64,000 nucleotides of DNA from Planctomycetota bacterium (GTDB lineage Bacteria > Planctomycetota > JAJSAM01 > JAJVHW01), in assembly GCA_021776825.1 (NCBI GenBank), contig JAJFFG010000050.1, forward strand, positions 124,001 through 188,000, written 5' to 3'. The notes beneath the pieces were generated by a model. The model did no database searches, was not told the DNA's origin, and saw nothing but the letters and a program-made list of their open reading frames with translations. The translations under genes were made by a program, and so were the position numbers. This document shows positions 1 to 64,000 of this stretch, piece after piece (position 1 is the first letter of the stretch; the number at the start of each line of letters is the position of its first letter).

Positions 1-2
1 GT

Positions 3-44
3 CGTGCCGCGTTCGAGGCATTGCTCGAGGAGGCCCCCCGTTGA
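3..44 (+). CDS. C-terminal end of an upstream gene (partial)
   Basis: The third frame is open from the window edge and ends at a TGA at 42-44, giving the tail RAAFEALLEEAPR. The stop overlaps the TTG start of the next gene (TTGA), the same coupled arrangement seen for many gene pairs in this window. Too little is visible to name the product. Confidence 0.4.
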   Translation, partial: RAAFEALLEEAPR

Positions 45-1237
45 CCAGATCAGCTCTCGTTCTCATGGTGCTCGGCGTCGGTGCGGTGGCGCTCGCGATC
101 GTCGGGGCCGGAGAGGATGCACTCCTGACCGGCGAAGCGGCGGTTGCGGCGGCGTCGGACGCCCCCCGGTCCACCAGCCAGCCGGAGACGCCCAAGAGCT
201 GCGCCGGGTGTCATCGCACCCGGCAGCCGGGTCTTCTCGCCCAATGGGACGAGAGCGCCCACGCCGAGGAGGGAGTGCGCTGCGAGGAGTGCCACGGCGA
301 CGATCACGACGAGATCTTCGCGGCCGCCGGCCGCGTTCCGGCCGAGCGTTGTCGGCCGTGCCACGAGGACCAGACCGAGCAGTTCCTGGCGAGCGTGCAC
401 GCCGCGGCCTCCGGACATGCTCAGGCGAACGGCCGGCTGCTCGCACAGATTCCCGCCATGCAGCGACTGGGTTGCATGGGATGCCACGACATGGGCGGAG
501 GCGAGGAGGGGGCGTGCAACGGGTGCCACAGTGCCCACACCGCGTCCGCTGCCGAGGCGCGCCGTCCGGAGGCTTGCGGCACGTGTCACATGGGCCCCGA
601 TCATCCGCACATCGAGGCGTGGGAGGCGTCGCCGCACGGCATCGCGTATCGCGCTAGTGGAGGCGATGAACGACAGGCGCCGAACTGCGTCACCTGTCAC
701 ATGCCGCGAGGGACGCACGACGTCTCGTCGGGAATCACGATCGGCCGATCCGGCTCGGGTGCGGTCTTCGAGGACGAGACACCGCCCATCCCGATGCACA
801 CGATCACCAGGGAGCACGCGGAGACCGAGCGCGCGCGGATGCTCGAACGCTGCACGCGCTGCCACACGCCGCGCGTGGCGCGAACGGCACTCGAGGACGC
901 CGACGCGATCAAGCGCGAAGCCGATCGCCTCCTGGGCCACGCGGCCGACATCGTGCGCGGTCTGTACGACGATGAGCTACTGGACCCGATGCCGGCGGAC
1001 CGAGCGGCGCACCCGACACGCGGGCATCGCCTGGTCCTCGGTGGGCCGCAGCTCTACGAGAACCAGTCCGACGCCGAGCGCATCTTCTTCGACCTCATGA
1101 AGTTCGCCCACTCGATCACGTTCAAGAGTGCGTACCACCAAGCCGCCGACCACACGCACTGGCTCGGGATGGCGCGTCTGAAGGCCGACATCGTGGAACT
1201 CGAGGCCGAGGCCCGTCGCCTCCGCAAGGCCCGCTGA
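41..1237 (+). CDS. Octahaem cytochrome c of the hydroxylamine oxidoreductase (HAO) family
   Basis: A 398-residue protein with an N-terminal hydrophobic export segment (residues 5-23) and eight CxxCH haem sites at about C54, C81, C104, C145, C159, C179, C216 and C271. The spacing, the SPHG segment near 197 and the C-terminal YH...THW segment resemble the HAO/octahaem reductase family, which oxidises hydroxylamine or hydrazine, or runs in reverse on nitrite, in the periplasm. It is shorter than classical HAO (about 550 residues). The start is TTG at 41, supported by GAGGAGG at 27-33. Whether the Tyr that cross-links the P460 haem is present cannot be decided by eye, so direction and substrate are open. 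It is convergent with a second 8-haem cytochrome, and the two probably serve one electron-transfer pathway (inference). Confidence 0.75.
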   Translation: MTRSALVLMVLGVGAVALAIVGAGEDALLTGEAAVAAASDAPRSTSQPETPKSCAGCHRTRQPGLLAQWDESAHAEEGVRCEECHGDDHDEIFAAAGRVPAERCRPCHEDQTEQFLASVHAAASGHAQANGRLLAQIPAMQRLGCMGCHDMGGGEEGACNGCHSAHTASAAEARRPEACGTCHMGPDHPHIEAWEASPHGIAYRASGGDERQAPNCVTCHMPRGTHDVSSGITIGRSGSGAVFEDETPPIPMHTITREHAETERARMLERCTRCHTPRVARTALEDADAIKREADRLLGHAADIVRGLYDDELLDPMPADRAAHPTRGHRLVLGGPQLYENQSDAERIFFDLMKFAHSITFKSAYHQAADHTHWLGMARLKADIVELEAEARRLRKAR

Positions 1238-1247
1238 GAGCTCAGCC

Positions 1248-3197
1248 CTACTCGCGCCGGATCTGTTCGCGAAGACGCTCGACCTGACGTCGCACGGAGT
1301 GCGCGAAGGGGTCGAGTGCGAGCATGCGCTCGTACGCCGCGAGGGCTCCGCGCCGATCGCCGGCGAGCGAGCGCGCCGCGCCGAGTCGGAACCAGCGCAG
1401 GTTGTCGTCGGGCAGGACGACCGCCTCGGACTCGAGCACCGGGAGAATCGCCGCAAGGAGGGCTCGGTTCTCGCGGACACGCGTCCAGCCGGAGAGCGAC
1501 GCACGCGCCGCGGCGAAGCGGACGGTGGGAGCGTCGTCGTTCAGCGCGCGGAGGAGGACGGCGTCAGCGCGTCCAGCCGGCAACGACGCCAGCGCGGTCA
1601 CGGCGTTGCGACGAACGAGTAGGTCCGGGTCGTCGACGGCGGCGAGGATCGCGTCGCCACCCTCCTCCGGGAAGCGAGCGAGCAGGCGCACCGCCGATGC
1701 GCGCACCTCCCGGGGCACGGCGTCGTCGCGGAGCACGCTCACCAGGGCTTGCGGGGCACCCGGTTCACCGAGACGACCCGAGGCGATCGCATCCATCCAC
1801 GGTTCGGCGGCGAGAGGGTTCGGCCACCACGTGGCGTAGGCGTCGCGGACACGCTCCGGAGAGAGCGGCGACGCGCCCGGCGGTGCGTTGATCCCGCCCG
1901 AGTGGCACCATGTGCAGGCGTCCTGCGCGACGCGGTCGCCACGTGCTTCGGGACGCGGCACGCTGATGCTGTGGTCGGCGACGGCGCCGTGTCCGCGTTC
2001 GATGGCGAGGAACGGCATGTGGCACGCCACGCACGTTGCACCAGATCCCTCGGCGAGGTGGTGAGTGTGGGCGGGCACGTCCGCGGCGACGTCACGGTGA
2101 CAGCGAACGCAGAGGTCGCCTGAAGACGGCTCCGCGCGCAGTTGCGACCGCACGGCTCCGCCATGGGGTTCGTGGCAGTCGCGACAGGTCAGCCCGCCTT
2201 CGTTCGCGCAGCGACTGACGGCGAACGGGAGACCGTCGTAGATCAGTTCCAGTGGCCGTCCGGCCGGGTCGACGCGTTCGGGATCGAGCAGGAGCGTCGG
2301 GTCGAGGTGTTCGTAGAGGTCGCGATCCGGTTCGAACGTGGCACTCACCACCTCACCTTCCATGTGGCAGCGCGCACAGACGGCAGTCGCTGCCGCACGC
2401 GGGAGCTTCTCGAGACGCGGGAGTGCGGCGTCCTGCGCATCGGGATCCAGGTCGCGCCAGGCGATGGTGTGGGCGAGCCCAGGTCCGTGGCACTCTTCGC
2501 AGTCGATGGCCAAGGCCCGCCAGGACGAACGGCGCCCGTGCTCTGTGGAGTCGCGCTCGACGGACTGCCACCCCGACGTGTGACAGCGGCTGCAGCGCGC
2601 GTCCCACGACCGGACAGCGCCCGTCCAGAACGACGCCTCGCCGGGCGCGACTGCCGGAGGCGTGTCCCAGTCCCCGTTCGCGTTTCCGAACAGGAGGTGC
2701 GTGTAGTCGAACCAACGGTTCGTCGGCGCCTCGAGCATCGCCGGCAGTACCTGCATCCGTCCGTCAGGCAAGGTGGCGACGAACATGCGGATCCGCATGC
2801 GACCGACGACGTGCGTCAGGTCGTAGTCGGTCGGCATGCCGTCCGGCCCGACCGTCTCGGCGACGTAGCCAGCACCGTCCCGCCGGAACGTCGTCGAGCT
2901 GGGAGCGTGCGCGACCGTTGCTCCCTGAACGACCTCGGCGGGCATGTTGGCGTCCGTCGCGCGTTCGAACGAGCGCGCATGCGACGAACTCGACCAGGCG
3001 TCGAACTCCTTGCGGTGACACTCCGCGCACGCGGCGGTACCGACGAATGGGGCGCGGACGGCGGTCTGCGGCGGGCCATCGCGATCTTGACCGTATGCGA
3101 CGGCAGACAGCACGATCGCAGCGGCCAGGCCGGCGACACCGAAGGTCAGACCGATGGCCGTGCGCGAGCGTGCCACGGGTCGATCCGCGAGCGTCAT
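1248..3197 (-). CDS. Membrane-anchored 8-haem cytochrome c with HEAT and TPR tail
   Basis: 649 residues. A single TM or signal segment (about 14-34) is followed by eight CxxCH sites (CAEC, CSRC, CEEC, CARC, CRDC, CVRC, CVAC and CTWC, each followed by H), so up to eight covalent haems facing the periplasm. After residue about 450 come HEAT-like repeats (VPREVRASAVRLLARF, LLVRRNAVTALASL and similar), and the last 50 residues look like one TPR. Haem domain plus HEAT plus TPR is a known layout of secreted multihaem cytochromes in Planctomycetota and Acidobacteriota. I chose the ATG at 3197. The same frame stays open to 3659, but that part overlaps the opposite-strand OsmC gene and is low-complexity arginine-rich sequence. 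GTG at 3206 is an alternative. The exact redox partner is unknown. Confidence 0.8.
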   Translation of the reverse strand: MTLADRPVARSRTAIGLTFGVAGLAAAIVLSAVAYGQDRDGPPQTAVRAPFVGTAACAECHRKEFDAWSSSSHARSFERATDANMPAEVVQGATVAHAPSSTTFRRDGAGYVAETVGPDGMPTDYDLTHVVGRMRIRMFVATLPDGRMQVLPAMLEAPTNRWFDYTHLLFGNANGDWDTPPAVAPGEASFWTGAVRSWDARCSRCHTSGWQSVERDSTEHGRRSSWRALAIDCEECHGPGLAHTIAWRDLDPDAQDAALPRLEKLPRAAATAVCARCHMEGEVVSATFEPDRDLYEHLDPTLLLDPERVDPAGRPLELIYDGLPFAVSRCANEGGLTCRDCHEPHGGAVRSQLRAEPSSGDLCVRCHRDVAADVPAHTHHLAEGSGATCVACHMPFLAIERGHGAVADHSISVPRPEARGDRVAQDACTWCHSGGINAPPGASPLSPERVRDAYATWWPNPLAAEPWMDAIASGRLGEPGAPQALVSVLRDDAVPREVRASAVRLLARFPEEGGDAILAAVDDPDLLVRRNAVTALASLPAGRADAVLLRALNDDAPTVRFAAARASLSGWTRVRENRALLAAILPVLESEAVVLPDDNLRWFRLGAARSLAGDRRGALAAYERMLALDPFAHSVRRQVERLREQIRRE

Positions 3198-3302
3198 CGG
3201 ACTCACGGTAGGGGACCGGGAGTTGGGTCGCCGTGACAGATGTCGCACGCGCAGTGGGTCGTCCGCATGGAACCGGATACGCTCGTCCGTCGGAGGTGCG
3301 CG

Positions 3303-3710
3303 ATGGTCGAGATCACGGGAGCCTACGAGGGCGGGCTGCGTTGTCGCGCGCGGCACGGACCGTCCGGCGCGGAACAGATCACGGATGCGCCGGTCGACAA
3401 CCACGGGCAGGGCCGCAGCTTCTCTCCGACGGACCTGGTCGCGACAGCGCTCGGGACATGCGTCGTAACGGTGATGGGCATCGTGGCCGAGCGCCACGGT
3501 GTCGACATCGTGGGCACCACGTTCTGTGTGACGAAGGAGATGGTGGCCGATCCCAAGCGCCGCATTGGACGACTCGCGCTCACCGTGTCGCTCCCGGCGC
3601 ACGTTCGGGAGGAGAAGCGCCCGTTGCTGGAGCGCGCGGCGCACACGTGCCCCGTGCATCAGAGCCTCGGCGAGCGCGTCGACGCACCGATCGAGTTCAT
3701 CTACGGGTGA
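3303..3710 (+). CDS. OsmC/YhfA-family peroxiredoxin-like protein
   Basis: 135 residues, the usual OsmC length. Both family cysteines are present: C53 in ALGTCVVTV at the start of the central helix and C116 in HTCPVHQSL. In characterised OsmC/Ohr proteins such a pair reduces organic hydroperoxides; the YhfA-like branch is less well understood. The start at 3303 is set by GGAGG at 3292-3296, six bases upstream. An in-frame ATG at 3240 would add 21 residues without a ribosome site. The stop overlaps the GTG of the next gene by four bases, so the two are probably co-transcribed. Cytosolic; no signal peptide. Confidence 0.85.
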   Translation: MVEITGAYEGGLRCRARHGPSGAEQITDAPVDNHGQGRSFSPTDLVATALGTCVVTVMGIVAERHGVDIVGTTFCVTKEMVADPKRRIGRLALTVSLPAHVREEKRPLLERAAHTCPVHQSLGERVDAPIEFIYG

Positions 3711-4267
3711 GCGAGCGCGGCGTTCTGGCGACCTGCGCGGCGCTCGTGCTCGCGATCGGGATCGCGTGTGGAGTCGGATCGGCGGTGGAGCAGTCGTTGC
3801 CCGGTCCGTGGCTGATCATCGCGAACGATCATCCGCGGGAGACCTGCGTCTCCGGGTTCATCGACGCGACGGTGTACTCCGCCGGCTGGAACGACGACCA
3901 CGTCCTGGTGAAGCGGCACGCTCCGATCGAGCGATTTCTGCTGGTCGTGGAGTCCGAGGAGGTCCTCGGTCCGTTCACGGCCGAGGAGTTCGCCGCGATC
4001 CGCACAGAACGAGGCGTCGATCCGGACCTCGACTACACGTGGCATCTACCAATGGTGGCGGCTGCGGATGACGTGGAGTTCCTGCACTCGATGCACGCGC
4101 GAGTGCACGCGATGGGAATTGAGATCGAGCAACTCGATACGCAGATGGAAGCCGCGGACGAGGACGGTCGTCGCGAAGTTCGGTACCGCATCGCGCGGAT
4201 TCACGAGGAACTCAACGACATCAAGGCATTCGTCGCACGCGCCACAGAGTCGGTCGGCGACGAGTAG
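3707..4267 (+). CDS. Exported hypothetical protein
   Basis: 186 residues starting at a GTG that overlaps the OsmC stop (GTGA). Residues 5-25 form a hydrophobic export segment ending in IACG, which could be a weak lipobox. The rest is acidic, with a predicted C-terminal helix or coiled coil rich in Glu, Arg and Asp (EIEQLDTQMEAADEDGRREV). I recognise no catalytic motif. Operon position suggests an accessory envelope role together with OsmC, but this is only inference. Confidence 0.6.
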   Translation: MSERGVLATCAALVLAIGIACGVGSAVEQSLPGPWLIIANDHPRETCVSGFIDATVYSAGWNDDHVLVKRHAPIERFLLVVESEEVLGPFTAEEFAAIRTERGVDPDLDYTWHLPMVAAADDVEFLHSMHARVHAMGIEIEQLDTQMEAADEDGRREVRYRIARIHEELNDIKAFVARATESVGDE

Positions 4268-4271
4268 CCTC

Positions 4272-5225
4272 TCAGCGCAGCTCCCGAAGACGTTCGGTCG
4301 CGACCGGGAACAGGTCGACGCCCCCGCGCACGATGAGTTTCTCGGCTGCGTCGCGGACCCACGGGCTCTCGTGCGTGAGATCCGCGGCGAGCGCTGTGTC
4401 GTCGGGCACGCCAGCCTTCCACGGCAGCGATGCGTCGTGCAGCATCTTCACCGCGAGTTTCTCCAGTGCGGCGTCGTCTCCCACGTCGTTCGCACGAAAC
4501 ATCAGGAACGGTGAGAGCGGGAACACATTCACGTTCGCGAAGCTCTCATCGGTGGACGGATCGTAGGCCGCGTAGATCTCGAGAAGTCCGGGGCTCGAAC
4601 CATACTCGACGAGGATGAGCCCGGCTGGCGACACGCACAGCCCAGTCGGAGACCGCGGCGACGACCCGGCAGGAACCAGTAGGCGTACAAACTGACGTGG
4701 TGAGCCGAATCGCGCGGCGGACACCACGTCGAGTTCGAGCGACCACGCGCTGTCGTCGACGACGCGGCAGAGGCGCAGCGTCTTGCCCTGCATGAACGAG
4801 TAGATGGCGAGCCGGTAGCGTCCGCCGTCGGCGACCGTCAACTCGGGCCGCACGGTCTCCGCGCCCTCGCCGAACACGATCCACGTGCCCCCGCAACACA
4901 TGGCGACGCAGGCGAACGCCGGTCCGCATGCGAGCACGAAGAGCCGACCGAACGATCCCCGGTGACGCAGGAACCCGATGAACCAGACGACGAGTGCTGC
5001 CCCGACGCCGCTCCACGCCAACGCGCGAGGAAGCCAGCCGTAGATGACGATTCGGTCGTCGGTGATGGTCCTGCTCAGCGCTCCGAGCAGAGTCCAGACG
5101 GACAGCGGAGTCAGCACGGCGGATGTGGCGAGGATCAGCCAGCCCCGGAGCTCTGTGCGTTGGGCCGCGGACTCGTCGGGGAGATCGGCCGGTGTGCTCA
5201 GCGTGCCGTCCTGAGTCGAGCTCAC
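4272..5225 (-). CDS. Two-TM hypothetical protein with HEAT-like C-terminus
   Basis: 317 residues. GTG start at 5225 overlaps the stop of the upstream gene (GTGA). Two or three TM segments lie between residues 30 and 110 (WLILATSAVLTPLSVWTLL; ALAWSGVGAALVVWFIGFL; LFVLACGPAFACVAMCCGG), followed by a beta-rich domain. The last 40 residues (ESPWVRDAAEKLIVRGGVDLFP) look like a single HEAT helix pair. A very similar tail ends the gene at 8476-9417, so the two are probably distant paralogues on either side of the repeat protein and the selenoprotein. No known family assigned. Confidence 0.6.
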   Translation of the reverse strand: MSSTQDGTLSTPADLPDESAAQRTELRGWLILATSAVLTPLSVWTLLGALSRTITDDRIVIYGWLPRALAWSGVGAALVVWFIGFLRHRGSFGRLFVLACGPAFACVAMCCGGTWIVFGEGAETVRPELTVADGGRYRLAIYSFMQGKTLRLCRVVDDSAWSLELDVVSAARFGSPRQFVRLLVPAGSSPRSPTGLCVSPAGLILVEYGSSPGLLEIYAAYDPSTDESFANVNVFPLSPFLMFRANDVGDDAALEKLAVKMLHDASLPWKAGVPDDTALAADLTHESPWVRDAAEKLIVRGGVDLFPVATERLRELR

Positions 5226-7843
5226 TTCGTCACCACGTCCCCGGGTCCCAGGTCCACGTCGACGCGTTCGCCAGCGCGGACCGTGACACGGCGCACCATC
5301 TCCGCATCGGGGCCGATGTAGCCGATCTCGAGCGGTCCCGTCGGGAGACCGTCGAGGACGACGACGCGATCGAACGGTTCCGAGTCGGCCTGCTCCGCTG
5401 TCGACGGCTCCCAGACATGGCCGCCCGCTACCGTGCGCACGGCGACGCGTCCGTCGAAGTCGTCGACGCCGTCGAAGTCGATCCGCAGACGCACCGACCC
5501 GGCGACGCCCAACTCGACGTGGTGTGCCCGGCCGAGACTCGCTCGATCGACGCGCCGGATCGCCGCGCCGTACCCGTTCCGTCGCGCAAGGAGCCACCCC
5601 GAGAAATCGCTCGGAACGTCGGCTGCGAAGGACCCGTCGGGATGGGACACGGAGCCGCCCGCGATGTCGGTGTCCGCGAAGAGCTGAATGCGCACCCCGC
5701 CGATGGGCCGGCCGGCACCATCACTCACGCTCCCGCGAAGCGTCGCATCGGGAGGGAGTTCGATGCGCCCGAGGTCGTGGTCCACGACGGCCGGGAGGAC
5801 GACCCGCCTCTCCACGGCTCGTCGACCGCGCACATACACACGCAGGGTCGCGGGTCCCGCGGCGAGGGTGCGCTCGACGACGAAGCGACCGTCGGGCCGG
5901 ACGCGTCGGGTCGTCCACCCGCGTGAGGCAGGTGGCGTGTCGGAACGCACCCAAACCTGCACGCCGTCGAGCTCCTTGGTGCCGCCGACGATCCGACCGT
6001 GCACGCCGACGCTCGGATGAAGCGCGATCGTCAACGTGTCAGCGCGCTCGCGATCGAGCCGGACGGTCGCCCGGGCGTAGCCTGATGCAGCCGCGTCGAT
6101 CTCCGCTCGGCGACTGCGGTCGACGTAGACGTGATGGGTGTGGTTCCCGTCCGAGCCGTCTCGCCGTGACGTCCTCTGTCCTCGTCCTCTGACCGAGCTT
6201 TCCACGCCCTCCGGCAGCGGCTGACCGTCCGGCCCGACGAGATGAACCGTCAGAAGCGACGGGCGGGGCAGTGCAACAGCGTGGACGGTCACACCAGCTT
6301 CGGAGTCCGTGACGAACGTGCCGCGCACGAGGACCCGCGCTCCGTCCACGTGCGCGGCGGCGCTGAGGTCAGTCTCGGTACCGGGCGCAGCCAGGAGCTC
6401 GACGTCGAGCCTGTCTCCCGCTTCGCCGACCTCGTCGTCGTTCAGCAGAAGCCGACCGTACGCCCGCAGGTTCGAGAGCTCGGTGTCGTCCGGAGCGCGA
6501 AGCCGCAGCGAGATCCACGAGCGTGGAGACTTCGCCAGAGTGATTTCCACGTCTTCGTGCGACGCCCCCTCGGCGACATCGAGCGTGACCGCGCCGGTGT
6601 ACGCGTCGCTGGCCATGGGTTGCGATGGTGGGGGACCCGAGTACCGCGCGGGGCGCTCCGGGATCCACGCGACGAGTTGGTACCGACCGGGTAGGACGTC
6701 CTCGAAGTCGAACGTGCCGCCGTGGACGACGCGCAAGCGATCGCCGTCGCGGCGCAGCACGATGGAGGCCTCGAACGCGTCTTCGCCGTCGGCATGCGTG
6801 ACCCGCCCGGCGATACGCGCGCCACGCCCAAGACGGACCACGACGTCGCGATCGCCACCGCGTGCGCTGCCCGTCCACACTGGGAACCCAGCCGCGCTCA
6901 CCTGGAGCGTCTTGACGCCGTGCTCGCGTACCGGATGCAATCGGAAGCGGCCCTTGTCGTCGGTTCTCTGCACGGGGACGAGACGCTGATTTGAATCGAC
7001 GCGCGCGGCAGCGACCGGCTGCCCGGCTCCGTCGACCACGCGTCCGGAGATCGCGTAGGACGGGACGAGCCTCACGCGTTGTGCGTCGACTGGCGGAACC
7101 TCCGGAACGACCTGCAGTCCCGTCACGACGTTCGGCGCGAACCCGGGCGCTCTGAAGAGGAGGTGGTCGCCCGCGCCGACCCGAACGCGAATGTGCCCAT
7201 CCGCGTCGGCGGACTTCGTGAGCCACGGCGGACCCTCCAGGTCCTCCTCGTACACGAGGACCTCGCCGCCCCCGATCTCGCGGCCCCACTCGTCAACCAC
7301 GGCGAACTCGCGTTCGGGTCGCTGCCAGACGGCCAGCTCGACGTCCGCGAGCCCCCCGACGGCGACCTCGATCGGTTCCACGTCGCCCGCGCACCCCTCG
7401 GCCGCCGTCATGGCCCAGTACGCGCCCGGCGCGACCGGCGCGGTCTCAAAGCGTCCTTCGCTGTCCGTCTGCGCCCAGACCACGGGAGGCGAGGCGACTG
7501 CGAGCACCTCGGACTCGTCGTCCTCCGCGATCGTGCGGACGTGCAGCGACACGCGGGCACCGGCTCGTGGCTCGACGCTCTCCGCCTCCTCGACGATGCC
7601 GCTCACCGGACCCCACTCGGCGCGGCCGACCACCGACTCGGTCGGCGGCGCGTGCCGACGCGGCGCGACGCGCGGATCGTCGATCGAGCCCGCGTCGAGC
7701 ACCTCGGCAGCAGCGCTTCGATCGTGGGGCGAAACGTCGGGCGGCTCCGCGCCGGGCCACGCCAGCCAGACTGCGAACGCGAGGAGGGCGATCGTTGGCG
7801 GGAGGAGCAGACGCAGGCGCACCGGCCCATCATCACCGATCAC
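5222..7843 (-). CDS. Large membrane-anchored protein with carboxypeptidase-regulatory-like beta-sandwich repeats
   Basis: About 873 residues. An N-terminal TM helix (LRLLLPPTIALLAFAVWLAW) is followed by a Pro/Arg-rich linker and then at least six domains of about 90 residues carrying the signature of carboxypeptidase regulatory-like/PEGA folds: DxxGRF or DGSF turns followed by a basic strand (TDSEGRFETAPVAPG, DDKGRFRLHPV, DGRFVVERTLAAG, HPDGSFAADVP). Such proteins are usually cell-surface or periplasmic scaffolds. Start choice is uncertain: GTG at 7843 is used here and GTG at 7822 is equally possible; neither has a clear ribosome site. The frame remains open further upstream but would overlap the divergent selenoprotein gene. 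Confidence 0.7.
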   Translation of the reverse strand: MIGDDGPVRLRLLLPPTIALLAFAVWLAWPGAEPPDVSPHDRSAAAEVLDAGSIDDPRVAPRRHAPPTESVVGRAEWGPVSGIVEEAESVEPRAGARVSLHVRTIAEDDESEVLAVASPPVVWAQTDSEGRFETAPVAPGAYWAMTAAEGCAGDVEPIEVAVGGLADVELAVWQRPEREFAVVDEWGREIGGGEVLVYEEDLEGPPWLTKSADADGHIRVRVGAGDHLLFRAPGFAPNVVTGLQVVPEVPPVDAQRVRLVPSYAISGRVVDGAGQPVAAARVDSNQRLVPVQRTDDKGRFRLHPVREHGVKTLQVSAAGFPVWTGSARGGDRDVVVRLGRGARIAGRVTHADGEDAFEASIVLRRDGDRLRVVHGGTFDFEDVLPGRYQLVAWIPERPARYSGPPPSQPMASDAYTGAVTLDVAEGASHEDVEITLAKSPRSWISLRLRAPDDTELSNLRAYGRLLLNDDEVGEAGDRLDVELLAAPGTETDLSAAAHVDGARVLVRGTFVTDSEAGVTVHAVALPRPSLLTVHLVGPDGQPLPEGVESSVRGRGQRTSRRDGSDGNHTHHVYVDRSRRAEIDAAASGYARATVRLDRERADTLTIALHPSVGVHGRIVGGTKELDGVQVWVRSDTPPASRGWTTRRVRPDGRFVVERTLAAGPATLRVYVRGRRAVERRVVLPAVVDHDLGRIELPPDATLRGSVSDGAGRPIGGVRIQLFADTDIAGGSVSHPDGSFAADVPSDFSGWLLARRNGYGAAIRRVDRASLGRAHHVELGVAGSVRLRIDFDGVDDFDGRVAVRTVAGGHVWEPSTAEQADSEPFDRVVVLDGLPTGPLEIGYIGPDAEMVRRVTVRAGERVDVDLGPGDVVTK

Positions 7844-7973
7844 GGTCGCTGCTGCGCGGCACCGCCTTGCTCTCGTGTCATCGCAGCTCGACCTCGGTGG
7901 CTTCGCTCGGAGCGCCGTCTCGGTAGACTGGGCGGGCTGGTTCTTGTGCGCTCGTGCGAAGCAGGAGGTGTCG

Positions 7974-8483
7974 ATGCGCTTGCAACGTGTGTGGTCTCTG
8001 GCTGTGGTCGGTGCGGCGTTCCTGGGGGCGTGTGGCGAGTCTCCGGCGCCGGCTCCCGCGGAAGACGACGTCGAGGAGGCGGCGGGGCCCTCGGCCCGTG
8101 ACGATGCGTTCGCGCGCATCAGCGCAGCGATCACCGCGCGCGGGGCCGCCGGCGCGGCCGCCGCTCGGGAGGCCGGTCAGCCGGCGCTGCTCCTCTTTGC
8201 CGCCAGTTGGTGAGGCGCCACGCGAGCCAAGGTCGGTGCGACCTTGAACGACGGGACCGCGCTGGCGGCCATCGAGCCTCACTTCACTCCCGTGTTCGTG
8301 GAGAAGGACGACGAGGCCGACCTCATCGCCCAGTACGGCATCGACTACTACCCCGCGTTCGTCTGGACGGATGGCGACGGGGAGGAACTGCTCCGCACGG
8401 TGCAGCCGGAGACGCCGCAGGAGCTGATCGATGCGCTCGAGTCCGCGCAAGAGGAGCTGATCGCCGCCGCGTCGGATGAGTGA
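7974..8483 (+). CDS. Thioredoxin-like lipoprotein, predicted selenoprotein (TGA at 8211 read as Sec80)
   Basis: Start ATG at 7974 with AGGAGG at 7963-7968. The first 79 codons give a lipoprotein signal (FLGAC, C20) and the beginning of a thioredoxin fold, LLLFAASW, where a thioredoxin would continue with Cys-x-x-Cys. The next codon is TGA (8211-8213), and the same frame continues as GATR and then a thioredoxin C-half (VFVEKDDEADLIAQYGI, the cis-Pro region YYPAFVW, helix QELIDALESA) to a TGA at 8481-8483. Reading TGA as selenocysteine restores a 169-residue protein with a U-G-A-T redox motif. A perfect 8-bp hairpin starts 14 bases after the TGA (separate entry). A nonsense mutation or sequencing error is the alternative, but the hairpin at the correct distance argues strongly against it. 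Predicted to act as a periplasmic thiol/selenol oxidoreductase. Confidence 0.82.
8228..8246 (+). promoter_or_regulatory. Bacterial SECIS-like hairpin
   Basis: Perfect stem CAAGGTCG / CGACCTTG enclosing the loop GTG (8236-8238). The apical loop begins 22 bases after the TGA at 8211-8213. Bacterial SECIS elements lie inside the coding sequence with the loop roughly 16-37 bases after the UGA and a G among the first loop bases; both conditions hold. If the top G-C pair opens, the loop becomes GGTGC. Confidence 0.8.
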
Positions 8484-9417
8484 TAGGGCGCCGCGCGCAA
8501 CGTCGAGCCGAGCCGGCCTGATCGTCTGCGCGGGCGCGCTGCTCTGGCTGGGCGTCGCAGCGTTGGGCGTGCGGTCCTTCCTGACGTTCGACATCGACCT
8601 TGGCGGTGATGGGCACCGAGTCGTCAGTCAGCTTCCGGTTCCCGACGATCTCGCGCGCGCGGCGCTCGCAGCAGGCCACGAAGGAAGCTGGATCGCCGTG
8701 AAGGACGCCGGAGCGGGGCTGCTGTTCACGACGCACGCTGAGACGGGGACCTCGTCCGCCACCGTTCTCGAGTCCACCCAGCGACTGAAGCTCGGCCAGG
8801 ACTGGTACGTGCGTGCGCAGCGCTTCATTCCCAGGGGCCATCGCGTCCATGCGGTCGTCCAACTGGAGGCCGAGGTCGGTGAGTGGACTCTCTTCCGGGT
8901 GCACGCCGTCCGGTCTACGTCGTATCGCCGCGACGCAGCGCCCGTCCTGACACGGTTCCCGCGTCGAGGGCGCGTCGAGTCCGTCGGCTCGGGTGCCGCC
9001 GACGGCGGCCGACACGGCGGTCTTCTCATTGCGCGGACATTGAGTGGGATTGTGGCGGGGCGAGACGACGTTGAGTCCTCCGAGGGCTGGCTCCTGATCT
9101 GGGACTCCGTCGGACGGCGCGCCCTCTGGTCGGATGCGACGGACCCGACGACGCGCGTCTCGTTCTTGGCCCTCCTGGGCGACGACGGCGAGGTCGATCC
9201 GGACGACTTGGACTGTCTCGCCGATCGAGTGCGCGGGGCGCCCGTGCGCAATGCTGCCGAACGGCGGATGCTCCCCGCCGAGAGCGAGCTCCTGGCAGCG
9301 CTGGACGACCCACGCAAGTCCGTCCGAGCGGCCGCGGCACGCGTGATCGAGGCTGGAGGCGAGGCGTTCTACCCGTTGGGCGTCCGCGAGCTGGCGCGAC
9401 GCGCCGAAGCCCGCTGA
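8476..9417 (+). CDS. Membrane-anchored hypothetical protein with HEAT-like C-terminus
   Basis: 313 residues. The ATG at 8476 overlaps the end of the selenoprotein gene by eight bases (ATGAGTGA), indicating coupled translation. A single TM helix lies at residues 14-37 (LIVCAGALLWLGVAALGVRSFL), followed by a mostly beta extracytoplasmic region. The end (LLAALDDPRKSVRAAAARVIEAGGEAFYPLG) is a HEAT-like helix pair strongly resembling the tail of the protein at 4272-5225. No catalytic motif recognised. Co-translation suggests it works with the selenoprotein. Confidence 0.65.
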   Translation: MSDRAPRATSSRAGLIVCAGALLWLGVAALGVRSFLTFDIDLGGDGHRVVSQLPVPDDLARAALAAGHEGSWIAVKDAGAGLLFTTHAETGTSSATVLESTQRLKLGQDWYVRAQRFIPRGHRVHAVVQLEAEVGEWTLFRVHAVRSTSYRRDAAPVLTRFPRRGRVESVGSGAADGGRHGGLLIARTLSGIVAGRDDVESSEGWLLIWDSVGRRALWSDATDPTTRVSFLALLGDDGEVDPDDLDCLADRVRGAPVRNAAERRMLPAESELLAALDDPRKSVRAAAARVIEAGGEAFYPLGVRELARRAEAR

Positions 9418-9581
9418 GCCGCGGCGCACTTCAGGTCCACCGTCCGGCGGTCTCGTCCCTGGTCGATTCGATCGAATTCGATGCAACCCGACCAGCCTCT
9501 CAGTGCGTCCACCACGACGGATCGGTACGTCGATCTGTCCTAGGACGCGGGAAGACCTGCCTCTTCCGCGACGGTGCCGCG

Positions 9582-10733
9582 GTGATCGTCAACGCCCTCG
9601 CGATACTTGCCCTCTTCGTGGCCGCGGTCGAGTTGATCGGCGGCGGCGCGCTGGTGACCGCAGCCGTGCGCGGTTGGCGGCGTCTGGGTGGGCATGCACT
9701 GAGTGAGCATGGTCGGCGTAGGCGATCCACCGCCTCGGACCGCACCGCCTCGGACCGCACCGCCTCGAACCGGCCCGCCTCGAACCGGCCCGCCTCGGAC
9801 CGACCGGGCGCCACGGAGAGCGCGGAGTCGTTGCGACACCTGCTCTTCCTCCTCGTCGCCGTTCTCGCCGGTCTCTCGCTGGTCTCGGTGGTTCTCTGGG
9901 GACTGCTCCTCGAGAGTTACGTGCCGCAGTGGGAGGGGGTTCGCTGCGTCGTCGGCGTGCTGAAGGTCGGTACGGGCAGCCAGGGCGCGGCCGGCTGGCT
10001 GCCCGCGCTGGCAGATGTGACTGCGGTCCTACGTGTCGCGCTGCTCCTCGGAGCGGGGGCCGCCGTGGCCGTGCACCTCGCCTCTCGGGATCAGCCCGCC
10101 GGAGCGCTCACCCGCCGCCAGCTCGCGCTCGCGCTGATGGTCGGCCTGGTGGCCATCGGAGCGGCTGCGACGGAGACCGCCTACATCGTGATCCCGAAGG
10201 CCGAGCGCTTCCTGGCCGCGGGCTGCTGCTCGACGGCGGGGATCACCTCGTCGTCCGCTGGCCTGCTCCTCGGGCGCGCGGCGTGGACAGGGACGGCGTC
10301 GACCGGGACCGCAGCGACGTTCTTCGGGGCGCCGGCGTTGGTCCTCTCGGTCGTCCTCTTCCGCGGGCAGCAACTTCCCGCGGCAGGCACGTGGACACAT
10401 CGGGCGGTCACCGACGTCGTTCGGGTAGCCGTGGCCGGCGCAGTGCTCATCGGCGGTCTGCTCTTCGTGAACGATCTCGTCGCGCCCGCGGCGCTCGGGC
10501 TTCCGCTACATCAGTGCACGTACTGCCTGGCCGCGGCGGCCCCCGAGACGCTCGTCGGTCTGGCGCTCCTCGCGACGCCCCTGCTTGCGGTCTCGTGGGG
10601 CGCAGCCGCGCGGTGGCTCGGTCCCGGTGAAGGTCCGACGGTCGATGCGCTGCGACGGAGTCTCGACCGCATCGCCGCGTTCAGCACTCTTGCCGCGGTC
10701 GGCTTCTTCGCAGTTGCGTGGGGTGTGGCATGA
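9582..10733 (+). CDS. Eight-TM membrane protein, function unknown
   Basis: 383 residues with GTG start at 9582. I count eight hydrophobic helices (about residues 2-28, 87-110, 142-168, 180-205, 245-262, 280-300, 320-340 and 360-383). Between helices 1 and 2 is a charged loop built from a 15-bp DNA repeat (TASDR/TASNR/PASNR units). A C-x-x-C pair (LHQCTYCLAAA) lies between helices 6 and 7, with a further Cys pair in AAGCCSTAGI. Its stop overlaps the start of the NosL-like gene (ATGA), so the two are coupled. The cysteine pair together with the NosL-like partner suggests metal or thiol handling in the envelope; this is inference. No named family recognised. Confidence 0.6.
   Translation: MIVNALAILALFVAAVELIGGGALVTAAVRGWRRLGGHALSEHGRRRRSTASDRTASDRTASNRPASNRPASDRPGATESAESLRHLLFLLVAVLAGLSLVSVVLWGLLLESYVPQWEGVRCVVGVLKVGTGSQGAAGWLPALADVTAVLRVALLLGAGAAVAVHLASRDQPAGALTRRQLALALMVGLVAIGAAATETAYIVIPKAERFLAAGCCSTAGITSSSAGLLLGRAAWTGTASTGTAATFFGAPALVLSVVLFRGQQLPAAGTWTHRAVTDVVRVAVAGAVLIGGLLFVNDLVAPAALGLPLHQCTYCLAAAAPETLVGLALLATPLLAVSWGAAARWLGPGEGPTVDALRRSLDRIAAFSTLAAVGFFAVAWGVA
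9729..9803 (+). repeat. Five 15-bp tandem repeats inside the 8-TM protein gene
   Basis: Units start at 9729, 9744, 9759, 9774 and 9789. The first two are identical (ACCGCCTCGGACCGC); the others differ by one to three bases. Each unit encodes five residues (xASxR), so changes in copy number keep the frame and only alter loop length. Confidence 0.9.
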
Positions 10734-11167
10734 CCACCCGTTGGGTCGCCGCCGTCGCCCTCGTCGCGGTCTGCTCCCTGCCCCTCGTCGGCTCGGCGTT
10801 GCGCGGCGATCCGCCCCCGCGCTGCGCGGCTGACGGTGTGGTTCTCGCGAGCGACCCGCGCGTGCGCGTTGAACTCGATGCCGGAGCGACCCACGGGTTC
10901 TGCTGCGTCTCGTGCGCCGAGCGCTTCCTCGACGCCCGGGGCGCCGCGGCCGAACGCGTCCTCGTCATCGATGAGGAGACCGGCGCCCCCGTCGTGGCCG
11001 ATCGGGCGTTCTTCGTCCGAAGCCGTGTCGTGACAGAGCCTGCGACCGGCGATCGCATCCACGTCTTCGCTAGCCAACGCGACGCCGAACGTCACGCCGA
11101 GACGTATCGCGGGCGGCTGCTCACGGGCGACGAACGGCCGTTCGCCCAGACTGATGGAGACGGATAG
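10730..11167 (+). CDS. NosL-like exported protein
   Basis: 145 residues. ATG at 10730 overlaps the upstream stop (ATGA). An N-terminal signal peptide (VAAVALVAVCSLPLVGSA) precedes a Cys-rich centre, GFCCVSCAERFLD. The second half (VLVIDEETGAPVVADRAFFV...VFASQRDAERHAETYRG) matches the NosL layout, in which a strand with an Asp/Ala core is followed by a helix beginning at Ala-x-Arg/His. NosL proteins are periplasmic copper carriers for nitrous-oxide reductase and related metal-delivery systems. The FCCVSC cluster, instead of the usual Met/Cys lipoprotein site, is unusual. Together with the ABC permease and ATPase downstream it may form a metal-handling set (inference). Confidence 0.55.
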   Translation: MTTRWVAAVALVAVCSLPLVGSALRGDPPPRCAADGVVLASDPRVRVELDAGATHGFCCVSCAERFLDARGAAAERVLVIDEETGAPVVADRAFFVRSRVVTEPATGDRIHVFASQRDAERHAETYRGRLLTGDERPFAQTDGDG

Positions 11168-13051
11168 ATGGGACGCACGACCGAGAGCGACGAGCCGCGT
11201 TCTCTGCGCCGACAGATCGCTCCGCTGAGCCTCGTGCTCATCGCGTCGGGACTGGCCGGGGCGTGCGGCGACGACGGCCCGAACGGTGTCGCTCCGAACG
11301 GTGGGGGAGATGAGTCGGACGTGACGACACGTCGAGCCGGATTCGTCGAGGTCGCGGAGGAAATCGGCATCCGCTTCGACATGAAGTTTCTCCCTGGCGA
11401 GCAGGGCGAGAACTTCAAGATCAACCTCTACGACCATGGCAGCGGCGTGCTGGTCGGCGACGTCGACGGCGACGGCCACGAGGATCTGTACCTGCTCAAT
11501 CAGCTCGGTCCGAACGGCCTGTTCCGCAACCGCGGAGACGGCACGTTCGAGGACGTGACGGAGCGTGCTGGCGTCGCCCTTGACGACCGCATCTGCACCT
11601 CGGGTTCGTTCGCAGACATCGACAACGATGGCGATCAGGATCTGTTCGTCGCGTCGACGCGCGGTGGCAACGTGCTGTTTCGAAACGAGGGCGACGGTCG
11701 CTTCGTCGACATCACGGCCGCAGCGGGGGTCGAGTACGTCGGCCACTCCCAGGGCGTGGCCTTCTTCGACTACGACGACGACGGACTGCTCGATCTGTTC
11801 GTCAGCAACACCGCGAAGTGGACACTCGACACACGCGAGCCGGAGGGCCGCTACTTCGTCGGCCAGGCCAGCCTGATCGAACTCGTGCAGAGCGACCCGG
11901 AACTGAACGCGCTCTATCACAACGAGGGTGATGGCACGTTCCGCGACGTCACCGAGGAGACGGGCACTGCGGGCCGCGGATGGGGCGGCGACATCGCGAT
12001 TTTCGATGTCGACTCCGACGGCGATCAGGACCTCTTCGTCACGAACATGTTCGGGCTGAGCATGCTCCTGCGGAACGACGCGGGCAAGCGGTTCACCGAC
12101 GTCACCGAGGAAACGCTCGGGCGCACGTCGTGGGGCGCAGTCGGTTGCAAGCCGATGGACTACGACGGCGACGGCCTGCTCGATCTGTTCCTGGTCGACA
12201 TGCACTCGGACATGTGGATGCCGGTGACCAGCACCGCCGACGAGATGCGTGAGAAGCACAAGTTCGGCACCGTGATGGGCGAGATGGTGGAGCGCGGCAA
12301 GGTCAGCGCGAAAGACCTCCAGATGTACGAGGTCGAGATGTCGGCCAATCCGCGGAAGGTGCTCTTCGGCAACACGCTGTTCCGCAACCTCGGCAACGGC
12401 CGCTACGAGGAGACGTCAGAGGCCGCGAATGCCGAGACGTTCTGGCCGTGGGGCATCGCCGCTGCCGACTTCGATCTGGATGGCGACGAGGATGCGTTCC
12501 TGCCGGCGGGAATGGGGTATCCGTTCTTCTACTGGCGCAACGCGCTGCTCATGAACGCGGGCGACGGCACCTTCGCGTGGGGTGAGTCGGCTGAGGGCAT
12601 CGAGCCGCGCCCCGGCGGACCGCACCTGCCGGACCCGATCGGAGGTAGCCCAGCGACACGCAGCTCACGCTGCGCCGCGGTGATGGACATCGACGAGGAC
12701 GGTCGACCCGACCTCGCCGTCAATAACTTCAACGAGCGCGCGTACGTGTATCGCAACCAGTTCCCGGAGCGTCACTGGGTGGGTCTCCGGCTTCGTGGCA
12801 CGAAGAGCAACCGGGATGCGGTCGGTGCGCTGGCGCACGTCCACGTCGGAGGCGGCGTGCAGGTGCGGCAGGTCCATGCGGCCGGTGGGTACCTCGCCCA
12901 GAGCACGCGCACGCTGTACTTCGGGCTCGGCGACAACGACTCGATCGAGCGCTGCACGATCCGTTGGCCGAGCGGCATCGAGCAGGAACTGACCGATCTC
13001 GAGATCGATCGGCTGCACGACATCGTGGAGCCCGTCGGAGAGCGTCGCTAG
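11168..13051 (+). CDS. FG-GAP / ASPIC-UnbV repeat lipoprotein
   Basis: 627 residues beginning directly after the stop of the NosL-like gene. The signal segment ends in GLAGAC, a lipobox. Six or more FG-GAP blades carry the calcium-binding loop DxDxDGxxD (GDVDGDGHEDLY, ADIDNDGDQDLF, DYDDDGLLDLF, DVDSDGDQDLF, DYDGDGLLDLF, DIDEDGRPDLA), forming an integrin-like beta-propeller. Residues about 535-610 form an ASPIC/UnbV domain (HWVGLRLRGTKSNRDAVGA ... IRWPSG). Such CRTAC1-like proteins are abundant in Planctomycetota; their ligand is unknown, and extracellular carbohydrate or protein binding is the usual guess. Co-directional with the flanking genes and probably in the same operon. Confidence 0.88.
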   Translation: MGRTTESDEPRSLRRQIAPLSLVLIASGLAGACGDDGPNGVAPNGGGDESDVTTRRAGFVEVAEEIGIRFDMKFLPGEQGENFKINLYDHGSGVLVGDVDGDGHEDLYLLNQLGPNGLFRNRGDGTFEDVTERAGVALDDRICTSGSFADIDNDGDQDLFVASTRGGNVLFRNEGDGRFVDITAAAGVEYVGHSQGVAFFDYDDDGLLDLFVSNTAKWTLDTREPEGRYFVGQASLIELVQSDPELNALYHNEGDGTFRDVTEETGTAGRGWGGDIAIFDVDSDGDQDLFVTNMFGLSMLLRNDAGKRFTDVTEETLGRTSWGAVGCKPMDYDGDGLLDLFLVDMHSDMWMPVTSTADEMREKHKFGTVMGEMVERGKVSAKDLQMYEVEMSANPRKVLFGNTLFRNLGNGRYEETSEAANAETFWPWGIAAADFDLDGDEDAFLPAGMGYPFFYWRNALLMNAGDGTFAWGESAEGIEPRPGGPHLPDPIGGSPATRSSRCAAVMDIDEDGRPDLAVNNFNERAYVYRNQFPERHWVGLRLRGTKSNRDAVGALAHVHVGGGVQVRQVHAAGGYLAQSTRTLYFGLGDNDSIERCTIRWPSGIEQELTDLEIDRLHDIVEPVGERR

Positions 13052-13062
13052 GCCCGTTGCCG

Positions 13063-13344
13063 ATGGGCCGCGACGCGCCACGAACGGTGCTTCTGACGAC
13101 ACTCGTCCTCGTGGTGGCGAGCGTCGGCGCGTTCATTGTGTCGGGACTGCGGAGCGCGCGACGGCTCACGGACCCGGCTCATCACGAACTGGGCCTCCCA
13201 GGGCTGGGGCGGGCGACCGATCTGTCTCGTTGCGCCGCGGCGTTCGATCCTCGGCTCGCGGCTCAGTGCGCTCTGCGCCACGGTGATCTCCCCGGCACGG
13301 ACGTGATCTGTCCGGATCACGCGCTCGGGGCCGTCGACCGATGA
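13063..13344 (+). CDS. Small single-TM hypothetical protein
   Basis: 93 residues, ATG at 13063. One TM helix (TVLLTTLVLVVASVGAFIVSG) is followed by a periplasmic segment with three cysteines (SRCAAAF, AQCALRHG, VICPDHA). The stop overlaps the permease start by four bases (ATGA), so it belongs to the ABC transporter operon. It could be an accessory or metal-binding subunit; no family recognised. Confidence 0.6.
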   Translation: MGRDAPRTVLLTTLVLVVASVGAFIVSGLRSARRLTDPAHHELGLPGLGRATDLSRCAAAFDPRLAAQCALRHGDLPGTDVICPDHALGAVDR

Positions 13345-14564
13345 GGAACGTGGGCGCGTCTCGCGGCGCGCTGCGCGTCGTCGCTGCAATCGCTCGCAGC
13401 GGTGCGTCCGCCGTGTCGCTGCATCGACTTCGCACCGTGTCCACCGTGCTCTGTGTGGTGGCGATCGTGCTGCCCTACGTCGTCGGCTCCGGGATCGCGG
13501 CCGGCCTGCGTGCTGACATGGTTGCGGCCGTCGACGCAGGCCCCGACCTGCACGTGACAACGCTGCGCTTCGGGCGCCCGGCGCCGATGCCGGAGTCCGC
13601 CATCGCGGTCGTCGCCGACTTGCCCGGTGTGACGTCCGTCGTGCCCCGCGTCGTCGCCGAGACACAGCTCGGTACGCGCGGCGAGAGCGCTGTCGTCGTC
13701 GGAGTCCCACGCGACTCGCTCCCCGCGCATGTGAGCGTGATGGATGGCCGCCTGTTCGCCCCGAACGCTCCGAACGAGCTCGTCATGGGGCACGATCTTG
13801 CGGCGCGTCTCGGCTTGAAAGTGGGAGACGCGGTCCCGCCGTTCTATCGCAACGAATCCGGCGAGCGCGTCTCGCGCGTGGTGGGCGTGTTCGGCGCCGG
13901 CGCGCCGCTCTGGGCATCGCAGGTGATCTTCACCTCGATCGAGACGGCCCAGACGATCTCAGCCGAGGAAAGCGCCGTGACGTCGCTCCTTGTGACGTGC
14001 CAGCCGAACTACCGCGATGCCGTCGCCGAGAGACTGCGGGCGCTTCCGACCCTGGGCCCGCCGGGCATCCGTCCGGCGCTGCGAGCGCGGGTTACGACGC
14101 GCGACGATCTCTACGCGCTGCTCGCCCGACGCCTACTCGACCGCGAGACGCTCTTTCAGTTGCCGTTCATCCTCGCGTTCGCGATCGGCATCCCGCTCGT
14201 CCTCGTGACATCGGGCGTGGGACTCGCGGAACGACGTCGGGAGGCCGGGCTCCTGCGCGCCGTTGGTTGGAGCGTCGATGCGCTGCTGTTGCGTTCGCTC
14301 GTGGAGGGTGCGCTGCTGACCCTCATCGGAACGTCGCTCTCGGTGCTGATCGCGTTCGTCTGGCTGGACCTCGCGAACGGCGCCGGCATCGCGCCTGTGC
14401 TTCTTCCCGGTGCCGCCCGGATGCCCGGTTTCCGCGTGCCGTGGCAGATGCTCCCGATCCCGGCGCTGCTCGGACTCGCGGTCACATCCGTGCTGGTCTT
14501 CGCCGGATCGACCTGGTCCACGTGGAGGGCCGCGACGGCGCCGCCGGCCGAGGCGATGCGATGA
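13341..14564 (+). CDS. ABC transporter permease, MacB/FtsX type
   Basis: 407 residues with the standard MacB/LolC-type layout: TM1 at about 32-55, a large periplasmic domain (about 56-265), and three TM helices near the end (FILAFAIGIPLVLVTSGVGL; LLTLIGTSLSVLIAFVWL; IPALLGLAVTSVLVFAG). The segment ERRREAGLLRAVGWS after TM2 is the typical coupling region that contacts the ATPase. It is coupled to the ATPase gene by an ATGA overlap. Such transporters move lipoproteins, peptides or antibiotics, or act as mechanotransmitters; the substrate here is unknown. A deleted partial copy lies at 23818-24332. Confidence 0.85.
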   Translation: MRNVGASRGALRVVAAIARSGASAVSLHRLRTVSTVLCVVAIVLPYVVGSGIAAGLRADMVAAVDAGPDLHVTTLRFGRPAPMPESAIAVVADLPGVTSVVPRVVAETQLGTRGESAVVVGVPRDSLPAHVSVMDGRLFAPNAPNELVMGHDLAARLGLKVGDAVPPFYRNESGERVSRVVGVFGAGAPLWASQVIFTSIETAQTISAEESAVTSLLVTCQPNYRDAVAERLRALPTLGPPGIRPALRARVTTRDDLYALLARRLLDRETLFQLPFILAFAIGIPLVLVTSGVGLAERRREAGLLRAVGWSVDALLLRSLVEGALLTLIGTSLSVLIAFVWLDLANGAGIAPVLLPGAARMPGFRVPWQMLPIPALLGLAVTSVLVFAGSTWSTWRAATAPPAEAMR

Positions 14565-15247
14565 CCGCGCAGACGGGATTGAGCGTGGAGGCGCGCGAGG
14601 TCCGACGCGAGTTCGCGGTGCGCGATGGCACCGCCGTCGCAGCCGTCGCGGGCGTGTCGCTCTCGGTCGCGGCCGGGGCGTTCGTCGCTGTGCGCGGGCG
14701 CTCCGGTTCCGGCAAGACCACGCTCCTTGCACTGCTCGCGGGGCTCGACCACCCGACGTCGGGCAGTGTCCTGCTCGACGGCGTCGATCTCGCCCGAGTC
14801 AGTCGCGCCGAACGCACCCGACGACTCCGCCCGACCGGGATCGTCTTCCAGAACGGAGCCGCAGTTCCGCGACTTCCGGTGTGGGAGAACGTCTCGATCG
14901 GCCTGGTCCCGCTCGGCGTCCCGATGGCCGAGCGACGGCAGCTCGCGGAGGCGGCGCTCGAGACGGTCGCGCTCCAGCACGTGGTCGCGCGACGCCCGGA
15001 GGCCCTCAGCGCCGGAGAACGTCAGCGCGCTGCGCTGGCTCGGGCGTTGCTGCACTCGCCGCGGTTGCTCTTCGCCGACGAGCCGACGTCGAATCTCGAT
15101 CCGGAGTCGGCCGAGATCGTGTGTGACGTGTTGGCGGGGGCCCATGCGAGTGGGGCGACGCTGGTGGTGGCGTCGCACGACGAGCGGATGTTGGCGAGGG
15201 CAGCTCGGGTGGTGGAGATGCGGGAGGGGCGGTTGGTTTCGGAGTGA
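14561..15247 (+). CDS. ABC transporter ATP-binding protein (LolD/MacB type)
   Basis: 228 residues, normal for LolD-like ATPases. Walker A GRSGSGKTT (46-54), Q-loop Q97, signature LSAGERQRAALARAL (149-163, with Ala for the first Gly of LSGGQ), Walker B LLFADE (169-174), D-loop SNLD and H-loop SHD near residue 210 are all present, so it should be active. ATG start overlaps the permease stop. It energises the MacB-type permease. The 3' half is nearly identical in sequence to the pseudogene at 23818-24332. Confidence 0.9.
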   Translation: MTAQTGLSVEAREVRREFAVRDGTAVAAVAGVSLSVAAGAFVAVRGRSGSGKTTLLALLAGLDHPTSGSVLLDGVDLARVSRAERTRRLRPTGIVFQNGAAVPRLPVWENVSIGLVPLGVPMAERRQLAEAALETVALQHVVARRPEALSAGERQRAALARALLHSPRLLFADEPTSNLDPESAEIVCDVLAGAHASGATLVVASHDERMLARAARVVEMREGRLVSE

Positions 15248-15251
15248 CGTC

Positions 15252-15302
15252 TCACCAGAGATGGCGCTTGGCAAACGCCGCTCCCCAGTCGCAGCGAACG
15301 CG
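15252..15302 (-). pseudogene. Possible tail of a GIY-YIG nuclease gene (remnant)
   Basis: On the minus strand the last codons read WGAAFAKRHLW followed by TGA, the typical end of small GIY-YIG nucleases (GSGRAFAKRHLW). Upstream of this the frame is not recognisable. It sits directly behind the ABC ATPase, exactly as a better preserved GIY-YIG tail sits behind the second ATPase copy at 24340. Confidence 0.35.
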
Positions 15303-15752
15303 CGGCGCTTCGATCTCGGTACGCGACACACGCGCTCTCGTCCCTCCGTGTCGGGTCGCCACATGTGCTCTCTCCTTGCTCTCGGGTCCACCGGGATGAT
15401 GGCGTCGCCCGTCAGCGCGATGTGACTGAACTCGCTGACCATGGTCACGGTCGCCGCGGCGCCTTGTGAAGCGGGTGACACGCCGAAGCGATCTCCGGGT
15501 CGCGCTCCGATTCTCCGAGAGTCCCGCCATCCGCGGACACGCCCAAATTGACATGTATCACTCCGGCGCGTCGTGGACCGGATGTACATGGCGGCGCCCA
15601 TTGGCACCGGCGAGTGGGGCGTCCGGGGCGTCCGCTGCGTCGAGTTGGCGCCCCGGCGGAGGGTGGGGACGGGGGATGTCGGACGACGTCGACGGGGGCG
15701 TGATGCAATCCGCGGCAACGAGCCGTGCGGCCGCACCGTACGTGTGCCCCCA
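15303..15752. other. Region without a convincing gene
   Basis: About 450 bases between the ABC ATPase and the flavoprotein. I see no ORF with family similarity, no tRNA and no clear promoter. It may hold further decayed sequence from the GIY-YIG remnant and the promoter of the conduit operon. Confidence 0.4.
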
Positions 15753-18044
15753 GTGAGCTGGATTCTCCTCGCCGCTCTCACGCTCGGCCTCGTCCTGGCA
15801 CTCGCCACGGTCGCGCAGCGTCGCGCCGAGCTCCATGCGAGCGGGGCCGTCCGGGAGGAACGTCGCGAGGCCCGCCGTCGCGGCAGCGATCGCCCTCGGC
15901 TGCAGTACCCGTTCGTGGACCTGACCAATTGCATCGGCTGCGGCGGGTGCGTGCGGGCGTGTCCCGAAGAGGGCGTGCTCGCACTGGTTCACGGTCAGGC
16001 GGCCGTGGTGCACGGATCACGGTGCGTGGGACACGGCCTCTGCTCGGTTGCCTGTCCGACCTCCGCCATCAGCGTGACACTCGGCGACACGTCGGATCGC
16101 CGCGACCTGCCCGCTCTCGACGCGACGTTCGAGGCCGTCGGGAATCCGAGCGTGTTCCTCGCGGGCGAGGTGACGGGCTTCGCGCTCGTGCGTACGGCGA
16201 TCGGCCACGGCGTCGCCGTCGCCGACGAGGTGGCCCGACGCACCGATCGTGCGCCCCAGCGCGACGCAACCGGCCCGCTCGATCTCGTGATCGTGGGCGC
16301 CGGACCGGCCGGGATCTCCTGCGCGCTGCGGGCGCGGGAGCGGGGACTGAAGTTTGTGGTCGTCGATCAAGAAGGACTCGGCGGAACGGTGGCGAAGTAC
16401 CCGAGGCGCAAGATGGTGCTGACCCAGCCGGTCGATCTGCCTCTCCACGGACGCCTGGAGAAGACCAGCTACTCGAAGGAGGAGTTGATCGATCTGTGGG
16501 AGCGTCTGGTGGCCGAGCACCGACTGCCGCTCCGCACCGGCGCGAGATACGAGGGCCTTGACCGCGTCGCCGACGGCACGCTCCTCGTCCACCTGGCCGA
16601 GGGCGACATCGCGACGCGCAACGTATGCCTGGCCATCGGTCGTCGCGGATCGCCGCGCAAGCTCGGAGTGCCCGGCGAGGAACTCCCGAAGGTCGCCTAC
16701 CACCTGGTGGACGCGCAGTCGTACGAGGATCGCAGGATCCTCGTGGTCGGGGGGGGGGACAGCGCGATCGAATCTGCGATCGCGCTATCCGAACAGCGCG
16801 GCAATCGCGTGACGCTCTCCTACCGCAAGCACGCGTTCTTCCGGATCAAGGCTCGCAACGCGAAGCGACTCGAACAATCACTGTCCGAGGGGCGGCTCGA
16901 GATCCTCTACTCGAGCGACGTCGAGCGGATCGATCCGGAGAGCGTCCAACTGCGCCTGTGCCCGGAAGGCGGCGCCACGGAGCATGTGTCCCTGCCCAAC
17001 GACGACGTGTTCGTCATGGTCGGAGGCGTCCCGCCGTTCCGTCTGCTGGAGGAGTCCGGTGTCTCTCTGTCTCCGGAGGACCGTCACCCCGCGGTCCTTC
17101 CGACCGAGCAGGGGACCGGGCTCCTGGCCGCTCTCGCGACCGCCCTCGCCCTCACGCTCGGCGTGCTTGCGTTCGCGCTCTGGCGTCGCGACTACTACTA
17201 CGACGCCGATCCGGTCGCCCGCGCGCTGCACGAGCTGCACGGCCTGCTGCGTCCGGCGGGGGGTGTGGGGTTGGGCGCCGGCCTGCTCGCGGTGGTCGCC
17301 ATCACCGCCAATCTCCTCTACCTCGTCCGGCGGTCGCGTTTCGGCACGCGGCTCCCGGGTTCCCTCCGCCGATGGATGACGAGCCACCTCGTCACGGGCA
17401 TCCTCGCTTTTCTGTTCGTCGCGTTGCACGCGGGGTTCGCCCACCGATCGACCTCCGGTGGCCGGGCGTTCGTCGCTCTGGCGATCGTGGTCGGGACCGG
17501 CACCATGGGACGCTATCTCTACGCGTTCGTACCGCGCGCCGCCAACGGGCGTGTGATGGAGACCGACGAGGTGCGCACGCAACTCGCGGCGCTCTCGGGC
17601 GAGTGGGATCGCGCCGGACGGGGCGAGTTCGCGCAACACGTCCGGCACGAGATCGAGACCCTGGTCGACAGTCGCGCCTGGGGAGCGTCACTCGGCGTGC
17701 GCATCGCGGCGGTGTTCCGCGAGAGTCGCCACCTCGACCGCACGCTCGCGACCCTCCGCAGGCGGGGCCTCGCCGAGGGCGTCGCCGCCGATCGGATGGA
17801 CGAACTGTTCGCCCTCGGCCGATTGGCACACCGGACCGCTCTGAGGGCCGCACACTACGAAGACCTGCGCGGCCTGCTCGCATCCTGGCGCTATATGCAC
17901 CGCTGGCTCGCGCTCGCGATGGTTCTGCTCGCGACGTTGCACATCTCCACGGCGGTCCGCTTTGCCGACCTGCGTTGGGCGGAGGTGTGGTTCCTGCGTC
18001 CGTTCCTTGTCGGAGGCGCCGAGATGCCCGGGGGTGGGCGATGA
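15753..18044 (+). CDS. Ferredoxin / thioredoxin-reductase-like flavoprotein fused to a cytochrome-b-like membrane domain
   Basis: 763 residues. TM1 at 2-20; first [4Fe-4S] site C60-C63-C66-C70 (CIGCGGCVRAC); second site C91, C97, C101 with His94 where the second Cys would be (CVGHGLCSVAC). An FAD-binding GAGPAG lies at 182-187 and an NAD(P)-binding GGGDSA at 333-338, as in pyridine nucleotide-disulphide oxidoreductases but without a CxxC redox pair. Four or five TM helices follow, with His545, His559, His716 and His730 placed as in di-haem b-type four-helix bundles. It should pass electrons between NAD(P)H, FeS centres and the quinone pool or periplasm. Start GTG at 15753; GTG at 15744 is possible. 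It overlaps the 26-haem cytochrome gene by ATGA, so it is probably the cytoplasmic-membrane module of the conduit. Confidence 0.8.
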   Translation: MSWILLAALTLGLVLALATVAQRRAELHASGAVREERREARRRGSDRPRLQYPFVDLTNCIGCGGCVRACPEEGVLALVHGQAAVVHGSRCVGHGLCSVACPTSAISVTLGDTSDRRDLPALDATFEAVGNPSVFLAGEVTGFALVRTAIGHGVAVADEVARRTDRAPQRDATGPLDLVIVGAGPAGISCALRARERGLKFVVVDQEGLGGTVAKYPRRKMVLTQPVDLPLHGRLEKTSYSKEELIDLWERLVAEHRLPLRTGARYEGLDRVADGTLLVHLAEGDIATRNVCLAIGRRGSPRKLGVPGEELPKVAYHLVDAQSYEDRRILVVGGGDSAIESAIALSEQRGNRVTLSYRKHAFFRIKARNAKRLEQSLSEGRLEILYSSDVERIDPESVQLRLCPEGGATEHVSLPNDDVFVMVGGVPPFRLLEESGVSLSPEDRHPAVLPTEQGTGLLAALATALALTLGVLAFALWRRDYYYDADPVARALHELHGLLRPAGGVGLGAGLLAVVAITANLLYLVRRSRFGTRLPGSLRRWMTSHLVTGILAFLFVALHAGFAHRSTSGGRAFVALAIVVGTGTMGRYLYAFVPRAANGRVMETDEVRTQLAALSGEWDRAGRGEFAQHVRHEIETLVDSRAWGASLGVRIAAVFRESRHLDRTLATLRRRGLAEGVAADRMDELFALGRLAHRTALRAAHYEDLRGLLASWRYMHRWLALAMVLLATLHISTAVRFADLRWAEVWFLRPFLVGGAEMPGGGR

Positions 18045-20230
18045 GGTGGCCGGCATGGGTGCTGGGCGGTGTCGCTCTCGCCGCGGTGATCGCCTTCGTG
18101 CTCCGCGAGGCCGAGCAACCGGCACCGGGCCCACTGCATCCGAGCCATGCGTCGGTGCCCGAACTCGCGAACTGTGAGGCATGCCACGTCGCCGACGGCA
18201 CGTTCGAGAGCGCGTGCGCCGTGTGCCACGGAGAGGAGCGCACGGGGACCGGACGCAGCGTCGGGTTGCATGCGCTGCGCGACACGCACGACTGCGCCGC
18301 GTGCCATCTGGAACATCGTGGGGCCACGGTGGATCTGGCCGGAGCCACGGCGTTCCTCGCCGCCGGGATCTCGCCACGGGAGGAGCTCGATCACGAGCGG
18401 GACGCCGGGCTCGTTCTCGATCTCGACGGGCGACACCGATCGCTCGCCTGCGTGGACTGCCACGCGTTCGCGGACGCACCGAGTCTACGACCGGGACAGG
18501 TGCGCTTCCGCGGACAGTCGCGGACGTGCACCGCGTGCCACGAGGACGCACACGCGGGAGGCCTCGGCTCGAACTGCGCCGCCTGCCACGGCCAGACCGC
18601 CCCGTTCGCGGAGCACCCTGAGTTCGATCACGCTGTGTTCCCTCTGACCCAGGCGCATGCCGACCGAGCGTGCTCGGAGTGCCACGGAGAGGGGGGTCCA
18701 CGCGTGATGGTGTCGGCGTCGAACGTTGCGCAGGAGCCACGTCGCTGCGTCGCCTGCCACGCGAACGTCCACGCCGACACCGGTGGGTCCGCGACTCGAC
18801 CGAGCACGCTCCACCTCACGAGCGCCGACGACTGTGCGCGCTGCCACGAGCCGGTGTCATTCGACGCCGCACGTTTCGGACCCGAGGAGCACGCCGCTCG
18901 CGGAGTACCCCTCCTCGGCGCCCACGCGCAGGCCGAGTGCGCCGGTTGCCATCGGCCGGAACGAGCGTTGCCGTCGGAGCTGGACCGCTGCGGGGACTGC
19001 CATGCGGATCCTCACGCGAGTTCCGCCGCCGCGGGGATGGACGACGACGAGGCCACTCCGCCACGCTTCGTCACGGACACCGGATGCGCGATCTGCCACC
19101 TGACCGAGGCCTTCGTCCCCGCGACGCGGACCGCCGAGGACCACGGGTCATTCGCGACCGAGCTCCAGGGCGAGCACGCGCGCAGCGACTGCTCGGCGTG
19201 CCACCGGCGCAGCGGCTCGCCGCCACCGATCGCAAGCTGCGCGGCCTGTCACCCGACGCCGCATCGCGAACCGCTCGCCACAGGGCGCCCATGCGACACG
19301 TGTCACGACCCGGCCGGCGCGAGCTTCGCCGCAGCGGGCGAGGACATGGACCCGGCCCGGCACGACGCACTGCCGCTCGCACCGCCTCACGATCTGGCGT
19401 GCACGGCGTGCCACGAAGCCGGCGCGGCCTTCCCCGAGCGCTTTCCGGGACGTGCCGCCGACGACTGCGCGGCGTGCCACGGCGATCCGCACCGGGGCGC
19501 TTTCGCAGCAGGCGCATTCGCGGCGGACCCGTGTACGAGTTGCCACGTACCGCGTCACTTCACCCCCTCGACGTTCGTCGCCGCGAGCCACACGAAGACA
19601 CGGTTCGCGCTGGATGGCGCGCACCTCGCCGTTCCGTGTGGGCGCTGCCACGAGGGCGCGGGCGCCGAGCGGACCTTCCGCGGGACCGAGCGCACGTGCG
19701 CCAGCTGCCACGCAGATCCGCACGGCGGGACGTTCGATCTTCCGGGACGGCCTCGCGCGGTCGCCGGACGCGTCGGTTGCGCGCGGTGTCACGCCACGAC
19801 GAGCTTCCGCGAGGTGCGGTCCGAGAACTTCGACCACGTGATGTGGACCGGGCGCGCTCTGACCGCCTCCCATGCCGAGGCGTCGTGCATCCGGTGCCAC
19901 GGCCGGGACGCGAACGGATCGCTGGGCGGCGCACCCATGCGCTGCGCTGGCTGCCACGAGGACGTCCACCGCGGCCAACTCGCGCGTAGCGGGGTGACGG
20001 ACTGCAGCCGGTGCCACGTCGAGACCCACTCGTTCGGTGACCTCGAGTTCGATCACACCCGCGATACACAGTTCCCGCTGGATGCGGATCACGGCCTGCT
20101 GCCCTGTCAGTCGTGCCACAGGTCCGAGCGCGCCGGCGATGGAACGCTCGTCACACACTACCGACCCCTCGGCGCGCGCTGCCGGGACTGCCATCGGCCG
20201 CGAGTCCGGTCGGAGGGAGAGAACCGATGA
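18041..20230 (+). CDS. 26-haem periplasmic cytochrome c
   Basis: 729 residues with an N-terminal TM/signal anchor (WVLGGVALAAVIAFVL) and 26 CxxCH motifs, the first at about residue 46 (CEACH) and the last CRDCH near the C-terminus. Many motifs come in pairs separated by 15-30 residues with extra His residues (DPHRG, DVHRG, EDAHAGG) that can serve as distal ligands. This haem density makes a molecular wire spanning the periplasm. The ATG overlaps the upstream flavoprotein stop and its own stop overlaps the barrel gene start, so the set is translated as a unit. Known analogues are the MtrA/OmaB-type cytochromes of porin-cytochrome conduits, though those carry about ten haems. Substrate (metal oxides, humics, another cell) cannot be read from the sequence. 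Confidence 0.85.
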   Translation: MRWPAWVLGGVALAAVIAFVLREAEQPAPGPLHPSHASVPELANCEACHVADGTFESACAVCHGEERTGTGRSVGLHALRDTHDCAACHLEHRGATVDLAGATAFLAAGISPREELDHERDAGLVLDLDGRHRSLACVDCHAFADAPSLRPGQVRFRGQSRTCTACHEDAHAGGLGSNCAACHGQTAPFAEHPEFDHAVFPLTQAHADRACSECHGEGGPRVMVSASNVAQEPRRCVACHANVHADTGGSATRPSTLHLTSADDCARCHEPVSFDAARFGPEEHAARGVPLLGAHAQAECAGCHRPERALPSELDRCGDCHADPHASSAAAGMDDDEATPPRFVTDTGCAICHLTEAFVPATRTAEDHGSFATELQGEHARSDCSACHRRSGSPPPIASCAACHPTPHREPLATGRPCDTCHDPAGASFAAAGEDMDPARHDALPLAPPHDLACTACHEAGAAFPERFPGRAADDCAACHGDPHRGAFAAGAFAADPCTSCHVPRHFTPSTFVAASHTKTRFALDGAHLAVPCGRCHEGAGAERTFRGTERTCASCHADPHGGTFDLPGRPRAVAGRVGCARCHATTSFREVRSENFDHVMWTGRALTASHAEASCIRCHGRDANGSLGGAPMRCAGCHEDVHRGQLARSGVTDCSRCHVETHSFGDLEFDHTRDTQFPLDADHGLLPCQSCHRSERAGDGTLVTHYRPLGARCRDCHRPRVRSEGENR

Positions 20231-21873
20231 GACCGTTCACCCCGCTGCTGACGGCGTCCGCCGTCGTGGGCTTGATTGCACCGGCTGCTGCGCAGGAGTC
20301 GTCCGCCGTCGACGTCCACGTGACGTACACGTCGGGGGACTCGGTCTTCCTGGACCGGGGCCGCAACGACGATCTCGAGGTGGGCGACCTCGTGGTGCTC
20401 CAGGATGCCGTCCACGGCCGGCGCGAGGGCAACCTCGTGGCCGTGTCGGCGACGACGTCCCGGGCGACGTTGCGGGACGGACGGTCGCTGCCGCAGCCCG
20501 GCACGTCGGGACGCGTCGTGCTCCCGCCCGGCCGCGCGACCGCCGCAGTGCTCGAGGGCGATGGCCCGAAACGGGCGCCCGATCACCCCGGCTGGACGCG
20601 TCCTCCGGAGGAGCGCGACCCGGATACCCCACTCCTCGCGCCGGCATTCTCGGTGGACCCTTGGGACCGGCCGCTGCGCATCCGAGGTCGTGCGCACGTC
20701 CACTCGCTCACCGACATCGATCGCGCAGGTGACCGGGACTCGCGCTACTCGATCTTCGAGACCGGCATCGATCTCGACATTCGCAACCTGTTCGCTCGCG
20801 GCGGTCAGCTCGGATTCTCGGGAGACCTGGAGCGTCGGGTCCGCGACATCGGCGGGTCCGACGACGAGACGGAGGACTTCGGACGCATCGATCGGTTCTT
20901 CTACCGCTGGGGCGAGGGCGTGGACGCGCCGCTCGTCGTCACGTTGGGCCGTTTCGTGCCCCGCGACACGCCCGAATTCGGTCTTCTGGATGGCGTCGAG
21001 ACGAGCGTCCACGCCGGCTCCATCGGGCGCTTCACACTGGACCTGGGCGCGCTGCCCGCGCTGTCGGCGAAGCGCACCGGCTTCGACGACAAGCAGGTGT
21101 CGATCGGGTGGCGCTGGGTGGAGAGCGACGCCGAGAAGGTCGCCACGACGTTGGCCCTGCAGCAGACGTGGCACGACGGAGATCGCGACCGGCGTCTCGT
21201 GATCGGCAAGGTCGATTGGTCACCAGCGAAGGGCGTGATCCTGCACGGCGACACCTGGTTGGACGTCTACGACGGCGACGACCGGACGAAGAGCGGCATG
21301 GAACTGACCGAAGCGCATCTCTCCGCCAGTTGGCGCGTGGACGCGGACCACACGCTGCGCGCCTCGACCTCGCTCACGCGCTGGCCCGAACTGCTGCGCG
21401 ACGAGTTCCCGCGCGTGACCCGACGCCTCCTCGACGACCGCCGTGTGAGCCGCGGCGACGTGGGCGGTGGGCACCGACTCGGGAGGCACGTGCGGCTGAA
21501 CGAACGCGTCGGCATCTGGTCCGACGAGGACGCCAGCGGTGTCACCGCCGATGCCACCGTACGTCTTCCGGGCATCTTCCTCGATCGCAACGAACCCTAT
21601 GTCCGGCTGTTCCGCACGGACGGGTCGTTCGAATCGGGCATGGGGCTGCGAGTCGGTGACCGGCACCGGTTCGACGACGCCGCGGTCGGCCTCGCGTTCG
21701 AGACCTCGCGAAGCGACGTCGGCCATGGGAGTCGGCGCGTGCGCAACTCGGTCCTGGCGACGATCGATCTCACCCCGGCACTCGACTGGTCGCTCTCGAT
21801 CGAAACCGACGCGCGCTTCGGGGACGATCAGGACGGCGTGTCGCTCAGTGTCTATGCCGAGTACCGCTTCTAG
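20227..21873 (+). CDS. Outer-membrane beta-barrel of a porin-cytochrome conduit
   Basis: 548 residues; ATG overlaps the 26-haem stop. A signal peptide ends near AAAQES. Residues 25-110 look like a small beta domain (DSVFLDRGRNDDLEVGDLVVL), followed by alternating polar/hydrophobic strands to the end, with aromatic girdles (FFYRWGEG, LHGDTWLDVYDGDD, WSLSIETDARF) and the classic terminal Phe of outer-membrane barrels (VYAEYRF). Placement between a 26-haem and a 19-haem cytochrome mirrors MtrB/PioB-type barrels, which sheath cytochromes across the outer membrane. I see no CxxCH in it. Identity as a barrel is well supported by pattern; homology to MtrB itself is not demonstrated. Confidence 0.75.
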   Translation: MRPFTPLLTASAVVGLIAPAAAQESSAVDVHVTYTSGDSVFLDRGRNDDLEVGDLVVLQDAVHGRREGNLVAVSATTSRATLRDGRSLPQPGTSGRVVLPPGRATAAVLEGDGPKRAPDHPGWTRPPEERDPDTPLLAPAFSVDPWDRPLRIRGRAHVHSLTDIDRAGDRDSRYSIFETGIDLDIRNLFARGGQLGFSGDLERRVRDIGGSDDETEDFGRIDRFFYRWGEGVDAPLVVTLGRFVPRDTPEFGLLDGVETSVHAGSIGRFTLDLGALPALSAKRTGFDDKQVSIGWRWVESDAEKVATTLALQQTWHDGDRDRRLVIGKVDWSPAKGVILHGDTWLDVYDGDDRTKSGMELTEAHLSASWRVDADHTLRASTSLTRWPELLRDEFPRVTRRLLDDRRVSRGDVGGGHRLGRHVRLNERVGIWSDEDASGVTADATVRLPGIFLDRNEPYVRLFRTDGSFESGMGLRVGDRHRFDDAAVGLAFETSRSDVGHGSRRVRNSVLATIDLTPALDWSLSIETDARFGDDQDGVSLSVYAEYRF

Positions 21874-21886
21874 AATGGGGGCCACG

Positions 21887-23380
21887 ATGAGTATGACGAA
21901 CCGTCGGAAATGGATGATCGGTGGTCTGGCCGGTCTTCTGGTCGTCGGCGCCTGTGTCGTGCCGGTGCCGCCTCACGGTTGGCGGGCCGATCGGGGCCCC
22001 GTCCTGCCGCACGACACGTTCCCGGCCGATTGCGGAATCTGCCACGTGACGGGCGACTGGCACACGCTCCGCCCGGACTTCACGTTCGATCACACGGCCG
22101 AGACGGGTTGGCCGCTCGCCGGGGGGCACTTCGGAGCCGAGTGTCTGCTCTGCCACAACGACCGCGGCCCGGCCGGTGTGGCTGCTTCGCGCGGCTGCGG
22201 CGGCTGCCACGAGGACCCCCACCAGGGTCATCTCGGAGCCCTGTGCGAGAGCTGTCACTTCGAGGAGCGCTGGCGACCTCGCGAGGCCATCGCGGCCCAT
22301 GCGTCCACCCGCTTCCCGCTCACGGGAGCGCACGCGGTGACGGCATGCTTCGCCTGCCATCCGGGAGCCGAGATCGGCAACTTCCAGCGCGTGGATACGC
22401 GCTGCGCATCGTGTCATCGGACGGACGCCGCAGCCGTGAAGTCACCGGACCACCTCGCCCTCGGCTGGACGGAGTGCCAGGACTGCCACCGCGCCACGTC
22501 GTTCGCGGACGTTCGCTTCGCGCACCCGCCCTCGTTCCCGCTGAGAGGCGGGCACGCGGCCGTCGCCTGCGCAACGTGTCACGGGTCCGGTCCATTCAGC
22601 GGCCTCTCGCCGGACTGCCAGAACTGCCACATGGACGACTTCGGACGCACGACCGATCCGGACCACGCGGCGCTCGGGTTCTCCGTCGACTGCGCCTCGT
22701 GCCACCGCCCGACAACCTGGCGGCGTGCACGATTCGACCATACGACGTACCCGCTGCGCGGTGCGCACCGGTCCACCGCCTGTTCGAACTGCCATACGAA
22801 CGGCACCTTCGCGGGAACGCCGCGCGATTGCGTGGCATGCCACCGGAGCGACTTCGACGCGACGACCGATCCGGGCCACGCCGCAGCGGGCTTCCCAACG
22901 GAGTGCGACTCCTGCCACACGTCGTTCTCGACTTGGCGCGGCGCGCTCTTCGACCACGCGACGTACCAATTGCGTGGCGCGCACAGGTCCACGGACTGCA
23001 CCAACTGCCACGGCAACGGAGTGTTCGCCGGAACCCCGCGTGACTGCGTTGCCTGCCACCAGGACGACTTCGACGCGACCAGCGACCCGAACCACGCGGC
23101 CGCGAACTTCCCGGCCACCTGTGACACCTGCCACACGTCGTTCTCGACGTGGCGCGGTGCGGACTTCTCCCACACGTTCCCGATCGACTCGGGCGACCAC
23201 CGGCGCCTCGACTGCAACGATTGCCACGAGTCGCCGAATTTCGCGAACTTCACGTGCGTCTCGTGTCACGAACACTCGCGCGCCGAGATGAACGACGAGC
23301 ACGACGACGTGAGGAACTACGTCTACGTGAGTTCCCAGTGCTTCGCCTGTCACCCACGGGGCGAGGAGGACGACGACTGA
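21887..23380 (+). CDS. 19-haem cytochrome c lipoprotein
   Basis: 497 residues with 19 CxxCH motifs. Signal segment GGLAGLLVVGAC gives a lipobox. Start ATG at 21887 preceded by GGGGG; an in-frame ATG at 21875 would add four residues. From residue about 285 three near-repeats of about 69 residues occur, each with a TY-x-LRGAHRST-xC-xNCH block, GTPRDCVACH, a DDFDAT/SDFDAT block and C-D-x-CHTSFSTWRGA. Predicted to sit on the outer membrane as the terminal, cell-surface electron exit or entry point. The tail is acidic (EEDDD). Confidence 0.85.
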   Translation: MSMTNRRKWMIGGLAGLLVVGACVVPVPPHGWRADRGPVLPHDTFPADCGICHVTGDWHTLRPDFTFDHTAETGWPLAGGHFGAECLLCHNDRGPAGVAASRGCGGCHEDPHQGHLGALCESCHFEERWRPREAIAAHASTRFPLTGAHAVTACFACHPGAEIGNFQRVDTRCASCHRTDAAAVKSPDHLALGWTECQDCHRATSFADVRFAHPPSFPLRGGHAAVACATCHGSGPFSGLSPDCQNCHMDDFGRTTDPDHAALGFSVDCASCHRPTTWRRARFDHTTYPLRGAHRSTACSNCHTNGTFAGTPRDCVACHRSDFDATTDPGHAAAGFPTECDSCHTSFSTWRGALFDHATYQLRGAHRSTDCTNCHGNGVFAGTPRDCVACHQDDFDATSDPNHAAANFPATCDTCHTSFSTWRGADFSHTFPIDSGDHRRLDCNDCHESPNFANFTCVSCHEHSRAEMNDEHDDVRNYVYVSSQCFACHPRGEEDDD

Positions 23381-23512
23381 CAGAGATGCGGAGTGACCGA
23401 GTCGTCACTGCGGCGGCGCTCTCTCGCGGACGCAAGCCAACTTCGGCGATCGAGTGTGCGCAGAGAGTCAGGTGCGATTCGATCAAGTCGCCCGGATTGT
23501 CGTGGCCCCGTC

Positions 23513-23626
23513 TACGACGTGACCGTCGCGCACGAAGTCGCGAGCTACCGCGCGGGCGACTGGTGGGAGTATGACCGCGGGCTCGTGGAGCGCGGCGCGC
23601 TGACCGTCTGGATCTCGCAGGACGCT
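23513..23626 (+). pseudogene. Remnant: N-terminal piece of an IS5-family transposase
   Basis: In frame from 23513 the translation contains YRAGDWWEYDRGLVERGALT then VWISQDA, which matches the conserved N-terminal N/D-W-x-E-Y-D-x-x-L-x-x-R-G-x-L-T-x-W-x block of IS5-type DDE transposases. No start codon context or downstream DDE domain follows. A central piece of what looks like the same family lies at 28691-28927. Confidence 0.5.
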
Positions 23627-23817
23627 ACCGACGGCCGGATCCCCGCGCGTGCGTGCAGAGCATCGGAGAACGCCGTCGGCGGAGGCCCTGCTCGGATGCA
23701 CCATCGTCAGTCGGATGACCGAGTTGGCGCGACCGAAGTCGTACTCGATCGGCGCGTAGAAGGCGCTGCCTGCCGGGAGCACGGTTGCGAGCTTCGCTCC
23801 ATGCAACAACGCCGCGC

Positions 23818-24332
23818 GTTGCCGTTCATCCTCGCGTCCGTCCGTCTGGCTGGACCTGGCGAATGGCGCCGATCTCGCCCGCGTCAGCCGCGCCGAGCGC
23901 ACCGGGCGACTCCGCCCGACCGGGATCGTCGTCCAGAACGGAGCCCCAGTTCCGCGACTTTCGGTGTGGGAGAACGTCTCGATCGGCCTGGTCCCGCTCG
24001 GCGTCCCGACGGCAGAGCGTCGGCGACTCGCGGAGGAGGCGCTCGAGACGGTCGCGCTCCAGCACGTGGTCGCTCGACGCCCAGAGGCCCTCAGCGCCGG
24101 GGAACGTCAGCGCGCTGCGCTGGCTCGGGCGTTGCTGCACTCGCCGCGATTGCTCTTCGCCGACGAGCCGACGTCGAACCTCGATCCGGAGTCGGCAGAG
24201 ATCGTGTGCGACGTGTTGGCGGGGGCGCACGCGAGTGGGGCAACGCTCGTGGTGGCGTCGCATGACGAGCGGATGCTGGCGAGGGCGGGTCGGGTCGTGG
24301 AGATGGGGGAGGAGGGGCGGTTGGTGTCGTGA
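23818..24332 (+). pseudogene. Deleted second copy of the MacB-type permease-ATPase pair
   Basis: The DNA matches three separate pieces of the intact operon: LPFIL(A) of the permease (about 14157-14178), VWLDLANGA of the permease (about 14356-14384), then the ATPase from DLARV (14786) to its end. The junction GCC-GAT fuses permease and ATPase in frame. Walker A is gone; LSAGERQRAALARAL, LLFADEPTSNLD and SHD remain. A GTG at 23964 could start a 122-residue peptide, but without the P-loop it could not hydrolyse ATP alone. Sequence divergence from the intact copy is modest, so the duplication is fairly recent. Confidence 0.75.
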
Positions 24333-24339
24333 ACTGGCC

Positions 24340-24486
24340 TCACCAGCGACGTCGGACGGCGAACGCCGATCCGGAACCGGACTTCAGGTAGCGCTCGAAC
24401 CTCGCGACCCGACTGTGGTCACGAAACGAGATCGCCACGACGAGAACCCAGGGCCGGTGATCTCGAGTGGACGCACCTCTCTGCAG
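24340..24486 (-). pseudogene. C-terminal half of a GIY-YIG nuclease gene
   Basis: The minus-strand frame ends at TGA 24342-24340 and contains STRDHRPWVLVVAISF, then RFERYLKSGSGSAFAVRRRW. The RPW block and R-F-E-x-Y-L-K-S-G-S-G are hallmarks of the C-terminal half of small GIY-YIG domain proteins. The N-terminal GIY...YIG half and its catalytic Arg/Tyr are not found upstream, so this is a fragment. It sits directly behind the degraded ABC ATPase. Confidence 0.6.
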
Positions 24487-24654
24487 GCGCGTCGTGGGCG
24501 TCGGATGCCGCGCTTAGCCTACGACGCTGACAGAGGGCGGTGCCCGAAGCGCTGCACGTCACCCGAGGAGAGGCCCGTGGTCCTGCCCAAGTCGCCGACA
24601 GTTCAGCAGCCCCGATCTCTCGCGAGCCACTCATCGCATGAGTGCGCCGCGATC

Positions 24655-24690
24655 GGCGATCTCGACGAGACCGGCGATCTCGACGAGACC
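24655..24690 (+). repeat. Two perfect 18-bp tandem repeats upstream of the SNF2 gene
   Basis: GGCGATCTCGACGAGACC occurs twice in a row just before the SNF2 helicase start at 24709. In frame it would encode GDLDET twice if translation began further upstream; with the chosen start it is in the 5' leader. Confidence 0.8.
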
Positions 24691-24708
24691 CGGCGGGAAC
24701 TCGTAGGG

Positions 24709-27351
24709 ATGGCCGACCGGAAGACCGGCGCCGTCCCGGCGGCGCTTCTCGTGGAGCACGTACTGTGGGCGACCACGGGAGGCGACTGGACCGTTCGGCG
24801 CGGCGCGCTGGAGGCGCTGTTGCGGCGGGTCGGGTTCTGCGAGAAGGACGAGTTGCGCGTCGCGCAGCGCCCCGCCGCCGGCTCCCCCTTCGGCGCCTAT
24901 GTGACACGCCGTGCGCGCCGCCCCGAACGCCCCTACGACACGCGGCTCTGGACCGTTGCGCCGCTGCATGCGAGTTGTGACTGCGGCGACTTCCTGCGGA
25001 ACTCGCTCGGCTACTGCAAGCATGTTCACGCTGCCCTTGCGGACGTCGCGCGGAGACCCAGGAAGTGGAAGCGCGCTCAGGCCGCGGCGACGAGTGCGCC
25101 GAGCGTGCCTCCGATGGTGTGGGATGCCGTGCGGCCCCTGACCGGCGCGGGAGACTGGCTGGATCGGGTGAGCTGGGATCGTGGGCGGGCAGGCCATGCG
25201 CCGCCACCAGCGCTCCGCCGCGACTTCGTGCGCGACGGCGAGAACGTGTGGCGTCTGCGATCCGTCGCTCCCTCCGATCCTCGCCGACGGGCGCGGCAGG
25301 TCGAGCGTCTAGAACGGTACCTGGACGACGGCACGCCCGATGGCCCCCCCAATGGCGCCGCCGGTGGAGGGCGCGCCACCGAGTCCGTCCTGCATCGGGA
25401 CCCTGCACTGCGCTCGCTCCTGGCGCGCGAGCGCGAGCGCCTCGCCGCCTGCACGCATGTCGCGACCAGCCAGCACTCTCTGCGTCGGCGACTCTCGTCG
25501 CTGCGAAGGCCGCTCTACCCGTATCAACTCGCAGGCGTTGAGCGCTTCCTCCGGTCCGGCGCGCTCTTGCTCGGCGACGACATGGGGCTGGGCAAGACCG
25601 CGCAGGCCGTGGCCGCCTGCCATCTCCTGCTGCGTGAAGGCTGCGTGAAGCGCGGTCTGCTGATCGTTCCCGCCAGCCTGAAATCGCAGTGGCTGCGCGA
25701 GTGGAAGCACTTCTCGGATGCGCCCATCCAGGTTGTCGAGGGGCGACCGGACGAGCGCGCCGCGCTCTACGCACGCACGGACTCCGGGTTCCTGATCACG
25801 AACTACGCGCAGGTCCTGCGTGACCTTCCCCTGATCCACGGCTGGGATGCCGAGATCGTCGTGCTCGACGAGGCGCAGAGGATCAAGAACTGGGCCACCA
25901 AGACCGCCGCTTACGTGAAGCAACTGCGTCCCCGGTATCGCTTCGTTCTGACGGGGACACCGATGGAGAACCGCCTGGAGGAACTGACGTCGCTCATGGA
26001 CTGGGTGGACGACTTGGCGCTGGAGCCCAAGTGGCGGATCCCGGTCTGGCACGTACGCTTCGCCGACGGCGCGAAGACGATCACCGGTGCGCGCAACCTC
26101 GACACGCTCCGCGAGCGACTCGCCCCCGCGCTCTTGCGCCGCGTGCGCCACGAGGTGCTGAGCGAACTGCCCGAACGCACGGACACGGTCATCCCGATTG
26201 CGATGACCGCGGCGCAGAGAGACGAGCATGACGAGTTGATCCTGCCCATCGCTCGGTTGCTCGGCACGGCGCGTAAGCGCCCTCTGCTGCCCGTGGAGTT
26301 CCTGCGGTTGATGAGCCTCTTCTCCACTCAGCGCATCATCGCCAACGGGCTCGGCCAGCTCCGCTTCGCCGAGGCGTGGCCGGCTGTCGCAGGGCGCAGC
26401 GCCGCAGACGACGCGCTGCGTGCCACCCTCTCGGCACCCAAGCTCGACGAGTTCCGCGAACTCGTCCGCCGGATCGCCATCGACCAGGGACGCCGCATCG
26501 TCGTCTTCAGCCAGTGGCGCCGCATGTTGAAGCTGGCCCACTGGGCCGTTGGCGACGTGCTCGCGGAGCATGGACTTCGCGGCGTGTTCTTCACTGGGCG
26601 CGAGAGCCAGCGACGTCGGACGCAGAATGTCGTGGATTTCCACGACGATCCGGACACGCGCATCCTCTTCGCCTCCGACGCCGGAGGCGTGGGGCTCAAC
26701 TTGCAGCGCGCCTCCTCATGCGTCGTCAATCTCGAGCTTCCGTGGAACCCGGCCGTTCTGGAACAGCGCATCGGCCGCATCCATCGCATCGGACAGAAGA
26801 ACCCCATCGATGTCTTCAAACTCGTTTCGACGGGCAGCATCGAGGAGCGCATTGCGGGCCTGGTGAGCGACAAGCGAGCGCTGTTCGAGGGTCTCTTCGA
26901 CGGCACCACCAACGAGCTGCAGTTCGAACGCTCAGGCTCATTCCTGGCGCGTCTCGAGCGCATCATCGAGCCGGCCACTGTGCCCGCTCTTCCTGACACG
27001 GACGACGCCGGAGCGAGCGACGCGACGCTGCTCGAGGACGCGCGCATCGACGAGATCGCCGCGGCGGCCGCCGAGGACGACGACCTCGATCCAACCGACC
27101 GCGCGCCTGCGCCGGCCTCCGGAGCGGACGCGGCTACGGCTGCCATTCGTGGCCTGTTTGCCGATCTCGCGGTCACCCGGACCCCGGAGGGCGGACTCCA
27201 CGTCGAGGCGCCGCCGGAAGCGGCCGCGACGCTGGCAGCCGTCTTCGAAGGTCTCGCCGCCGTGCTGCGCCGGACCGGCGAACGCGGAACCGCGTCGCCG
27301 CGAGCGGAAGACCACGCATCCACAGGAAACGCCTCCGCAGTGCCGCGGTAG
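24709..27351 (+). CDS. SWIM zinc-finger SNF2-family helicase
   Basis: 880 residues. An N-terminal SWIM zinc finger (C90-D-C92 ... C103-K-H105) precedes a complete SNF2/RapA-type motor: PYQLAGVERFL, Walker A DDMGLGKT (290-297), DEAQ (387-390), LTGTPMENRLEEL, then the helicase C half with VFSQWRRML, GGVGLNLQ and QRIGRIHRIGQ. The C-terminal 130 residues are acidic and probably disordered. Such proteins translocate on duplex DNA and remodel protein-DNA or RNA polymerase complexes; some take part in defence islands. ATG at 24709 was chosen; the frame is open upstream with alternative GTG or ATG codons, and there is no strong ribosome site. It lies between decayed mobile sequences and may itself be acquired. 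Confidence 0.85.
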   Translation: MADRKTGAVPAALLVEHVLWATTGGDWTVRRGALEALLRRVGFCEKDELRVAQRPAAGSPFGAYVTRRARRPERPYDTRLWTVAPLHASCDCGDFLRNSLGYCKHVHAALADVARRPRKWKRAQAAATSAPSVPPMVWDAVRPLTGAGDWLDRVSWDRGRAGHAPPPALRRDFVRDGENVWRLRSVAPSDPRRRARQVERLERYLDDGTPDGPPNGAAGGGRATESVLHRDPALRSLLARERERLAACTHVATSQHSLRRRLSSLRRPLYPYQLAGVERFLRSGALLLGDDMGLGKTAQAVAACHLLLREGCVKRGLLIVPASLKSQWLREWKHFSDAPIQVVEGRPDERAALYARTDSGFLITNYAQVLRDLPLIHGWDAEIVVLDEAQRIKNWATKTAAYVKQLRPRYRFVLTGTPMENRLEELTSLMDWVDDLALEPKWRIPVWHVRFADGAKTITGARNLDTLRERLAPALLRRVRHEVLSELPERTDTVIPIAMTAAQRDEHDELILPIARLLGTARKRPLLPVEFLRLMSLFSTQRIIANGLGQLRFAEAWPAVAGRSAADDALRATLSAPKLDEFRELVRRIAIDQGRRIVVFSQWRRMLKLAHWAVGDVLAEHGLRGVFFTGRESQRRRTQNVVDFHDDPDTRILFASDAGGVGLNLQRASSCVVNLELPWNPAVLEQRIGRIHRIGQKNPIDVFKLVSTGSIEERIAGLVSDKRALFEGLFDGTTNELQFERSGSFLARLERIIEPATVPALPDTDDAGASDATLLEDARIDEIAAAAAEDDDLDPTDRAPAPASGADAATAAIRGLFADLAVTRTPEGGLHVEAPPEAAATLAAVFEGLAAVLRRTGERGTASPRAEDHASTGNASAVPR

Positions 27352-27380
27352 GCACCGCCGCTCCGCTGGGACATCCTCCA

Positions 27381-27932
27381 TCAGCAGTCGCGTTGCTGCT
27401 CGAACTCCGCCACGAGGCGCTTGCGTGCGTGATGCAGCCGGGACCAAGCGGTTCCGACGGGAACGCCAAGCACCTCGGCGATCTCCTCGTGCGAGTGATC
27501 CTCGACACAGAAGAGCGCCAGGACCGTTCGATGCTCTGCGGACAGACGGCCGAGCGCTCGCCGCACGCGCTCGGCATCGACGTTCTCGGGTCCAGCCAGC
27601 GTTCGTGGGTCGATCGGCTCCGAGGCCAAGGCGTGGTCGGCGCGCCGTCGTCGTCGCGCTCGTTGGCGGAGCGCCGCCCGGATCGCGATCCGGTACATCC
27701 AGGTGCCCAGCCGTGAGTCACCGCGGAATCCGGCGAGCCCTCGATGCGCCGCGACGTACGCCTCCTGGAGCGCATCCTCCGCGTCCGCCCGGTGCTGCGT
27801 GATGCTCTCGCAGACCGCGAACAGCGGCCGGTGGACGGACGCCACGAGTCGCTCGAACGCCCGCGTGCGGTCCGCAGCGAGGGGCGATCGAACGCCGGCG
27901 AGGATCTCGCGCTCGGCCTTCGGCGCGATCAT
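27381..27932 (-). CDS. ECF-type RNA polymerase sigma factor
   Basis: 183 residues. Region 2 (AFERLVASVHRPLFAVC ... DAEDALQEAYVAAHRGLAGF ... LGTWMYRIAIRAALRQ) and region 4 (LGRLSAEHRTVLALFCVEDHSHEEIAEVLGVPVGTAWSRLHHARKRL) are complete, with region 1.1 and 3 absent, as in ECF sigma factors. The ATG overlaps the stop of the gene upstream, a zinc-finger anti-sigma, so the two are co-translated. It should direct an extracytoplasmic-stress regulon that the sequence does not reveal. Confidence 0.9.
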   Translation of the reverse strand: MIAPKAEREILAGVRSPLAADRTRAFERLVASVHRPLFAVCESITQHRADAEDALQEAYVAAHRGLAGFRGDSRLGTWMYRIAIRAALRQRARRRRRADHALASEPIDPRTLAGPENVDAERVRRALGRLSAEHRTVLALFCVEDHSHEEIAEVLGVPVGTAWSRLHHARKRLVAEFEQQRDC

Positions 27933-28609
27933 GCGTCCCCCGACGTCTTGAGATCGTCGGACTCCCTGCGCATCGCCGGCAGCCGAGTGAGGAGGTAGAC
28001 GCCGAGCCCGATGAACCCCGCGTCGAACAGGATCTGGCCAGCCGCCAGCGCGTTCCTGCTCGCGGCTTGGTACGGGAGTTCCGAGGCAGCGAGGAGCGCC
28101 ATCGCGACACCTCCGACGATCAGTACCGGAGCACACCACTGCACGCGCGCGATTCTTGCGCCGAGGTCCGCTCGGAGAACGGCGAAGAGCTCGCCTCCCT
28201 GCGCGGCCCTCTCGATGAGGCGGCGATGATGGACGCTGACGTACCACAGCGCCGCCGCCTGAGGTGGAACGGTGACTGCGAACAACGCGAGCGCCCACGA
28301 CCATCCGATGAACACCAGACACGCGGCGGCGCCGAGCAGGTCGAAGCAGAGCAGTGCGAGGATCGCCGCACGAGTCCTGCGCTTCGCCGTGAGAGCGGCG
28401 TCGAGCATGCGTCGTGCCTGCGGCGCGTCTGCCGCTCCGGCCGCACGAGACCGGAGGTCCGCCATGCAGGCTGCTGCCACGTCGACATGGAGGCGGCAAG
28501 CGTCGCACTCCGCGACGTGAGCACGGATGTGGTTCGGAAGCCCATCCCTCAGAAACGGGTGTTGAATGTCCATCCCGGCTTGCGCCCGGTCGCACTCGGT
28601 CATCGTCAT
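27929..28609 (-). CDS. Zinc-finger (ZAS) transmembrane anti-sigma factor
   Basis: 226 residues. The cytosolic N-terminus has the H-x3-C-x2-C zinc site (HVAECDAC) of ZAS anti-sigma factors, followed by four predicted TM helices (AILALLCFDLLGAAACLVFI; ALALFAVTVPPQAAALWYV; CAPVLIVGGVAMALLAAS; ALAAGQILFDAGFIGLGVYLL). ATG at 28609 is chosen because GGAGG ends five bases before it; ATG at 28621 is possible. It precedes its sigma factor in the transcript, the reverse of the more usual order. It should hold the sigma factor at the membrane until a signal arrives. Confidence 0.75.
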   Translation of the reverse strand: MTMTECDRAQAGMDIQHPFLRDGLPNHIRAHVAECDACRLHVDVAAACMADLRSRAAGAADAPQARRMLDAALTAKRRTRAAILALLCFDLLGAAACLVFIGWSWALALFAVTVPPQAAALWYVSVHHRRLIERAAQGGELFAVLRADLGARIARVQWCAPVLIVGGVAMALLAASELPYQAASRNALAAGQILFDAGFIGLGVYLLTRLPAMRRESDDLKTSGDA

Positions 28610-28690
28610 GGCATCCTCCATCTTCTTGGAGACCGGTCTCCCTCCAGACCTTCACGCGAATCTCGTTTCTGACCTGGCCCGATCCTCCTA

Positions 28691-28927
28691 GTCCTCGACA
28701 GCAGCAGCAGTCTCTTGTTCGTCGGCGAAGGCGAGTGGGCCGCCGCCAAGCACGGAGCACGCGGGAAGCGAGGCTGGAGGAAACTGCATCTCGGTGTCGA
28801 TGCCGCGGGCGTGATCGTCGCGCAGACGGTTACCGAGGGGAGCGCGGACGATGCGACGACGGGAGTTAGGCTGATCGAGGAGGAGGTGCGCGACGCTGAG
28901 CGGATCACCGCCGACGAGTGTCACGTT
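28691..28927 (+). pseudogene. Remnant: central piece of an IS5-family transposase
   Basis: The + frame reads LVLDSSSSLLFVGEGEWAAA then KHGARGKRGWRKLHLGVDAA, ending with ERITADECHV. This is the part of the DDE domain with the first Asp (LVLDS, normally DSTG) and the second Asp (TAD, normally ADGAYD). The third acidic residue and the C-terminus are missing, as is the N-terminus. Its N-terminal block is found about 5 kb upstream at 23513. Confidence 0.65.
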
Positions 28928-28969
28928 GCACCACACTCACGGACTCCGAACCAGTCACTTGCGCGCCGC

Positions 28970-30001
28970 TCACCGCGGTGAGTGTTCTTCCAGAACGCGA
29001 CGAACAGCTGCGGCGACGACGGCGTTACCGGCCCTCGACGCGTGCACACCGTCGACGAACAGTTCGCCCGGCGCGAGACCGGACGCGCGGAACTCGTCGG
29101 CGACATCGATGAGGGTGTGGCCCTCGCCAGCCACCCGTCGGATCGCCTCCGCGTACCCGATGTCGCGTCCAGCGGGCGTCGGATCGCTCCACCGCGGGTC
29201 AAGCTCGCGGCGCTTCGGCCAACGCAGCAAGACCGTCCGCTGCGCGGCGTCCGCCAGAGCCCGTAGTCGCGTCTCGAACTCGTGCACGGGAACTCGTGGA
29301 GCGCCTCGCCGAATCTCCTGATCTGAGAGCACCATCGCCCTGGGTGGCGCCTGCACGCGCTGCGCGAACAGCCAGCCGAGGAACGCGCTCCGCTGAAACA
29401 TGCGGATGGCGCGCACGTGCCGGGCACGTTCGGCGTCCGTGAGGAGCACGATCCCGCCGTTGTGGTTTGCGGGCCAGACGTTGGCGTCGTTGATGCCGAA
29501 CTCCACGACCAACACGTCTGGCGCCGTCCTTGCCGCAATCTCCGCCCACCGCAGACCGCCCTGGTAGGTGGAGTACCCTGGGACGCCAGCGTTCACGACG
29601 TCGAAGCCGCCTCCAGCCTGAAGTTGTGCCGGCCATGCGGCATCGTGGGGAACACCGAAGCCGTAGGTGCATGAGTCGCCGAGCGCCACGATGCGCGGCA
29701 CCCCTGGGGACACAGTCGGGTCGTCCACCCCACGGTAGCCGCTCGGCGTTGTCCGGTCTGCCCACGGCAGTGCGTCAACATCGAGCCCTGGAAGCAGACG
29801 CCAGAACAGGTCCGGATCGAATGCGAAGACGTTGGTGATGCTCAGATTGGGTGAGGTCTCGAGGGGAGCAGTGATCAGTGGCGCGGGCGGCTCGCCATCC
29901 AACGCGATGCGAGCGGCTGCTTCCAGCACCAGGAGGGGGAGGAGGAGCGCCACTACAGCGGTAGCGAGCCGGCGAAGCCATGCCCGCGTGAGGATCGGCA
30001 T
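28970..30001 (-). CDS. Membrane-anchored SGNH/GDSL hydrolase
   Basis: 343 residues. One TM/signal helix (ATAVVALLLPLLVLEAAARIAL) is followed by an SGNH fold: block I ALGDSCTYG with nucleophile S110, a block II Gly-containing segment (NAGVPGYSTYQG), block III FGIND (168-172), and the Asp-His pair DGVHAS near the C-terminus. All four catalytic elements are present, so it is probably an active esterase or acyl-hydrolase on the outer face of the membrane; related planctomycetal proteins act on acylated polysaccharides. Start ATG at 30001 (an ATG at 30046 would add 15 charged residues). Confidence 0.85.
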   Translation of the reverse strand: MPILTRAWLRRLATAVVALLLPLLVLEAAARIALDGEPPAPLITAPLETSPNLSITNVFAFDPDLFWRLLPGLDVDALPWADRTTPSGYRGVDDPTVSPGVPRIVALGDSCTYGFGVPHDAAWPAQLQAGGGFDVVNAGVPGYSTYQGGLRWAEIAARTAPDVLVVEFGINDANVWPANHNGGIVLLTDAERARHVRAIRMFQRSAFLGWLFAQRVQAPPRAMVLSDQEIRRGAPRVPVHEFETRLRALADAAQRTVLLRWPKRRELDPRWSDPTPAGRDIGYAEAIRRVAGEGHTLIDVADEFRASGLAPGELFVDGVHASRAGNAVVAAAVRRVLEEHSPR

Positions 30002-30105
30002 GTCCGATCCGTTGCGGTTCCGGCGAGAACCGAACGCGGCCCCCAAGTTCGCTAACCAAGCTACGATCGAGCAAGGGGACCTTCGAGCGGGAGATTGCCA
30101 AGGAC

Positions 30106-30669
30106 GTGGAGCACTCTGAACTCATCGACCGAGCTGCTCGAGGCGATGCCAAGGCGCTGACCAGTCTTCACACGCGGCACGTTGCTGACGTGCGTGCCGT
30201 GGTCGCGCGACGGTTCCCAGCAGTGCTCCGCCCACGCATGGACACAGGCGACCTGGTGCAGTCGGTGTTTCGCGAGGTGATCCGAGACATTGGCTCGCTC
30301 CGATCACGAGATCCGGTCGGTGTCCGAAACTGGATTCGCGTCAAGGCGGAGAACAAGGTGCGGGAGGCCCTCCGACGCCACCTAGGTGCCGGTGGTCGTC
30401 GGCGAACGACTCGCGCCAGCACAGAAGTCGTCGAGGGGCGCGTCGATCCGACGCCCGGGATCGCCACGCACCTCGACGCCGAGGCGGCGGCCGCGCGCGT
30501 TCGCTTCGTTCTCGGGTGTCTGCCCGAAGCGCAGGCACTGGTCGTCCGCCTGCGCGACTTCGAGGGGCTGCCGTACGGAGAGATCGCGCGACGGATGGGT
30601 CTCCCGACCGCCGACGCCGCCAGGATGCGACACGCACGCGCGCTGATCGCGCTGCGGCAGCGATGGTAG
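30106..30669 (+). CDS. ECF-like sigma factor paired with a Ser/Thr kinase
   Basis: 187 residues, GTG start. Region 2 (LTSLHTRHVADVRAVVARRF ... MDTGDLVQSVFREVIRDI) and region 4 (LPEAQALVVRLRDFEGLPYGEIARRMGLPTADAARMRHARALIAL) are recognisable; this is the divergent ECF group common in Planctomycetota. The last seven bases overlap the start of a giant protein-kinase gene, a genomic coupling known for ECF groups in which a kinase replaces the anti-sigma factor. Confidence 0.8.
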   Translation: MEHSELIDRAARGDAKALTSLHTRHVADVRAVVARRFPAVLRPRMDTGDLVQSVFREVIRDIGSLRSRDPVGVRNWIRVKAENKVREALRRHLGAGGRRRTTRASTEVVEGRVDPTPGIATHLDAEAAAARVRFVLGCLPEAQALVVRLRDFEGLPYGEIARRMGLPTADAARMRHARALIALRQRW

Positions 30670-33600
30670 GCGGACGGCTCGAGGACGCCGTCGAGACGGC
30701 GCTCACCCGGATCGAGCACGGGCATGACGTGACGGATGCGTGGCTCGAGCACTCGTTCCCAGATTGCTGGCGCGAGGTCAGGTCGGTCCTCGACGTTCAC
30801 GACGCGCTGGCGCCCGCCGTAGCGCCCGCGGATCGCATCGGCCGCTACCGGATCGGAGCGTGCGTCGGAGTCGGGGCAATGGGCACGGTCTACGCCGCGG
30901 AAGTCGTCGATCCAGCGCCCGGGCTGTCGCGGGGCACGCGTGTCGCGGTCAAGTTCCTCCATGCACACCTCTCGCGCGACACATCGGTCTTGGCGCGGTT
31001 CTCGCGCGAGGCCGAACTCGGCCGTGCAGTCGTCCACCCGCACGTCGTGCACACGTTCGAGGCCGGCCGTGTGCGCGTGGACGGCAGACCGCTTCGCTAT
31101 CTGGCGATGGAGTTCGTGGAGGGAGGCAGCCTGCGCGACGTCATCCGCACCGAGGGACCAGCCCTCGAACCGCTGCTGGCGCGTGTCGCGTTCGAGACCA
31201 CGTCGGGGCTTGCGGCGATCCACAAGGCCGGAGCCATTCACGGAGACATCAAGCCGGAGAACCTGCTCATCGACGTAGATGGACGGCTCCGGATCTCCGA
31301 CCTGGGGATCGCATTCCTGTGCGGGATGTCCCGGGCCTCGCAGAGCTCCCTCGCGGCGCGAGGCTCGCTGCCGTACGCGGCTCCCGAGCAACTCGAGGGC
31401 GAACGCCCAATTGACGTGCGCGCAGATCTCTACGCCCTCGGCCTCGTGCTCCACGAACTTGCTACCGGCTCCACCGTGTTCGGCACCGACGCCGTCACGA
31501 CCGCGCTGCATCGGCGCCTCACGGCTGACCCTCCGTCCGTCGGTCGCGTGCGTTCCGACCTCTCGCCCGGGATCGTCGCTTTGGTCGATGCGCTGACGCG
31601 CCGCGACGTCGAACGTCGCCCTCGTTCCGCAGACGAGGTCCTGCGGTTGCTCGCCGGGAAGGGCCGCATGGCCCGCGGCCCGGCGCAGACAGCACGCCAC
31701 CCCGAGCTGGCTCCGATGCGTGGGCGTCGGGACGAGCTTGCGGAACTCCGCTCTGCGCTGAAGGAAGCGCGCCGGGGGAACGGGAGTGCGGTTGTTCTGC
31801 GAGGAGAAGCCGGGATCGGCAAGACGCGTCTCGCACAGGCGGTCATCACGTCCGCATCCGATGGCGGCATGCGCGTGCTCCAGGGGTCGGCATGGGAGGA
31901 CCTTGGAGCGACTGCCCTTGCGCCTCTCGCTGCAGCACTGCGCCGCGCGCTGGAGGAGGGAATCGGCGACGCGTCCGTAGGGGCCCTGACGGCGCGTCTT
32001 CACCAACTCGTCGGCGCGGCGCGGGAACTGGCCGCTCCGATTGCCGCCAGGCTTCTCGGCAGTCGGCCGCCGGACGGAGCCCTGCCGCTCGACGGGGCAC
32101 GGCTTGCCGCGGGTCTCTCGCTCGTTCTCCGGGGGCTCGCGCGCGAGCAGCCGATGCTCGTCGTCCTCGAGGACGTGCACCGACTCGCGGACGTCGACCG
32201 GGCGCTTCTCGGAACCGTCGCGGAGCGCCTGGCGCGCCAGCCGGTCGCTTTGGTCGTGACGGCGCGTCCGATTGGCCCCGTCGAGGGCTTCCGCGTGCTC
32301 GAGTTGCTGGGACTGTGCCGGAGCTCCGTCCGCGCCCTGATCGCCGATGCGCTGCAACCCGAGCCTGGCGACGACGCGCGTGGCGCCGTCGGTGTAGCCG
32401 AGTTCGTCGCGTCGCGGGTCGCGGAGGTGACGGGCGGTAACCCCTTCCACGTCCTCTCGGTGCTGCACGCTGCGCGCGAGTCGGGGCGGTTGCGCCGCGA
32501 CTCGGCCGGCGGCTGGAGGCTTGCCCGTCCCTCAGAGCCGCTTCGCGTGCCGGAGGATGTTCGCGATGCTGCGCGCGATCGATTGGATCGGCTGAGTGAA
32601 CGCGAGCGCCGGCTCTTGGAACTGGCCGCGTGCGTCGGACCGACGTTCGATCCGGGGCTTCTCGCCGAGTCGTCCGGGACAGAACCGCTCGTCGTGTTGC
32701 GCCGCCTGCAGCGGATCGTCCGAAGGACGGGAGTCGTGCGGGCAGCCGCACGGACGTTCCGCTTCGATCACGATCTCCTCCGCGGCGTGCTGCTCGACGG
32801 CATGGAGCCCGTTGTCCGCGAACCGCTGCACCGCGCGCTGGGGCGAGCACTCGCCCTTCGGGGCGCTGCACTCCTCGCCTGTGAGCACCGCGTGCTCGGA
32901 GCGAGCGTGGCCGATGCGCTGCCACGCCTCGACGATACTCTGAACGGGTTGGCCGAGGCCGGGCGGGTCGAGGACGCTCTTCGTCTCGCCCGGATGGCTC
33001 TCGAGGACACCGCCGCAGTGCGACGAACTCGGCGCGTCGATCTGCTGCTGCGCGCCGCGGACTTCACCCAACTCCGCGGGCGGCATCAGGAGACTCTCGT
33101 TCTGATCGAGGAAGCGCGTGCCGTCGCCACTGCGATCGGCGACAGGCGTCGTACCGGTCGCTGCGCGCTTCGGTTGGGGCATGCGCACCTCAGGCGACGG
33201 GACACCGAGCTCGCGCGTGCCGCGCTCGAGGACGCGCTCGGGATTGCTGTGGACGGCGGGTTTGAGGTCGAAGAGTCCCTTGCGCGAGGTTGCCTTGGTG
33301 ACGTTCTCATGGCCGCGGGCGAGGTCGTCGAGGCGGGCCACCAGATCTCCGCCCAAGCGAGGCTTGCGCGCGAGAGGGGGAACGTGGCGCAGGAGGCGGG
33401 GGCCGAGTACCGACTCGCGCGGTTGGCGCATGCGGGTCACGACCTAGTCCGCGCGCGCCGCCACGCCCTCCGGGCTCTTCGTCGAGCACGACGTGCGGCC
33501 GACATCGGCATACAGTCGCGGGCGATCGGCGCGCTGGGCGCCGTGGCATGGGGGCGCGGGCTCTCCGCGTCGGCCATCCGACTGCAGCGGCGACGGCTCG

Positions 33601-34274
33601 CTCTGTCACTCCGGTGCGGCGATCTCCCAGGCGAAGTCAATGGGCGCTTCAACCTCGCGGGTCCGCTGCTCTCCGTGGGCGCGACCGACGAGGCGATGGA
33701 GCACGTGCGTCTCGCGATGGACGTGGCACAGGAGATAGGGATGAGCGCGCTCGACATGGCCCTCGGTGGGTTCGCGGCCGAGGCGGCCGAGCAACGCGGC
33801 GATCTGGACGCCGCGGAGCGAGAGCTGCAGAAACTCGTGGCAGCAGGCGCTGACGGCCATCCGCTGCGTGTCGCCGACGGCATCCTGGAGCTCGGGCTTC
33901 TACGCATGCGCCGGGAGCAACTCGACGAAGCGCGCCCGCATCTGCGCAGGGCGTTGGAAATCGGGCGCAAGTTCGACGATCCCGAGTTGCGCTCACTTGC
34001 CGCCGCGGCGCTGGCGCGTCTCGGAGACGTGCCCCCGACCGAGGCTGCAAACGAGTATCGAAAAGCGCGGTCGCGCGTCTCCGATATCCGGCGCCTGGAG
34101 ACCTGCTGGACGCTGTACCTCGCGACCAAACGCATGTCGTGGCGCGCGCGATCCACGCGCATCCTTGCGCGGCTCGTGCGGAACGCCCCCGCACGATGGC
34201 GGACCGCGATGCTCGAGCGCGTCGCGATCTGCCGGGAGGTCGCCCAGTCTGCGCCGTTGCCGACCGTTTCCTAG
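30663..34274 (+). CDS. Ser/Thr protein kinase - AAA ATPase - TPR signalling protein
   Basis: 1203 residues in three parts. Kinase (about 62-330): Gly loop GVGAMGTVY, Lys97, catalytic loop HGDIKPENLL (193-202; Gly replaces Arg of HRD), DLG (213-215; variant of DFG) and the APE equivalent APEQ. ATPase (about 350-800): Walker A GEAGIGKT (381-388) and Walker B-like LVVLED, of the STAND/AAA type found in adenylate-cyclase/kinase fusions. The C-terminal 400 residues are TPR-like helical repeats. No TM segment is evident. The seven-base overlap with the sigma gene suggests direct phosphorylation of that sigma factor. The missing HRD Arg hints at constitutive or unusual activation, but core catalytic residues are kept. 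Confidence 0.88.
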   Translation: MVGGRLEDAVETALTRIEHGHDVTDAWLEHSFPDCWREVRSVLDVHDALAPAVAPADRIGRYRIGACVGVGAMGTVYAAEVVDPAPGLSRGTRVAVKFLHAHLSRDTSVLARFSREAELGRAVVHPHVVHTFEAGRVRVDGRPLRYLAMEFVEGGSLRDVIRTEGPALEPLLARVAFETTSGLAAIHKAGAIHGDIKPENLLIDVDGRLRISDLGIAFLCGMSRASQSSLAARGSLPYAAPEQLEGERPIDVRADLYALGLVLHELATGSTVFGTDAVTTALHRRLTADPPSVGRVRSDLSPGIVALVDALTRRDVERRPRSADEVLRLLAGKGRMARGPAQTARHPELAPMRGRRDELAELRSALKEARRGNGSAVVLRGEAGIGKTRLAQAVITSASDGGMRVLQGSAWEDLGATALAPLAAALRRALEEGIGDASVGALTARLHQLVGAARELAAPIAARLLGSRPPDGALPLDGARLAAGLSLVLRGLAREQPMLVVLEDVHRLADVDRALLGTVAERLARQPVALVVTARPIGPVEGFRVLELLGLCRSSVRALIADALQPEPGDDARGAVGVAEFVASRVAEVTGGNPFHVLSVLHAARESGRLRRDSAGGWRLARPSEPLRVPEDVRDAARDRLDRLSERERRLLELAACVGPTFDPGLLAESSGTEPLVVLRRLQRIVRRTGVVRAAARTFRFDHDLLRGVLLDGMEPVVREPLHRALGRALALRGAALLACEHRVLGASVADALPRLDDTLNGLAEAGRVEDALRLARMALEDTAAVRRTRRVDLLLRAADFTQLRGRHQETLVLIEEARAVATAIGDRRRTGRCALRLGHAHLRRRDTELARAALEDALGIAVDGGFEVEESLARGCLGDVLMAAGEVVEAGHQISAQARLARERGNVAQEAGAEYRLARLAHAGHDLVRARRHALRALRRARRAADIGIQSRAIGALGAVAWGRGLSASAIRLQRRRLALSLRCGDLPGEVNGRFNLAGPLLSVGATDEAMEHVRLAMDVAQEIGMSALDMALGGFAAEAAEQRGDLDAAERELQKLVAAGADGHPLRVADGILELGLLRMRREQLDEARPHLRRALEIGRKFDDPELRSLAAAALARLGDVPPTEAANEYRKARSRVSDIRRLETCWTLYLATKRMSWRARSTRILARLVRNAPARWRTAMLERVAICREVAQSAPLPTVS

Positions 34275-34416
34275 CGCGGGTCGGCGCCCGGACACCGCCG
34301 CGAGCCCGGTTGCGCGGGTTCCCGCCGACGATAGACTGTTCTTGGGCGTCCAGGTTTCACAGGACGGGTTGCACGGGGAGCGCGCACCCGGCGCATTGCG
34401 CCGGTGGGGAGGAACC

Positions 34417-36549
34417 ATGCGCAGAGGACTCATGTTCGTCGGCGGCGTCGGATGCATCGTCACGCTCGCCCTTGCAGCCGATCAGGTGGGATTCACGCCG
34501 GGGCAGCTCGTCGACATCGGCGGGGCGCCCAGCCAGATCACGCGAGCCGACTTCGACACCGACTCCGTCACCGACTTCGTCACGTGGGGCGGCCACACCG
34601 CCGTCGTCACGGTGTTGCACGGCGATGGCGACGGGACGCTCTCGGGCGCCACCGAGTACACCAAGTCCGGTGCGTTGCTCGCCCTCGGCGTCGCCGACCT
34701 CAACGGCGATGGCGTGGACGATATCGTCAGCGGCCATGTGGGGACGTGGACCGACCCCATCTCGCCCGGCGTGTTCGTGACGGACGCGGGCGTCCACGTC
34801 CTGCTGTCCAACGATCAGGGCGGCTTCGACGCAGCCGAGGTGACCATCCACGGTCGCCAGCCGCGCGCCATCCTGTTCCTCGATCTGGACGGCGACACCG
34901 ATCTCGACGTCATCGTCGCGCACGACGACGGCACGTCGACGCTCACGAACGACGCGGGCGTCCTCTCCGATCCCGAGATGATCGCGACGCACTCCCTGAC
35001 GCGCACCCGCGCCATCGCGGATCTCGACGACGACGGCAACGTCGACCTCGTGGGCAACTACACCCTCTGGGGCGAGGATGACGGCAGCTTCACGCCCACC
35101 ACGATCGCGACCGCCGACCTGCGGCCCCTGATCGCGGTAGACCTCAACGACGACGGCGCTCCCGACCTGGTGGGGCTCGGCGCCAGCGATCCGTTCGGCG
35201 GGCTCGCCGATGTGTCCGTCGCCCTGAACGACGGGAACGGGGGGTTCGGCGAAGCGACGGGCTTCGCGTCCGTGCGGGGCCCGCTCTGGGGCGGCGTGCA
35301 GGCTGATGACCTGAACGGCGACGACCTGCCGGAACTCATCGTGACCAGCCAGTGGGGCAACGTGGGCGTGCTGCTGAACGAGGGCTCCGGCGAGTTCTCA
35401 GGCGCGCTGACGTTCCGCCACGGCGAGAACCGCATCCCGTGGGGGTACACGACCGCCCGCGTGAACGGCGACACCATGCCGGATCTGGTCACCTGCGATC
35501 TCGGCACTGGTGGCGTGCAGGCAACCATCGCTGTCCACCTGCAGAGCGGCGCCGCGCCCCCGGACGTCACGACGCTGTCGCCGCGGCAGGCGCTGGCGGG
35601 TGAGCAGTTGGTGGTCACGATCGCGGGCGCGGACTTCGATCCCTCCGCCACGGTCGACTTCGGCCAGGGCGTGACGGTGACCCGGACGGCCTTCGTCTCG
35701 ACGTCCGTGCTCCAAGCGACAATCGAGATCGCCCCGTTCGACGCGTTCCTCAATCCGGGCGGCGTCCGTGACGTCGACGTGCGCAACCCCGACGGCGGCG
35801 CCGACACCGGTTCGTTCGACGTGGTCCCCGGCCCGGAGCCGGTGGTCACTTCCGTCCGTCCCGCCGAGATCATCGCCGGTTCGACGGTGAGCCTCGTTCT
35901 GGACGGTGCCGACTTCGCGGACGACGTCGAGGTGACGTTCGGCCCGGAGATCGTTGTCAACGGCTTCGATCGCGTCTCCGGCAGTCTCCTGCAGGCGAAC
36001 GTGACCGTGGCCGCCGGCGCCGCCCTCGGCGCCGTGCCGTTCCGCATCACCAATCAACCGACCGGGGTATTCACCGAGAACGCCGCCCCCGAGGTGCTCT
36101 CGGTCATCGGACCCCGCACCCTGGATCTGCGCGTACGTCGCGGGGACCTGAGGGACAGGCCCAAAGCCGGACGCGACTCCGCGGTGATCTCCGGCGATCT
36201 CGACTTCAACGCGTTCTCCCCGGACGGTGCGTTCGGCATCCCGAACGAGACACTCACACTGACCATCGGCGATCCCACTGCGCCGTTCACGCTCGAGATC
36301 CCCGCCGGTGATCCGGGCTGGACGGTCAAGAAGGGCAAGAGCACCTGGAAGTCGGCCCGCGGCGTGAAGCCCAAGGTCAAGATCAAGCTAGACGGCGTGC
36401 GCAGCACCTTCAAGGTGACCGTCAGGAAGGTCGACCTCACGCTGCCAGGCGACACGCAGATCCTCGTGGACCTGGTCGTCGGCGACGACACAGGCCGCGA
36501 CCTGCGCGGCTGGATCCAGCCGCGTGGGGGGCGACTCAGGCTGCGCTGA
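34417..36549 (+). CDS. Secreted FG-GAP / IPT-TIG repeat protein
   Basis: 710 residues with a signal peptide (LMFVGGVGCIVTLALAA). Residues 25-390 hold FG-GAP beta-propeller blades (ADFDTDSVTD, ADLNGDGVDD, LDLDGDTDLD, ADLDDDGNVD, VDLNDDGAPD, DDLNGDDLPE). Residues about 395-570 are two IPT/TIG immunoglobulin-like domains (LSPRQALAGEQLVVTIAGAD; VRPAEIIAGSTVSLVLDGAD). The final 140 residues are beta-rich with KKGKSTWKS and KPKVKIKL. Start at 34417 with GGGGAGGA at 34407-34414. Probably an extracellular adhesion or binding protein. Its 3' end is followed by the first 39-bp repeat of the island. Confidence 0.85.
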   Translation: MRRGLMFVGGVGCIVTLALAADQVGFTPGQLVDIGGAPSQITRADFDTDSVTDFVTWGGHTAVVTVLHGDGDGTLSGATEYTKSGALLALGVADLNGDGVDDIVSGHVGTWTDPISPGVFVTDAGVHVLLSNDQGGFDAAEVTIHGRQPRAILFLDLDGDTDLDVIVAHDDGTSTLTNDAGVLSDPEMIATHSLTRTRAIADLDDDGNVDLVGNYTLWGEDDGSFTPTTIATADLRPLIAVDLNDDGAPDLVGLGASDPFGGLADVSVALNDGNGGFGEATGFASVRGPLWGGVQADDLNGDDLPELIVTSQWGNVGVLLNEGSGEFSGALTFRHGENRIPWGYTTARVNGDTMPDLVTCDLGTGGVQATIAVHLQSGAAPPDVTTLSPRQALAGEQLVVTIAGADFDPSATVDFGQGVTVTRTAFVSTSVLQATIEIAPFDAFLNPGGVRDVDVRNPDGGADTGSFDVVPGPEPVVTSVRPAEIIAGSTVSLVLDGADFADDVEVTFGPEIVVNGFDRVSGSLLQANVTVAAGAALGAVPFRITNQPTGVFTENAAPEVLSVIGPRTLDLRVRRGDLRDRPKAGRDSAVISGDLDFNAFSPDGAFGIPNETLTLTIGDPTAPFTLEIPAGDPGWTVKKGKSTWKSARGVKPKVKIKLDGVRSTFKVTVRKVDLTLPGDTQILVDLVVGDDTGRDLRGWIQPRGGRLRLR

Positions 36550-36577
36550 CAGGGGCGGCCGGTGCGCGGGGGATGGC

Positions 36578-36616
36578 GTTGGCTCCCCAGAGCCAATGCT
36601 CTTCATGACCACTCGC
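36578..36616 (+). repeat. 39-bp hairpin element, copy A (left edge of the island)
   Basis: Starts GTTGGCTCCCCAG and ends ATGACCACTCGC. The first 20 bases form a hairpin with arms TTGGCTC/GAGCCAA and loop CCCA. One of five equal-length direct copies (36578, 41461, 42301, 45392, 51379). Confidence 0.85.
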
Positions 36617-36641
36617 CTGAGATCGACTCTCAGGAGTGGTC
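36607..36641 (+). terminator. Long hairpin after the FG-GAP gene
   Basis: GACCACT (36607-36613) pairs with AGTGGTC (36635-36641), and CCTGAGA (36616-36622) with TCTCAGG (36628-36634), with loop TCGAC. It overlaps the tail of repeat copy A. No T-run follows, so termination is plausible but not certain. Confidence 0.5.
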
Positions 36642-36690
36642 GAGTCTTGCGAGGATCTCCGGCCTGAGCGTGGTCAGGCAGAGGGAGCGG

Positions 36691-36719
36691 TTGCACGAAA
36701 GTAAACCGTGGGTTACGTT
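36691..36719 (+). promoter_or_regulatory. Promoter of AbiE locus 1, probably leaderless
   Basis: TTGCAC (36691-36696), 17-bp spacer, TACGTT (36714-36719). The spacer and -10 overlap an imperfect palindrome GTAAACC-GT-GGGTTAC, a likely autoregulatory operator. Transcription should begin near 36726, the A of the ATG. The block GTTACGTTTTGT is repeated at the promoter of AbiE locus 3. Confidence 0.6.
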
Positions 36720-36725
36720 TTGTGC

Positions 36726-37307
36726 ATGTCACCCCGTGTGGTCGATCCGAGCTGGGACCTCCTCTACGAGGTGGCGAGTGCGCAGGACGGGTACTTCACC
36801 ACCCGGCAGGCCGCGGACTCCGGATACTCGACGCAGCTTCTGAGGAAGCACGTCCGGGCGGGCCGCATCCGGCGCGTGCGGCGGGGGATCTACCGCCTCG
36901 TCCACTTCCCGGCCGGAGAGCACGACGATCTGGTGATCGCGTGGCTCTGGTCCGAGCAGGCAGGGGTCGTGTCGCACCAGACGGCGCTCGCGCTGCAGGG
37001 GCTCTCGGACGCGCTTCCGGCGCGCCTGCACCTGACGCTGCCCGCCGACTGGCGCGCGCGGCGGCTCCGGGTCCCTGACGGCATCGAGCTCCATCACGCG
37101 GACGTCCCGCTCGAGGTGCGTACGTGGTTCGGCGCCATACCGACGACGAGCGTGCCGCGCTCGCTGAACGACTGCGCACGCGACGGAATGGCGCCCGATC
37201 TGCTCCGGCAGGCGGCCGGACAAGCGCTGCGCCGCGGGCTGGCGACACGCAACGAACTCGGTGCCGTCGAGGAGTCGCTGGCGCCGTTCGGGGGGCTCGA
37301 GAGTTGA
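36726..37307 (+). CDS. AbiEi-family antitoxin (type IV TA), locus 1
   Basis: 193 residues. N-terminal winged helix with the family signature YFTTRQAADSGYSTQLLRKH then GRIRRVRRGIYRL (AbiEi_4-like), followed by the DNA-binding/antitoxin C domain (VVSHQTALALQGLSDALP ... TSVPRSLNDCARDGM). AbiEi proteins repress their own promoter and antagonise AbiEii nucleotidyltransferase toxins without direct complex formation. The ORF is complete. It overlaps the toxin remnant by TTGA. Keeping an intact antitoxin beside a disabled toxin is noted in the findings. Confidence 0.85.
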   Translation: MSPRVVDPSWDLLYEVASAQDGYFTTRQAADSGYSTQLLRKHVRAGRIRRVRRGIYRLVHFPAGEHDDLVIAWLWSEQAGVVSHQTALALQGLSDALPARLHLTLPADWRARRLRVPDGIELHHADVPLEVRTWFGAIPTTSVPRSLNDCARDGMAPDLLRQAAGQALRRGLATRNELGAVEESLAPFGGLES

Positions 37308-37837
37308 GTGTGCGGACGTACGGCTCGCCCGAAGCCTTCAAGCAGGCGCTCGAGCAGCGTCTGCGTTCGGTGGCGAGCTCCGGTGCGGACATCGCTCGCG
37401 ACACGCTGGGCTTCGCGGGCATCGAGCCACCGACGCTGCGGCTCTACCCGGTCGAGACGCACATCGCCGAGAAGCTCCACGCGTACACCATGCCGCGATC
37501 GCGCCCGAACTCGCGCGTCAAGGACCTCCCGGATCTCGCCCTGCTCGCGATGACGAAGGAGATCGACGCCGTGCGGCTGCGCGCGGCGCTCACCGGGACG
37601 TTCGCGTTCCGCGCGACCCATCCCGTGCCCGTGTCGGTGCCCGCGCCGCCGGAGTCGTGGGCGAGACCCTACTCCGCCATGGCGCGCGAGGGCGGACTGG
37701 CGTGGGGGACGCTCGACGAGGTCACGGACGCGGTGCGCCGCTTCCTCGACCCGGCGCTGGCCCACGATCTCGACGCCCGGTGGGGTCCGAGTGCTTGGGC
37801 GTGGTGCGACCGACGCGCGACGCACGGCGAGGAGTGA
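37304..37837 (+). pseudogene. AbiEii-type toxin with large internal deletion, locus 1
   Basis: 177 residues, against about 280-300 for the family. The N-terminus (RTYGSPEAFKQALEQRLR) and the C-terminal half (FAGIEPPTLRLYPVETHIAE followed by KLHAYTMPRSRPNSRVKDLP) are normal, but GADIAR is joined directly to DTLGFAGI. The nucleotidyltransferase core, with its LKGG and R-x-T-x-D-x-D motifs, is missing. The frame is kept, so a stable peptide may still be made, but it cannot be a nucleotidyltransferase. Start TTG at 37304 (overlapping the antitoxin stop) or GTG at 37310. Confidence 0.75.
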
Positions 37838-37998
37838 AGCGACACCGGGGTCGACTGCGAGCACGCGAGATCCCCTCTTCGTTCGACGCGATGCGACTGT
37901 CGGCAGACGACTCGCCGTCCACGTTGACGTCGAGCGTGTTGCCCAGGTCGCTTCCGTGGGTGCTCGTCGGGCGGTACGGTCGCTCTGGAGGTGTTGCG

Positions 37999-38400
37999 AT
38001 GCGCGAGGTCCCCGATCTGGTCCTGGCGGCGGAACGCGCGGCGCTCGACCGATGGGCGGTGGGCGATCCGTTCGGGTTCCTGGAGATCTGTGCGCCGTGT
38101 GTCACGTACTTCGACCCATTCCTCGAACGGCGGCTCGACGGAGCGGAGGCTCTCCGGCAGTACTACGAGTCGCTGCGCGGCAAGGTCCGGATCGACCGCT
38201 ACGAACTCGTGAACCCGCGTGTCGATGTCCACGGAAGCGTCGCAGTCCTCACGTTCAACTACGTCTCGTGGAGCGGCTCCGAGACGTCACGCTGGAACTG
38301 CAGCGAGGTCTACGTCGAGACTCCGTCCGGGTGGCGCATCGCCCAGACCCATTGGTCGATCACGCAGCCGGTCGCACGACCAACGGACTCGGCGCTCTGA
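37999..38400 (+). CDS. SnoaL-like / NTF2-fold protein
   Basis: 133 residues with the cone-shaped NTF2/SnoaL pattern: helix AAERAALDRWAVGDPFGFLE, strand VTYFDPFLERRLDGAEALRQ with the following helix, then VLTFNYVSWSG and WRIAQTHWSIT. GGAGG at 37987-37991 fixes the ATG. Members act as small isomerases, ketosteroid-like enzymes or binding domains, and no substrate can be deduced. An unusually ordinary gene within the island. Confidence 0.75.
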   Translation: MREVPDLVLAAERAALDRWAVGDPFGFLEICAPCVTYFDPFLERRLDGAEALRQYYESLRGKVRIDRYELVNPRVDVHGSVAVLTFNYVSWSGSETSRWNCSEVYVETPSGWRIAQTHWSITQPVARPTDSAL

Positions 38401-38419
38401 CCAAGCCTCTGCGGCATCG

Positions 38420-38795
38420 CCCAACGTCCCCGGAACGTACGGGCGGTAGCCATCCCACGGTCCCGCAGCGGTCTGGCTGGTGTCGATCTCGGCCTCGGCG
38501 TTCGGCGGAACCAACGGCGTAAGGCGCCACCAGTTCTCTTCGACGTAGGTCTTCGGGCCTGCCCGACCCTGCGCAACCTCGTCCGAGGTGTCCTCCGTGG
38601 TGACCCACGACTTCGTCGTCCATGCGCGCCGGTTGAGCGCGGCTGCCGTGGCGACGAGGGACTCCTCGCGCAGGTAGGTGTCGAAGACCTCGCGAGCGCG
38701 CGGCCTCAGCTTCGTTTACGACCAGCCGGCCGCCGTTGGGATCGAGGTCGTAGCCGAGGATCAGCATTCCACCGACCCACTTGCCCTTGCCGCGC
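38420..38795 (-). pseudogene. Large serine recombinase remnant
   Basis: In two successive minus-strand frames one finds GKWVGGMLILGYDLDPNGG then RLVVNEAEA (38795 to about 38715), followed by EVFDTYLREESLVATAAALN then RRAWTTKSW. These correspond to the 'recombinase' domain following the catalytic resolvase domain of large serine recombinases (y-D-x-D-P..G.L.vnE.EA...F..Y....S....A..LN....TK.W). The catalytic N-terminus with its Ser is gone, there is a frameshift, and the C-terminus fades out. Confidence 0.65.
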
Positions 38796-39288
38796 GACCG
38801 TTGGTGAGCCCGAAGAAGAGGAATCCGTTCCACCGCGATCCGGGGATCTCGCGCGCCACGGCGCTGAGGGAGCGGAAGACCAGCCCCTCGTACTCGAAGC
38901 CGCTGTCGATGACCGTGACCGTGAGGACGCGCCCCTTGTACTCACGTGTCGGGAGCGTTCCCGGGAGCGGTAGGCGATGATCGCGGACGCGCCCGACGAC
39001 GTGCGTCTGCGTCCTGTCGGGTGGCGGGGCGCTGCCGTCGCCGAACGCTCCGCGCGGCGCGCGAACCCGGACGTCGGCGTCGTTCGCCAACTCCGCGGCT
39101 CGTCGCCGGGCCCGCTCAGAGATGTCGCCTTCCTCCAGCGCCTGGAGCCGCCACGCGATCCGCTTCCAGAGGAACTCCTTGTGCCGAGAGCGGGTCTCCT
39201 CTCCGAACACCTCGCGGTACTTCGCCCGCGGTTCGTTCACCGTCATGGTCCGGAGAGCCCGGATCGGGGCCGCCATCGTCGTTCTCAT
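38761..39288 (-). CDS. DUF2924 family protein
   Basis: 175 residues; ATG at 39288 preceded by AGGAGG. The domain is well conserved: AKYREVFGEETRSRHKEFLW, RIAWRLQALEEGDISERARR, ELANDADVRVRAP, LTREYKGR-type segment (TREYKGRVLTVTVIDSGFEY) and RWNGFLFFGLT. DUF2924 genes normally stand just before a large serine recombinase in prophage-like or integrative elements and are thought to assist it. Here its own 3' end reads into the recombinase remnant, so it has lost its partner. Function of the domain is unknown. Confidence 0.75.
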   Translation of the reverse strand: MRTTMAAPIRALRTMTVNEPRAKYREVFGEETRSRHKEFLWKRIAWRLQALEEGDISERARRRAAELANDADVRVRAPRGAFGDGSAPPPDRTQTHVVGRVRDHRLPLPGTLPTREYKGRVLTVTVIDSGFEYEGLVFRSLSAVAREIPGSRWNGFLFFGLTNGRAARASGSVEC

Positions 39289-39313
39289 GCGCACCTCCTG
39301 TTGCGGCAACGGG

Positions 39314-39544
39314 TTACGACCGTGCCGTGGGCACATGGACGCTCTGGTCCCTCGGCGCCTCAAGGTCGTTCTCGCGTTGACGGTGGGTTTCCGAGGGAGG
39401 CCCAGCGACGGCGGCCATGGCCCCGTCCGGAGGCGGCTCCTCCCTCAGCGCCCGGTGGCGCAGGTGGCCCGTGGCGAGGAACTCCGCGACCTCGGCGGCG
39501 CGGGCGGCGGGATGGAGATCGTCTGGATCGAGGGGGGCCGGCAC
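39314..39544 (-). CDS. Small hypothetical protein upstream of DUF2924
   Basis: 76 residues, GTG at 39544. The N-terminus (LDPDDLHPAARAAEVAEFLA then TGHLRHRALRE) resembles the short helical proteins (L-S-P-x-x-R-x-x-E-x-A-x-x-L-A-x-G-x-x-R-x-R) that often precede DUF2924 in such elements. Evidence is pattern only; the second half is not recognisable and the ORF could be degraded. Confidence 0.4.
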   Translation of the reverse strand: MPAPLDPDDLHPAARAAEVAEFLATGHLRHRALREEPPPDGAMAAVAGPPSETHRQRENDLEAPRDQSVHVPTARS

Positions 39545-39882
39545 GGCGTCCTCCGCGGAGTGGGGGGCAACCGTGTGGCCGCGTGGCGTGCCGCAGGAGG
39601 ACGGGTGCGTCACGGGGAGACCGCGACAGGGGACCGAGCCTGGCGGCACCCACGGCGTCCCCCGGCGCTCCCGGTCAGGCGTCGTCTGGTGAGCGGCGTC
39701 GGGCAGCGTTGCGTCGGTCCGACACCCATTACTTACCAGCGCGGAACTCGAGGCGTCGGTCTGGGGCTCGGATGCCGCCTCGTGTCCGTGGAGCGGGTGC
39801 ACCGGCGACCCGCGGCGCTCGTGGTCTGCGCCCCGCCGCTTACGCAGGCGACCGTCCGGTGCGGTCCGGAGAATTCGCTGCC
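39545..39882. other. Intergenic stretch without recognised features
   Basis: About 340 bases between two divergent genes. I find no family-like ORF, no palindrome of note and no clear promoter. Confidence 0.4.
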
Positions 39883-41154
39883 ATGTACCGCCCGAGGCAG
39901 CATGAGATCGGCGACCAGGGGCTACGCATCTTTGCCGCGGCTCTGCCCCGCGCGTGGGTGTATCGCGAGCAGCCGGGATCGGACTACGGCATCGACGCCG
40001 AGATCGAGGTCTTCGCGAACCACGCGAAGGCGTCGGCAGTCATCTCGGAGGAGACAGCGCGGTTGGTCCGTTTCAACGCACACGAAGATCCGCACGAGTG
40101 CGTGGCACGAGTCGTTGCGGAGACCGCGCGCAAGCTGCGTCGCGTGACCCGTCGCGGCCCCCGCGACCTGCGCGCATTCAGCATTCTCGTCACCCATGCG
40201 AGTCGGTTCCTCGATGCCTCCTACATCGACTTCGGGCTGTTCCTGACGGGGCGGGCCGGCCCTCCAGGGCGTCCCCGCGGCCTCACCTCGGACACTATCC
40301 GGAGGCGCCGGCTCACCGATGCTCGGCTACTCCGGGAGTACCGCCACTGCGCCGATGCGCTTGTGGCGCTCGAGCGCGCCGGGGGGCAGCGAATGGTGCC
40401 CATGGCGGCGGCCCGGGTCATCCAGTCGTTCACGCCCGTCTGGCTGCGGATGATGTTCGAGGGCCAGCGCGGAACGGCCGCCGCGTACCGCAGCGAGCTT
40501 CGCGAGCTCGCGGAGGCCGCAGCGACGATCGGCGGGCGTCTCGGGGACACGGACTCCGTCGCCCTGGTCGTGAGTCTCACGGTGTGCCTGGGAGATCCTG
40601 AGGATCCACGCGACCGAGCCGAGGCCCTTGAGTGGGCGGAACGCGCCCTCGCCGGCTGCGGGCTCTCGGAGGCGGACCAGGGCGCGGTGATCGCGCACAT
40701 CCGATCCGTGGAGGAGGCGAAGGATGAGCAGCTCCAGCGAAAGCAACCCGACGAAGACGACTTCATTGCCGAGGCGCAGATCTACCGGGAGATGGCGGTC
40801 GCGCACGGTATCGACGTGGACGGCGGAACGGACGATGCCGCCGAACTCGTTCGCATCGGGCTGGCGGATCTGAACCCGGAGCGCGCACTGCGGCACTGCG
40901 TCCACGCCATGGTCGGTGAGGGGCCATCGAACCCGATCGCGGATGCTCTCCAGATGCCGACCGCCGCTGTGAAGAGCGTGTTCTGTGGGCTACATCGCCA
41001 TGCTGTGGGAGGTGTTCCTCTCGATGACATTGCGCGCGAGTTCCAGCGCGCGTACTGCGACGGATGCCCGGACCGCTCTCCGCATCCTCCGGCCTGGAAG
41101 TGGTCGCGCGCGTGGCATCGGGAGCGAGAGGAGGAGCTTCGCTCTCAGTCGTAG
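39883..41154 (+). CDS. DUF4365-like N-terminus with helical C-terminal region; possible conflict protein
   Basis: 423 residues. The start (RQHEIGDQGLRIFAAALPRA then WVYREQPGSDYGIDAEIEVF) closely follows the DUF4365 pattern, a PD-(D/E)xK-nuclease-like domain common in defence islands, where D-Y-G-I-D supplies the catalytic Asp. The expected Q-x-K strand does not follow; EVFANHAKASAVISEE comes instead, so catalytic competence is doubtful. The remaining 330 residues are mostly helical and unlike anything I recognise; the end (CDGCPDRSPHPPAWKWSRAW) has a C-x-x-C pair. It could be a deletion derivative or a distinct fusion. Confidence 0.55.
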   Translation: MYRPRQHEIGDQGLRIFAAALPRAWVYREQPGSDYGIDAEIEVFANHAKASAVISEETARLVRFNAHEDPHECVARVVAETARKLRRVTRRGPRDLRAFSILVTHASRFLDASYIDFGLFLTGRAGPPGRPRGLTSDTIRRRRLTDARLLREYRHCADALVALERAGGQRMVPMAAARVIQSFTPVWLRMMFEGQRGTAAAYRSELRELAEAAATIGGRLGDTDSVALVVSLTVCLGDPEDPRDRAEALEWAERALAGCGLSEADQGAVIAHIRSVEEAKDEQLQRKQPDEDDFIAEAQIYREMAVAHGIDVDGGTDDAAELVRIGLADLNPERALRHCVHAMVGEGPSNPIADALQMPTAAVKSVFCGLHRHAVGGVPLDDIAREFQRAYCDGCPDRSPHPPAWKWSRAWHREREEELRSQS

Positions 41155-41460
41155 CGGCCAGCCGACCTGTGGATCGCCGGGGGGTTGCGGATGACGCCGG
41201 TGCTGTCCCGCCGTCAAGCAACCGGCGCTGACAACGAGAGCACGCGAGGGTTCGAGAGGCGAGAGCGCGGGATCGCGCGTCGAACCGCGGGGGTGGGAGG
41301 CGATCCCCGACGCTCTCGGCTTCGAAGTCGAGAATCCCGGGCGCGGCGGGCGGGGGCGCCGGATCGGGCGTTGGTGCGGGGTTCGCGGCCATCTCGCCAG
41401 GGAGGCTGAGGCGGGCTCCAGCCGTCAAACGGCGGGTCGTGAACCTCCGTCGGGCGGGAG

Positions 41461-41499
41461 GTTGGCTCCCCAGGGGCAACCCTCCTACGAACCACTCGC
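41461..41499 (+). repeat. 39-bp hairpin element, copy B
   Basis: Starts GTTGGCTCCCCAG, ends ACGAACCACTCGC. Its hairpin is re-paired relative to copy A: outer GTTG/CAAC and inner CCCC/GGGG. Marks the left border of the AbrB-Doc cassette. Confidence 0.85.
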
Positions 41500-41504
41500 G
41501 CTCA

Positions 41505-41527
41505 TGAGGGGCTTCGGTCGCCCCTCA
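41505..41527 (+). terminator. Perfect hairpin directly after repeat copy B
   Basis: TGAGGGGC and GCCCCTCA (8 bp) around loop TTCGGTC. It starts six bases after the 39-bp repeat, just as a hairpin follows copy A. No T-run; it could be a terminator or part of the repeated element. Confidence 0.5.
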
Positions 41528-41555
41528 AGACGTGGCCCGACTGCTCTGCCGAGCC

Positions 41556-41591
41556 TTGACGGGATCCTCGACGGTGATACATTGTGATCAC
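41556..41591 (+). promoter_or_regulatory. Promoter and palindromic operator of the AbrB-Doc pair
   Basis: TTGACG (41556-41561), 16-bp spacer, TACATT (41578-41583). The -10 is overlapped by the palindrome TGTGATCACA (about 41582-41591), a probable autoregulatory site for the antitoxin. Confidence 0.65.
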
Positions 41592-41616
41592 ATTGTCTCT
41601 ACCGGAGGTCCGAGCC

Positions 41617-41844
41617 ATGATCAAGCGCCTCACCAAGCACGGGAACAGCCTCGCCCTGGTCATCGACCGGGGAGTTCTGGATCTGCTCGAGATCGATGCC
41701 GACACGCCGCTCTCGATCACGACGGACGGCAATTGCCTCATCGTTGCTCCTGTCCGCGATGAGGAGAGGCGGAAGCGATTTGAGGAGGCTGTCCGCGAGG
41801 GCAACCGCCGCTATGGGCGAGCCCTTCGCCGGCTCGCGGACTGA
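41617..41844 (+). CDS. AbrB/MazE/SpoVT-type antitoxin
   Basis: 75 residues. The swapped-hairpin DNA-binding fold is clear: IKRLTKHGNSLALVIDRGVL then DLLEIDADTPLSITTDG. The basic C-terminal tail (EERRKRFEEAVREGNRRYGR) is the probable toxin-neutralising segment. ATG at 41617 with GGAGG at about 41603; an upstream in-frame ATG at 41584 lies inside the promoter palindrome. Followed three bases later by a Doc-type toxin, it makes a type II TA operon. Confidence 0.85.
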   Translation: MIKRLTKHGNSLALVIDRGVLDLLEIDADTPLSITTDGNCLIVAPVRDEERRKRFEEAVREGNRRYGRALRRLAD

Positions 41845-41846
41845 CC

Positions 41847-42233
41847 GTGGTACCGGAGTTCCTGGGCCTCGACGAGGTTCTGGATATCCACCGCGACCAG
41901 ATCGCCAGATACGGCGGGAGCGATGGCATCCGCGACCTCGGGCTCCTCCAGTCGGCCCTCGCGATGCCGAGGGCCGGCGCGGGAGGTCAGTTCTTCCACG
42001 GCGACTTGTTCGAGATGGCCGCCGCATACCTGTTCCACGTCGTGAAGAACCACCCGTTCATCGATGGGAACAAGCGAGTGGGTGCCATGACGGCATTCGT
42101 CTTCCTCAGCCTGAACGGCGTCACGCTCCGGGCGACGGACGCGGCGTACGAGCGGATCGTCCTGTCCGTCGCCAAGGGCGGAGCCGACAAGTCTGCTGTC
42201 ACCGCGTTCTTCCGCAGGCATGGCACGCGCTGA
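41847..42233 (+). CDS. doc: Doc-type (death-on-curing) Fic-fold toxin
   Basis: 128 residues, GTG start. The Fic motif is H69-P-F-I-D-G-N-K-R77, the Doc variant with Lys instead of Gly after Asn, and the N-terminal EVLDIHRDQIARYGGSDGIR segment is typical. Doc proteins phosphorylate EF-Tu and stop translation until countered by their antitoxin. All motif residues are present, so it should be active. Flanked by repeat copies B and C, making a self-contained cassette of about 840 bp. Confidence 0.88.
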   Translation: MVPEFLGLDEVLDIHRDQIARYGGSDGIRDLGLLQSALAMPRAGAGGQFFHGDLFEMAAAYLFHVVKNHPFIDGNKRVGAMTAFVFLSLNGVTLRATDAAYERIVLSVAKGGADKSAVTAFFRRHGTR

Positions 42234-42300
42234 CGGGACGCGCCGCAACTCCGGCTCGTCGCCGACACCTCGAAGTTCGTAAGAAGGTTGAACTCGGTGC

Positions 42301-42339
42301 GTCGGCTCCTCAGAGCCAACGCTCTCTAGGATCACTCGC
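42301..42339 (+). repeat. 39-bp hairpin element, copy C
   Basis: Starts GTCGGCTCCTCAGAGCC and ends ATCACTCGC. Stem GGCTC/GAGCC with loop CTCA. Marks the right border of the AbrB-Doc cassette. Confidence 0.8.
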
Positions 42340-42397
42340 TCTCGCCGTCTAGGCCGGTCTCCTCCTCTGGCGCCCTGATCCGCGCTTGGGCCCTGGT

Positions 42398-43603
42398 TCA
42401 GACTCTGTGGCGCGGTGTGGATTCAACGAGCGGTGTGGAATCAAGGAGCGGTGTGGCGGGACGCGACAGGCCGGTGTCGCGCAGACGTCGCACGAAGGAG
42501 ACCTTCCGGACGTGCTGCTCTTCCAGTCGCCGGAGTCGTGTCGAGAACGCCGTGGACTGTGACTCGCGGGCGGCGAGGTCGCGGAGGTCCGACAGGAGAG
42601 TCACGGCTGCGTCGTAGTTCTTCGGCCGCTTGGTGGCGACCAGCGCTTCCACGTCGTTCCACGCGGCGACCTCTCGCTCTGCCAAACGGTCCAGGTAGCG
42701 CCCGCGAGCGACAGCCGCCTCGCGCTCGCGGTGGGCTCGCTCCTTCGCCGCGCGCTCGGCTTCCCTGCGACTTCGCTCCGCGCGGCGCACCGTCGCGGCC
42801 GCGAGGAGATCGGTCACTGACCGAGACTCGGGTCGCCCCCGGACGTCGTCGTGAGCGGCGCGGTATCGGCGAAGGAGCTCGGCTCGTGGGAGCTGCTCCT
42901 CTCCCGCCGCGATCCGACGAAGGAACTCAGTCTTCTCCGCTTCGGGCATCGCCTCGATCCAGCGTGCAACGCCGGAGTCGTCGCCCAGGCGCGGACTCTC
43001 CACAGCAGCGACCGCGACGAGGTCCTCGTCGACGTCGAGGAAGTCGATGAGGGCTCGGAGCGGCCCGGTGAGCTCGCGGAGACCCCCGGGGAGCGGAGGT
43101 TCCATCAGATTGCCGGCCAGGTCTTCCGGGTCGGTGTCTTGCACCGATCGAAGCCAACCGATGTAGAGCGCCCGGTGATCACCGGACGCGATGTCTGCGC
43201 GCAGCGGGAGGAGTGAGGCAAGGCAACCGCTCCCGAGGTCGAGATTGCTCCAGTCCTCGGCTTCGTCATCCACGACGAAGCCGAGGAGGAGGTGCTCCCC
43301 CTTGCGGTACGCGAGGCGCCACTCGTCGGGCAGGTACTCCCGGGCGACCTCGAGCGGCAGGACACGGCGGGGCAGGCGGAACATCATCTCCCGCGTGCCC
43401 CAGTTGGCCAGGTGCACGTACGCGTCGAAGTACGTCTCCATCCACAGCGAGGGATCGGCCTTCAGGTCGCCCCAGTGATACTCGTTGACGAAGTGCGTGG
43501 GCGTGATCGTCGCCCGGGAAGAGCATCCGCCGAGAACCGCCATCTCCTTCTCCGTCAGGGGACGATCGACCGCCTGGAACTCGTAGTACTGGTACTCGCT
43601 CAT
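42398..43603 (-). CDS. Conserved hypothetical protein (first member of a two-gene module)
   Basis: 401 residues. The N-terminus (SEYQYYEFQAVDRPLTEKEM then THFVNEYHWGDLKADP, YFDAYVHLANWGTREMMFRL) belongs to a conserved but uncharacterised family I recognise from other bacterial accessory regions. The C-terminal third is a strongly charged coiled coil (RRAERSRREAERAAKERAHR) followed by a helical segment. The ATG overlaps the stop of the upstream gene by ATGA, so the two proteins are made together. No catalytic motif is visible. Lies between repeat copies C and D. Confidence 0.6.
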   Translation of the reverse strand: MSEYQYYEFQAVDRPLTEKEMAVLGGCSSRATITPTHFVNEYHWGDLKADPSLWMETYFDAYVHLANWGTREMMFRLPRRVLPLEVAREYLPDEWRLAYRKGEHLLLGFVVDDEAEDWSNLDLGSGCLASLLPLRADIASGDHRALYIGWLRSVQDTDPEDLAGNLMEPPLPGGLRELTGPLRALIDFLDVDEDLVAVAAVESPRLGDDSGVARWIEAMPEAEKTEFLRRIAAGEEQLPRAELLRRYRAAHDDVRGRPESRSVTDLLAAATVRRAERSRREAERAAKERAHREREAAVARGRYLDRLAEREVAAWNDVEALVATKRPKNYDAAVTLLSDLRDLAARESQSTAFSTRLRRLEEQHVRKVSFVRRLRDTGLSRPATPLLDSTPLVESTPRHRV

Positions 43604-44970
43604 GACTGCTCCCGCGGGCCAGGCGCGCGTCCGTCACCCGAGCCGCTCTGCATTCGCCGCTCCCAACGTAGGCGGGCGCTCTCGACGAAGGAGGGTTGGT
43701 CGGCGGAGCGCCAGCCGGACACCAGTCGCTCGAAGCCGGGCATGAACGAGCTCTTGCGGCGATGTGCGGAGCGGATCTCGGTCACGAGCTCCCGCCACTC
43801 GGACTCCCGCCCCAGAGTCAGCAGCAGGTCGCGTGCGATCTCCAAGTGGTGGAGGGCCGCGTGGTAGTAGCGGGACTTCTTCGCATCGACGATGCGCAAG
43901 CCGAGCGCGATGCGGACGCTCGCGGCAGTCTCGGGATGCGGGCCGGCGAGCGCCTCGGCGGCTGGCTCCAGCACTGTGTGGCTCACATCTTGGAGGTCCT
44001 GCCGATCCGTTCCCTCGACGAGCGCCACGAGACGCTCGATCTCGTTCCTGCTGACCAGAATCTCGATCGCACCAGGGAGATGGCCTCCGACAAGGGCGTC
44101 GAGTGCCTTCACTTGCCACGCGTCGCGCTCGCCGGGAGGAACGTACTGGAAGGGCTCTTCGAACGCGCGCGGCCCGGGGTGCCGTCGATACTCCTGCCAT
44201 GCGGAATCGAGTGATTCGTCCCCGCGACCGAGAAGATCCAGGCACTCGCGCCGGAGACGTGGCAGCCCCCACGCGATCGCCCCGACCAACGGCCGTCGTC
44301 CTCCCTGCTCTGGGGCGGGCTCCAAGCCCCGATCGACCCATGCCAGCGCGTCGGCCGCATCGTTGTTCGCGAGGCACGCGCAGTCCTTCGGCGTGGCCCC
44401 GCCGCTTGCGTCGCAGAGGGCAGCGTAGGCGGCCACGTCGATCCGGTGGACGTGGATTGCCTTGAGCGTCTCGGCCTCTCTCCGCCGCTCGTAGGAGTCG
44501 GGCGTGGCGCTCTCGAACCCGTGGGCCGCGGCGTCCTCCATGGCGGCCAGGCCGTTGTCGTCCAGCACCCCGACGGCGCCCACCGAGAGGTCGTGGAGGA
44601 ACCCGTACTCGTCCACCTCGACCCAGCGGCGCACCGTGGCGACGATCTCCACGGGTGCTGCGCGGGCTGCCTGACGGGCGAGTATCCAGTCGCGTGCGAG
44701 GCTGCCCGCGAAGTCGCCGAAGAATCCGCTCGAGTCGTCGATCTCTTCAGCCTTCGCGTGGCACGCGGCCAGGAACCCCGCGAGCAGCGCGCCGGCGCGG
44801 GCTGCCTCGCCGGCGGTCACCAGATCGACGATCTTCGCGCGGACGTCCTCCAGCCGATCGACGAGGTCGAACGTGAAGCGCTCCGGGACGAACTCCCCGG
44901 GCACGAGTGCCGCCTCGATCGCGGGCTCCAGCGGATCCGGCTCCACCACGGACGTGTTGATGGGGGGCAT
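43600..44970 (-). CDS. Conserved helical hypothetical protein (second member of the module)
   Basis: 456 residues, almost entirely helical and TPR/HEAT-like (VDRGLEPAPEQG... EYRRHPGPRAFEEPFQY ... YYHAALHHLEIARDLLLTLG followed by RESEWRELVTEI). The last 80 residues match the helical end often found in SWIM-type or DUF6880-type proteins; this assignment is tentative. ATG at 44970 was chosen. The frame remains open to 45159, where it reaches the remnant start of a primase gene, so a longer fused product is possible. It overlaps the downstream partner by ATGA. Confidence 0.55.
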   Translation of the reverse strand: MPPINTSVVEPDPLEPAIEAALVPGEFVPERFTFDLVDRLEDVRAKIVDLVTAGEAARAGALLAGFLAACHAKAEEIDDSSGFFGDFAGSLARDWILARQAARAAPVEIVATVRRWVEVDEYGFLHDLSVGAVGVLDDNGLAAMEDAAAHGFESATPDSYERRREAETLKAIHVHRIDVAAYAALCDASGGATPKDCACLANNDAADALAWVDRGLEPAPEQGGRRPLVGAIAWGLPRLRRECLDLLGRGDESLDSAWQEYRRHPGPRAFEEPFQYVPPGERDAWQVKALDALVGGHLPGAIEILVSRNEIERLVALVEGTDRQDLQDVSHTVLEPAAEALAGPHPETAASVRIALGLRIVDAKKSRYYHAALHHLEIARDLLLTLGRESEWRELVTEIRSAHRRKSSFMPGFERLVSGWRSADQPSFVESARLRWERRMQSGSGDGRAPGPREQS

Positions 44971-45059
44971 GCTCAAGGGTTCTCCCGTACAGGTCGAGGC
45001 GACACACCGGAGGCGCGAACCCCAGCCTACGTGGACGAACGGACGTCGCCCCGACGGGC

Positions 45060-45159
45060 GCTTCGTGCCGGATCGCGACCGCTCGATCGCGACCAGCCGC
45101 CGCTGTTCCGCGGCGATCTGCTCGGCGAGTGTGCTCCGTCGGTCCATTCCGCGGGCCAT
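45060..45159 (-). pseudogene. 5' remnant of the TOTE-type primase-helicase gene
   Basis: The minus strand reads MARGMDRRSTLAEQIAAEQR then RLVAIERSRSG. The first part equals residues 1-23 of the primase at 46869-49349 and IERSRSG equals its residues 187-192 region, with about 490 bp deleted between. About 130 bp of upstream DNA (45160-45290) is also similar to the region upstream of the intact gene. The remnant frame runs into the conserved helical gene. Confidence 0.65.
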
Positions 45160-45330
45160 GCTGCCGCAACGTGCTGGCATGGGGTTCGTGCAGCTCGAGC
45201 CGGCAACCGGCACGCGACATCACAGTCGCTCGATGCGAGAGGGGCGGGGGCACTGCGATGCCGGGGGCGCGGGTCTCGCGAGTTCATCGAAGCGCGCAAG
45301 CACTCCGAAGCGTTCGCGAGCGCGACGTGC

Positions 45331-45390
45331 CCGTCATCGGCATGGACGGCTGTCAACCGATCGCGCGCAGGTCCGAACCTGGATGGCTGG
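45331..45390 (+). repeat. 60-bp duplicate of the tRNA-Asn flank
   Basis: Matches 53136-53195 at 58 of 60 positions (CCGTCATCGG ... ACCTGGATGGCTGG). In both places it is followed within four bases by GTTGGCTCC, which at 45392 begins repeat copy D and at 53199 runs into the 3' end of tRNA-Asn. Confidence 0.85.
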
Positions 45391-45391
45391 C

Positions 45392-45430
45392 GTTGGCTCC
45401 CCAGGGACAACCCTCTTACGAAGCACTCGC
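45392..45430 (+). repeat. 39-bp hairpin element, copy D
   Basis: Starts GTTGGCTCCCCAGGG and ends GAAGCACTCGC. Stem GTTG/CAAC outside and CCC/GGG inside. It directly follows the 60-bp segment shared with the tRNA-Asn flank. Confidence 0.85.
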
Positions 45431-45470
45431 AGGCTCGGTACGGCTGGGGTTGGGGCTGGTTCAGGGCGGT

Positions 45471-46116
45471 TCAGACTGGGGCCCAGGACCCTGGTGCGCG
45501 CCAGCGACGCCGGAACTCGCGTCCCTCATGGAGCGCCTCGGCGACCGGAACGAGGAACGGGGTGATCGCCTTGACTACGTCCGCCAACTCGCCCGGCGCG
45601 CTCTCCAGCCGGCTCTTCCGAAGGAACCCCCGCCACTGCGCCGCCTTCGCCGGATCCGCCGCGAATTCGTCGGTCAGCGCCACGGGGCGGGGATCGACTG
45701 CGAGGTCCCGACGCGCGAACGTCTTCCGAATTGCCTCCGCCAAGAGAACCCCCTCGAAGTCGAACTGCCGGGCGAGGGTCCACACGTCGAAGATGTCCCT
45801 CACGCGACTGTTGAAGAGCCCTCTCCGGACCATGGTGTGGAACTTCTCGGCGACCGCGCTCTCCCGTGTGTACCCGCGAACCCGTGGAGCGGGGAGATCC
45901 AGGATCGTGGGGTAGTCCGCCGCCACCGGGCCAGGCACCACCGCGTCGCCGAAGCCCACATCGATCTGCACACGTCTTTGACGACCGCCACGATGCGCTC
46001 GATGTCGTTCGCCATGTGGCCGAGGAGGTCGATGTCCTTGGTGGAACGCGTGAGTGAGACTTCCCATGTCGAGAGCATGAGCGCGCCCTTGAGGACGAAC
46101 CTCTCGGCAGACGGCG
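45471..46116 (-). pseudogene. AbiEii-type toxin pseudogene, locus 2
   Basis: Two frames are needed. The first has PSAERFVLKGALMLSTWEVS then LTRSTKDIDLLGH and KDVC, with the LKG and S-T-K-D-I-D nucleotidyltransferase motifs. The second starts at VQIDVGFGDAVVPGPVAADY and continues through RESAVAEKFHTMVRRGLFNS to a normal C-terminus. About 45 residues are missing at the frame change and an in-frame TGA lies just upstream of PSAERF, so the N-terminus is lost as well. No functional toxin can be made. Confidence 0.75.
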
Positions 46117-46138
46117 ACGTCCTTCAACTCCCGGTGCC

Positions 46139-46780
46139 TCAAAGGAGAGCCTCGATGTAGGGGCGTATCACCTTCTCGACACGACAGATGCGGGAGAAGC
46201 GGAGGAGTTCGTCGGGCCGGCCGCGCTCCTTCCGCAGGTAGAGTCTCAGTGCCTCGAGGGCCACCTCCAGTCCGAGCTTGTTCCGGTACTTGAAGCAATC
46301 GGCCACCGTCTTCGCGGCCCCGTACACGCGCACCTTGATCCCGTCCATCTCGTGGGTCTCGATGCCCTCCGTGAAGGCCTTGCCCGTGAACCAGAACACG
46401 CGAATAGGGGGATGTTCGAGCCGCGGCGGTTCGGCGCCTCGCTTGAGTGCGACGTAGACCTCGTGGGGGATCTGTGTGGTGATCTCGTGGAATGCAAGGG
46501 CCGAGAGCAGACAGAGCACACCGTCCGGAATGCGGAGAGCGACTGCCACGAGGTCGGGGTTGCCGAGGGGCGGCAGGTCTGCGAGCCGGTACAGCCCTCG
46601 GACGATCTGCTCCAGTGCCCCGGCGTCCCGCATGGCGTAGAGAGTGCGCGGATGGACTCCGAGCCGGACCGCCTCCATCGTGCGCAGGACCCCACCGTGC
46701 TCACAGAAGACGGACACCGCAGCGGCGAACGCCTTCCCGTTGCTCGGTTTCCTGCCTGCGCCCATGGATAGATTCACCAT
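46139..46780 (-). CDS. AbiEi-family antitoxin (type IV TA), locus 2
   Basis: 213 residues. Typical features: N-terminal winged helix (GGVLRTMEAVRLGVHPRTLY then GALEQIVRGLYRLADLPP), central LVAVALRIPDGVLCLLSALAFHEITTQIP, and AAKTVADCFKYRNKLGLEVA near the end. ATG at 46780 was chosen; ATG at 46765 is also possible. A weak promoter TTGAGA-17-TAGAGT lies upstream on the minus strand (about 46840-46800). It is intact although its toxin is broken. Confidence 0.85.
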   Translation of the reverse strand: MVNLSMGAGRKPSNGKAFAAAVSVFCEHGGVLRTMEAVRLGVHPRTLYAMRDAGALEQIVRGLYRLADLPPLGNPDLVAVALRIPDGVLCLLSALAFHEITTQIPHEVYVALKRGAEPPRLEHPPIRVFWFTGKAFTEGIETHEMDGIKVRVYGAAKTVADCFKYRNKLGLEVALEALRLYLRKERGRPDELLRFSRICRVEKVIRPYIEALL

Positions 46781-46868
46781 CGGTTCTGCGTAAGTGCTGG
46801 TAACTCTATCCGATCGAGTCGGCAGTCTCAAGGGAGTGGATGACGACACCGCGGACAGGTGGCCGAGG

Positions 46869-49349
46869 TCAGAACAGCAGCTTCGAGCCGGAGTCGGCGG
46901 GATCGATGACCTGATCCTGGTCCGATGTCGCGTCGTGCGTGGCCTCCAGGAAGCCCAGAGCGCGGTAGCCGCGCAGTCGCCGCTCTGCCATCCGTAGGAG
47001 CACTGGAACCGACACATCCACGTAGTCGTGGATGCAGACATCCTTCTTCTCCGGAGCGCGACGGAGGAGGCGGCCCGCATACTGGACGATGGTCCCCTTC
47101 CAGGAGACCGGGAGAGTGAGGAAGAGCGTGTCGAGGCGGGCGTCGTCGAAGCCCTCGCCGACGTAGCGGCCGGTCGCCAGGATCAGCCGCGGCTCGTCAC
47201 GGGGGATCTTCGCGAGTTCCCCGAGGATCGCACGGCGGCGCTTCGCGCCGTGGCCTCCGCGCAGCACGAGGACGTGAGTGGCCGCACCAGAGAGTCTCTC
47301 GGACAGGACCTCGAGATGGTCTCGTCGCTCCGTCAGCACCAGGGGCGATCGTCCTTCGTCGAGGGCCGAACGAACGTCCCGCACGATGCGCGTGTTGCGG
47401 GCCACATCACGCCCGAGCGCGGCGTACAGCGCCTGGATACTGCCCTCGGTGCCCGCGGGTGCCTGGAAGTCCGTGGCTCGCCGGATGAGGCGGAGCGCGA
47501 ACCGCTGCCTCGCCGCGGCGTCCTTGGCGTTCACGGCGAAGCGCACCGGCCCGCACTGCATGGTGATGATCGGGTGGTGGCCATCGCGGCGGTACGGGGT
47601 TGCGGTGAGGCCCGTTACGTAGCGTGGCTTCGCTTCCGCGATGGCTCGTTCGAAGGTGACGGCTGGCACGTGGTGGCACTCATCGACGACGATGTGGCCG
47701 TACTCCGCGACGCAGTCATCGACGGTGCTACCACGCGCGAGGCTCTGGATCATCGCCACGTCCAGAGCGCCGGTGGCCCGACGCTTCCCCCCGCCGATTC
47801 GACCGATCGCCGAGGGCTCGACCCCGAGGAAGGCCGAGAGTTGCGCGATCCACTGGTCGAGCAGGGGCCGGCGATGTACCAGCACCAGCGTGTTCACCGC
47901 GTGGGCCGCGATGAGATACGTCCCGACGACCGTCTTGCCCGACCCTGGCGGCGCGACGAAGACTCCGAGGTCGTGACGGAGCATCGCATTCACGGCGGTC
48001 TTCTGCTCGTGCGTGAGTTCGCCACGAAACGTGCATGGGTACGGCACGCCGTGCTGCCGCTCGTCCTTGACCGTCAAGGCGACGCCATGGCCACGCAGTA
48101 GCTGTGCGAGATCGTCGCGGCATCCGCGCGGAAGGGCGATGTGCTGCGCGTGCTCCTGCGCACACGCGATCACGCGGGGCGTCAGAGCGGTGGACAGCCG
48201 CAGGTTCTGGCGTTTGTGGAACTCCGGATTCGGGAACGCCGCGAGCCGCTTGATCTGGTTGAGGAGCGGCGACGGCAGGCGTTCTTTCTCGACGAAGACC
48301 TGCTGAGCGAGGACCGCCCCGACCTCGGCCGGGAGCGGCCCGGAGATCTCGGCGCGCGGTGTGCGGCGAGACGGAGAACGTCGCCACGGCGTCGAGTCGT
48401 CCTCGTCGTCTGGCCGGCGCAGACCGATCGGACCGCCGCGAGCATCGGCCTGGGCGGCAATGGACTGGACTTGCGCGAGGTCCATGCGTGTGACGCCGGC
48501 GAGGTACGCCCACTGGTCGGGGAGCGGCTCGAAGTGCTTGTCAACGAACACGGAGTTGCCGTGCCGCCGCGGCGCGTGCTGCAGTGGCAGCGCGATGAGG
48601 TTCCCGAAGCCGCCGCGTGGCATCGTGTCCTGGTTGGGAAAGAGCCGGTCGTACGAGGCCATGCTCAACTCGTGCCGTCGCGCCATCGTCTCCGTGATGA
48701 GGAAGCACCCCATCCGGCGCGCCAACCGCGCAGGGACCCTGTCTTCGAAGAAAAACCAGGCATGTGCGCCGTTGCCGGATCGCGACCGCTCGATCGCGAC
48801 CGGAGCACCGAACGCACCGCACGTCTGGCGCAACGCAGAGACATCCTCGCGCCACCCTTCCTTGTCGAAGTCCGCGGCAAGGAAGTAGCAGGTCTCGTCC
48901 TCGAGAAGCGCGTACGCGCCGATGACGTGGCGCCCCTGGAGGTGGTCGAGGACCGCGCGGTCGCCGACCTGGTCGAACGCCTGGTGCGGACACTCGCCGC
49001 ATCTGACGCGCGGCTTCTCGCAGACGCTGCGGACCCATTCGTTCGAGCACGCTGGCGAGTAGCCGCTCTTGCCGGTCGTCGCGTTCTGCCAGCGGCGAGG
49101 GAACACGTCGCTCCTGCCGCGGAAGAGGGTCCGGAACAAGGCGATCTTGGCCGCCGGCGTCGTTGGGCCGCTGTTGCAGAGCTCGCCCGACCCGCTCTGC
49201 CGCGTCGGGTCGCACGCGTCAAGGTCGCGCCGCAAGGCGTCGAGTCGCTCGGATGCGGCCCGCGCGTCGGCTTCGAGTTCAACCAGCCTCCGCTCTTCCG
49301 CGGCGATCTGCTTGGCGAGCGTGCTCCGTCGGTCCATTCCGCTGGCCAT
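46869..49349 (-). CDS. TOTE-type primase-helicase
   Basis: 826 residues. N-terminal coiled coil (1-45), a Cys cluster (C101, C110, C117, C120: CSNEWVRSVC...CGEC), then an archaeo-eukaryotic primase domain with the catalytic D160-F-D162 strand (FLAADFDKEGW) and the following AIERSRSGNGAHAWFFFED. After a linker comes a superfamily 2 helicase: Walker A APPGSGKT (466-473), DECHH (556-560), LTATPYRRDG, and VGEGFDDARLDTLF ... QYAGRLLR. AEP plus DEAD/SF2 in one protein is the hallmark of the TOTE conflict-system primases, proposed to act in defence against mobile DNA. ATG at 49349 or 49337. A remnant of its 5' end sits at 45060-45159. Confidence 0.82.
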   Translation of the reverse strand: MASGMDRRSTLAKQIAAEERRLVELEADARAASERLDALRRDLDACDPTRQSGSGELCNSGPTTPAAKIALFRTLFRGRSDVFPRRWQNATTGKSGYSPACSNEWVRSVCEKPRVRCGECPHQAFDQVGDRAVLDHLQGRHVIGAYALLEDETCYFLAADFDKEGWREDVSALRQTCGAFGAPVAIERSRSGNGAHAWFFFEDRVPARLARRMGCFLITETMARRHELSMASYDRLFPNQDTMPRGGFGNLIALPLQHAPRRHGNSVFVDKHFEPLPDQWAYLAGVTRMDLAQVQSIAAQADARGGPIGLRRPDDEDDSTPWRRSPSRRTPRAEISGPLPAEVGAVLAQQVFVEKERLPSPLLNQIKRLAAFPNPEFHKRQNLRLSTALTPRVIACAQEHAQHIALPRGCRDDLAQLLRGHGVALTVKDERQHGVPYPCTFRGELTHEQKTAVNAMLRHDLGVFVAPPGSGKTVVGTYLIAAHAVNTLVLVHRRPLLDQWIAQLSAFLGVEPSAIGRIGGGKRRATGALDVAMIQSLARGSTVDDCVAEYGHIVVDECHHVPAVTFERAIAEAKPRYVTGLTATPYRRDGHHPIITMQCGPVRFAVNAKDAAARQRFALRLIRRATDFQAPAGTEGSIQALYAALGRDVARNTRIVRDVRSALDEGRSPLVLTERRDHLEVLSERLSGAATHVLVLRGGHGAKRRRAILGELAKIPRDEPRLILATGRYVGEGFDDARLDTLFLTLPVSWKGTIVQYAGRLLRRAPEKKDVCIHDYVDVSVPVLLRMAERRLRGYRALGFLEATHDATSDQDQVIDPADSGSKLLF

Positions 49350-49481
49350 TCTGCCGCAACCTGCGTCATGGAGGTGGCGCACTTCGCATCGCCAGTTGGC
49401 ACGCTCGGCGACATCACTGCCGCTCGATGAGAGAACGGGGCGGGCTGGACCGCGGAGTCCCACGAGTTCATCAGGACCCTG

Positions 49482-49817
49482 CACTCTCTCGCGCAGGTCG
49501 TGGTCCGGGTCCCGAACGGGGCCATCTGTCTGCTCAGTGCCCTCGCCGTGCAGGAGCTGACGACCGAGGCTCCTCACGCGGTGTGGGTGATGCTCGACCG
49601 CCGCGCGCGTACGCCCGGCATCTCCTATCCGCCGGTCGAGGTCGTCCGGGCAGGAGGGCCCGCGCGCGACCACGGTGTCGAGATCCGGGAGATCGAGGGC
49701 GTTGACGTCCGGATCATGAGCTCGGCCAATGCGGTGGCGGACTGCTTCCGGTACCGGAGGGCGCGTGAGCGGAAGTCCGATGCGGCCGAGCGGCGGAACT
49801 CCCGCCGTCGTGGCTGA
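49482..49817 (+). pseudogene. Fragment of an AbiEi antitoxin gene
   Basis: From HSLAQVVVRVPNGAICLLSA to VRIMSSANAVADCFRYRR the translation runs parallel to residues about 68-155 of the intact antitoxin at 51495 (SLAEVAVRVPDATVCLLSAL ... KTVADCFRYRR). The N-terminal winged helix is missing and after RYRR the frame reads unrelated basic sequence. No toxin follows. Confidence 0.75.
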
Positions 49818-49981
49818 GATCGCTCGCTTTGCCAGTTCGCCTCGACGCGCGGCGATGCAAGGGGGTGACTTCGCGAAGTTCTGGCCGGCGGGCGGTCGGT
49901 GGACGTGACGACGGGCGCGCGCGGGGAACGGCCGACCGATCAACGTGCGCGGGAGGTGGCGACAAGGCGCGCACCGGCGTG

Positions 49982-51181
49982 CTACCGCACCCCGAGGATC
50001 GCATCGGCCGCGAATCCGGGAGGAGACGCGGAGAGCGGTGCGCCGTCCGACACACGATAGCGACGCAGAGATCCATCGATCAGCAGCACGATCAGTTCCG
50101 TCCCGTGTGGGGAGAACATCGTCTGCTGCAGCCCCAAAGGCGTGGTGATCTCGACGCCGGTCGCGCGCAGATCGCCGTCGAGGAGTACGACGTGCGACGG
50201 GTAGTTGCCGGGGTCGCCCGCCCGCAGCACCCTGAGTGCGAACCGCTGAGACGAGGCAGACCACGTGAGACCCTCGACGAAGACGTCCGTGCCGAGACCG
50301 GCGATCGGCAGCCGGACCCCGGTCGTGGCGCCGTCCGCCAGCGCGATTCGGACCGTGTCGCCGTTGCGATTCACCGCAACGACGCGGGGCTCTTCTGCAA
50401 CGAGGGCGAAGCCGCGCAGCGCGACCGCCCCGGCCTGGGGGTTCCGGCGCGGACTCGGCAGGAATGCACCGCGTGTCACGGCGCGCACGCGGCGGTGGCT
50501 CAGATCGACGTCGAACAATTCATGCGCGCTCGTCGAGACCGCAGCGTGGATCGATCCGTCCGGGGTGGCAAAGAGGGCGCCCCACACGACGTCCGGTGGA
50601 ACGTCCACATCGAACCATGTCCGCTCCCTCACGTTCACGACGCGGAGCGACACGTCGAACACGGTCGTGCCCGTTGGATGCGTTTCAAGGAGTGGGACCG
50701 CGACGAGGTCGGGCACATCGGCGCCGAGGAAGAAGGGCGCGATCGGCCTTGCCTTCCACCCGGGTGCGACCTCCGGTGCGACGTCGCAGAGGACCGAAGG
50801 CACCAGGGTGGCTACGTCGAACAGGACGAGGGTCGGCCGCCGAATTCCGCGCGGCGTCCGAGGCACGAGCACGACGGAGGCCCCTCCGGCGATCGGGAGC
50901 GCGCCGTGTGAACCTGTCCCGGGGACATCGACCGACTTCACGATGGACAGGGTTTCGTCGAGCCGTGCGATGCGGTCGAGCGGACCGGTGCCGCGCTTCA
51001 GGATGGCGTAGACGTCGTGGGTGTCGAACTCGGTCGCGCTGCCGGGCCCGGCGCTCGCCGATTCTCGACCGTTCTGCGCAGGGAGCGCCGGCGCCGTCGG
51101 TGGCTCCTGCGGAGTGGAGCACCCGGCGAGGGCTGCCGCGAGGCAACCGGCGGCAACGAGCGGGCGAAGCGAGGCGAGCAC
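49982..51181 (-). CDS. Lipoprotein with beta-propeller-like body
   Basis: 399 residues, GTG start. Signal sequence LVAAGCLAAALAGCS with a good lipobox (LAGC). The mature part alternates strands with repeated motifs of the type GxxxVLxPR, SVLCDVAPEV, LFATPDGSIHAAVS, FALVAEEPRVVAVNRNGDTV and TMFSPHGTELIVLLIDGSLR, as in TolB/YVTN-like propellers that present a running record or bind a ligand. No catalytic residues recognised. It lies inside the island but looks like an ordinary envelope protein. Confidence 0.7.
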   Translation of the reverse strand: MLASLRPLVAAGCLAAALAGCSTPQEPPTAPALPAQNGRESASAGPGSATEFDTHDVYAILKRGTGPLDRIARLDETLSIVKSVDVPGTGSHGALPIAGGASVVLVPRTPRGIRRPTLVLFDVATLVPSVLCDVAPEVAPGWKARPIAPFFLGADVPDLVAVPLLETHPTGTTVFDVSLRVVNVRERTWFDVDVPPDVVWGALFATPDGSIHAAVSTSAHELFDVDLSHRRVRAVTRGAFLPSPRRNPQAGAVALRGFALVAEEPRVVAVNRNGDTVRIALADGATTGVRLPIAGLGTDVFVEGLTWSASSQRFALRVLRAGDPGNYPSHVVLLDGDLRATGVEITTPLGLQQTMFSPHGTELIVLLIDGSLRRYRVSDGAPLSASPPGFAADAILGVR

Positions 51182-51378
51182 AGGAGAGAAGACGCACGCG
51201 ATATCGCCGACGTTAACAGCCGATCGTACGTGCCGCTGCTCACGGGAGTGATTGTGGTGCGTTGCTTCGCGGCGCGGGCGGCGGACGTCGTCGTGCCCGG
51301 CGGCCGAACGGCTGTCAACCAGCCGGCGCCGAGCTCGTGCGAAGTGGCCTGGGCACCAAGCGCACCCCTCTTAAGGAA

Positions 51379-51417
51379 GGTGGCTCCGCCGGGCCAACCC
51401 TCTTCATGACCACTCGC
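51379..51417 (+). repeat. 39-bp hairpin element, copy E
   Basis: Starts GGTGGCTCCGCCGGGCCAACC and ends ATGACCACTCGC. The hairpin is changed to GG...CC pairs (GGC/GCC). It precedes the promoter of the intact AbiE locus by ten bases. Confidence 0.8.
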
Positions 51418-51427
51418 GTGGGTCCTC

Positions 51428-51456
51428 TTGACGGAGCGGCAGGCAGGTGTTACGTT
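51428..51456 (+). promoter_or_regulatory. Promoter of AbiE locus 3
   Basis: TTGACG (51428-51433), 17-bp spacer, TACGTT (51451-51456). The -10 region GTTACGTTTTGT is identical to that of AbiE locus 1. Confidence 0.7.
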
Positions 51457-51461
51457 TTGTC

Positions 51462-51481
51462 GTCTCATAGTTCCATGAGAC
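51462..51481 (+). promoter_or_regulatory. Inverted repeat at the AbiE locus 3 transcription start
   Basis: GTCTCAT and ATGAGAC (7 bp, perfect) around AGTTCC. It covers the expected transcription start and is a good candidate for the AbiEi operator. Confidence 0.6.
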
Positions 51482-51494
51482 AGCATTGAGTAAC

Positions 51495-52100
51495 ATGTCC
51501 AAGGCGCACACGATGTCCGACCGACTCCTCGAACTCGTTCGACGCGGTCCGATTCGTGCTCGTGACCTCGACGACGCAGGGGTTCCCCGAGTGTACCTCC
51601 GCCGGCTCTGCGACCGCGGCCTGCTCGAGCGTGTCGATCGCGGACTCTACCGGCTCGTCGATGCGCCCGTGACCGAGTCGTCGTCGCTGGCTGAGGTCGC
51701 AGTCCGTGTCCCCGATGCGACGGTCTGCCTGCTGAGCGCGCTCGCCGTTCACGAGTTGACGACCGAGGTGCCGCACGCGGTGTGGGTGATGATCGACCGG
51801 CGCGCGCGCACGCCGCGCATCACGTATCCGTCCATCGAGGTCGTTCGTGCGAGCGGGCGGGCCCGCGAGCACGGCGTCGAGGTCCGAGAGATCGACGGCG
51901 TGGCGGTCCGCATCACCAGTCCCGCCAAGACGGTTGCGGACTGCTTTCGGTATCGCCGCTACGTGGGGCTGGAGGTCGCTCTCGCTGCGCTGCGAGGGTA
52001 CATGAGGGCGCATCGCACGGGAGTCGATGCGCTCGTCGCCGCAGCCCGCGCGGATCGCGTGTTCACCCTCATGCGTCCGTACATGGAAGCCCTGGCATGA
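51495..52100 (+). CDS. abiEi: AbiEi-family antitoxin (type IV TA), locus 3
   Basis: 201 residues. Winged-helix start (RLLELVRRGPIRARDLDDAG, VYLRRLCDRGLLERVDRGLY) followed by VCLLSALAVHELTTEVPHAV and KTVADCFRYRRYVGLEVALA. ATG at 51495 was chosen; TTG at 51486 and ATG at 51513 are alternatives. Its stop overlaps the toxin start by ATGA. With an intact partner, its own promoter and an inverted repeat, this is the only complete AbiE system in the window. Confidence 0.88.
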   Translation: MSKAHTMSDRLLELVRRGPIRARDLDDAGVPRVYLRRLCDRGLLERVDRGLYRLVDAPVTESSSLAEVAVRVPDATVCLLSALAVHELTTEVPHAVWVMIDRRARTPRITYPSIEVVRASGRAREHGVEVREIDGVAVRITSPAKTVADCFRYRRYVGLEVALAALRGYMRAHRTGVDALVAAARADRVFTLMRPYMEALA

Positions 52101-53008
52101 CACGCCCGCCGCGCGACATCGCCGCCGCAGTCCGGGCGCGCCTGCTCCGGAGAGCACGAGAGCGCGGGGACGACTTCCAACTCGTTCTCACGCGCTACCT
52201 CAACGAGCGCCTGCTGTACCGGCTGTCGCAGTCGCCCCACGCCGCGAGCTTCGTGCTCAAGGGCGCCACGGTGTTCACAGTGTGGACCGGCGAGCCCTAT
52301 CGGGCGACCCGCGACGTCGATCTCCTCGGTTTCGGCGACCCGAGCGAGGAGCGCCTGCGCGCGGTCTTCCACGACGTGCTCTCGGCAGATGTTTCGGACG
52401 ACGGCGTGTGGTTCCGTCTCGACTCGCTCGCGGTGGGGCCGATCCGGGCCGACCAGGAGTACGGCGGGGTCCGCGTCACCGTTGAGTCCGGCGTCGCCTC
52501 CGCGCGCGTCCGGCTGCAGGTCGATATCGGCTTCGGCGATGCGATCACGCCCGAGGCCGTCATGGAGGAACTGCCGACGCTGCTCGAGTCCCCGCCGCCG
52601 CGGCTCCGGGTCTATCCGCGCGAGACGGTCGTCGCGGAGAAGCTCGACGCGATGGTCACGCTCGGTCTCCTGAACAGCCGCATGAAGGACTTCTACGACC
52701 TCTCGGTGCTGTCCCGGACGTTCGCGTTCGACGGGGCTCTGCTGCAGCGGGCCGTCCGGGCGACGTTCGAGCGCCGCGGCACTCCGCTGCCCTCGGCAAC
52801 GCCGGTCGCGCTCACGGAGGAGTTTTCGGGCGACGCCGCGAAGCAGGCCCAGTGGAAGGCGTTCTGCCGCAAGTCCGGCGGGGCCCCGGTGGGGGAGCTC
52901 CGCGTGGTGGTGGCCGAGATCGAGCGATTCGCGAGCCCGCCTCTCCTGGCCGCATCCGGTGGGGACGAGTTCGCGCGGCAGTGGTCCGCAGGCGGTCCCT
53001 GGAACTGA
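52097..53008 (+). CDS. abiEii: AbiEii-family nucleotidyltransferase toxin, locus 3 (intact)
   Basis: 303 residues, normal length. The nucleotidyltransferase motifs are complete: LKGATVF (54-60) and RATRDVDLLGFG (69-80, catalytic D73 and D75), then QVDIGFGDAITPE and RETVVAEKLDAMVTLGLLNS followed by RMKDFYDLSVL. AbiEii/MenT-type toxins transfer nucleotides to RNA targets such as tRNA acceptor ends and cause growth arrest, including on phage infection. It should be active and controlled by the antitoxin upstream. Confidence 0.9.
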   Translation: MTRPPRDIAAAVRARLLRRARERGDDFQLVLTRYLNERLLYRLSQSPHAASFVLKGATVFTVWTGEPYRATRDVDLLGFGDPSEERLRAVFHDVLSADVSDDGVWFRLDSLAVGPIRADQEYGGVRVTVESGVASARVRLQVDIGFGDAITPEAVMEELPTLLESPPPRLRVYPRETVVAEKLDAMVTLGLLNSRMKDFYDLSVLSRTFAFDGALLQRAVRATFERRGTPLPSATPVALTEEFSGDAAKQAQWKAFCRKSGGAPVGELRVVVAEIERFASPPLLAASGGDEFARQWSAGGPWN

Positions 53009-53135
53009 CGGTGGGTGGCGTCGGTTGACTACGAGTCGGCGCGGGGGGGGCTCGAGCGCCCCCGACCTGGCGGAAACGAACACGATCACGACCTCGGGAG
53101 ATCAACCTCGAAGTTCACACTTGACGGGACACCAA

Positions 53136-53195
53136 CCGTCATCGGCAAGGACGGCTGTCAGCCGATCGCGCGCAGGTCCGAACCTGGATGGCTGG
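53136..53195 (+). repeat. 60-bp tRNA-Asn flank, duplicated at 45331
   Basis: 58 of 60 positions equal 45331-45390. It lies immediately downstream of the tRNA-Asn 3' end (tRNA on the minus strand), the normal position for an integration attachment site. Confidence 0.85.
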
Positions 53196-53200
53196 GTGGT

Positions 53201-53275
53201 TGGCTCCGCGGGTAGGATTCGAACCTACGACCAGCCGGTTAACAGCCGGCTGCTCTACCACTGAGCTACCGCGGA
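53201..53275 (-). tRNA. tRNA-Asn (GTT)
   Basis: On the minus strand a complete cloverleaf: acceptor TCCGCGG/CCGCGGA, D arm GCTC-AGTGGTA-GAGC, anticodon arm GCCGG-CTGTTAA-CCGGC with anticodon GTT (53243-53241), variable TGGTC, T arm GTAGG-TTCGAAT-CCTAC, discriminator G and an encoded CCA. This tRNA end is the right boundary of the accessory island. Confidence 0.95.
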
Positions 53276-53347
53276 GCTGTGCGTCGGACGGGGTCTCCGT
53301 CCCCGCGCTCGGCGGAGAGTAGGATCGGCTCTGGGTGCCGCCAAGGA

Positions 53348-54556
53348 TTAGCGCGTGCGGTGCGACCGATCCGGGCGCAGGAACCTCGGTGGAGGCGGTC
53401 CGTCTCCGACGACATGCGCCGCGAGCGACTCGGCGAGACCGGGGGCCCAGCCCATCCCGTGACCGTTCAACCCGGCCAGAGCGAACACGCGTCGCCTGCC
53501 GGCCAGCCGTCCGACCCACGGCAGACCGTCGCGCGTGAACGCCATGGTCCCGGCCCAGCGATGGGTCACCACGCGGCGCGTACGGCGACCGACGAGGCGG
53601 CTGAGGAGCCGATCGAGCTCGTGCTGCAGAGCCTCCGTCGGCGCGTCGCTGCGTGTGTTCTCGTTCCGTCGCGCGAGTCGTCGCAGCCCTCCCAGCAGGA
53701 CTCGCCCTCGCGAGAGCGGACGCCAGTAGTCTCCGCCACGGGCGGCGTACGCAGGGCGCCGCCACGTGGTCGTCGGTTCGACGTCGGCAACAAGGACCTG
53801 CGCACGTACCGGTCGGATCGCGCGCGCGGCAGGGAGCACGAGACGCAGCGCCGCGTTGGTCGTCATCACGACTCGCGCGGCGTCTACGTGGCCCTCGCGC
53901 GTGATGACGCGAACGCCACCGCGGCGAGCTCTGACCTCGTGCACCGGTGACCCGTCGAAGCGACGCACGCCGTGCGACTCCGCGACTCCGAGCGCCGTCG
54001 CCAGCAGTCGCAGGGGGTGGACGACGCCATCTCCGTCGTCGTACAGCGCCGAGTCGAACATCTCGCACCCGGCCTCTCGGGCGACCGGGCTGCCGAGGCG
54101 AACGTCGTCATCGAGCGCCGCAGCGGATCGCTCGAACGCCGCTGCCTCGCCGACATCCGTTGCGAAGCGCACGCTGCCGGGGAAACGCAGCCCGTGCCAC
54201 CGCTCGCGACCGGAGACGAGTGCTCGGACCGCGGCGCGGGTCGCCAGCCCGGCCTCGCGCAGGCCGTCCGCGACCGTCCGGCCGTGACGCTCTGCCGCGA
54301 GTCCGTGGCACTCCGACTCCGCTAGCAGGAAACCCGCGTTGCGCCCGGTGGCTCCATCGCCCGGGTGCGTCGCCTCCAGCAGGACCACGTCGACGCCGCG
54401 ACGCGCGAGGGCGAGCGCGGTCCAGGCCCCGCTGATGCCGGCACCGACGACGACGGTGTCGGCAGAGCGCGCCCCACTGAGAGGAGCGGCGAGCCTACGG
54501 AGAGCGGCCGGGGCGTCGTCCCACCAGACGGATGCGGTGGAGGCGCCCGGAGGCAG
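53348..54556 (-). CDS. FAD-dependent oxidoreductase (DAO family)
   Basis: About 400 residues. Dinucleotide fold VVVGAGISGAWTALALARRG followed by EATHPGDGATGRNAGFLL, then substrate-domain features and the C-terminal FAD site GLNGHGMGWAPGLAE, typical of glycine/D-amino-acid oxidase-like enzymes. Substrate not deducible. The start is uncertain: in this frame there is no ATG or GTG between the upstream gene end (54571) and the Rossmann fold. A CTG at 54556 is used here; TTG at 54679 or GTG at 54751 would overlap the neighbour. Confidence 0.75.
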   Translation of the reverse strand: MPPGASTASVWWDDAPAALRRLAAPLSGARSADTVVVGAGISGAWTALALARRGVDVVLLEATHPGDGATGRNAGFLLAESECHGLAAERHGRTVADGLREAGLATRAAVRALVSGRERWHGLRFPGSVRFATDVGEAAAFERSAAALDDDVRLGSPVAREAGCEMFDSALYDDGDGVVHPLRLLATALGVAESHGVRRFDGSPVHEVRARRGGVRVITREGHVDAARVVMTTNAALRLVLPAARAIRPVRAQVLVADVEPTTTWRRPAYAARGGDYWRPLSRGRVLLGGLRRLARRNENTRSDAPTEALQHELDRLLSRLVGRRTRRVVTHRWAGTMAFTRDGLPWVGRLAGRRRVFALAGLNGHGMGWAPGLAESLAAHVVGDGPPPPRFLRPDRSHRTR

Positions 54557-54570
54557 CGAGCGAGCGTCGT

Positions 54571-54885
54571 CTACTTCGACTTCGCCGACTTCTTCTTCGT
54601 GCCGGCCTTGGTACCGGCCTTGGTGCCGCCCTTCCCGTCCTTGACGGGGGCGAGGAAGAGGTCGCTCGACTTGCGCCAAACGCTGCGCGCCTGGGCGTTC
54701 GCGTTCGGGTCGTTGATCGCCGAGTGGACGAGCTTCACCTGGCTGTCGCACTCCTCGGAGGGGCAGTACGCCACGTGTCCGAGCAGAATCGGCTCGTCGG
54801 TGAGTGCGTGGTCGGGACAGCGCCACCACGTGCCGACGAGCGCTAGATCGGCCTGCTTCTGATCTTCGTCGCGAAAGTCGTCCAT
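54571..54885 (-). CDS. Small hypothetical protein with Cys/His sites and Lys-rich tail
   Basis: 104 residues from the ATG at 54885. Cys and His in WRCPDH and YCPSEECD could bind zinc, and the tail is a run of KAGT/KAGTK units ending KKKSAKSK, which may contact nucleic acid. An upstream ATG at 54990 would leave only 13 bp to the divergent gene start, so 54885 is preferred. No family recognised. Confidence 0.5.
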   Translation of the reverse strand: MDDFRDEDQKQADLALVGTWWRCPDHALTDEPILLGHVAYCPSEECDSQVKLVHSAINDPNANAQARSVWRKSSDLFLAPVKDGKGGTKAGTKAGTKKKSAKSK

Positions 54886-55003
54886 CTCGTCGGCTCCCAC
54901 CCTCTCCCAGTCGCTGGGGTCAGCCGCGGAGAGTACCAACCCCCGGAAGGAATCCGATGTGTGTTCGGGCGTCAGCACCGGATCGCGCATACTTGCGCCG
55001 CCG

Positions 55004-57373
55004 ATGAGCGGCTCACGACTCCGTCCCGTCCTCCTTCCAGTGATCGCGGTTGCTGCGATCACGTTCCTCGGGCAGATCCCGTGGGCGCTGCCCGGCGTGT
55101 TCCTGTGGGACGACGTTCCCATGCTCGCGCAGAGCGATCTGTACACATCGCCCGCGCGCTGGGTGGACGCGGTATCGCTATCGCTGGGCCTCGAAACGAG
55201 CTATTGGCGACCGCTCGCCACGACGACTTTCATGCTGGAGAGCCTCGTTCACGGCGGTTCTGCATCGGGCTTCCGGATCACGGCAGCGCTGTTGCACGCC
55301 GCGTCGGCGGCGACGGCGTTTGTTCTGCTCCGCCGACTGCTCGACTCCCCGGGCGCCGCGCTACTCGCAGCGTTCGCCTGGGCGTTGCACCCGGCGCACG
55401 TCGAGACCGTCACCTGGATCGCCGGACGGTTCGATCTCCTCGCTGGGCTCTGCATCCTGGTCGGGCTCACTCTCGCGCCTCGGCTGCGTTGGGTCGGCGT
55501 GATGAGCGCCATGGCGTTTCTCTCGAAGGAGAGCGGCGCGGTGTTCGTCGGTCTCGTCGTCCTGTGGAGTCTCGTGCTTCGAGCGGAGTCCGCGTCGACC
55601 CTTGTCGAAGGGCTCCGACAGCGGTGGAAACTCGCCAGCTCGGCCGCGATCGGCGTAATCGTTGTCGTCGTCGTGCGGTTCGAGCGCGGCATCGGGATGG
55701 TCCCCGCTGACTGGGGGGAGCCGCTGGACCGGATGCGCCTGGTCGGCCGGACCACGTTCCTGTACGCGCGCAATCTGGTCCTGCCATGGGGAGGCGTCGG
55801 GCCGGCGCACCACATCGACAGGCCGATCGCCGGCAACGATCCGCTGGCATGGATCGGGCTTGTCGTGCTGGTCGTCGCCGTCGCGCTGGCGATCCGCGGA
55901 CTCATGCGACGCACCCGTTGGGGCGCGCTCCTCGCGGCGCTCCTCCTGTCCCTCGCACCCGTGCTGCAGATCGTGCCGCTGGATCTCTCGGGCGAGCTCA
56001 TCGCTGCCGACCGCTACCTCTACGTGCCGTCGTTCTTCTTCGTCGCGCTCGTCGCGCACCTGGTCGTCGTCGCCGTCCGACAGCGCTCTGAGGTCCGCAC
56101 ACCGGCGATCGCCGCGACGTGCGCCGTGCTCGTCGCGCTCGGGGTGACCCGCGTGCGGCTCGTCGATGGCTGGTCGTCGAACGAGCGGTTCTGGTCGTGG
56201 GCTGCCGAGATGGCCCCGCGCAGCGAGATCCCGCTCATGAACCTGCACGCGGCCTTGGTGGCCAAGATGTGGCCGGATGCCGATCGCATCGCCGAGGCCG
56301 AGGAGACTGCGCGACGCATCCATGCGTTGTCTCCGAGTTTCGCGAACTGCCACGAGCTCGCCGACGTGCTGCTCTCGGCGGGGCGACCGCGCGAGGCTCT
56401 CGGGATCACCTCTCTCGGCCTCAAGCAGCGCTCGCGCGATGCGCGGCTGCTCATTCTCCACGGACGTGGACTGATCGCGATGGACGAGGGGCGGCAGGCC
56501 GCTCTGGCGTTCAACGCCGCGTCCGAGCGTGCGCGTGGGACCGACCCGGTCGCGTTCGAGTCGATCGCCGTCGAGGCGCTCGCTGGGCGAGCGGAGGCGC
56601 TGTTCATGGTCGGCGAGGATCGCTTCGCTGCGGAGGAGGCGCTGGAGGTCGCCGAGACCCGCTTCCACGCCGCCGCCTTCCGAGGACCGTCGGTGCGCGC
56701 CCAGATCCTGCGCGCTCTCCTCCACGCCGGGCACGACGAACGGGCGCTCGAGCTACTCGGCGACGGTTCGATGATCTCCCCGGGACGCTGGAGCGCGCTG
56801 CTCGAACTCGCCGCGTTCACCCGCGGGCCCGGTGGCGAGGTCGTCGCCGCTGTCGAAGGAGCTGCCCGTGGTCACGGCATGCCCGAGGACGTCGCGCTCC
56901 TCTTACGAGCTGTCGGGAACCGTGACGCCGAGCGCTGGAGCGTGGCCGCTGATCTGCTGCGCCAAGTGATCGCTGCTCGCGAGAGCGTGGAGGCCAACCC
57001 GTCGACGGAGGCGTCGCGCCGGTTAGGCGATGCCATCGCGTGGGACTCGCTCGGCTACGTGCTGTACTTCGGCGGGGACGCGCCGGCTGCCGAGGAGGCC
57101 TTCGCCAAGGCGTTGGACTTGGACCCGTCGAACGCCGAGGCGCGCATGCACCGTGGCGCCCTGCTGCGCAACACCGGACGCCCGGACGAGGCCCTGACCG
57201 AACTCGAACGGGCGCTCGATGATGCGGTGGACCAGGACAACGACCAGCTCGTCCAGATGATCAAGAAGCAGATCGAGGAGACGCGCGGCCCGGACGGAGA
57301 TGGGGACGACGAGGGCGGGAATGGGGACGAGAAGGGCGTCGACGAGAACGACGCCCCGGCGAGCGACGACTAA
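55004..57373 (+). CDS. TMTC-like multi-TM protein with C-terminal TPR repeats
   Basis: 789 residues. The N-terminal 400 residues have about ten TM helices with the conserved early WDD (35-37), YWRPL and HPAHVETVTWIAGR motifs found in bacterial relatives of TMTC/GT-C glycosyltransferases. The C-terminal half is TPR-like (LADVLLSAGRPREALGITSL, YVLYFGGDAPAAEEAFAKAL, ALLRNTGRPDEALTELERAL) with a very acidic end. These proteins are thought to transfer sugars to secreted proteins using lipid-linked donors; the donor and acceptor here are unknown. It starts 118 bp from a divergent gene and its end overlaps the greA stop tail to tail. Confidence 0.8.
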   Translation: MSGSRLRPVLLPVIAVAAITFLGQIPWALPGVFLWDDVPMLAQSDLYTSPARWVDAVSLSLGLETSYWRPLATTTFMLESLVHGGSASGFRITAALLHAASAATAFVLLRRLLDSPGAALLAAFAWALHPAHVETVTWIAGRFDLLAGLCILVGLTLAPRLRWVGVMSAMAFLSKESGAVFVGLVVLWSLVLRAESASTLVEGLRQRWKLASSAAIGVIVVVVVRFERGIGMVPADWGEPLDRMRLVGRTTFLYARNLVLPWGGVGPAHHIDRPIAGNDPLAWIGLVVLVVAVALAIRGLMRRTRWGALLAALLLSLAPVLQIVPLDLSGELIAADRYLYVPSFFFVALVAHLVVVAVRQRSEVRTPAIAATCAVLVALGVTRVRLVDGWSSNERFWSWAAEMAPRSEIPLMNLHAALVAKMWPDADRIAEAEETARRIHALSPSFANCHELADVLLSAGRPREALGITSLGLKQRSRDARLLILHGRGLIAMDEGRQAALAFNAASERARGTDPVAFESIAVEALAGRAEALFMVGEDRFAAEEALEVAETRFHAAAFRGPSVRAQILRALLHAGHDERALELLGDGSMISPGRWSALLELAAFTRGPGGEVVAAVEGAARGHGMPEDVALLLRAVGNRDAERWSVAADLLRQVIAARESVEANPSTEASRRLGDAIAWDSLGYVLYFGGDAPAAEEAFAKALDLDPSNAEARMHRGALLRNTGRPDEALTELERALDDAVDQDNDQLVQMIKKQIEETRGPDGDGDDEGGNGDEKGVDENDAPASDD

Positions 57374-57843
57374 GCGTCGTAGACGGCGATCGAGAGGATC
57401 TCGAGGCGTCGCGTGCCACCCGGCAGCTTCGCCGTCACGACGTCGCCCACGCGAGATCCCACCAGGGACCCGCCCAGGGGCGCCGAGTAGCTGACCTCGC
57501 CCATGTCCGTCTGCGTCACGCCCACGCCGACCACGTGGTACGTCTCCTCCGCATCGGTCTCGGCGTCCTTCACCGAGACCGTCTTGCCGAGGCTGACGAA
57601 GTCCGGATCGGTCTGGCGGGGATCGATGACCTGCACGCCCACGATCGTCTGCTGCAGCTCGGCGACACGCCCGGCGAGGAAGCCGGACTCCTCGATCGCG
57701 GCCTCGTACTCGGCGTTCTCGCTGAGATCGCCGTGCTCGGCGGCCTTGCCGACCTTCTTGCGGGCGGCGTCGAGCTTGAGCTGGCAGGCCTCGGTGGCCC
57801 GACGGTGTCGTTCGAACTGGGCGCGGGTCATGTACTTCTGCAT
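57370..57843 (-). CDS. greA: Transcription elongation factor GreA
   Basis: 157 residues, normal length. N-terminal coiled coil with the acidic tip (AAEHGDLSENAEYEAAIEE) and the C-terminal FKBP-like domain (GKTVSVKDAETDAEETYHVV followed by the YSAPLGGSLVGSRVGDVV region). GreA makes backtracked RNA polymerase cleave its transcript. The gene ends four bases inside the end of the TMTC-like gene on the opposite strand. Confidence 0.92.
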   Translation of the reverse strand: MQKYMTRAQFERHRRATEACQLKLDAARKKVGKAAEHGDLSENAEYEAAIEESGFLAGRVAELQQTIVGVQVIDPRQTDPDFVSLGKTVSVKDAETDAEETYHVVGVGVTQTDMGEVSYSAPLGGSLVGSRVGDVVTAKLPGGTRRLEILSIAVYDA

Positions 57844-57923
57844 GGGGGCGGAATCGTAGCGAACCGCGGCGCGCAGGCCAGCGGTTTCGAGCGTGCGCGA
57901 AGGTCGGAGGCCCTTTCGCGCCG

Positions 57924-59276
57924 ATGAAGGGGACGATGGGCATGCTTCGTCGACAGGCGTTCTGGTTCTTCGAGGCCCTCCGGGGCCGACCGACCTCGCG
58001 TGTGGCGCGTGAGATGTGCGGTACGGAGACGCTGGGCGCCGACGAGCTGCGCGCAGTCTCGGATCGGCGCCTCGCGGCGTTCTGCGAGCGCGCTGCGCGC
58101 GAGGTGCCCTACTGGCAGCGGGTCTTCGCCGAGGCGGGGCTCGAGCCGGACGCCATCCAGTCGGCCGAGGACCTGGTGCGTCTTCCGCCCCTGACCAAGC
58201 GTGACATCCGCGAGGCCGGCGCCGACATGTTCCACCCCAAGGGTGGCCCGTTCCGGATCACCGAGACGGGTGGCTCGACCGGTCAGCCGCTGCAGATCCA
58301 CGAGAGCCCGCTCCGTCAGTCCGTGAGCCTCGCAGCCCGCATTCGCTCCCGCCGCTGGTGGGGGATCAAGCCCGGCGATCCCGAGCTCGTGCTCTTCGGC
58401 GGCAACATGGAGCGCACGACGCGCGGCCTGCTCCACAAGATCAAGGACGAGCTGATCGGCTCGATCACGTATCCCGCATTCGGGATGACCGAGGAACACC
58501 TCGAGAAACTGCTCGGGCGTCTCCGCTCGATGCGTCCGCGGCACGTGTTCGGCTACACGTCGGCGCTCTGCGGCTTCGCGCGGCACCTGCGCAAGCGGCA
58601 CGGGCGGGACGATGCTGCCGCCGACTGCGGCGTGGAGGTCCTGTTCACGACGTCGGAGATGCTTCTCCCCGCCGATCGCGTGCTCCTCGAGGAGACCTTC
58701 GGTGCGCGTGTTGCGGACGGCTACGGGAGCAAGGAGGCCGGCTTCGTCGCCCACGAGTGCCCAGCCGGCCGCATGCACGCCCGCATCGACACGCACATCA
58801 TCGAGATCGTGCGTGACAGTCGCCCGGTGCCGGACGGCGAGCCCGGTGAGATCCTGCTGACCTACGTTGGCGACTGGCACTGGCCGTTCCTGCGCTACCA
58901 GATCGGCGATGCCGCACGCTGGACCGGCGAGTCCTGCACGTGCGGATTGCAGCTGCCCGTGATCGCCATGACGGGTGGACGGATCACGGACCTGCTCGTC
59001 CGTCGCGACGGAGGTCTCGTCCACGGCCTCGGCGCGATCTACCCGATCCGCGAGACGCCCGGTGTCGAGCGCTTCCTCGTTCATCAGAAGTCGCTCGAGC
59101 TGGTCGAGGTCAGCCTCGTCGTCGAGTCGGGCTACCCGAGCGACGGCGACGAGAAGATCTCCTCCCGGCTGCGTGACACCCTCGGTGGCCCCGAGGTGCG
59201 CATCCAGCACGTGCCCGAGATCGCGCAGCTCGCGTCGGGCAAGTACCGCGTCGTCCGCTCCGACGTCTCCAGGTAG
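57924..59276 (+). CDS. PaaK-like adenylate-forming ligase
   Basis: 450 residues. Strong phenylacetate-CoA ligase/F390 synthetase similarity: VPYWQRVFAEAGLEPD, LPPLTKRDIREAGADMF, ATP loop ITETGGSTGQPLQIHES, then YGSKEAGFVAHECP, and LRYQIGDAARWTGESCTCGL with the conserved Asp. Such enzymes activate an acid as the adenylate and pass it to CoA or another acceptor, often in exopolysaccharide, cofactor or siderophore pathways; the substrate here is not evident. ATG at 57924 or 57936. The stop TAG (59274-59276) lies inside the hairpin that follows. Confidence 0.85.
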   Translation: MKGTMGMLRRQAFWFFEALRGRPTSRVAREMCGTETLGADELRAVSDRRLAAFCERAAREVPYWQRVFAEAGLEPDAIQSAEDLVRLPPLTKRDIREAGADMFHPKGGPFRITETGGSTGQPLQIHESPLRQSVSLAARIRSRRWWGIKPGDPELVLFGGNMERTTRGLLHKIKDELIGSITYPAFGMTEEHLEKLLGRLRSMRPRHVFGYTSALCGFARHLRKRHGRDDAAADCGVEVLFTTSEMLLPADRVLLEETFGARVADGYGSKEAGFVAHECPAGRMHARIDTHIIEIVRDSRPVPDGEPGEILLTYVGDWHWPFLRYQIGDAARWTGESCTCGLQLPVIAMTGGRITDLLVRRDGGLVHGLGAIYPIRETPGVERFLVHQKSLELVEVSLVVESGYPSDGDEKISSRLRDTLGGPEVRIQHVPEIAQLASGKYRVVRSDVSR

Positions 59277-59335
59277 CAGCCTGTCGGAGGTTCGGTGTCG
59301 CCGTGCGAGCGACCGCCGGGCCGACAGGCTGCTAC
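59273..59335 (+). terminator. 15-bp perfect hairpin containing the ligase stop codon
   Basis: GTAGCAGCCTGTCGG (59273-59287) pairs perfectly with CCGACAGGCTGCTAC (59321-59335). The ligase stop TAG is inside the left arm. The 33-base interior can partly pair (GTGTCGC with GCGAC), so the whole is one long hairpin. Probably a bidirectional terminator. Confidence 0.7.
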
Positions 59336-59337
59336 TT

Positions 59338-59389
59338 AGACTGTCGCGCCAACTCGCGTAGCCCGTCGAGGCTGCAACGTCGACAGTCT
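59338..59389 (-). terminator. Second hairpin, at the lipoprotein stop codon
   Basis: AGACTGTCG (59338-59346) pairs with CGACAGTCT (59381-59389). Read on the minus strand, the lipoprotein stop is followed directly by CAGACTGTCG, so TAGCAG again begins the element, as in the neighbouring hairpin (TAGCAGCCTGTCG). Confidence 0.6.
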
Positions 59390-59390
59390 G

Positions 59391-59846
59391 CTAGTTGGCG
59401 ATGAGGCGGTTGAGCATCTCGGCGCCGGGCGACACGTCGTACGGGCCGGGGAGCCAGACGCCGATGTCGGGGTGCCAGTAGACCGGGTTGTTCGCGAGCG
59501 TGACGAGCGAGCCGGCCGCGCTGGTGCCGACGCTGTAGACAGCGCTCGAGCGGACCTGCGTGTCGCGGAAGCTGACGCGCGTGCCCCAGAGGCCGTACTC
59601 GGTCGGGACCGGGACGCGCATGTTCTGCACGCCGAAGTCGATCCGCACCGTGCGAGGACCGTCCATCCAGACGTCGTAGCCGGCGGCCGATGCGTCGGTA
59701 CGCAGGCGATCGACGACGGCGTCGGGGGTGTCCGCGACCTCGTAGGTGACGTTGGCGAAGTTCTGGATCGCGGGCTTGGCCGTGTGACAGGCACCCAGCG
59801 TGAGCAGGGCGAGAAGTCCGAGTAGGGGGGCGAGTGCGCGTCGCAT
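59391..59846 (-). CDS. Hypothetical lipoprotein
   Basis: 151 residues. Signal and lipobox LLALLTLGAC. GGAGG precedes the ATG at good distance. The mature part is a mixed alpha/beta domain (NVTYEVADTPDAVVDRLRTD then YDVWMDGPRTVRIDFGVQNM), with no family recognised. Ends at a TAG that starts a hairpin. Confidence 0.7.
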   Translation of the reverse strand: MRRALAPLLGLLALLTLGACHTAKPAIQNFANVTYEVADTPDAVVDRLRTDASAAGYDVWMDGPRTVRIDFGVQNMRVPVPTEYGLWGTRVSFRDTQVRSSAVYSVGTSAAGSLVTLANNPVYWHPDIGVWLPGPYDVSPGAEMLNRLIAN

Positions 59847-59982
59847 GACGTTTCCTCCGCGTGCGTGCAGCGTTCAGTCGGCGTGGAATCCGTCCCCGCC
59901 ACAAGCGTATGGGGCCGGGGTGGGGGAACTTTGCGGCGATTTTGGCGGCGAGGGGCTTGTACCCCGCAAGACTGGACGCCGG

Positions 59983-60405
59983 CTATCTGCTGGCTTCCGA
60001 GATGTCTGCCATCTGCCGGAGGCGGCTGGGCAGCGGCCACACCAAGTCGTCGGACTGCCACACTCCGTCGTCGAACTCTGTCTCCGGCCCCGCCCTCAGG
60101 TAGCCGACCCCCGGCGCAATCGTCACCGCGCGCCGCCCGAGGAGCGCCTCCGCACGCTCGGTCCACGTCGGGTTGCGCGATGTCCAGGCGCAGGTCTCGA
60201 TGACGTACGCGGAGCCCCATCGGCCGCCCGGGGCACCGTCGCGGTCCCTGCGTACTTCGCGGTAGAGGCAGGGCAGGGAGGACGGCCGCTCCATCCAGAT
60301 TCGTCGCGGCGGAGGGGCGTCGTCGTGTGGCAGGGCCACCAGCGCCGCCGCGGCACCCAAGCCGAGCGCGGCCAGCGTCAGGAGCACAACGCGTCGCCGG
60401 AACAT
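59983..60405 (-). CDS. Single-TM hypothetical protein
   Basis: 140 residues from ATG 60405 (GTG at 60435 possible). One TM helix (VVLLTLAALGLGAAAALVAL), then a short periplasmic domain with two cysteines (SLPCLYREV, IETCAWTSR). No family recognised. It lies 57 bp downstream of the mqnE gene, same strand, and may be co-transcribed. Confidence 0.6.
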   Translation of the reverse strand: MFRRRVVLLTLAALGLGAAAALVALPHDDAPPPRRIWMERPSSLPCLYREVRRDRDGAPGGRWGSAYVIETCAWTSRNPTWTERAEALLGRRAVTIAPGVGYLRAGPETEFDDGVWQSDDLVWPLPSRLRQMADISEASR

Positions 60406-60462
60406 GCGCTCGTGATACCCGGGATCGGGCTCCACGTCACCCCGTCGTGCGACGCGCGCTCG

Positions 60463-61602
60463 CTAGGCGACCGCGCTGACCGGGCGCGGCGCGCGCTCGG
60501 GCGCCGGGTAGGCGAGCTCGTTGTAGACCGTGTCGCGACGGTAGGGCGTTCGGCCGGCCTCGGTGATCACGCGGCGCAGGTCCTCTTCGCTCACGTGCTC
60601 GGGCGTGCGGGCGCCGGCCATGTGCGTGATCTTCTCCTCGACCACCGTGCCGTCGATGTCGTCGGCGCCCATGGTCAGGCAGATCTGGGCAACCTCGAGG
60701 CTCGTCATGATCCAGTACGTCTTCACGTGCGGGACGTTGTCGAACATCAGGCGACCGACCGCGATCTCGCGGACCGAGCTGACGCCCTGGACGAGGCCGA
60801 GTCGCTGGATCGGCGTGTTCTCCGGGTGGAAGCGCAGCGGGATGTAGGTCATGAACCCGCCCGTCTCGTCCTGGAGCTCCCGTAGCCGGATCAGGTGGGT
60901 GACCTTCTCGTCGTCGCGCTCGATGTGTCCGTGGAGCATCGTCGAGTTCGTGCGGACGCCGACTCTGTGGGCGCGTCCGATCACGTCGATCCACTTGTCC
61001 GGACCCATCTTGTCACGGTAGATCTTCTTCCAGACGCGGTCGGTGAGGATCTCCGCGCCACCGCCGGGCATCGACCCGAGGCCGGCGTCGACGAGCTCGC
61101 GCAGGACGTCCTCGTGGGACAGGCCGGACAGCTCGGCGAAGTAGTCGATCTCGACCGCCGTGAAGCCCTTGAGATGCAGCTCGGGATAGCGGTCGCGGAT
61201 CGCCCGGAGCATCGCGGGGTAGACCTCCCACGGATAGTCCGGGTGCAGCCCGCCCACGATGTGGAGCTCGTCGGCACCGCCCTCGTAGGCCTCGCGCGAG
61301 CGCTCGAGGATCTCGTCCATCGAGAACTCGTAGCCGTCCGCGTCGCCGCGCTTCTTGGCGAAGGCGCAGAACATGCAGCTCAGCTTGCAGAGGTTCGAGT
61401 AGTTGATGTGGCGGTTGACGTTGTAGCCAACCCGCAGGCCGTTGCGGCGGCGGTTGGCGAAGTCAGCCAGCTCACCGAGCGCAGCGATCTCGGGCGTGGC
61501 GTAGAGGGCCAGGCCGTCCTCGAACGACAGTCGCTCCTCGCGCTCCACCTTCTGGCGGATCTCGCGCAGCCCGCTCCTGTCCGTGATCACCTCGATCGAC
61601 AT
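60463..61602 (-). CDS. mqnE: Aminofutalosine synthase MqnE
   Basis: 379 residues; ATG at 61602 with GGGAGG upstream. Radical SAM cluster C72-x3-C76-x2-C79 (CKLSCMFC). MqnE-specific features include NRHINYSNLC, EGGADELHIVGGLHPDYPWE, GFTAVEIDY, LGSMPGGGAEILTDRV, NSTMLHGHIERDDEKVTHLI then RLRELQDETGGF, and ADDIDGTVVEEKITHMAG. MqnE joins 3-[(1-carboxyvinyl)oxy]benzoate to SAM, giving aminofutalosine in the futalosine route to menaquinone. Other mqn genes are not in the window. The menaquinone made could feed the cytochrome systems on the left. Confidence 0.93.
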   Translation of the reverse strand: MSIEVITDRSGLREIRQKVEREERLSFEDGLALYATPEIAALGELADFANRRRNGLRVGYNVNRHINYSNLCKLSCMFCAFAKKRGDADGYEFSMDEILERSREAYEGGADELHIVGGLHPDYPWEVYPAMLRAIRDRYPELHLKGFTAVEIDYFAELSGLSHEDVLRELVDAGLGSMPGGGAEILTDRVWKKIYRDKMGPDKWIDVIGRAHRVGVRTNSTMLHGHIERDDEKVTHLIRLRELQDETGGFMTYIPLRFHPENTPIQRLGLVQGVSSVREIAVGRLMFDNVPHVKTYWIMTSLEVAQICLTMGADDIDGTVVEEKITHMAGARTPEHVSEEDLRRVITEAGRTPYRRDTVYNELAYPAPERAPRPVSAVA

Positions 61603-61719
61603 GCAGTCCTCCCGGCTCGAGCCGAACCGCCGATCATGCCTCCGGGCGCCGCCGACCTGCAAAGGAAGGTGGCGGGAGGCCTGGTAGTTCCCGGCAGGAC
61701 GTTACTTCCCGGCATGTCG

Positions 61720-63717
61720 TCACTTCTCGGCGTCGAGAAACGGCGTCAGGTCCCAGAGCACGACGGTGCCGTCATTGCTCGCCGTGGCGAGCGTGCGTCC
61801 GTCGGGCGAGAACGCCATGGCCTTGACCGCGCGGGCGTGACCGTCGAGCCGCGCCAGGCGCTGGCGCCCGCCCACGGCCCAGAGCTCGAGGATGCGCGTC
61901 GTGTAGGCCGTGACCGCGAGATAGCGACCGCCCGGAGAGAGCGCCATCGGGATGTCGGACGAGCCGACGGACGGATCGCTGACAGTCAGCTCGAACTCCG
62001 GCGCGCCGTCGGCGAGGGGCCCGGCGAGGAGCCCCATGCCCGTGTAGGCCACGATGTGCTCGCCGTCCGGCGAGAGATCGGCGTGGTTGGCCTTGAAACG
62101 GGCAGGCAGGACGTTCGACCCGTCGGCGACGCGAACCAGACTCATACCGGTCGCGTCGCGTGACCAGAGCATGGACCCATCGGGGGAGAAGCGCGTCCAG
62201 GCGTACTTCGAGCCGAGCCCCGGGAGCCGGGCGACTTCGCTGGAGCCGGCGGGATCGATCGTGACCACCACCAAGTCTTGCTCAGCCTCGCACGTGACGA
62301 GTCGGGCCTCGTCACCGTTGAATGCAACGTCGTACGTGCCGGTGACACTTCCCACGGTCGACGCGATAGCCGCGCCGTCCGCAAGGCCCCAGAGCGTGGC
62401 GTCGCTCGTCTTCGTGCCTCGGCTGAGCACGATGGCGCGTTCACCTTCGGGGGACAGGGATAGGGCGAGGGCTGTCGCGAAGCCGTCTCTCTTCGCGTCG
62501 ATGTGCCGCAGGTGACGTCCGTCCGTCGCGTCCCATTCGTCCAGAGCCCCGAGTCCGGTGAGTGTCACCACGCGGCTGGAGTCCGCCGTGAAGGCGATGT
62601 CCTTCACCACGGACTTCGGGTGTCCGCCCCGCTTCGGCAGATCGAACGGCTGGCTCCAGTCCCTGGTGTCGAAGACCTGCACGCCGTTGCCGGGAGTCCC
62701 GACAGCGAGCCGCGTTCCGTCGGCAGAGAACCCGAACGCACCTGAGGGGATCGTGTGCACCGTCTCGCCCGTCGCCGCATCGAGCACGTGGTTGCGCACC
62801 GCGAGCAGCGCACCGTCGGGCGAGAACGCCACCTGACGCCAGGTCTTGAGGTCCGAACGCGTCCACAACTCCTGGCCGGTGACCGCGTCGCACATCACGA
62901 CCTCGACCTCCTTGCCGCGTAGGTACGCGGCACGGGTCCCGTCAGCGGAGAGCGCCGTGCCCCAGCGCGAGAACTTCAGCGTGTCCGTCGAGATCCGGTC
63001 GATCTCCTTCTCGACGTCGTGGAGCAGGAACGAGGACCCGACGCCCGCGACGAGACCGCCGTCTGCGGTGACCGCGGCGCCGATGGACTTCGTCAGATCG
63101 AGTCGGCGATCGTCGAGGTCGCCGTCCACGTCGATGAGCAGATCGCTGCCGCCCATGCCGCCTTCGAGGAGGACGAGCCAGCGCCCGTTCGGACCGAGGA
63201 CCACGTTCTTCGCGTAGCCCGAGCGGATGCGCCGCTCGACGAGCACGTCGCCGCTCTCGACGTCATGGACGAACACGCTTGCGCCGCGCGCGACGGCCAA
63301 GCGCGAACCGTTCGCGGCGAGCGCCACGTTGTGGAGGTTCTCGACCGAGAGGGTCGTGCTCCGGCCCATGATCTTGTCGAGCAGGCTGCGCCTTCGCGGG
63401 CCGACGCCCGGAGCTCCGTCCCCCGGATTGTGGTACTGGTGGACGTTCGCGTACTCACCCGTCGCGAGATCGAGAGTCGCCCACGTTCCATCGTCGAGTG
63501 CGCAGACGACGCGCTGGCCGTCTGGCAGGAACGCCACGCCCTGCATCGCGTACGGCAGCGCGGCACGGCCGAGCCGCGCGCGGGCGAAGGCAGGCAGTGG
63601 GTCGCCGTGGAGATCCACACCGAGCGGTGGGGGCTGCACCGCCTCCGACCCCGCGCTCGCCCAGATCACGCCGACCGCGACGACTGCGAGCGCGGCGACG
63701 GCCAGTCCACCCCTCAT
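61720..63717 (-). CDS. Membrane-anchored WD40 beta-propeller protein
   Basis: 665 residues. TM anchor (LAVAALAVVAVGVIWASAG), then two propellers' worth of WD40-like blades (VAFSPDGALLAVRNHVLDAA, GFSADGTRLAVGTPGNGVQV, AFTADSSRVVTLTGLGALDE, AMAFSPDGRTLATASNDGTV followed by VLWDL). ATG at 63717 with GGAG upstream; a GTG at 63747 would overlap the upstream gene. Probably an envelope scaffold or sensor; common in Planctomycetota. No catalytic domain. Confidence 0.85.
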   Translation of the reverse strand: MRGGLAVAALAVVAVGVIWASAGSEAVQPPPLGVDLHGDPLPAFARARLGRAALPYAMQGVAFLPDGQRVVCALDDGTWATLDLATGEYANVHQYHNPGDGAPGVGPRRRSLLDKIMGRSTTLSVENLHNVALAANGSRLAVARGASVFVHDVESGDVLVERRIRSGYAKNVVLGPNGRWLVLLEGGMGGSDLLIDVDGDLDDRRLDLTKSIGAAVTADGGLVAGVGSSFLLHDVEKEIDRISTDTLKFSRWGTALSADGTRAAYLRGKEVEVVMCDAVTGQELWTRSDLKTWRQVAFSPDGALLAVRNHVLDAATGETVHTIPSGAFGFSADGTRLAVGTPGNGVQVFDTRDWSQPFDLPKRGGHPKSVVKDIAFTADSSRVVTLTGLGALDEWDATDGRHLRHIDAKRDGFATALALSLSPEGERAIVLSRGTKTSDATLWGLADGAAIASTVGSVTGTYDVAFNGDEARLVTCEAEQDLVVVTIDPAGSSEVARLPGLGSKYAWTRFSPDGSMLWSRDATGMSLVRVADGSNVLPARFKANHADLSPDGEHIVAYTGMGLLAGPLADGAPEFELTVSDPSVGSSDIPMALSPGGRYLAVTAYTTRILELWAVGGRQRLARLDGHARAVKAMAFSPDGRTLATASNDGTVVLWDLTPFLDAEK

Positions 63718-63733
63718 CGGGTCACTCCGTTTC

Positions 63734-64000
63734 TCATCGTCGACCACACCAGACGCCCCACTCGAGGAGCAGGAGGCCGAGTGCCAGCAGTAGCAACGGG
63801 TCGCGCAGGAGGACGTTGCGTTGCAGATTCGCCGGCGAGGCCTCGACGCGGTCGCCGCCGAGCACCAGCTCAGGTCGTGGTTCGATGGCGATCTCGGCCG
63901 AGTCGAGCATGGCGAATGCGCGCGGATCGGGGTCGGGAGCGGCGCCGGTCGAGACCTCGTAGAGCCCGCTGCGCACGGTGTCCGTGAAGACAGCGCGACC
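63734..64000 (-). CDS. BatA-like membrane protein, C-terminal part (cut by window edge)
   Basis: The frame is open from the window end and terminates at TGA 63736-63734. It contains VFTDTVRSGLYEV, FAMLDSAEIAIEP and a final TM helix with the typical end LLLALGLLLLEWGVWCGRR. This matches the C-terminal part of BatA/vWA-type aerotolerance or CARF-free membrane proteins: an F-T-x-T-x-x-G-x-Y strand, a N/D-L-x-x-x-E-S block and a terminal EW helix. N-terminus not visible. Confidence 0.6.
   Translation of the reverse strand, partial: GRAVFTDTVRSGLYEVSTGAAPDPDPRAFAMLDSAEIAIEPRPELVLGGDRVEASPANLQRNVLLRDPLLLLALGLLLLEWGVWCGRR

Follow-up and report, generated by a model that had tools for sequence, protein, structure and literature searches.

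A predicted selenoprotein of a Planctomycetota bacterium with a thioredoxin fold and no resolving cysteine

Selenoproteins were reported in Planctomycetes in 2016, in two strains (PMC4807772), and a search for which most subscription papers lay out of reach found no mention of Planctomycetes in the selenoproteome reviews consulted. The U-x-x-T motif, where U is selenocysteine (Sec), has been described in glutathione peroxidase and in OsmC-like proteins (PMC1088965), as well as in the VPGUxxT and UXX-star families, and the Trx7/PDZ family is given as CxxU with one Sec in a 2026 review (PMC13188914). Here we describe a gene that very probably encodes a thioredoxin-like selenoprotein, with Sec at UGA 8211 as the best explanation of an in-frame stop codon. 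It lies in a 64,000-nucleotide stretch of DNA, hereafter the window, from a draft Planctomycetota genome (6.9 Mb in 133 contigs, 93.6% complete).

The frame (Table 1) translates as MRLQRVWSLAVVGAAFLGAC...LLLFAASW-U-GATRAKVGATLNDG...YYPAFVWTDG...AASDE-stop, and the TGA at 8211-8213 is its sole internal stop from the ATG at 7974. An earlier reading of the sequence alone had placed this TGA where a thioredoxin has its first active-site Cys (FAASW-U-GAT) and had proposed that the frame continues into the C-terminal half of a thioredoxin. Our results agree on both points. Residue 80 is in frame, and TGA stands at the aligned codon in the orthologues. The coding pattern persists beyond the TGA (GC3 0.90), with GC by codon position at 0.72/0.42/0.90 on its 3' side vs 0.80/0.66/0.80 on its 5' side, and the post-TGA part alone matched the orthologue from genome G003 with 44% identity over 72 aa (E=5e-13).

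Table 1. Features at the predicted selenoprotein locus and further predicted Sec genes of the host genome.
Feature	Position	Strand	Basis or remark
Shine-Dalgarno-like AGGAGG	7963..7968	+	5 nt 5' of ATG; sequence GAAGCAGGAGGTGTCGATG
Predicted selenoprotein gene	7974..8483	+	Translation; predicted Sec = residue 80; ordinary TGA stop 8481-8483
In-frame TGA, predicted Sec codon, motif W-U-G-A-T	8211..8213	+	Aligned TGA in orthologues; Sec machinery in genome
SECIS-like hairpin, 8 bp, GTG loop	8228..8246	+	Folding, synonymous recoding, covariation
Downstream gene, predicted membrane protein with weak HEAT-like tail	8476..9417	+	ORF list; 8-nt overlap with 7974-8483
W-U-T-F-C lipoprotein	C104, host genome		In-frame TGA
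W-U-G-Y-C protein	C12, host genome		In-frame TGA
Tandem R-U-x-x-U proteins	C107 (L098), C13 (L099), host genome		Two in-frame TGA three codons apart
U-P-P-C proteins	C61, C5, host genome		In-frame TGA
U-S-N-C at end of DsbD-like protein	C56:50872-51147 (L102), host genome		Pfam DsbD_N, DsbD_TM, Thioredoxin_7

The protein is laid out as a putative signal peptide with a lipobox, a low-complexity linker and a thioredoxin-like domain at about residues 39-168. Signal peptide and lipobox were assigned by eye, the latter as FLGAC (Cys20) in the window protein and as VFAGC and LTAAC in the orthologues. Pfam Thioredoxin_7, Thioredoxin and Thioredoxin_2 matched with E=6e-5 to 4e-4, just under their curated cut-offs, and the window protein matched no NCBIfam model over cut-off. 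AlphaFold2 modelled the domain with a pLDDT of mostly 93-97, against about 50 for the signal and the linker, and Foldseek matched the model to solved thioredoxins with a probability of 1.00. Pro127, at the thioredoxin cis-Pro position, is invariant. Thus modelled, the protein has a thioredoxin fold with the cis-Pro position and a nucleophile at the start of the active-site helix. The second active-site Cys of thioredoxin is missing; Thr83 takes its place here, and Ser or Asn in the orthologues.

When 392 planctomycetote genomes were searched with a profile, the family was found in three of them, the window genome, G003 and G005, with matches at about 267-269 bits; the next best match scored 66.6 bits. 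The G003 orthologue (L019/L053) comes from the same family of bacteria as the window genome but another genus, and the G005 orthologue (L018) from the same order but another family. Their identity to the window protein is 43% and 36%, respectively, and in each the aligned codon is TGA. The active-site motifs of the three members are W-U-G-A-T, W-U-T-T-N and W-U-G-V-S, so that the first position is read as Sec in 3/3 and the resolving position is never Cys (3/3). All three genomes are drafts, and the named records are Planctomycetota metagenome assemblies. The next relatives (L021, L035, L044 and L058) are U-x-x-C proteins that keep the TGA, three of them lipoproteins by eye. The sequence-only reading had proposed that homologues be aligned to see U or C at this position; beyond the two orthologues, farther homologues have TGA or, mostly, Cys there, the exceptions being L029 and L086, two remote relatives whose active site differs. 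No family member with Cys turned up that would show a Cys/Sec exchange within the family itself, and a scan of genome contigs with Cys-containing patterns returned only the two known orthologues. Two further candidate readings among the matches were rejected: a TAG in the G052 match L024 lies near the match end, beyond a regular C-V-P-C site, and is a plain stop codon, not a UAG read as Sec, and the TGA codons in L023 and L042 are ordinary stops 3' of the domain.

In the tree, the three proteins without a resolving Cys group together as a clade with support of 100/99, whose sister is the U-x-x-C group (90/68); the bootstrap of this tree had not fully converged. Since nearly all other relatives are x-x-C, the simplest reading is that the resolving Cys was lost in the family clade. 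The three members appear as a small new selenoprotein family for which there is no NCBIfam model.

The sequence-only reading had also pointed to a hairpin whose GTG loop follows 22 bases after the TGA, and this was confirmed. The hairpin, CAAGGTCG-GTG-CGACCTTG, has a perfect stem and a 3-nt loop at 8236-8238, separated by those 22 bases from TGA 8211-8213, and it spans +18 to +36 counted from the T of the TGA. Such a hairpin is rarer than expected by chance: on both strands of the window, only 10/1094 TGA triplets are followed within 42 nt by a perfect 8-bp stem with a 3-8 nt loop. Dinucleotide shuffling of a 56-nt stretch gave no signal (z=0.46), a control that is uninformative because GC-rich DNA folds well anyway; synonymous recoding and covariation took its place as tests of the hairpin. 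Synonymous recoding of the same peptide reached the energy of the window hairpin in 0.4% of trials (p=0.004), and the values for the three family members were 0.004, 0.0007 and 0.011. For the U-x-x-C relatives L021, L035 and L058 the fixed-window energy test alone was not significant (0.29-0.38). Nine loci combined gave p=6e-8, a value that overstates the case since the loci are related.

Covariation was assessed on nine class-level loci in a gap-free alignment from the TGA. The hairpin pairs 18-36 to 25-29 were paired in 77.8% of cells, vs 34.7-54.2% with slid partners, and 5/8 pairs changed on both sides; the covariation score was 0.285 vs 0.142 in shuffles, with 0/500 shuffles as high. In the orthologues pairing is kept through compensating changes, and their hairpins are more stable than synonymous recoding gives. 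Furthermore, G26 and T27 of the loop, counted from the T of the TGA, are invariant in the nine loci. A loop G and U are the SelB contacts of the E. coli fdhF element, where they lie one codon nearer the UGA. No Rfam SECIS match was found over the window at gathering scores, or over six loci at a permissive threshold; given the diversity of SECIS elements in bacteria, this result was not counted against a SECIS function.

A search of the genome for selA, selB, selC and selD, which the sequence-only reading had put forward as a check, found all four. The tRNA-Sec scored 68 bits (ARAGORN anticodon tca), SelA 493 bits, SelD 388 bits and SelB, which is full length, 326 bits, each over its curated cut-off. 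SelA is encoded in 9/9 genomes of the class examined. The SelD gene (L048:1501-2427) has its own in-frame TGA, SHGGG-U-ACKIP, at the known Sec site of SelD. By its sequence the protein is a Sec-type selenophosphate synthetase, and SelD is therefore a second, independent predicted Sec gene in the host genome.

The UGA at the Cys/Sec position of homologues, the hairpin with its conserved loop and the presence of selA, selB, selC and selD together argue for Sec at UGA 8211, and on the machinery, the conserved TGA and the covarying hairpin the earlier proposal of a selenoprotein gains support. Two other accounts of the TGA were weighed. That it is a nonsense mutation or sequencing error in an ordinary Cys thioredoxin-like lipoprotein would fit a draft assembly in 133 contigs and a gene that most annotation pipelines would split; the same TGA, however, stands at the same residue in two genomes of another genus and another family at 36-43% identity, which already refutes this account, and the coding pattern beyond the TGA, the covarying hairpin and the full Sec machinery leave it hardly any probability. 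It is similarly very improbable that UGA is reassigned or suppressed as another residue, such as Trp, or passed by generic leaky read-through, given that the same gene ends at the TGA at 8481 and other genes also end at TGA, that thioredoxins have their catalytic Cys at this site, as do most distant homologues, and that tRNA-Sec, SelA, SelB and a Sec-type SelD are encoded.

The sequence-only reading had further described a lipoprotein co-translated with a HEAT-tailed membrane protein as a redox module. In its own genome the downstream gene is probably co-transcribed with the selenoprotein gene, and co-translation is plausible because the two overlap by 8 nt. The Pfam HEAT_EZ match of the downstream gene is weak (E=0.05) and under the Pfam cut-off. 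No homologue of the downstream gene or of the upstream gene was found beside the two orthologues (loci L065 and L066). We therefore dropped the operon as a functional clue, and a conserved redox module is not supported beyond the window genome. A plasmid search gave no match. Two proteins near the locus, those of 4272-5300 (-) and 8476-9414 (+), resemble each other, as judged by eye, in a C-terminal HEAT-like tail (a membrane protein plus a short helical tail). Elsewhere in the window, the region 41-3710 holds two convergent multihaem cytochrome c genes, 41-1237 (+) and about 1248-3170 (-), of which the second carries HEAT repeats; an OsmC-like gene comes next, at 3240-3710 (+).

Nine class genomes were searched with Thioredoxin_7 and the loci were then read for in-frame TGA, which revealed many more in-frame TGA codons at active-site positions. 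For the host genome this gives a minimum of nine predicted Sec genes with eleven predicted Sec codons, the window gene and SelD included, in a search limited to thioredoxin-like proteins and SelD. U-x-x-U was found in Thioredoxin_7 proteins at six loci in four genomes (L098, L099, L103, L104, L106 and L107), and one of them, the C107 protein of the host genome (L098), exceeds the cut-off for the known Trx7/PDZ family NF041199. At several U-x-x-U loci both TGA codons appear to be followed by a hairpin each. A Sec-containing DsbD-like reductase with a C-terminal thioredoxin domain, G-U-x-N-C, seems to be present in 5/9 class genomes (L102, L105, L108, L109 and L113). L115 (G008) and L117 (G007) belong to a separate Thioredoxin_7 group with D-D-U-G-V-A, a further example of a predicted Sec without a resolving Cys that seems to be independent of the window family.

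By analogy with what is established for Sec decoding in bacteria, hairpin-bound SelB would deliver Sec-tRNA-Sec to UGA 8211, and translation lacking this delivery would stop after a 79-residue stub. The full product is predicted to be exported and lipid-anchored, with its thioredoxin domain outside the cytoplasmic membrane. In the mature domain the selenol would stand alone as a redox residue, since Thr replaces the usual resolving Cys (Ser/Asn in the orthologues); L018 has two further Cys in its mature domain, and 'Sec alone' thus holds strictly for just the window protein and L019. In a one-selenol chemistry, attack by Sec on a disulfide, a sulfenic acid or a peroxide would leave a Se-S or Se-OH state for an outside thiol to resolve, while the polar Thr, Ser or Asn would hydrogen-bond the selenolate. 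Plausible candidates for reducing the protein in the same genome are the U-x-x-C thioredoxin-like proteins encoded there and the DsbD-like membrane reductase with its predicted Sec. We tentatively suggest, as a possibility we would not favour at present, that the extracytoplasmic thiol-redox network of this class of Planctomycetota is based largely on selenium, with electrons passing from the DsbD-like reductase to exported U-x-x-C/U-x-x-U thioredoxin-like proteins, with the one-selenol lipoprotein of the window as a terminal effector lacking a resolving Cys.

Sequence cannot decide between a protein disulfide and a peroxide as the substrate. A Sec peroxidase, in which the single selenol reduces peroxides with outside thiols and not protein disulfides, concerns the substrate and leaves Sec itself in place; U-x-x-T is the motif of glutathione peroxidase (PMC1088965, PMC13188914), and selenenic acid chemistry at a selenol without a resolving Cys needs an external thiol only. 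Still, no glutathione-peroxidase Pfam match appeared at E up to 1, the protein is related to thioredoxin-like proteins of U-x-x-C/C-x-x-C type, and the third position varies (T/N/S), unlike a fixed peroxidase motif, so we consider a peroxidase rather unlikely. Less likely again is a protein that is no redox catalyst, whose Sec binds a soft metal or traps an electrophile (e.g. Hg, Cu). A lone exported selenol would, from general chemistry, bind such ions strongly, but no conserved neighbour of any kind, and hence no metal-handling partner, lies beside the orthologues, and the invariant Pro127 keeps the thioredoxin cis-Pro that is expected for thiol-exchange substrates.

The locus would be a natural case of a thioredoxin-fold protein that kept Sec and lost its resolving Cys, and a comparison of its U-x-x-T form with U-x-x-C and C-x-x-T forms would test directly why Sec is needed. 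It is predicted to be a selenoprotein family that current models miss, with no NCBIfam match over cut-off and a gene that annotation would split into two fragments, and it draws attention to a class of planctomycetes, absent from the selenoproteome reviews consulted, for which many exported selenoproteins of thioredoxin-like type are predicted.

Among known systems, glutathione peroxidase (PF00255) has the U-x-x-T spacing in common with the window protein, which lacks a match to that family (Pfam, E up to 1). The VPGUxxT family (NF041382/NF041383) shares both a thioredoxin-like nature and U-x-x-T, whereas the window protein scores 11.5 bits against a cut-off of 275 and has the context W-U-G-A-T, not V-P-G-U. 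Its best NCBIfam match is the C-terminal thioredoxin-like part of TsoB, a rhodanese/DsbD fusion-like selenoprotein (NF045694), at 19.5 bits against a cut-off of 805, and it has neither the rhodanese nor the DsbD membrane part. The Trx7/PDZ domain-containing (seleno)protein (NF041199) is a Thioredoxin_7 selenoprotein represented in the same genome by the paralogue L098 (306 bits, cut-off 300); the window protein differs in having no PDZ domain and one predicted Sec, where L098 has tandem U-x-x-U. Finally, compared with the Sec thioredoxin-like U-x-x-C proteins (thioredoxin, PF00085; thiol:disulfide interchange protein, PF13098), the window family has no resolving Cys in 3/3 members (T/N/S), a predicted lipid anchor and scores just under the Pfam cut-offs, but the window protein is like them in its fold, in its predicted Sec in place of the first active-site Cys and in the hairpin right after the UGA.
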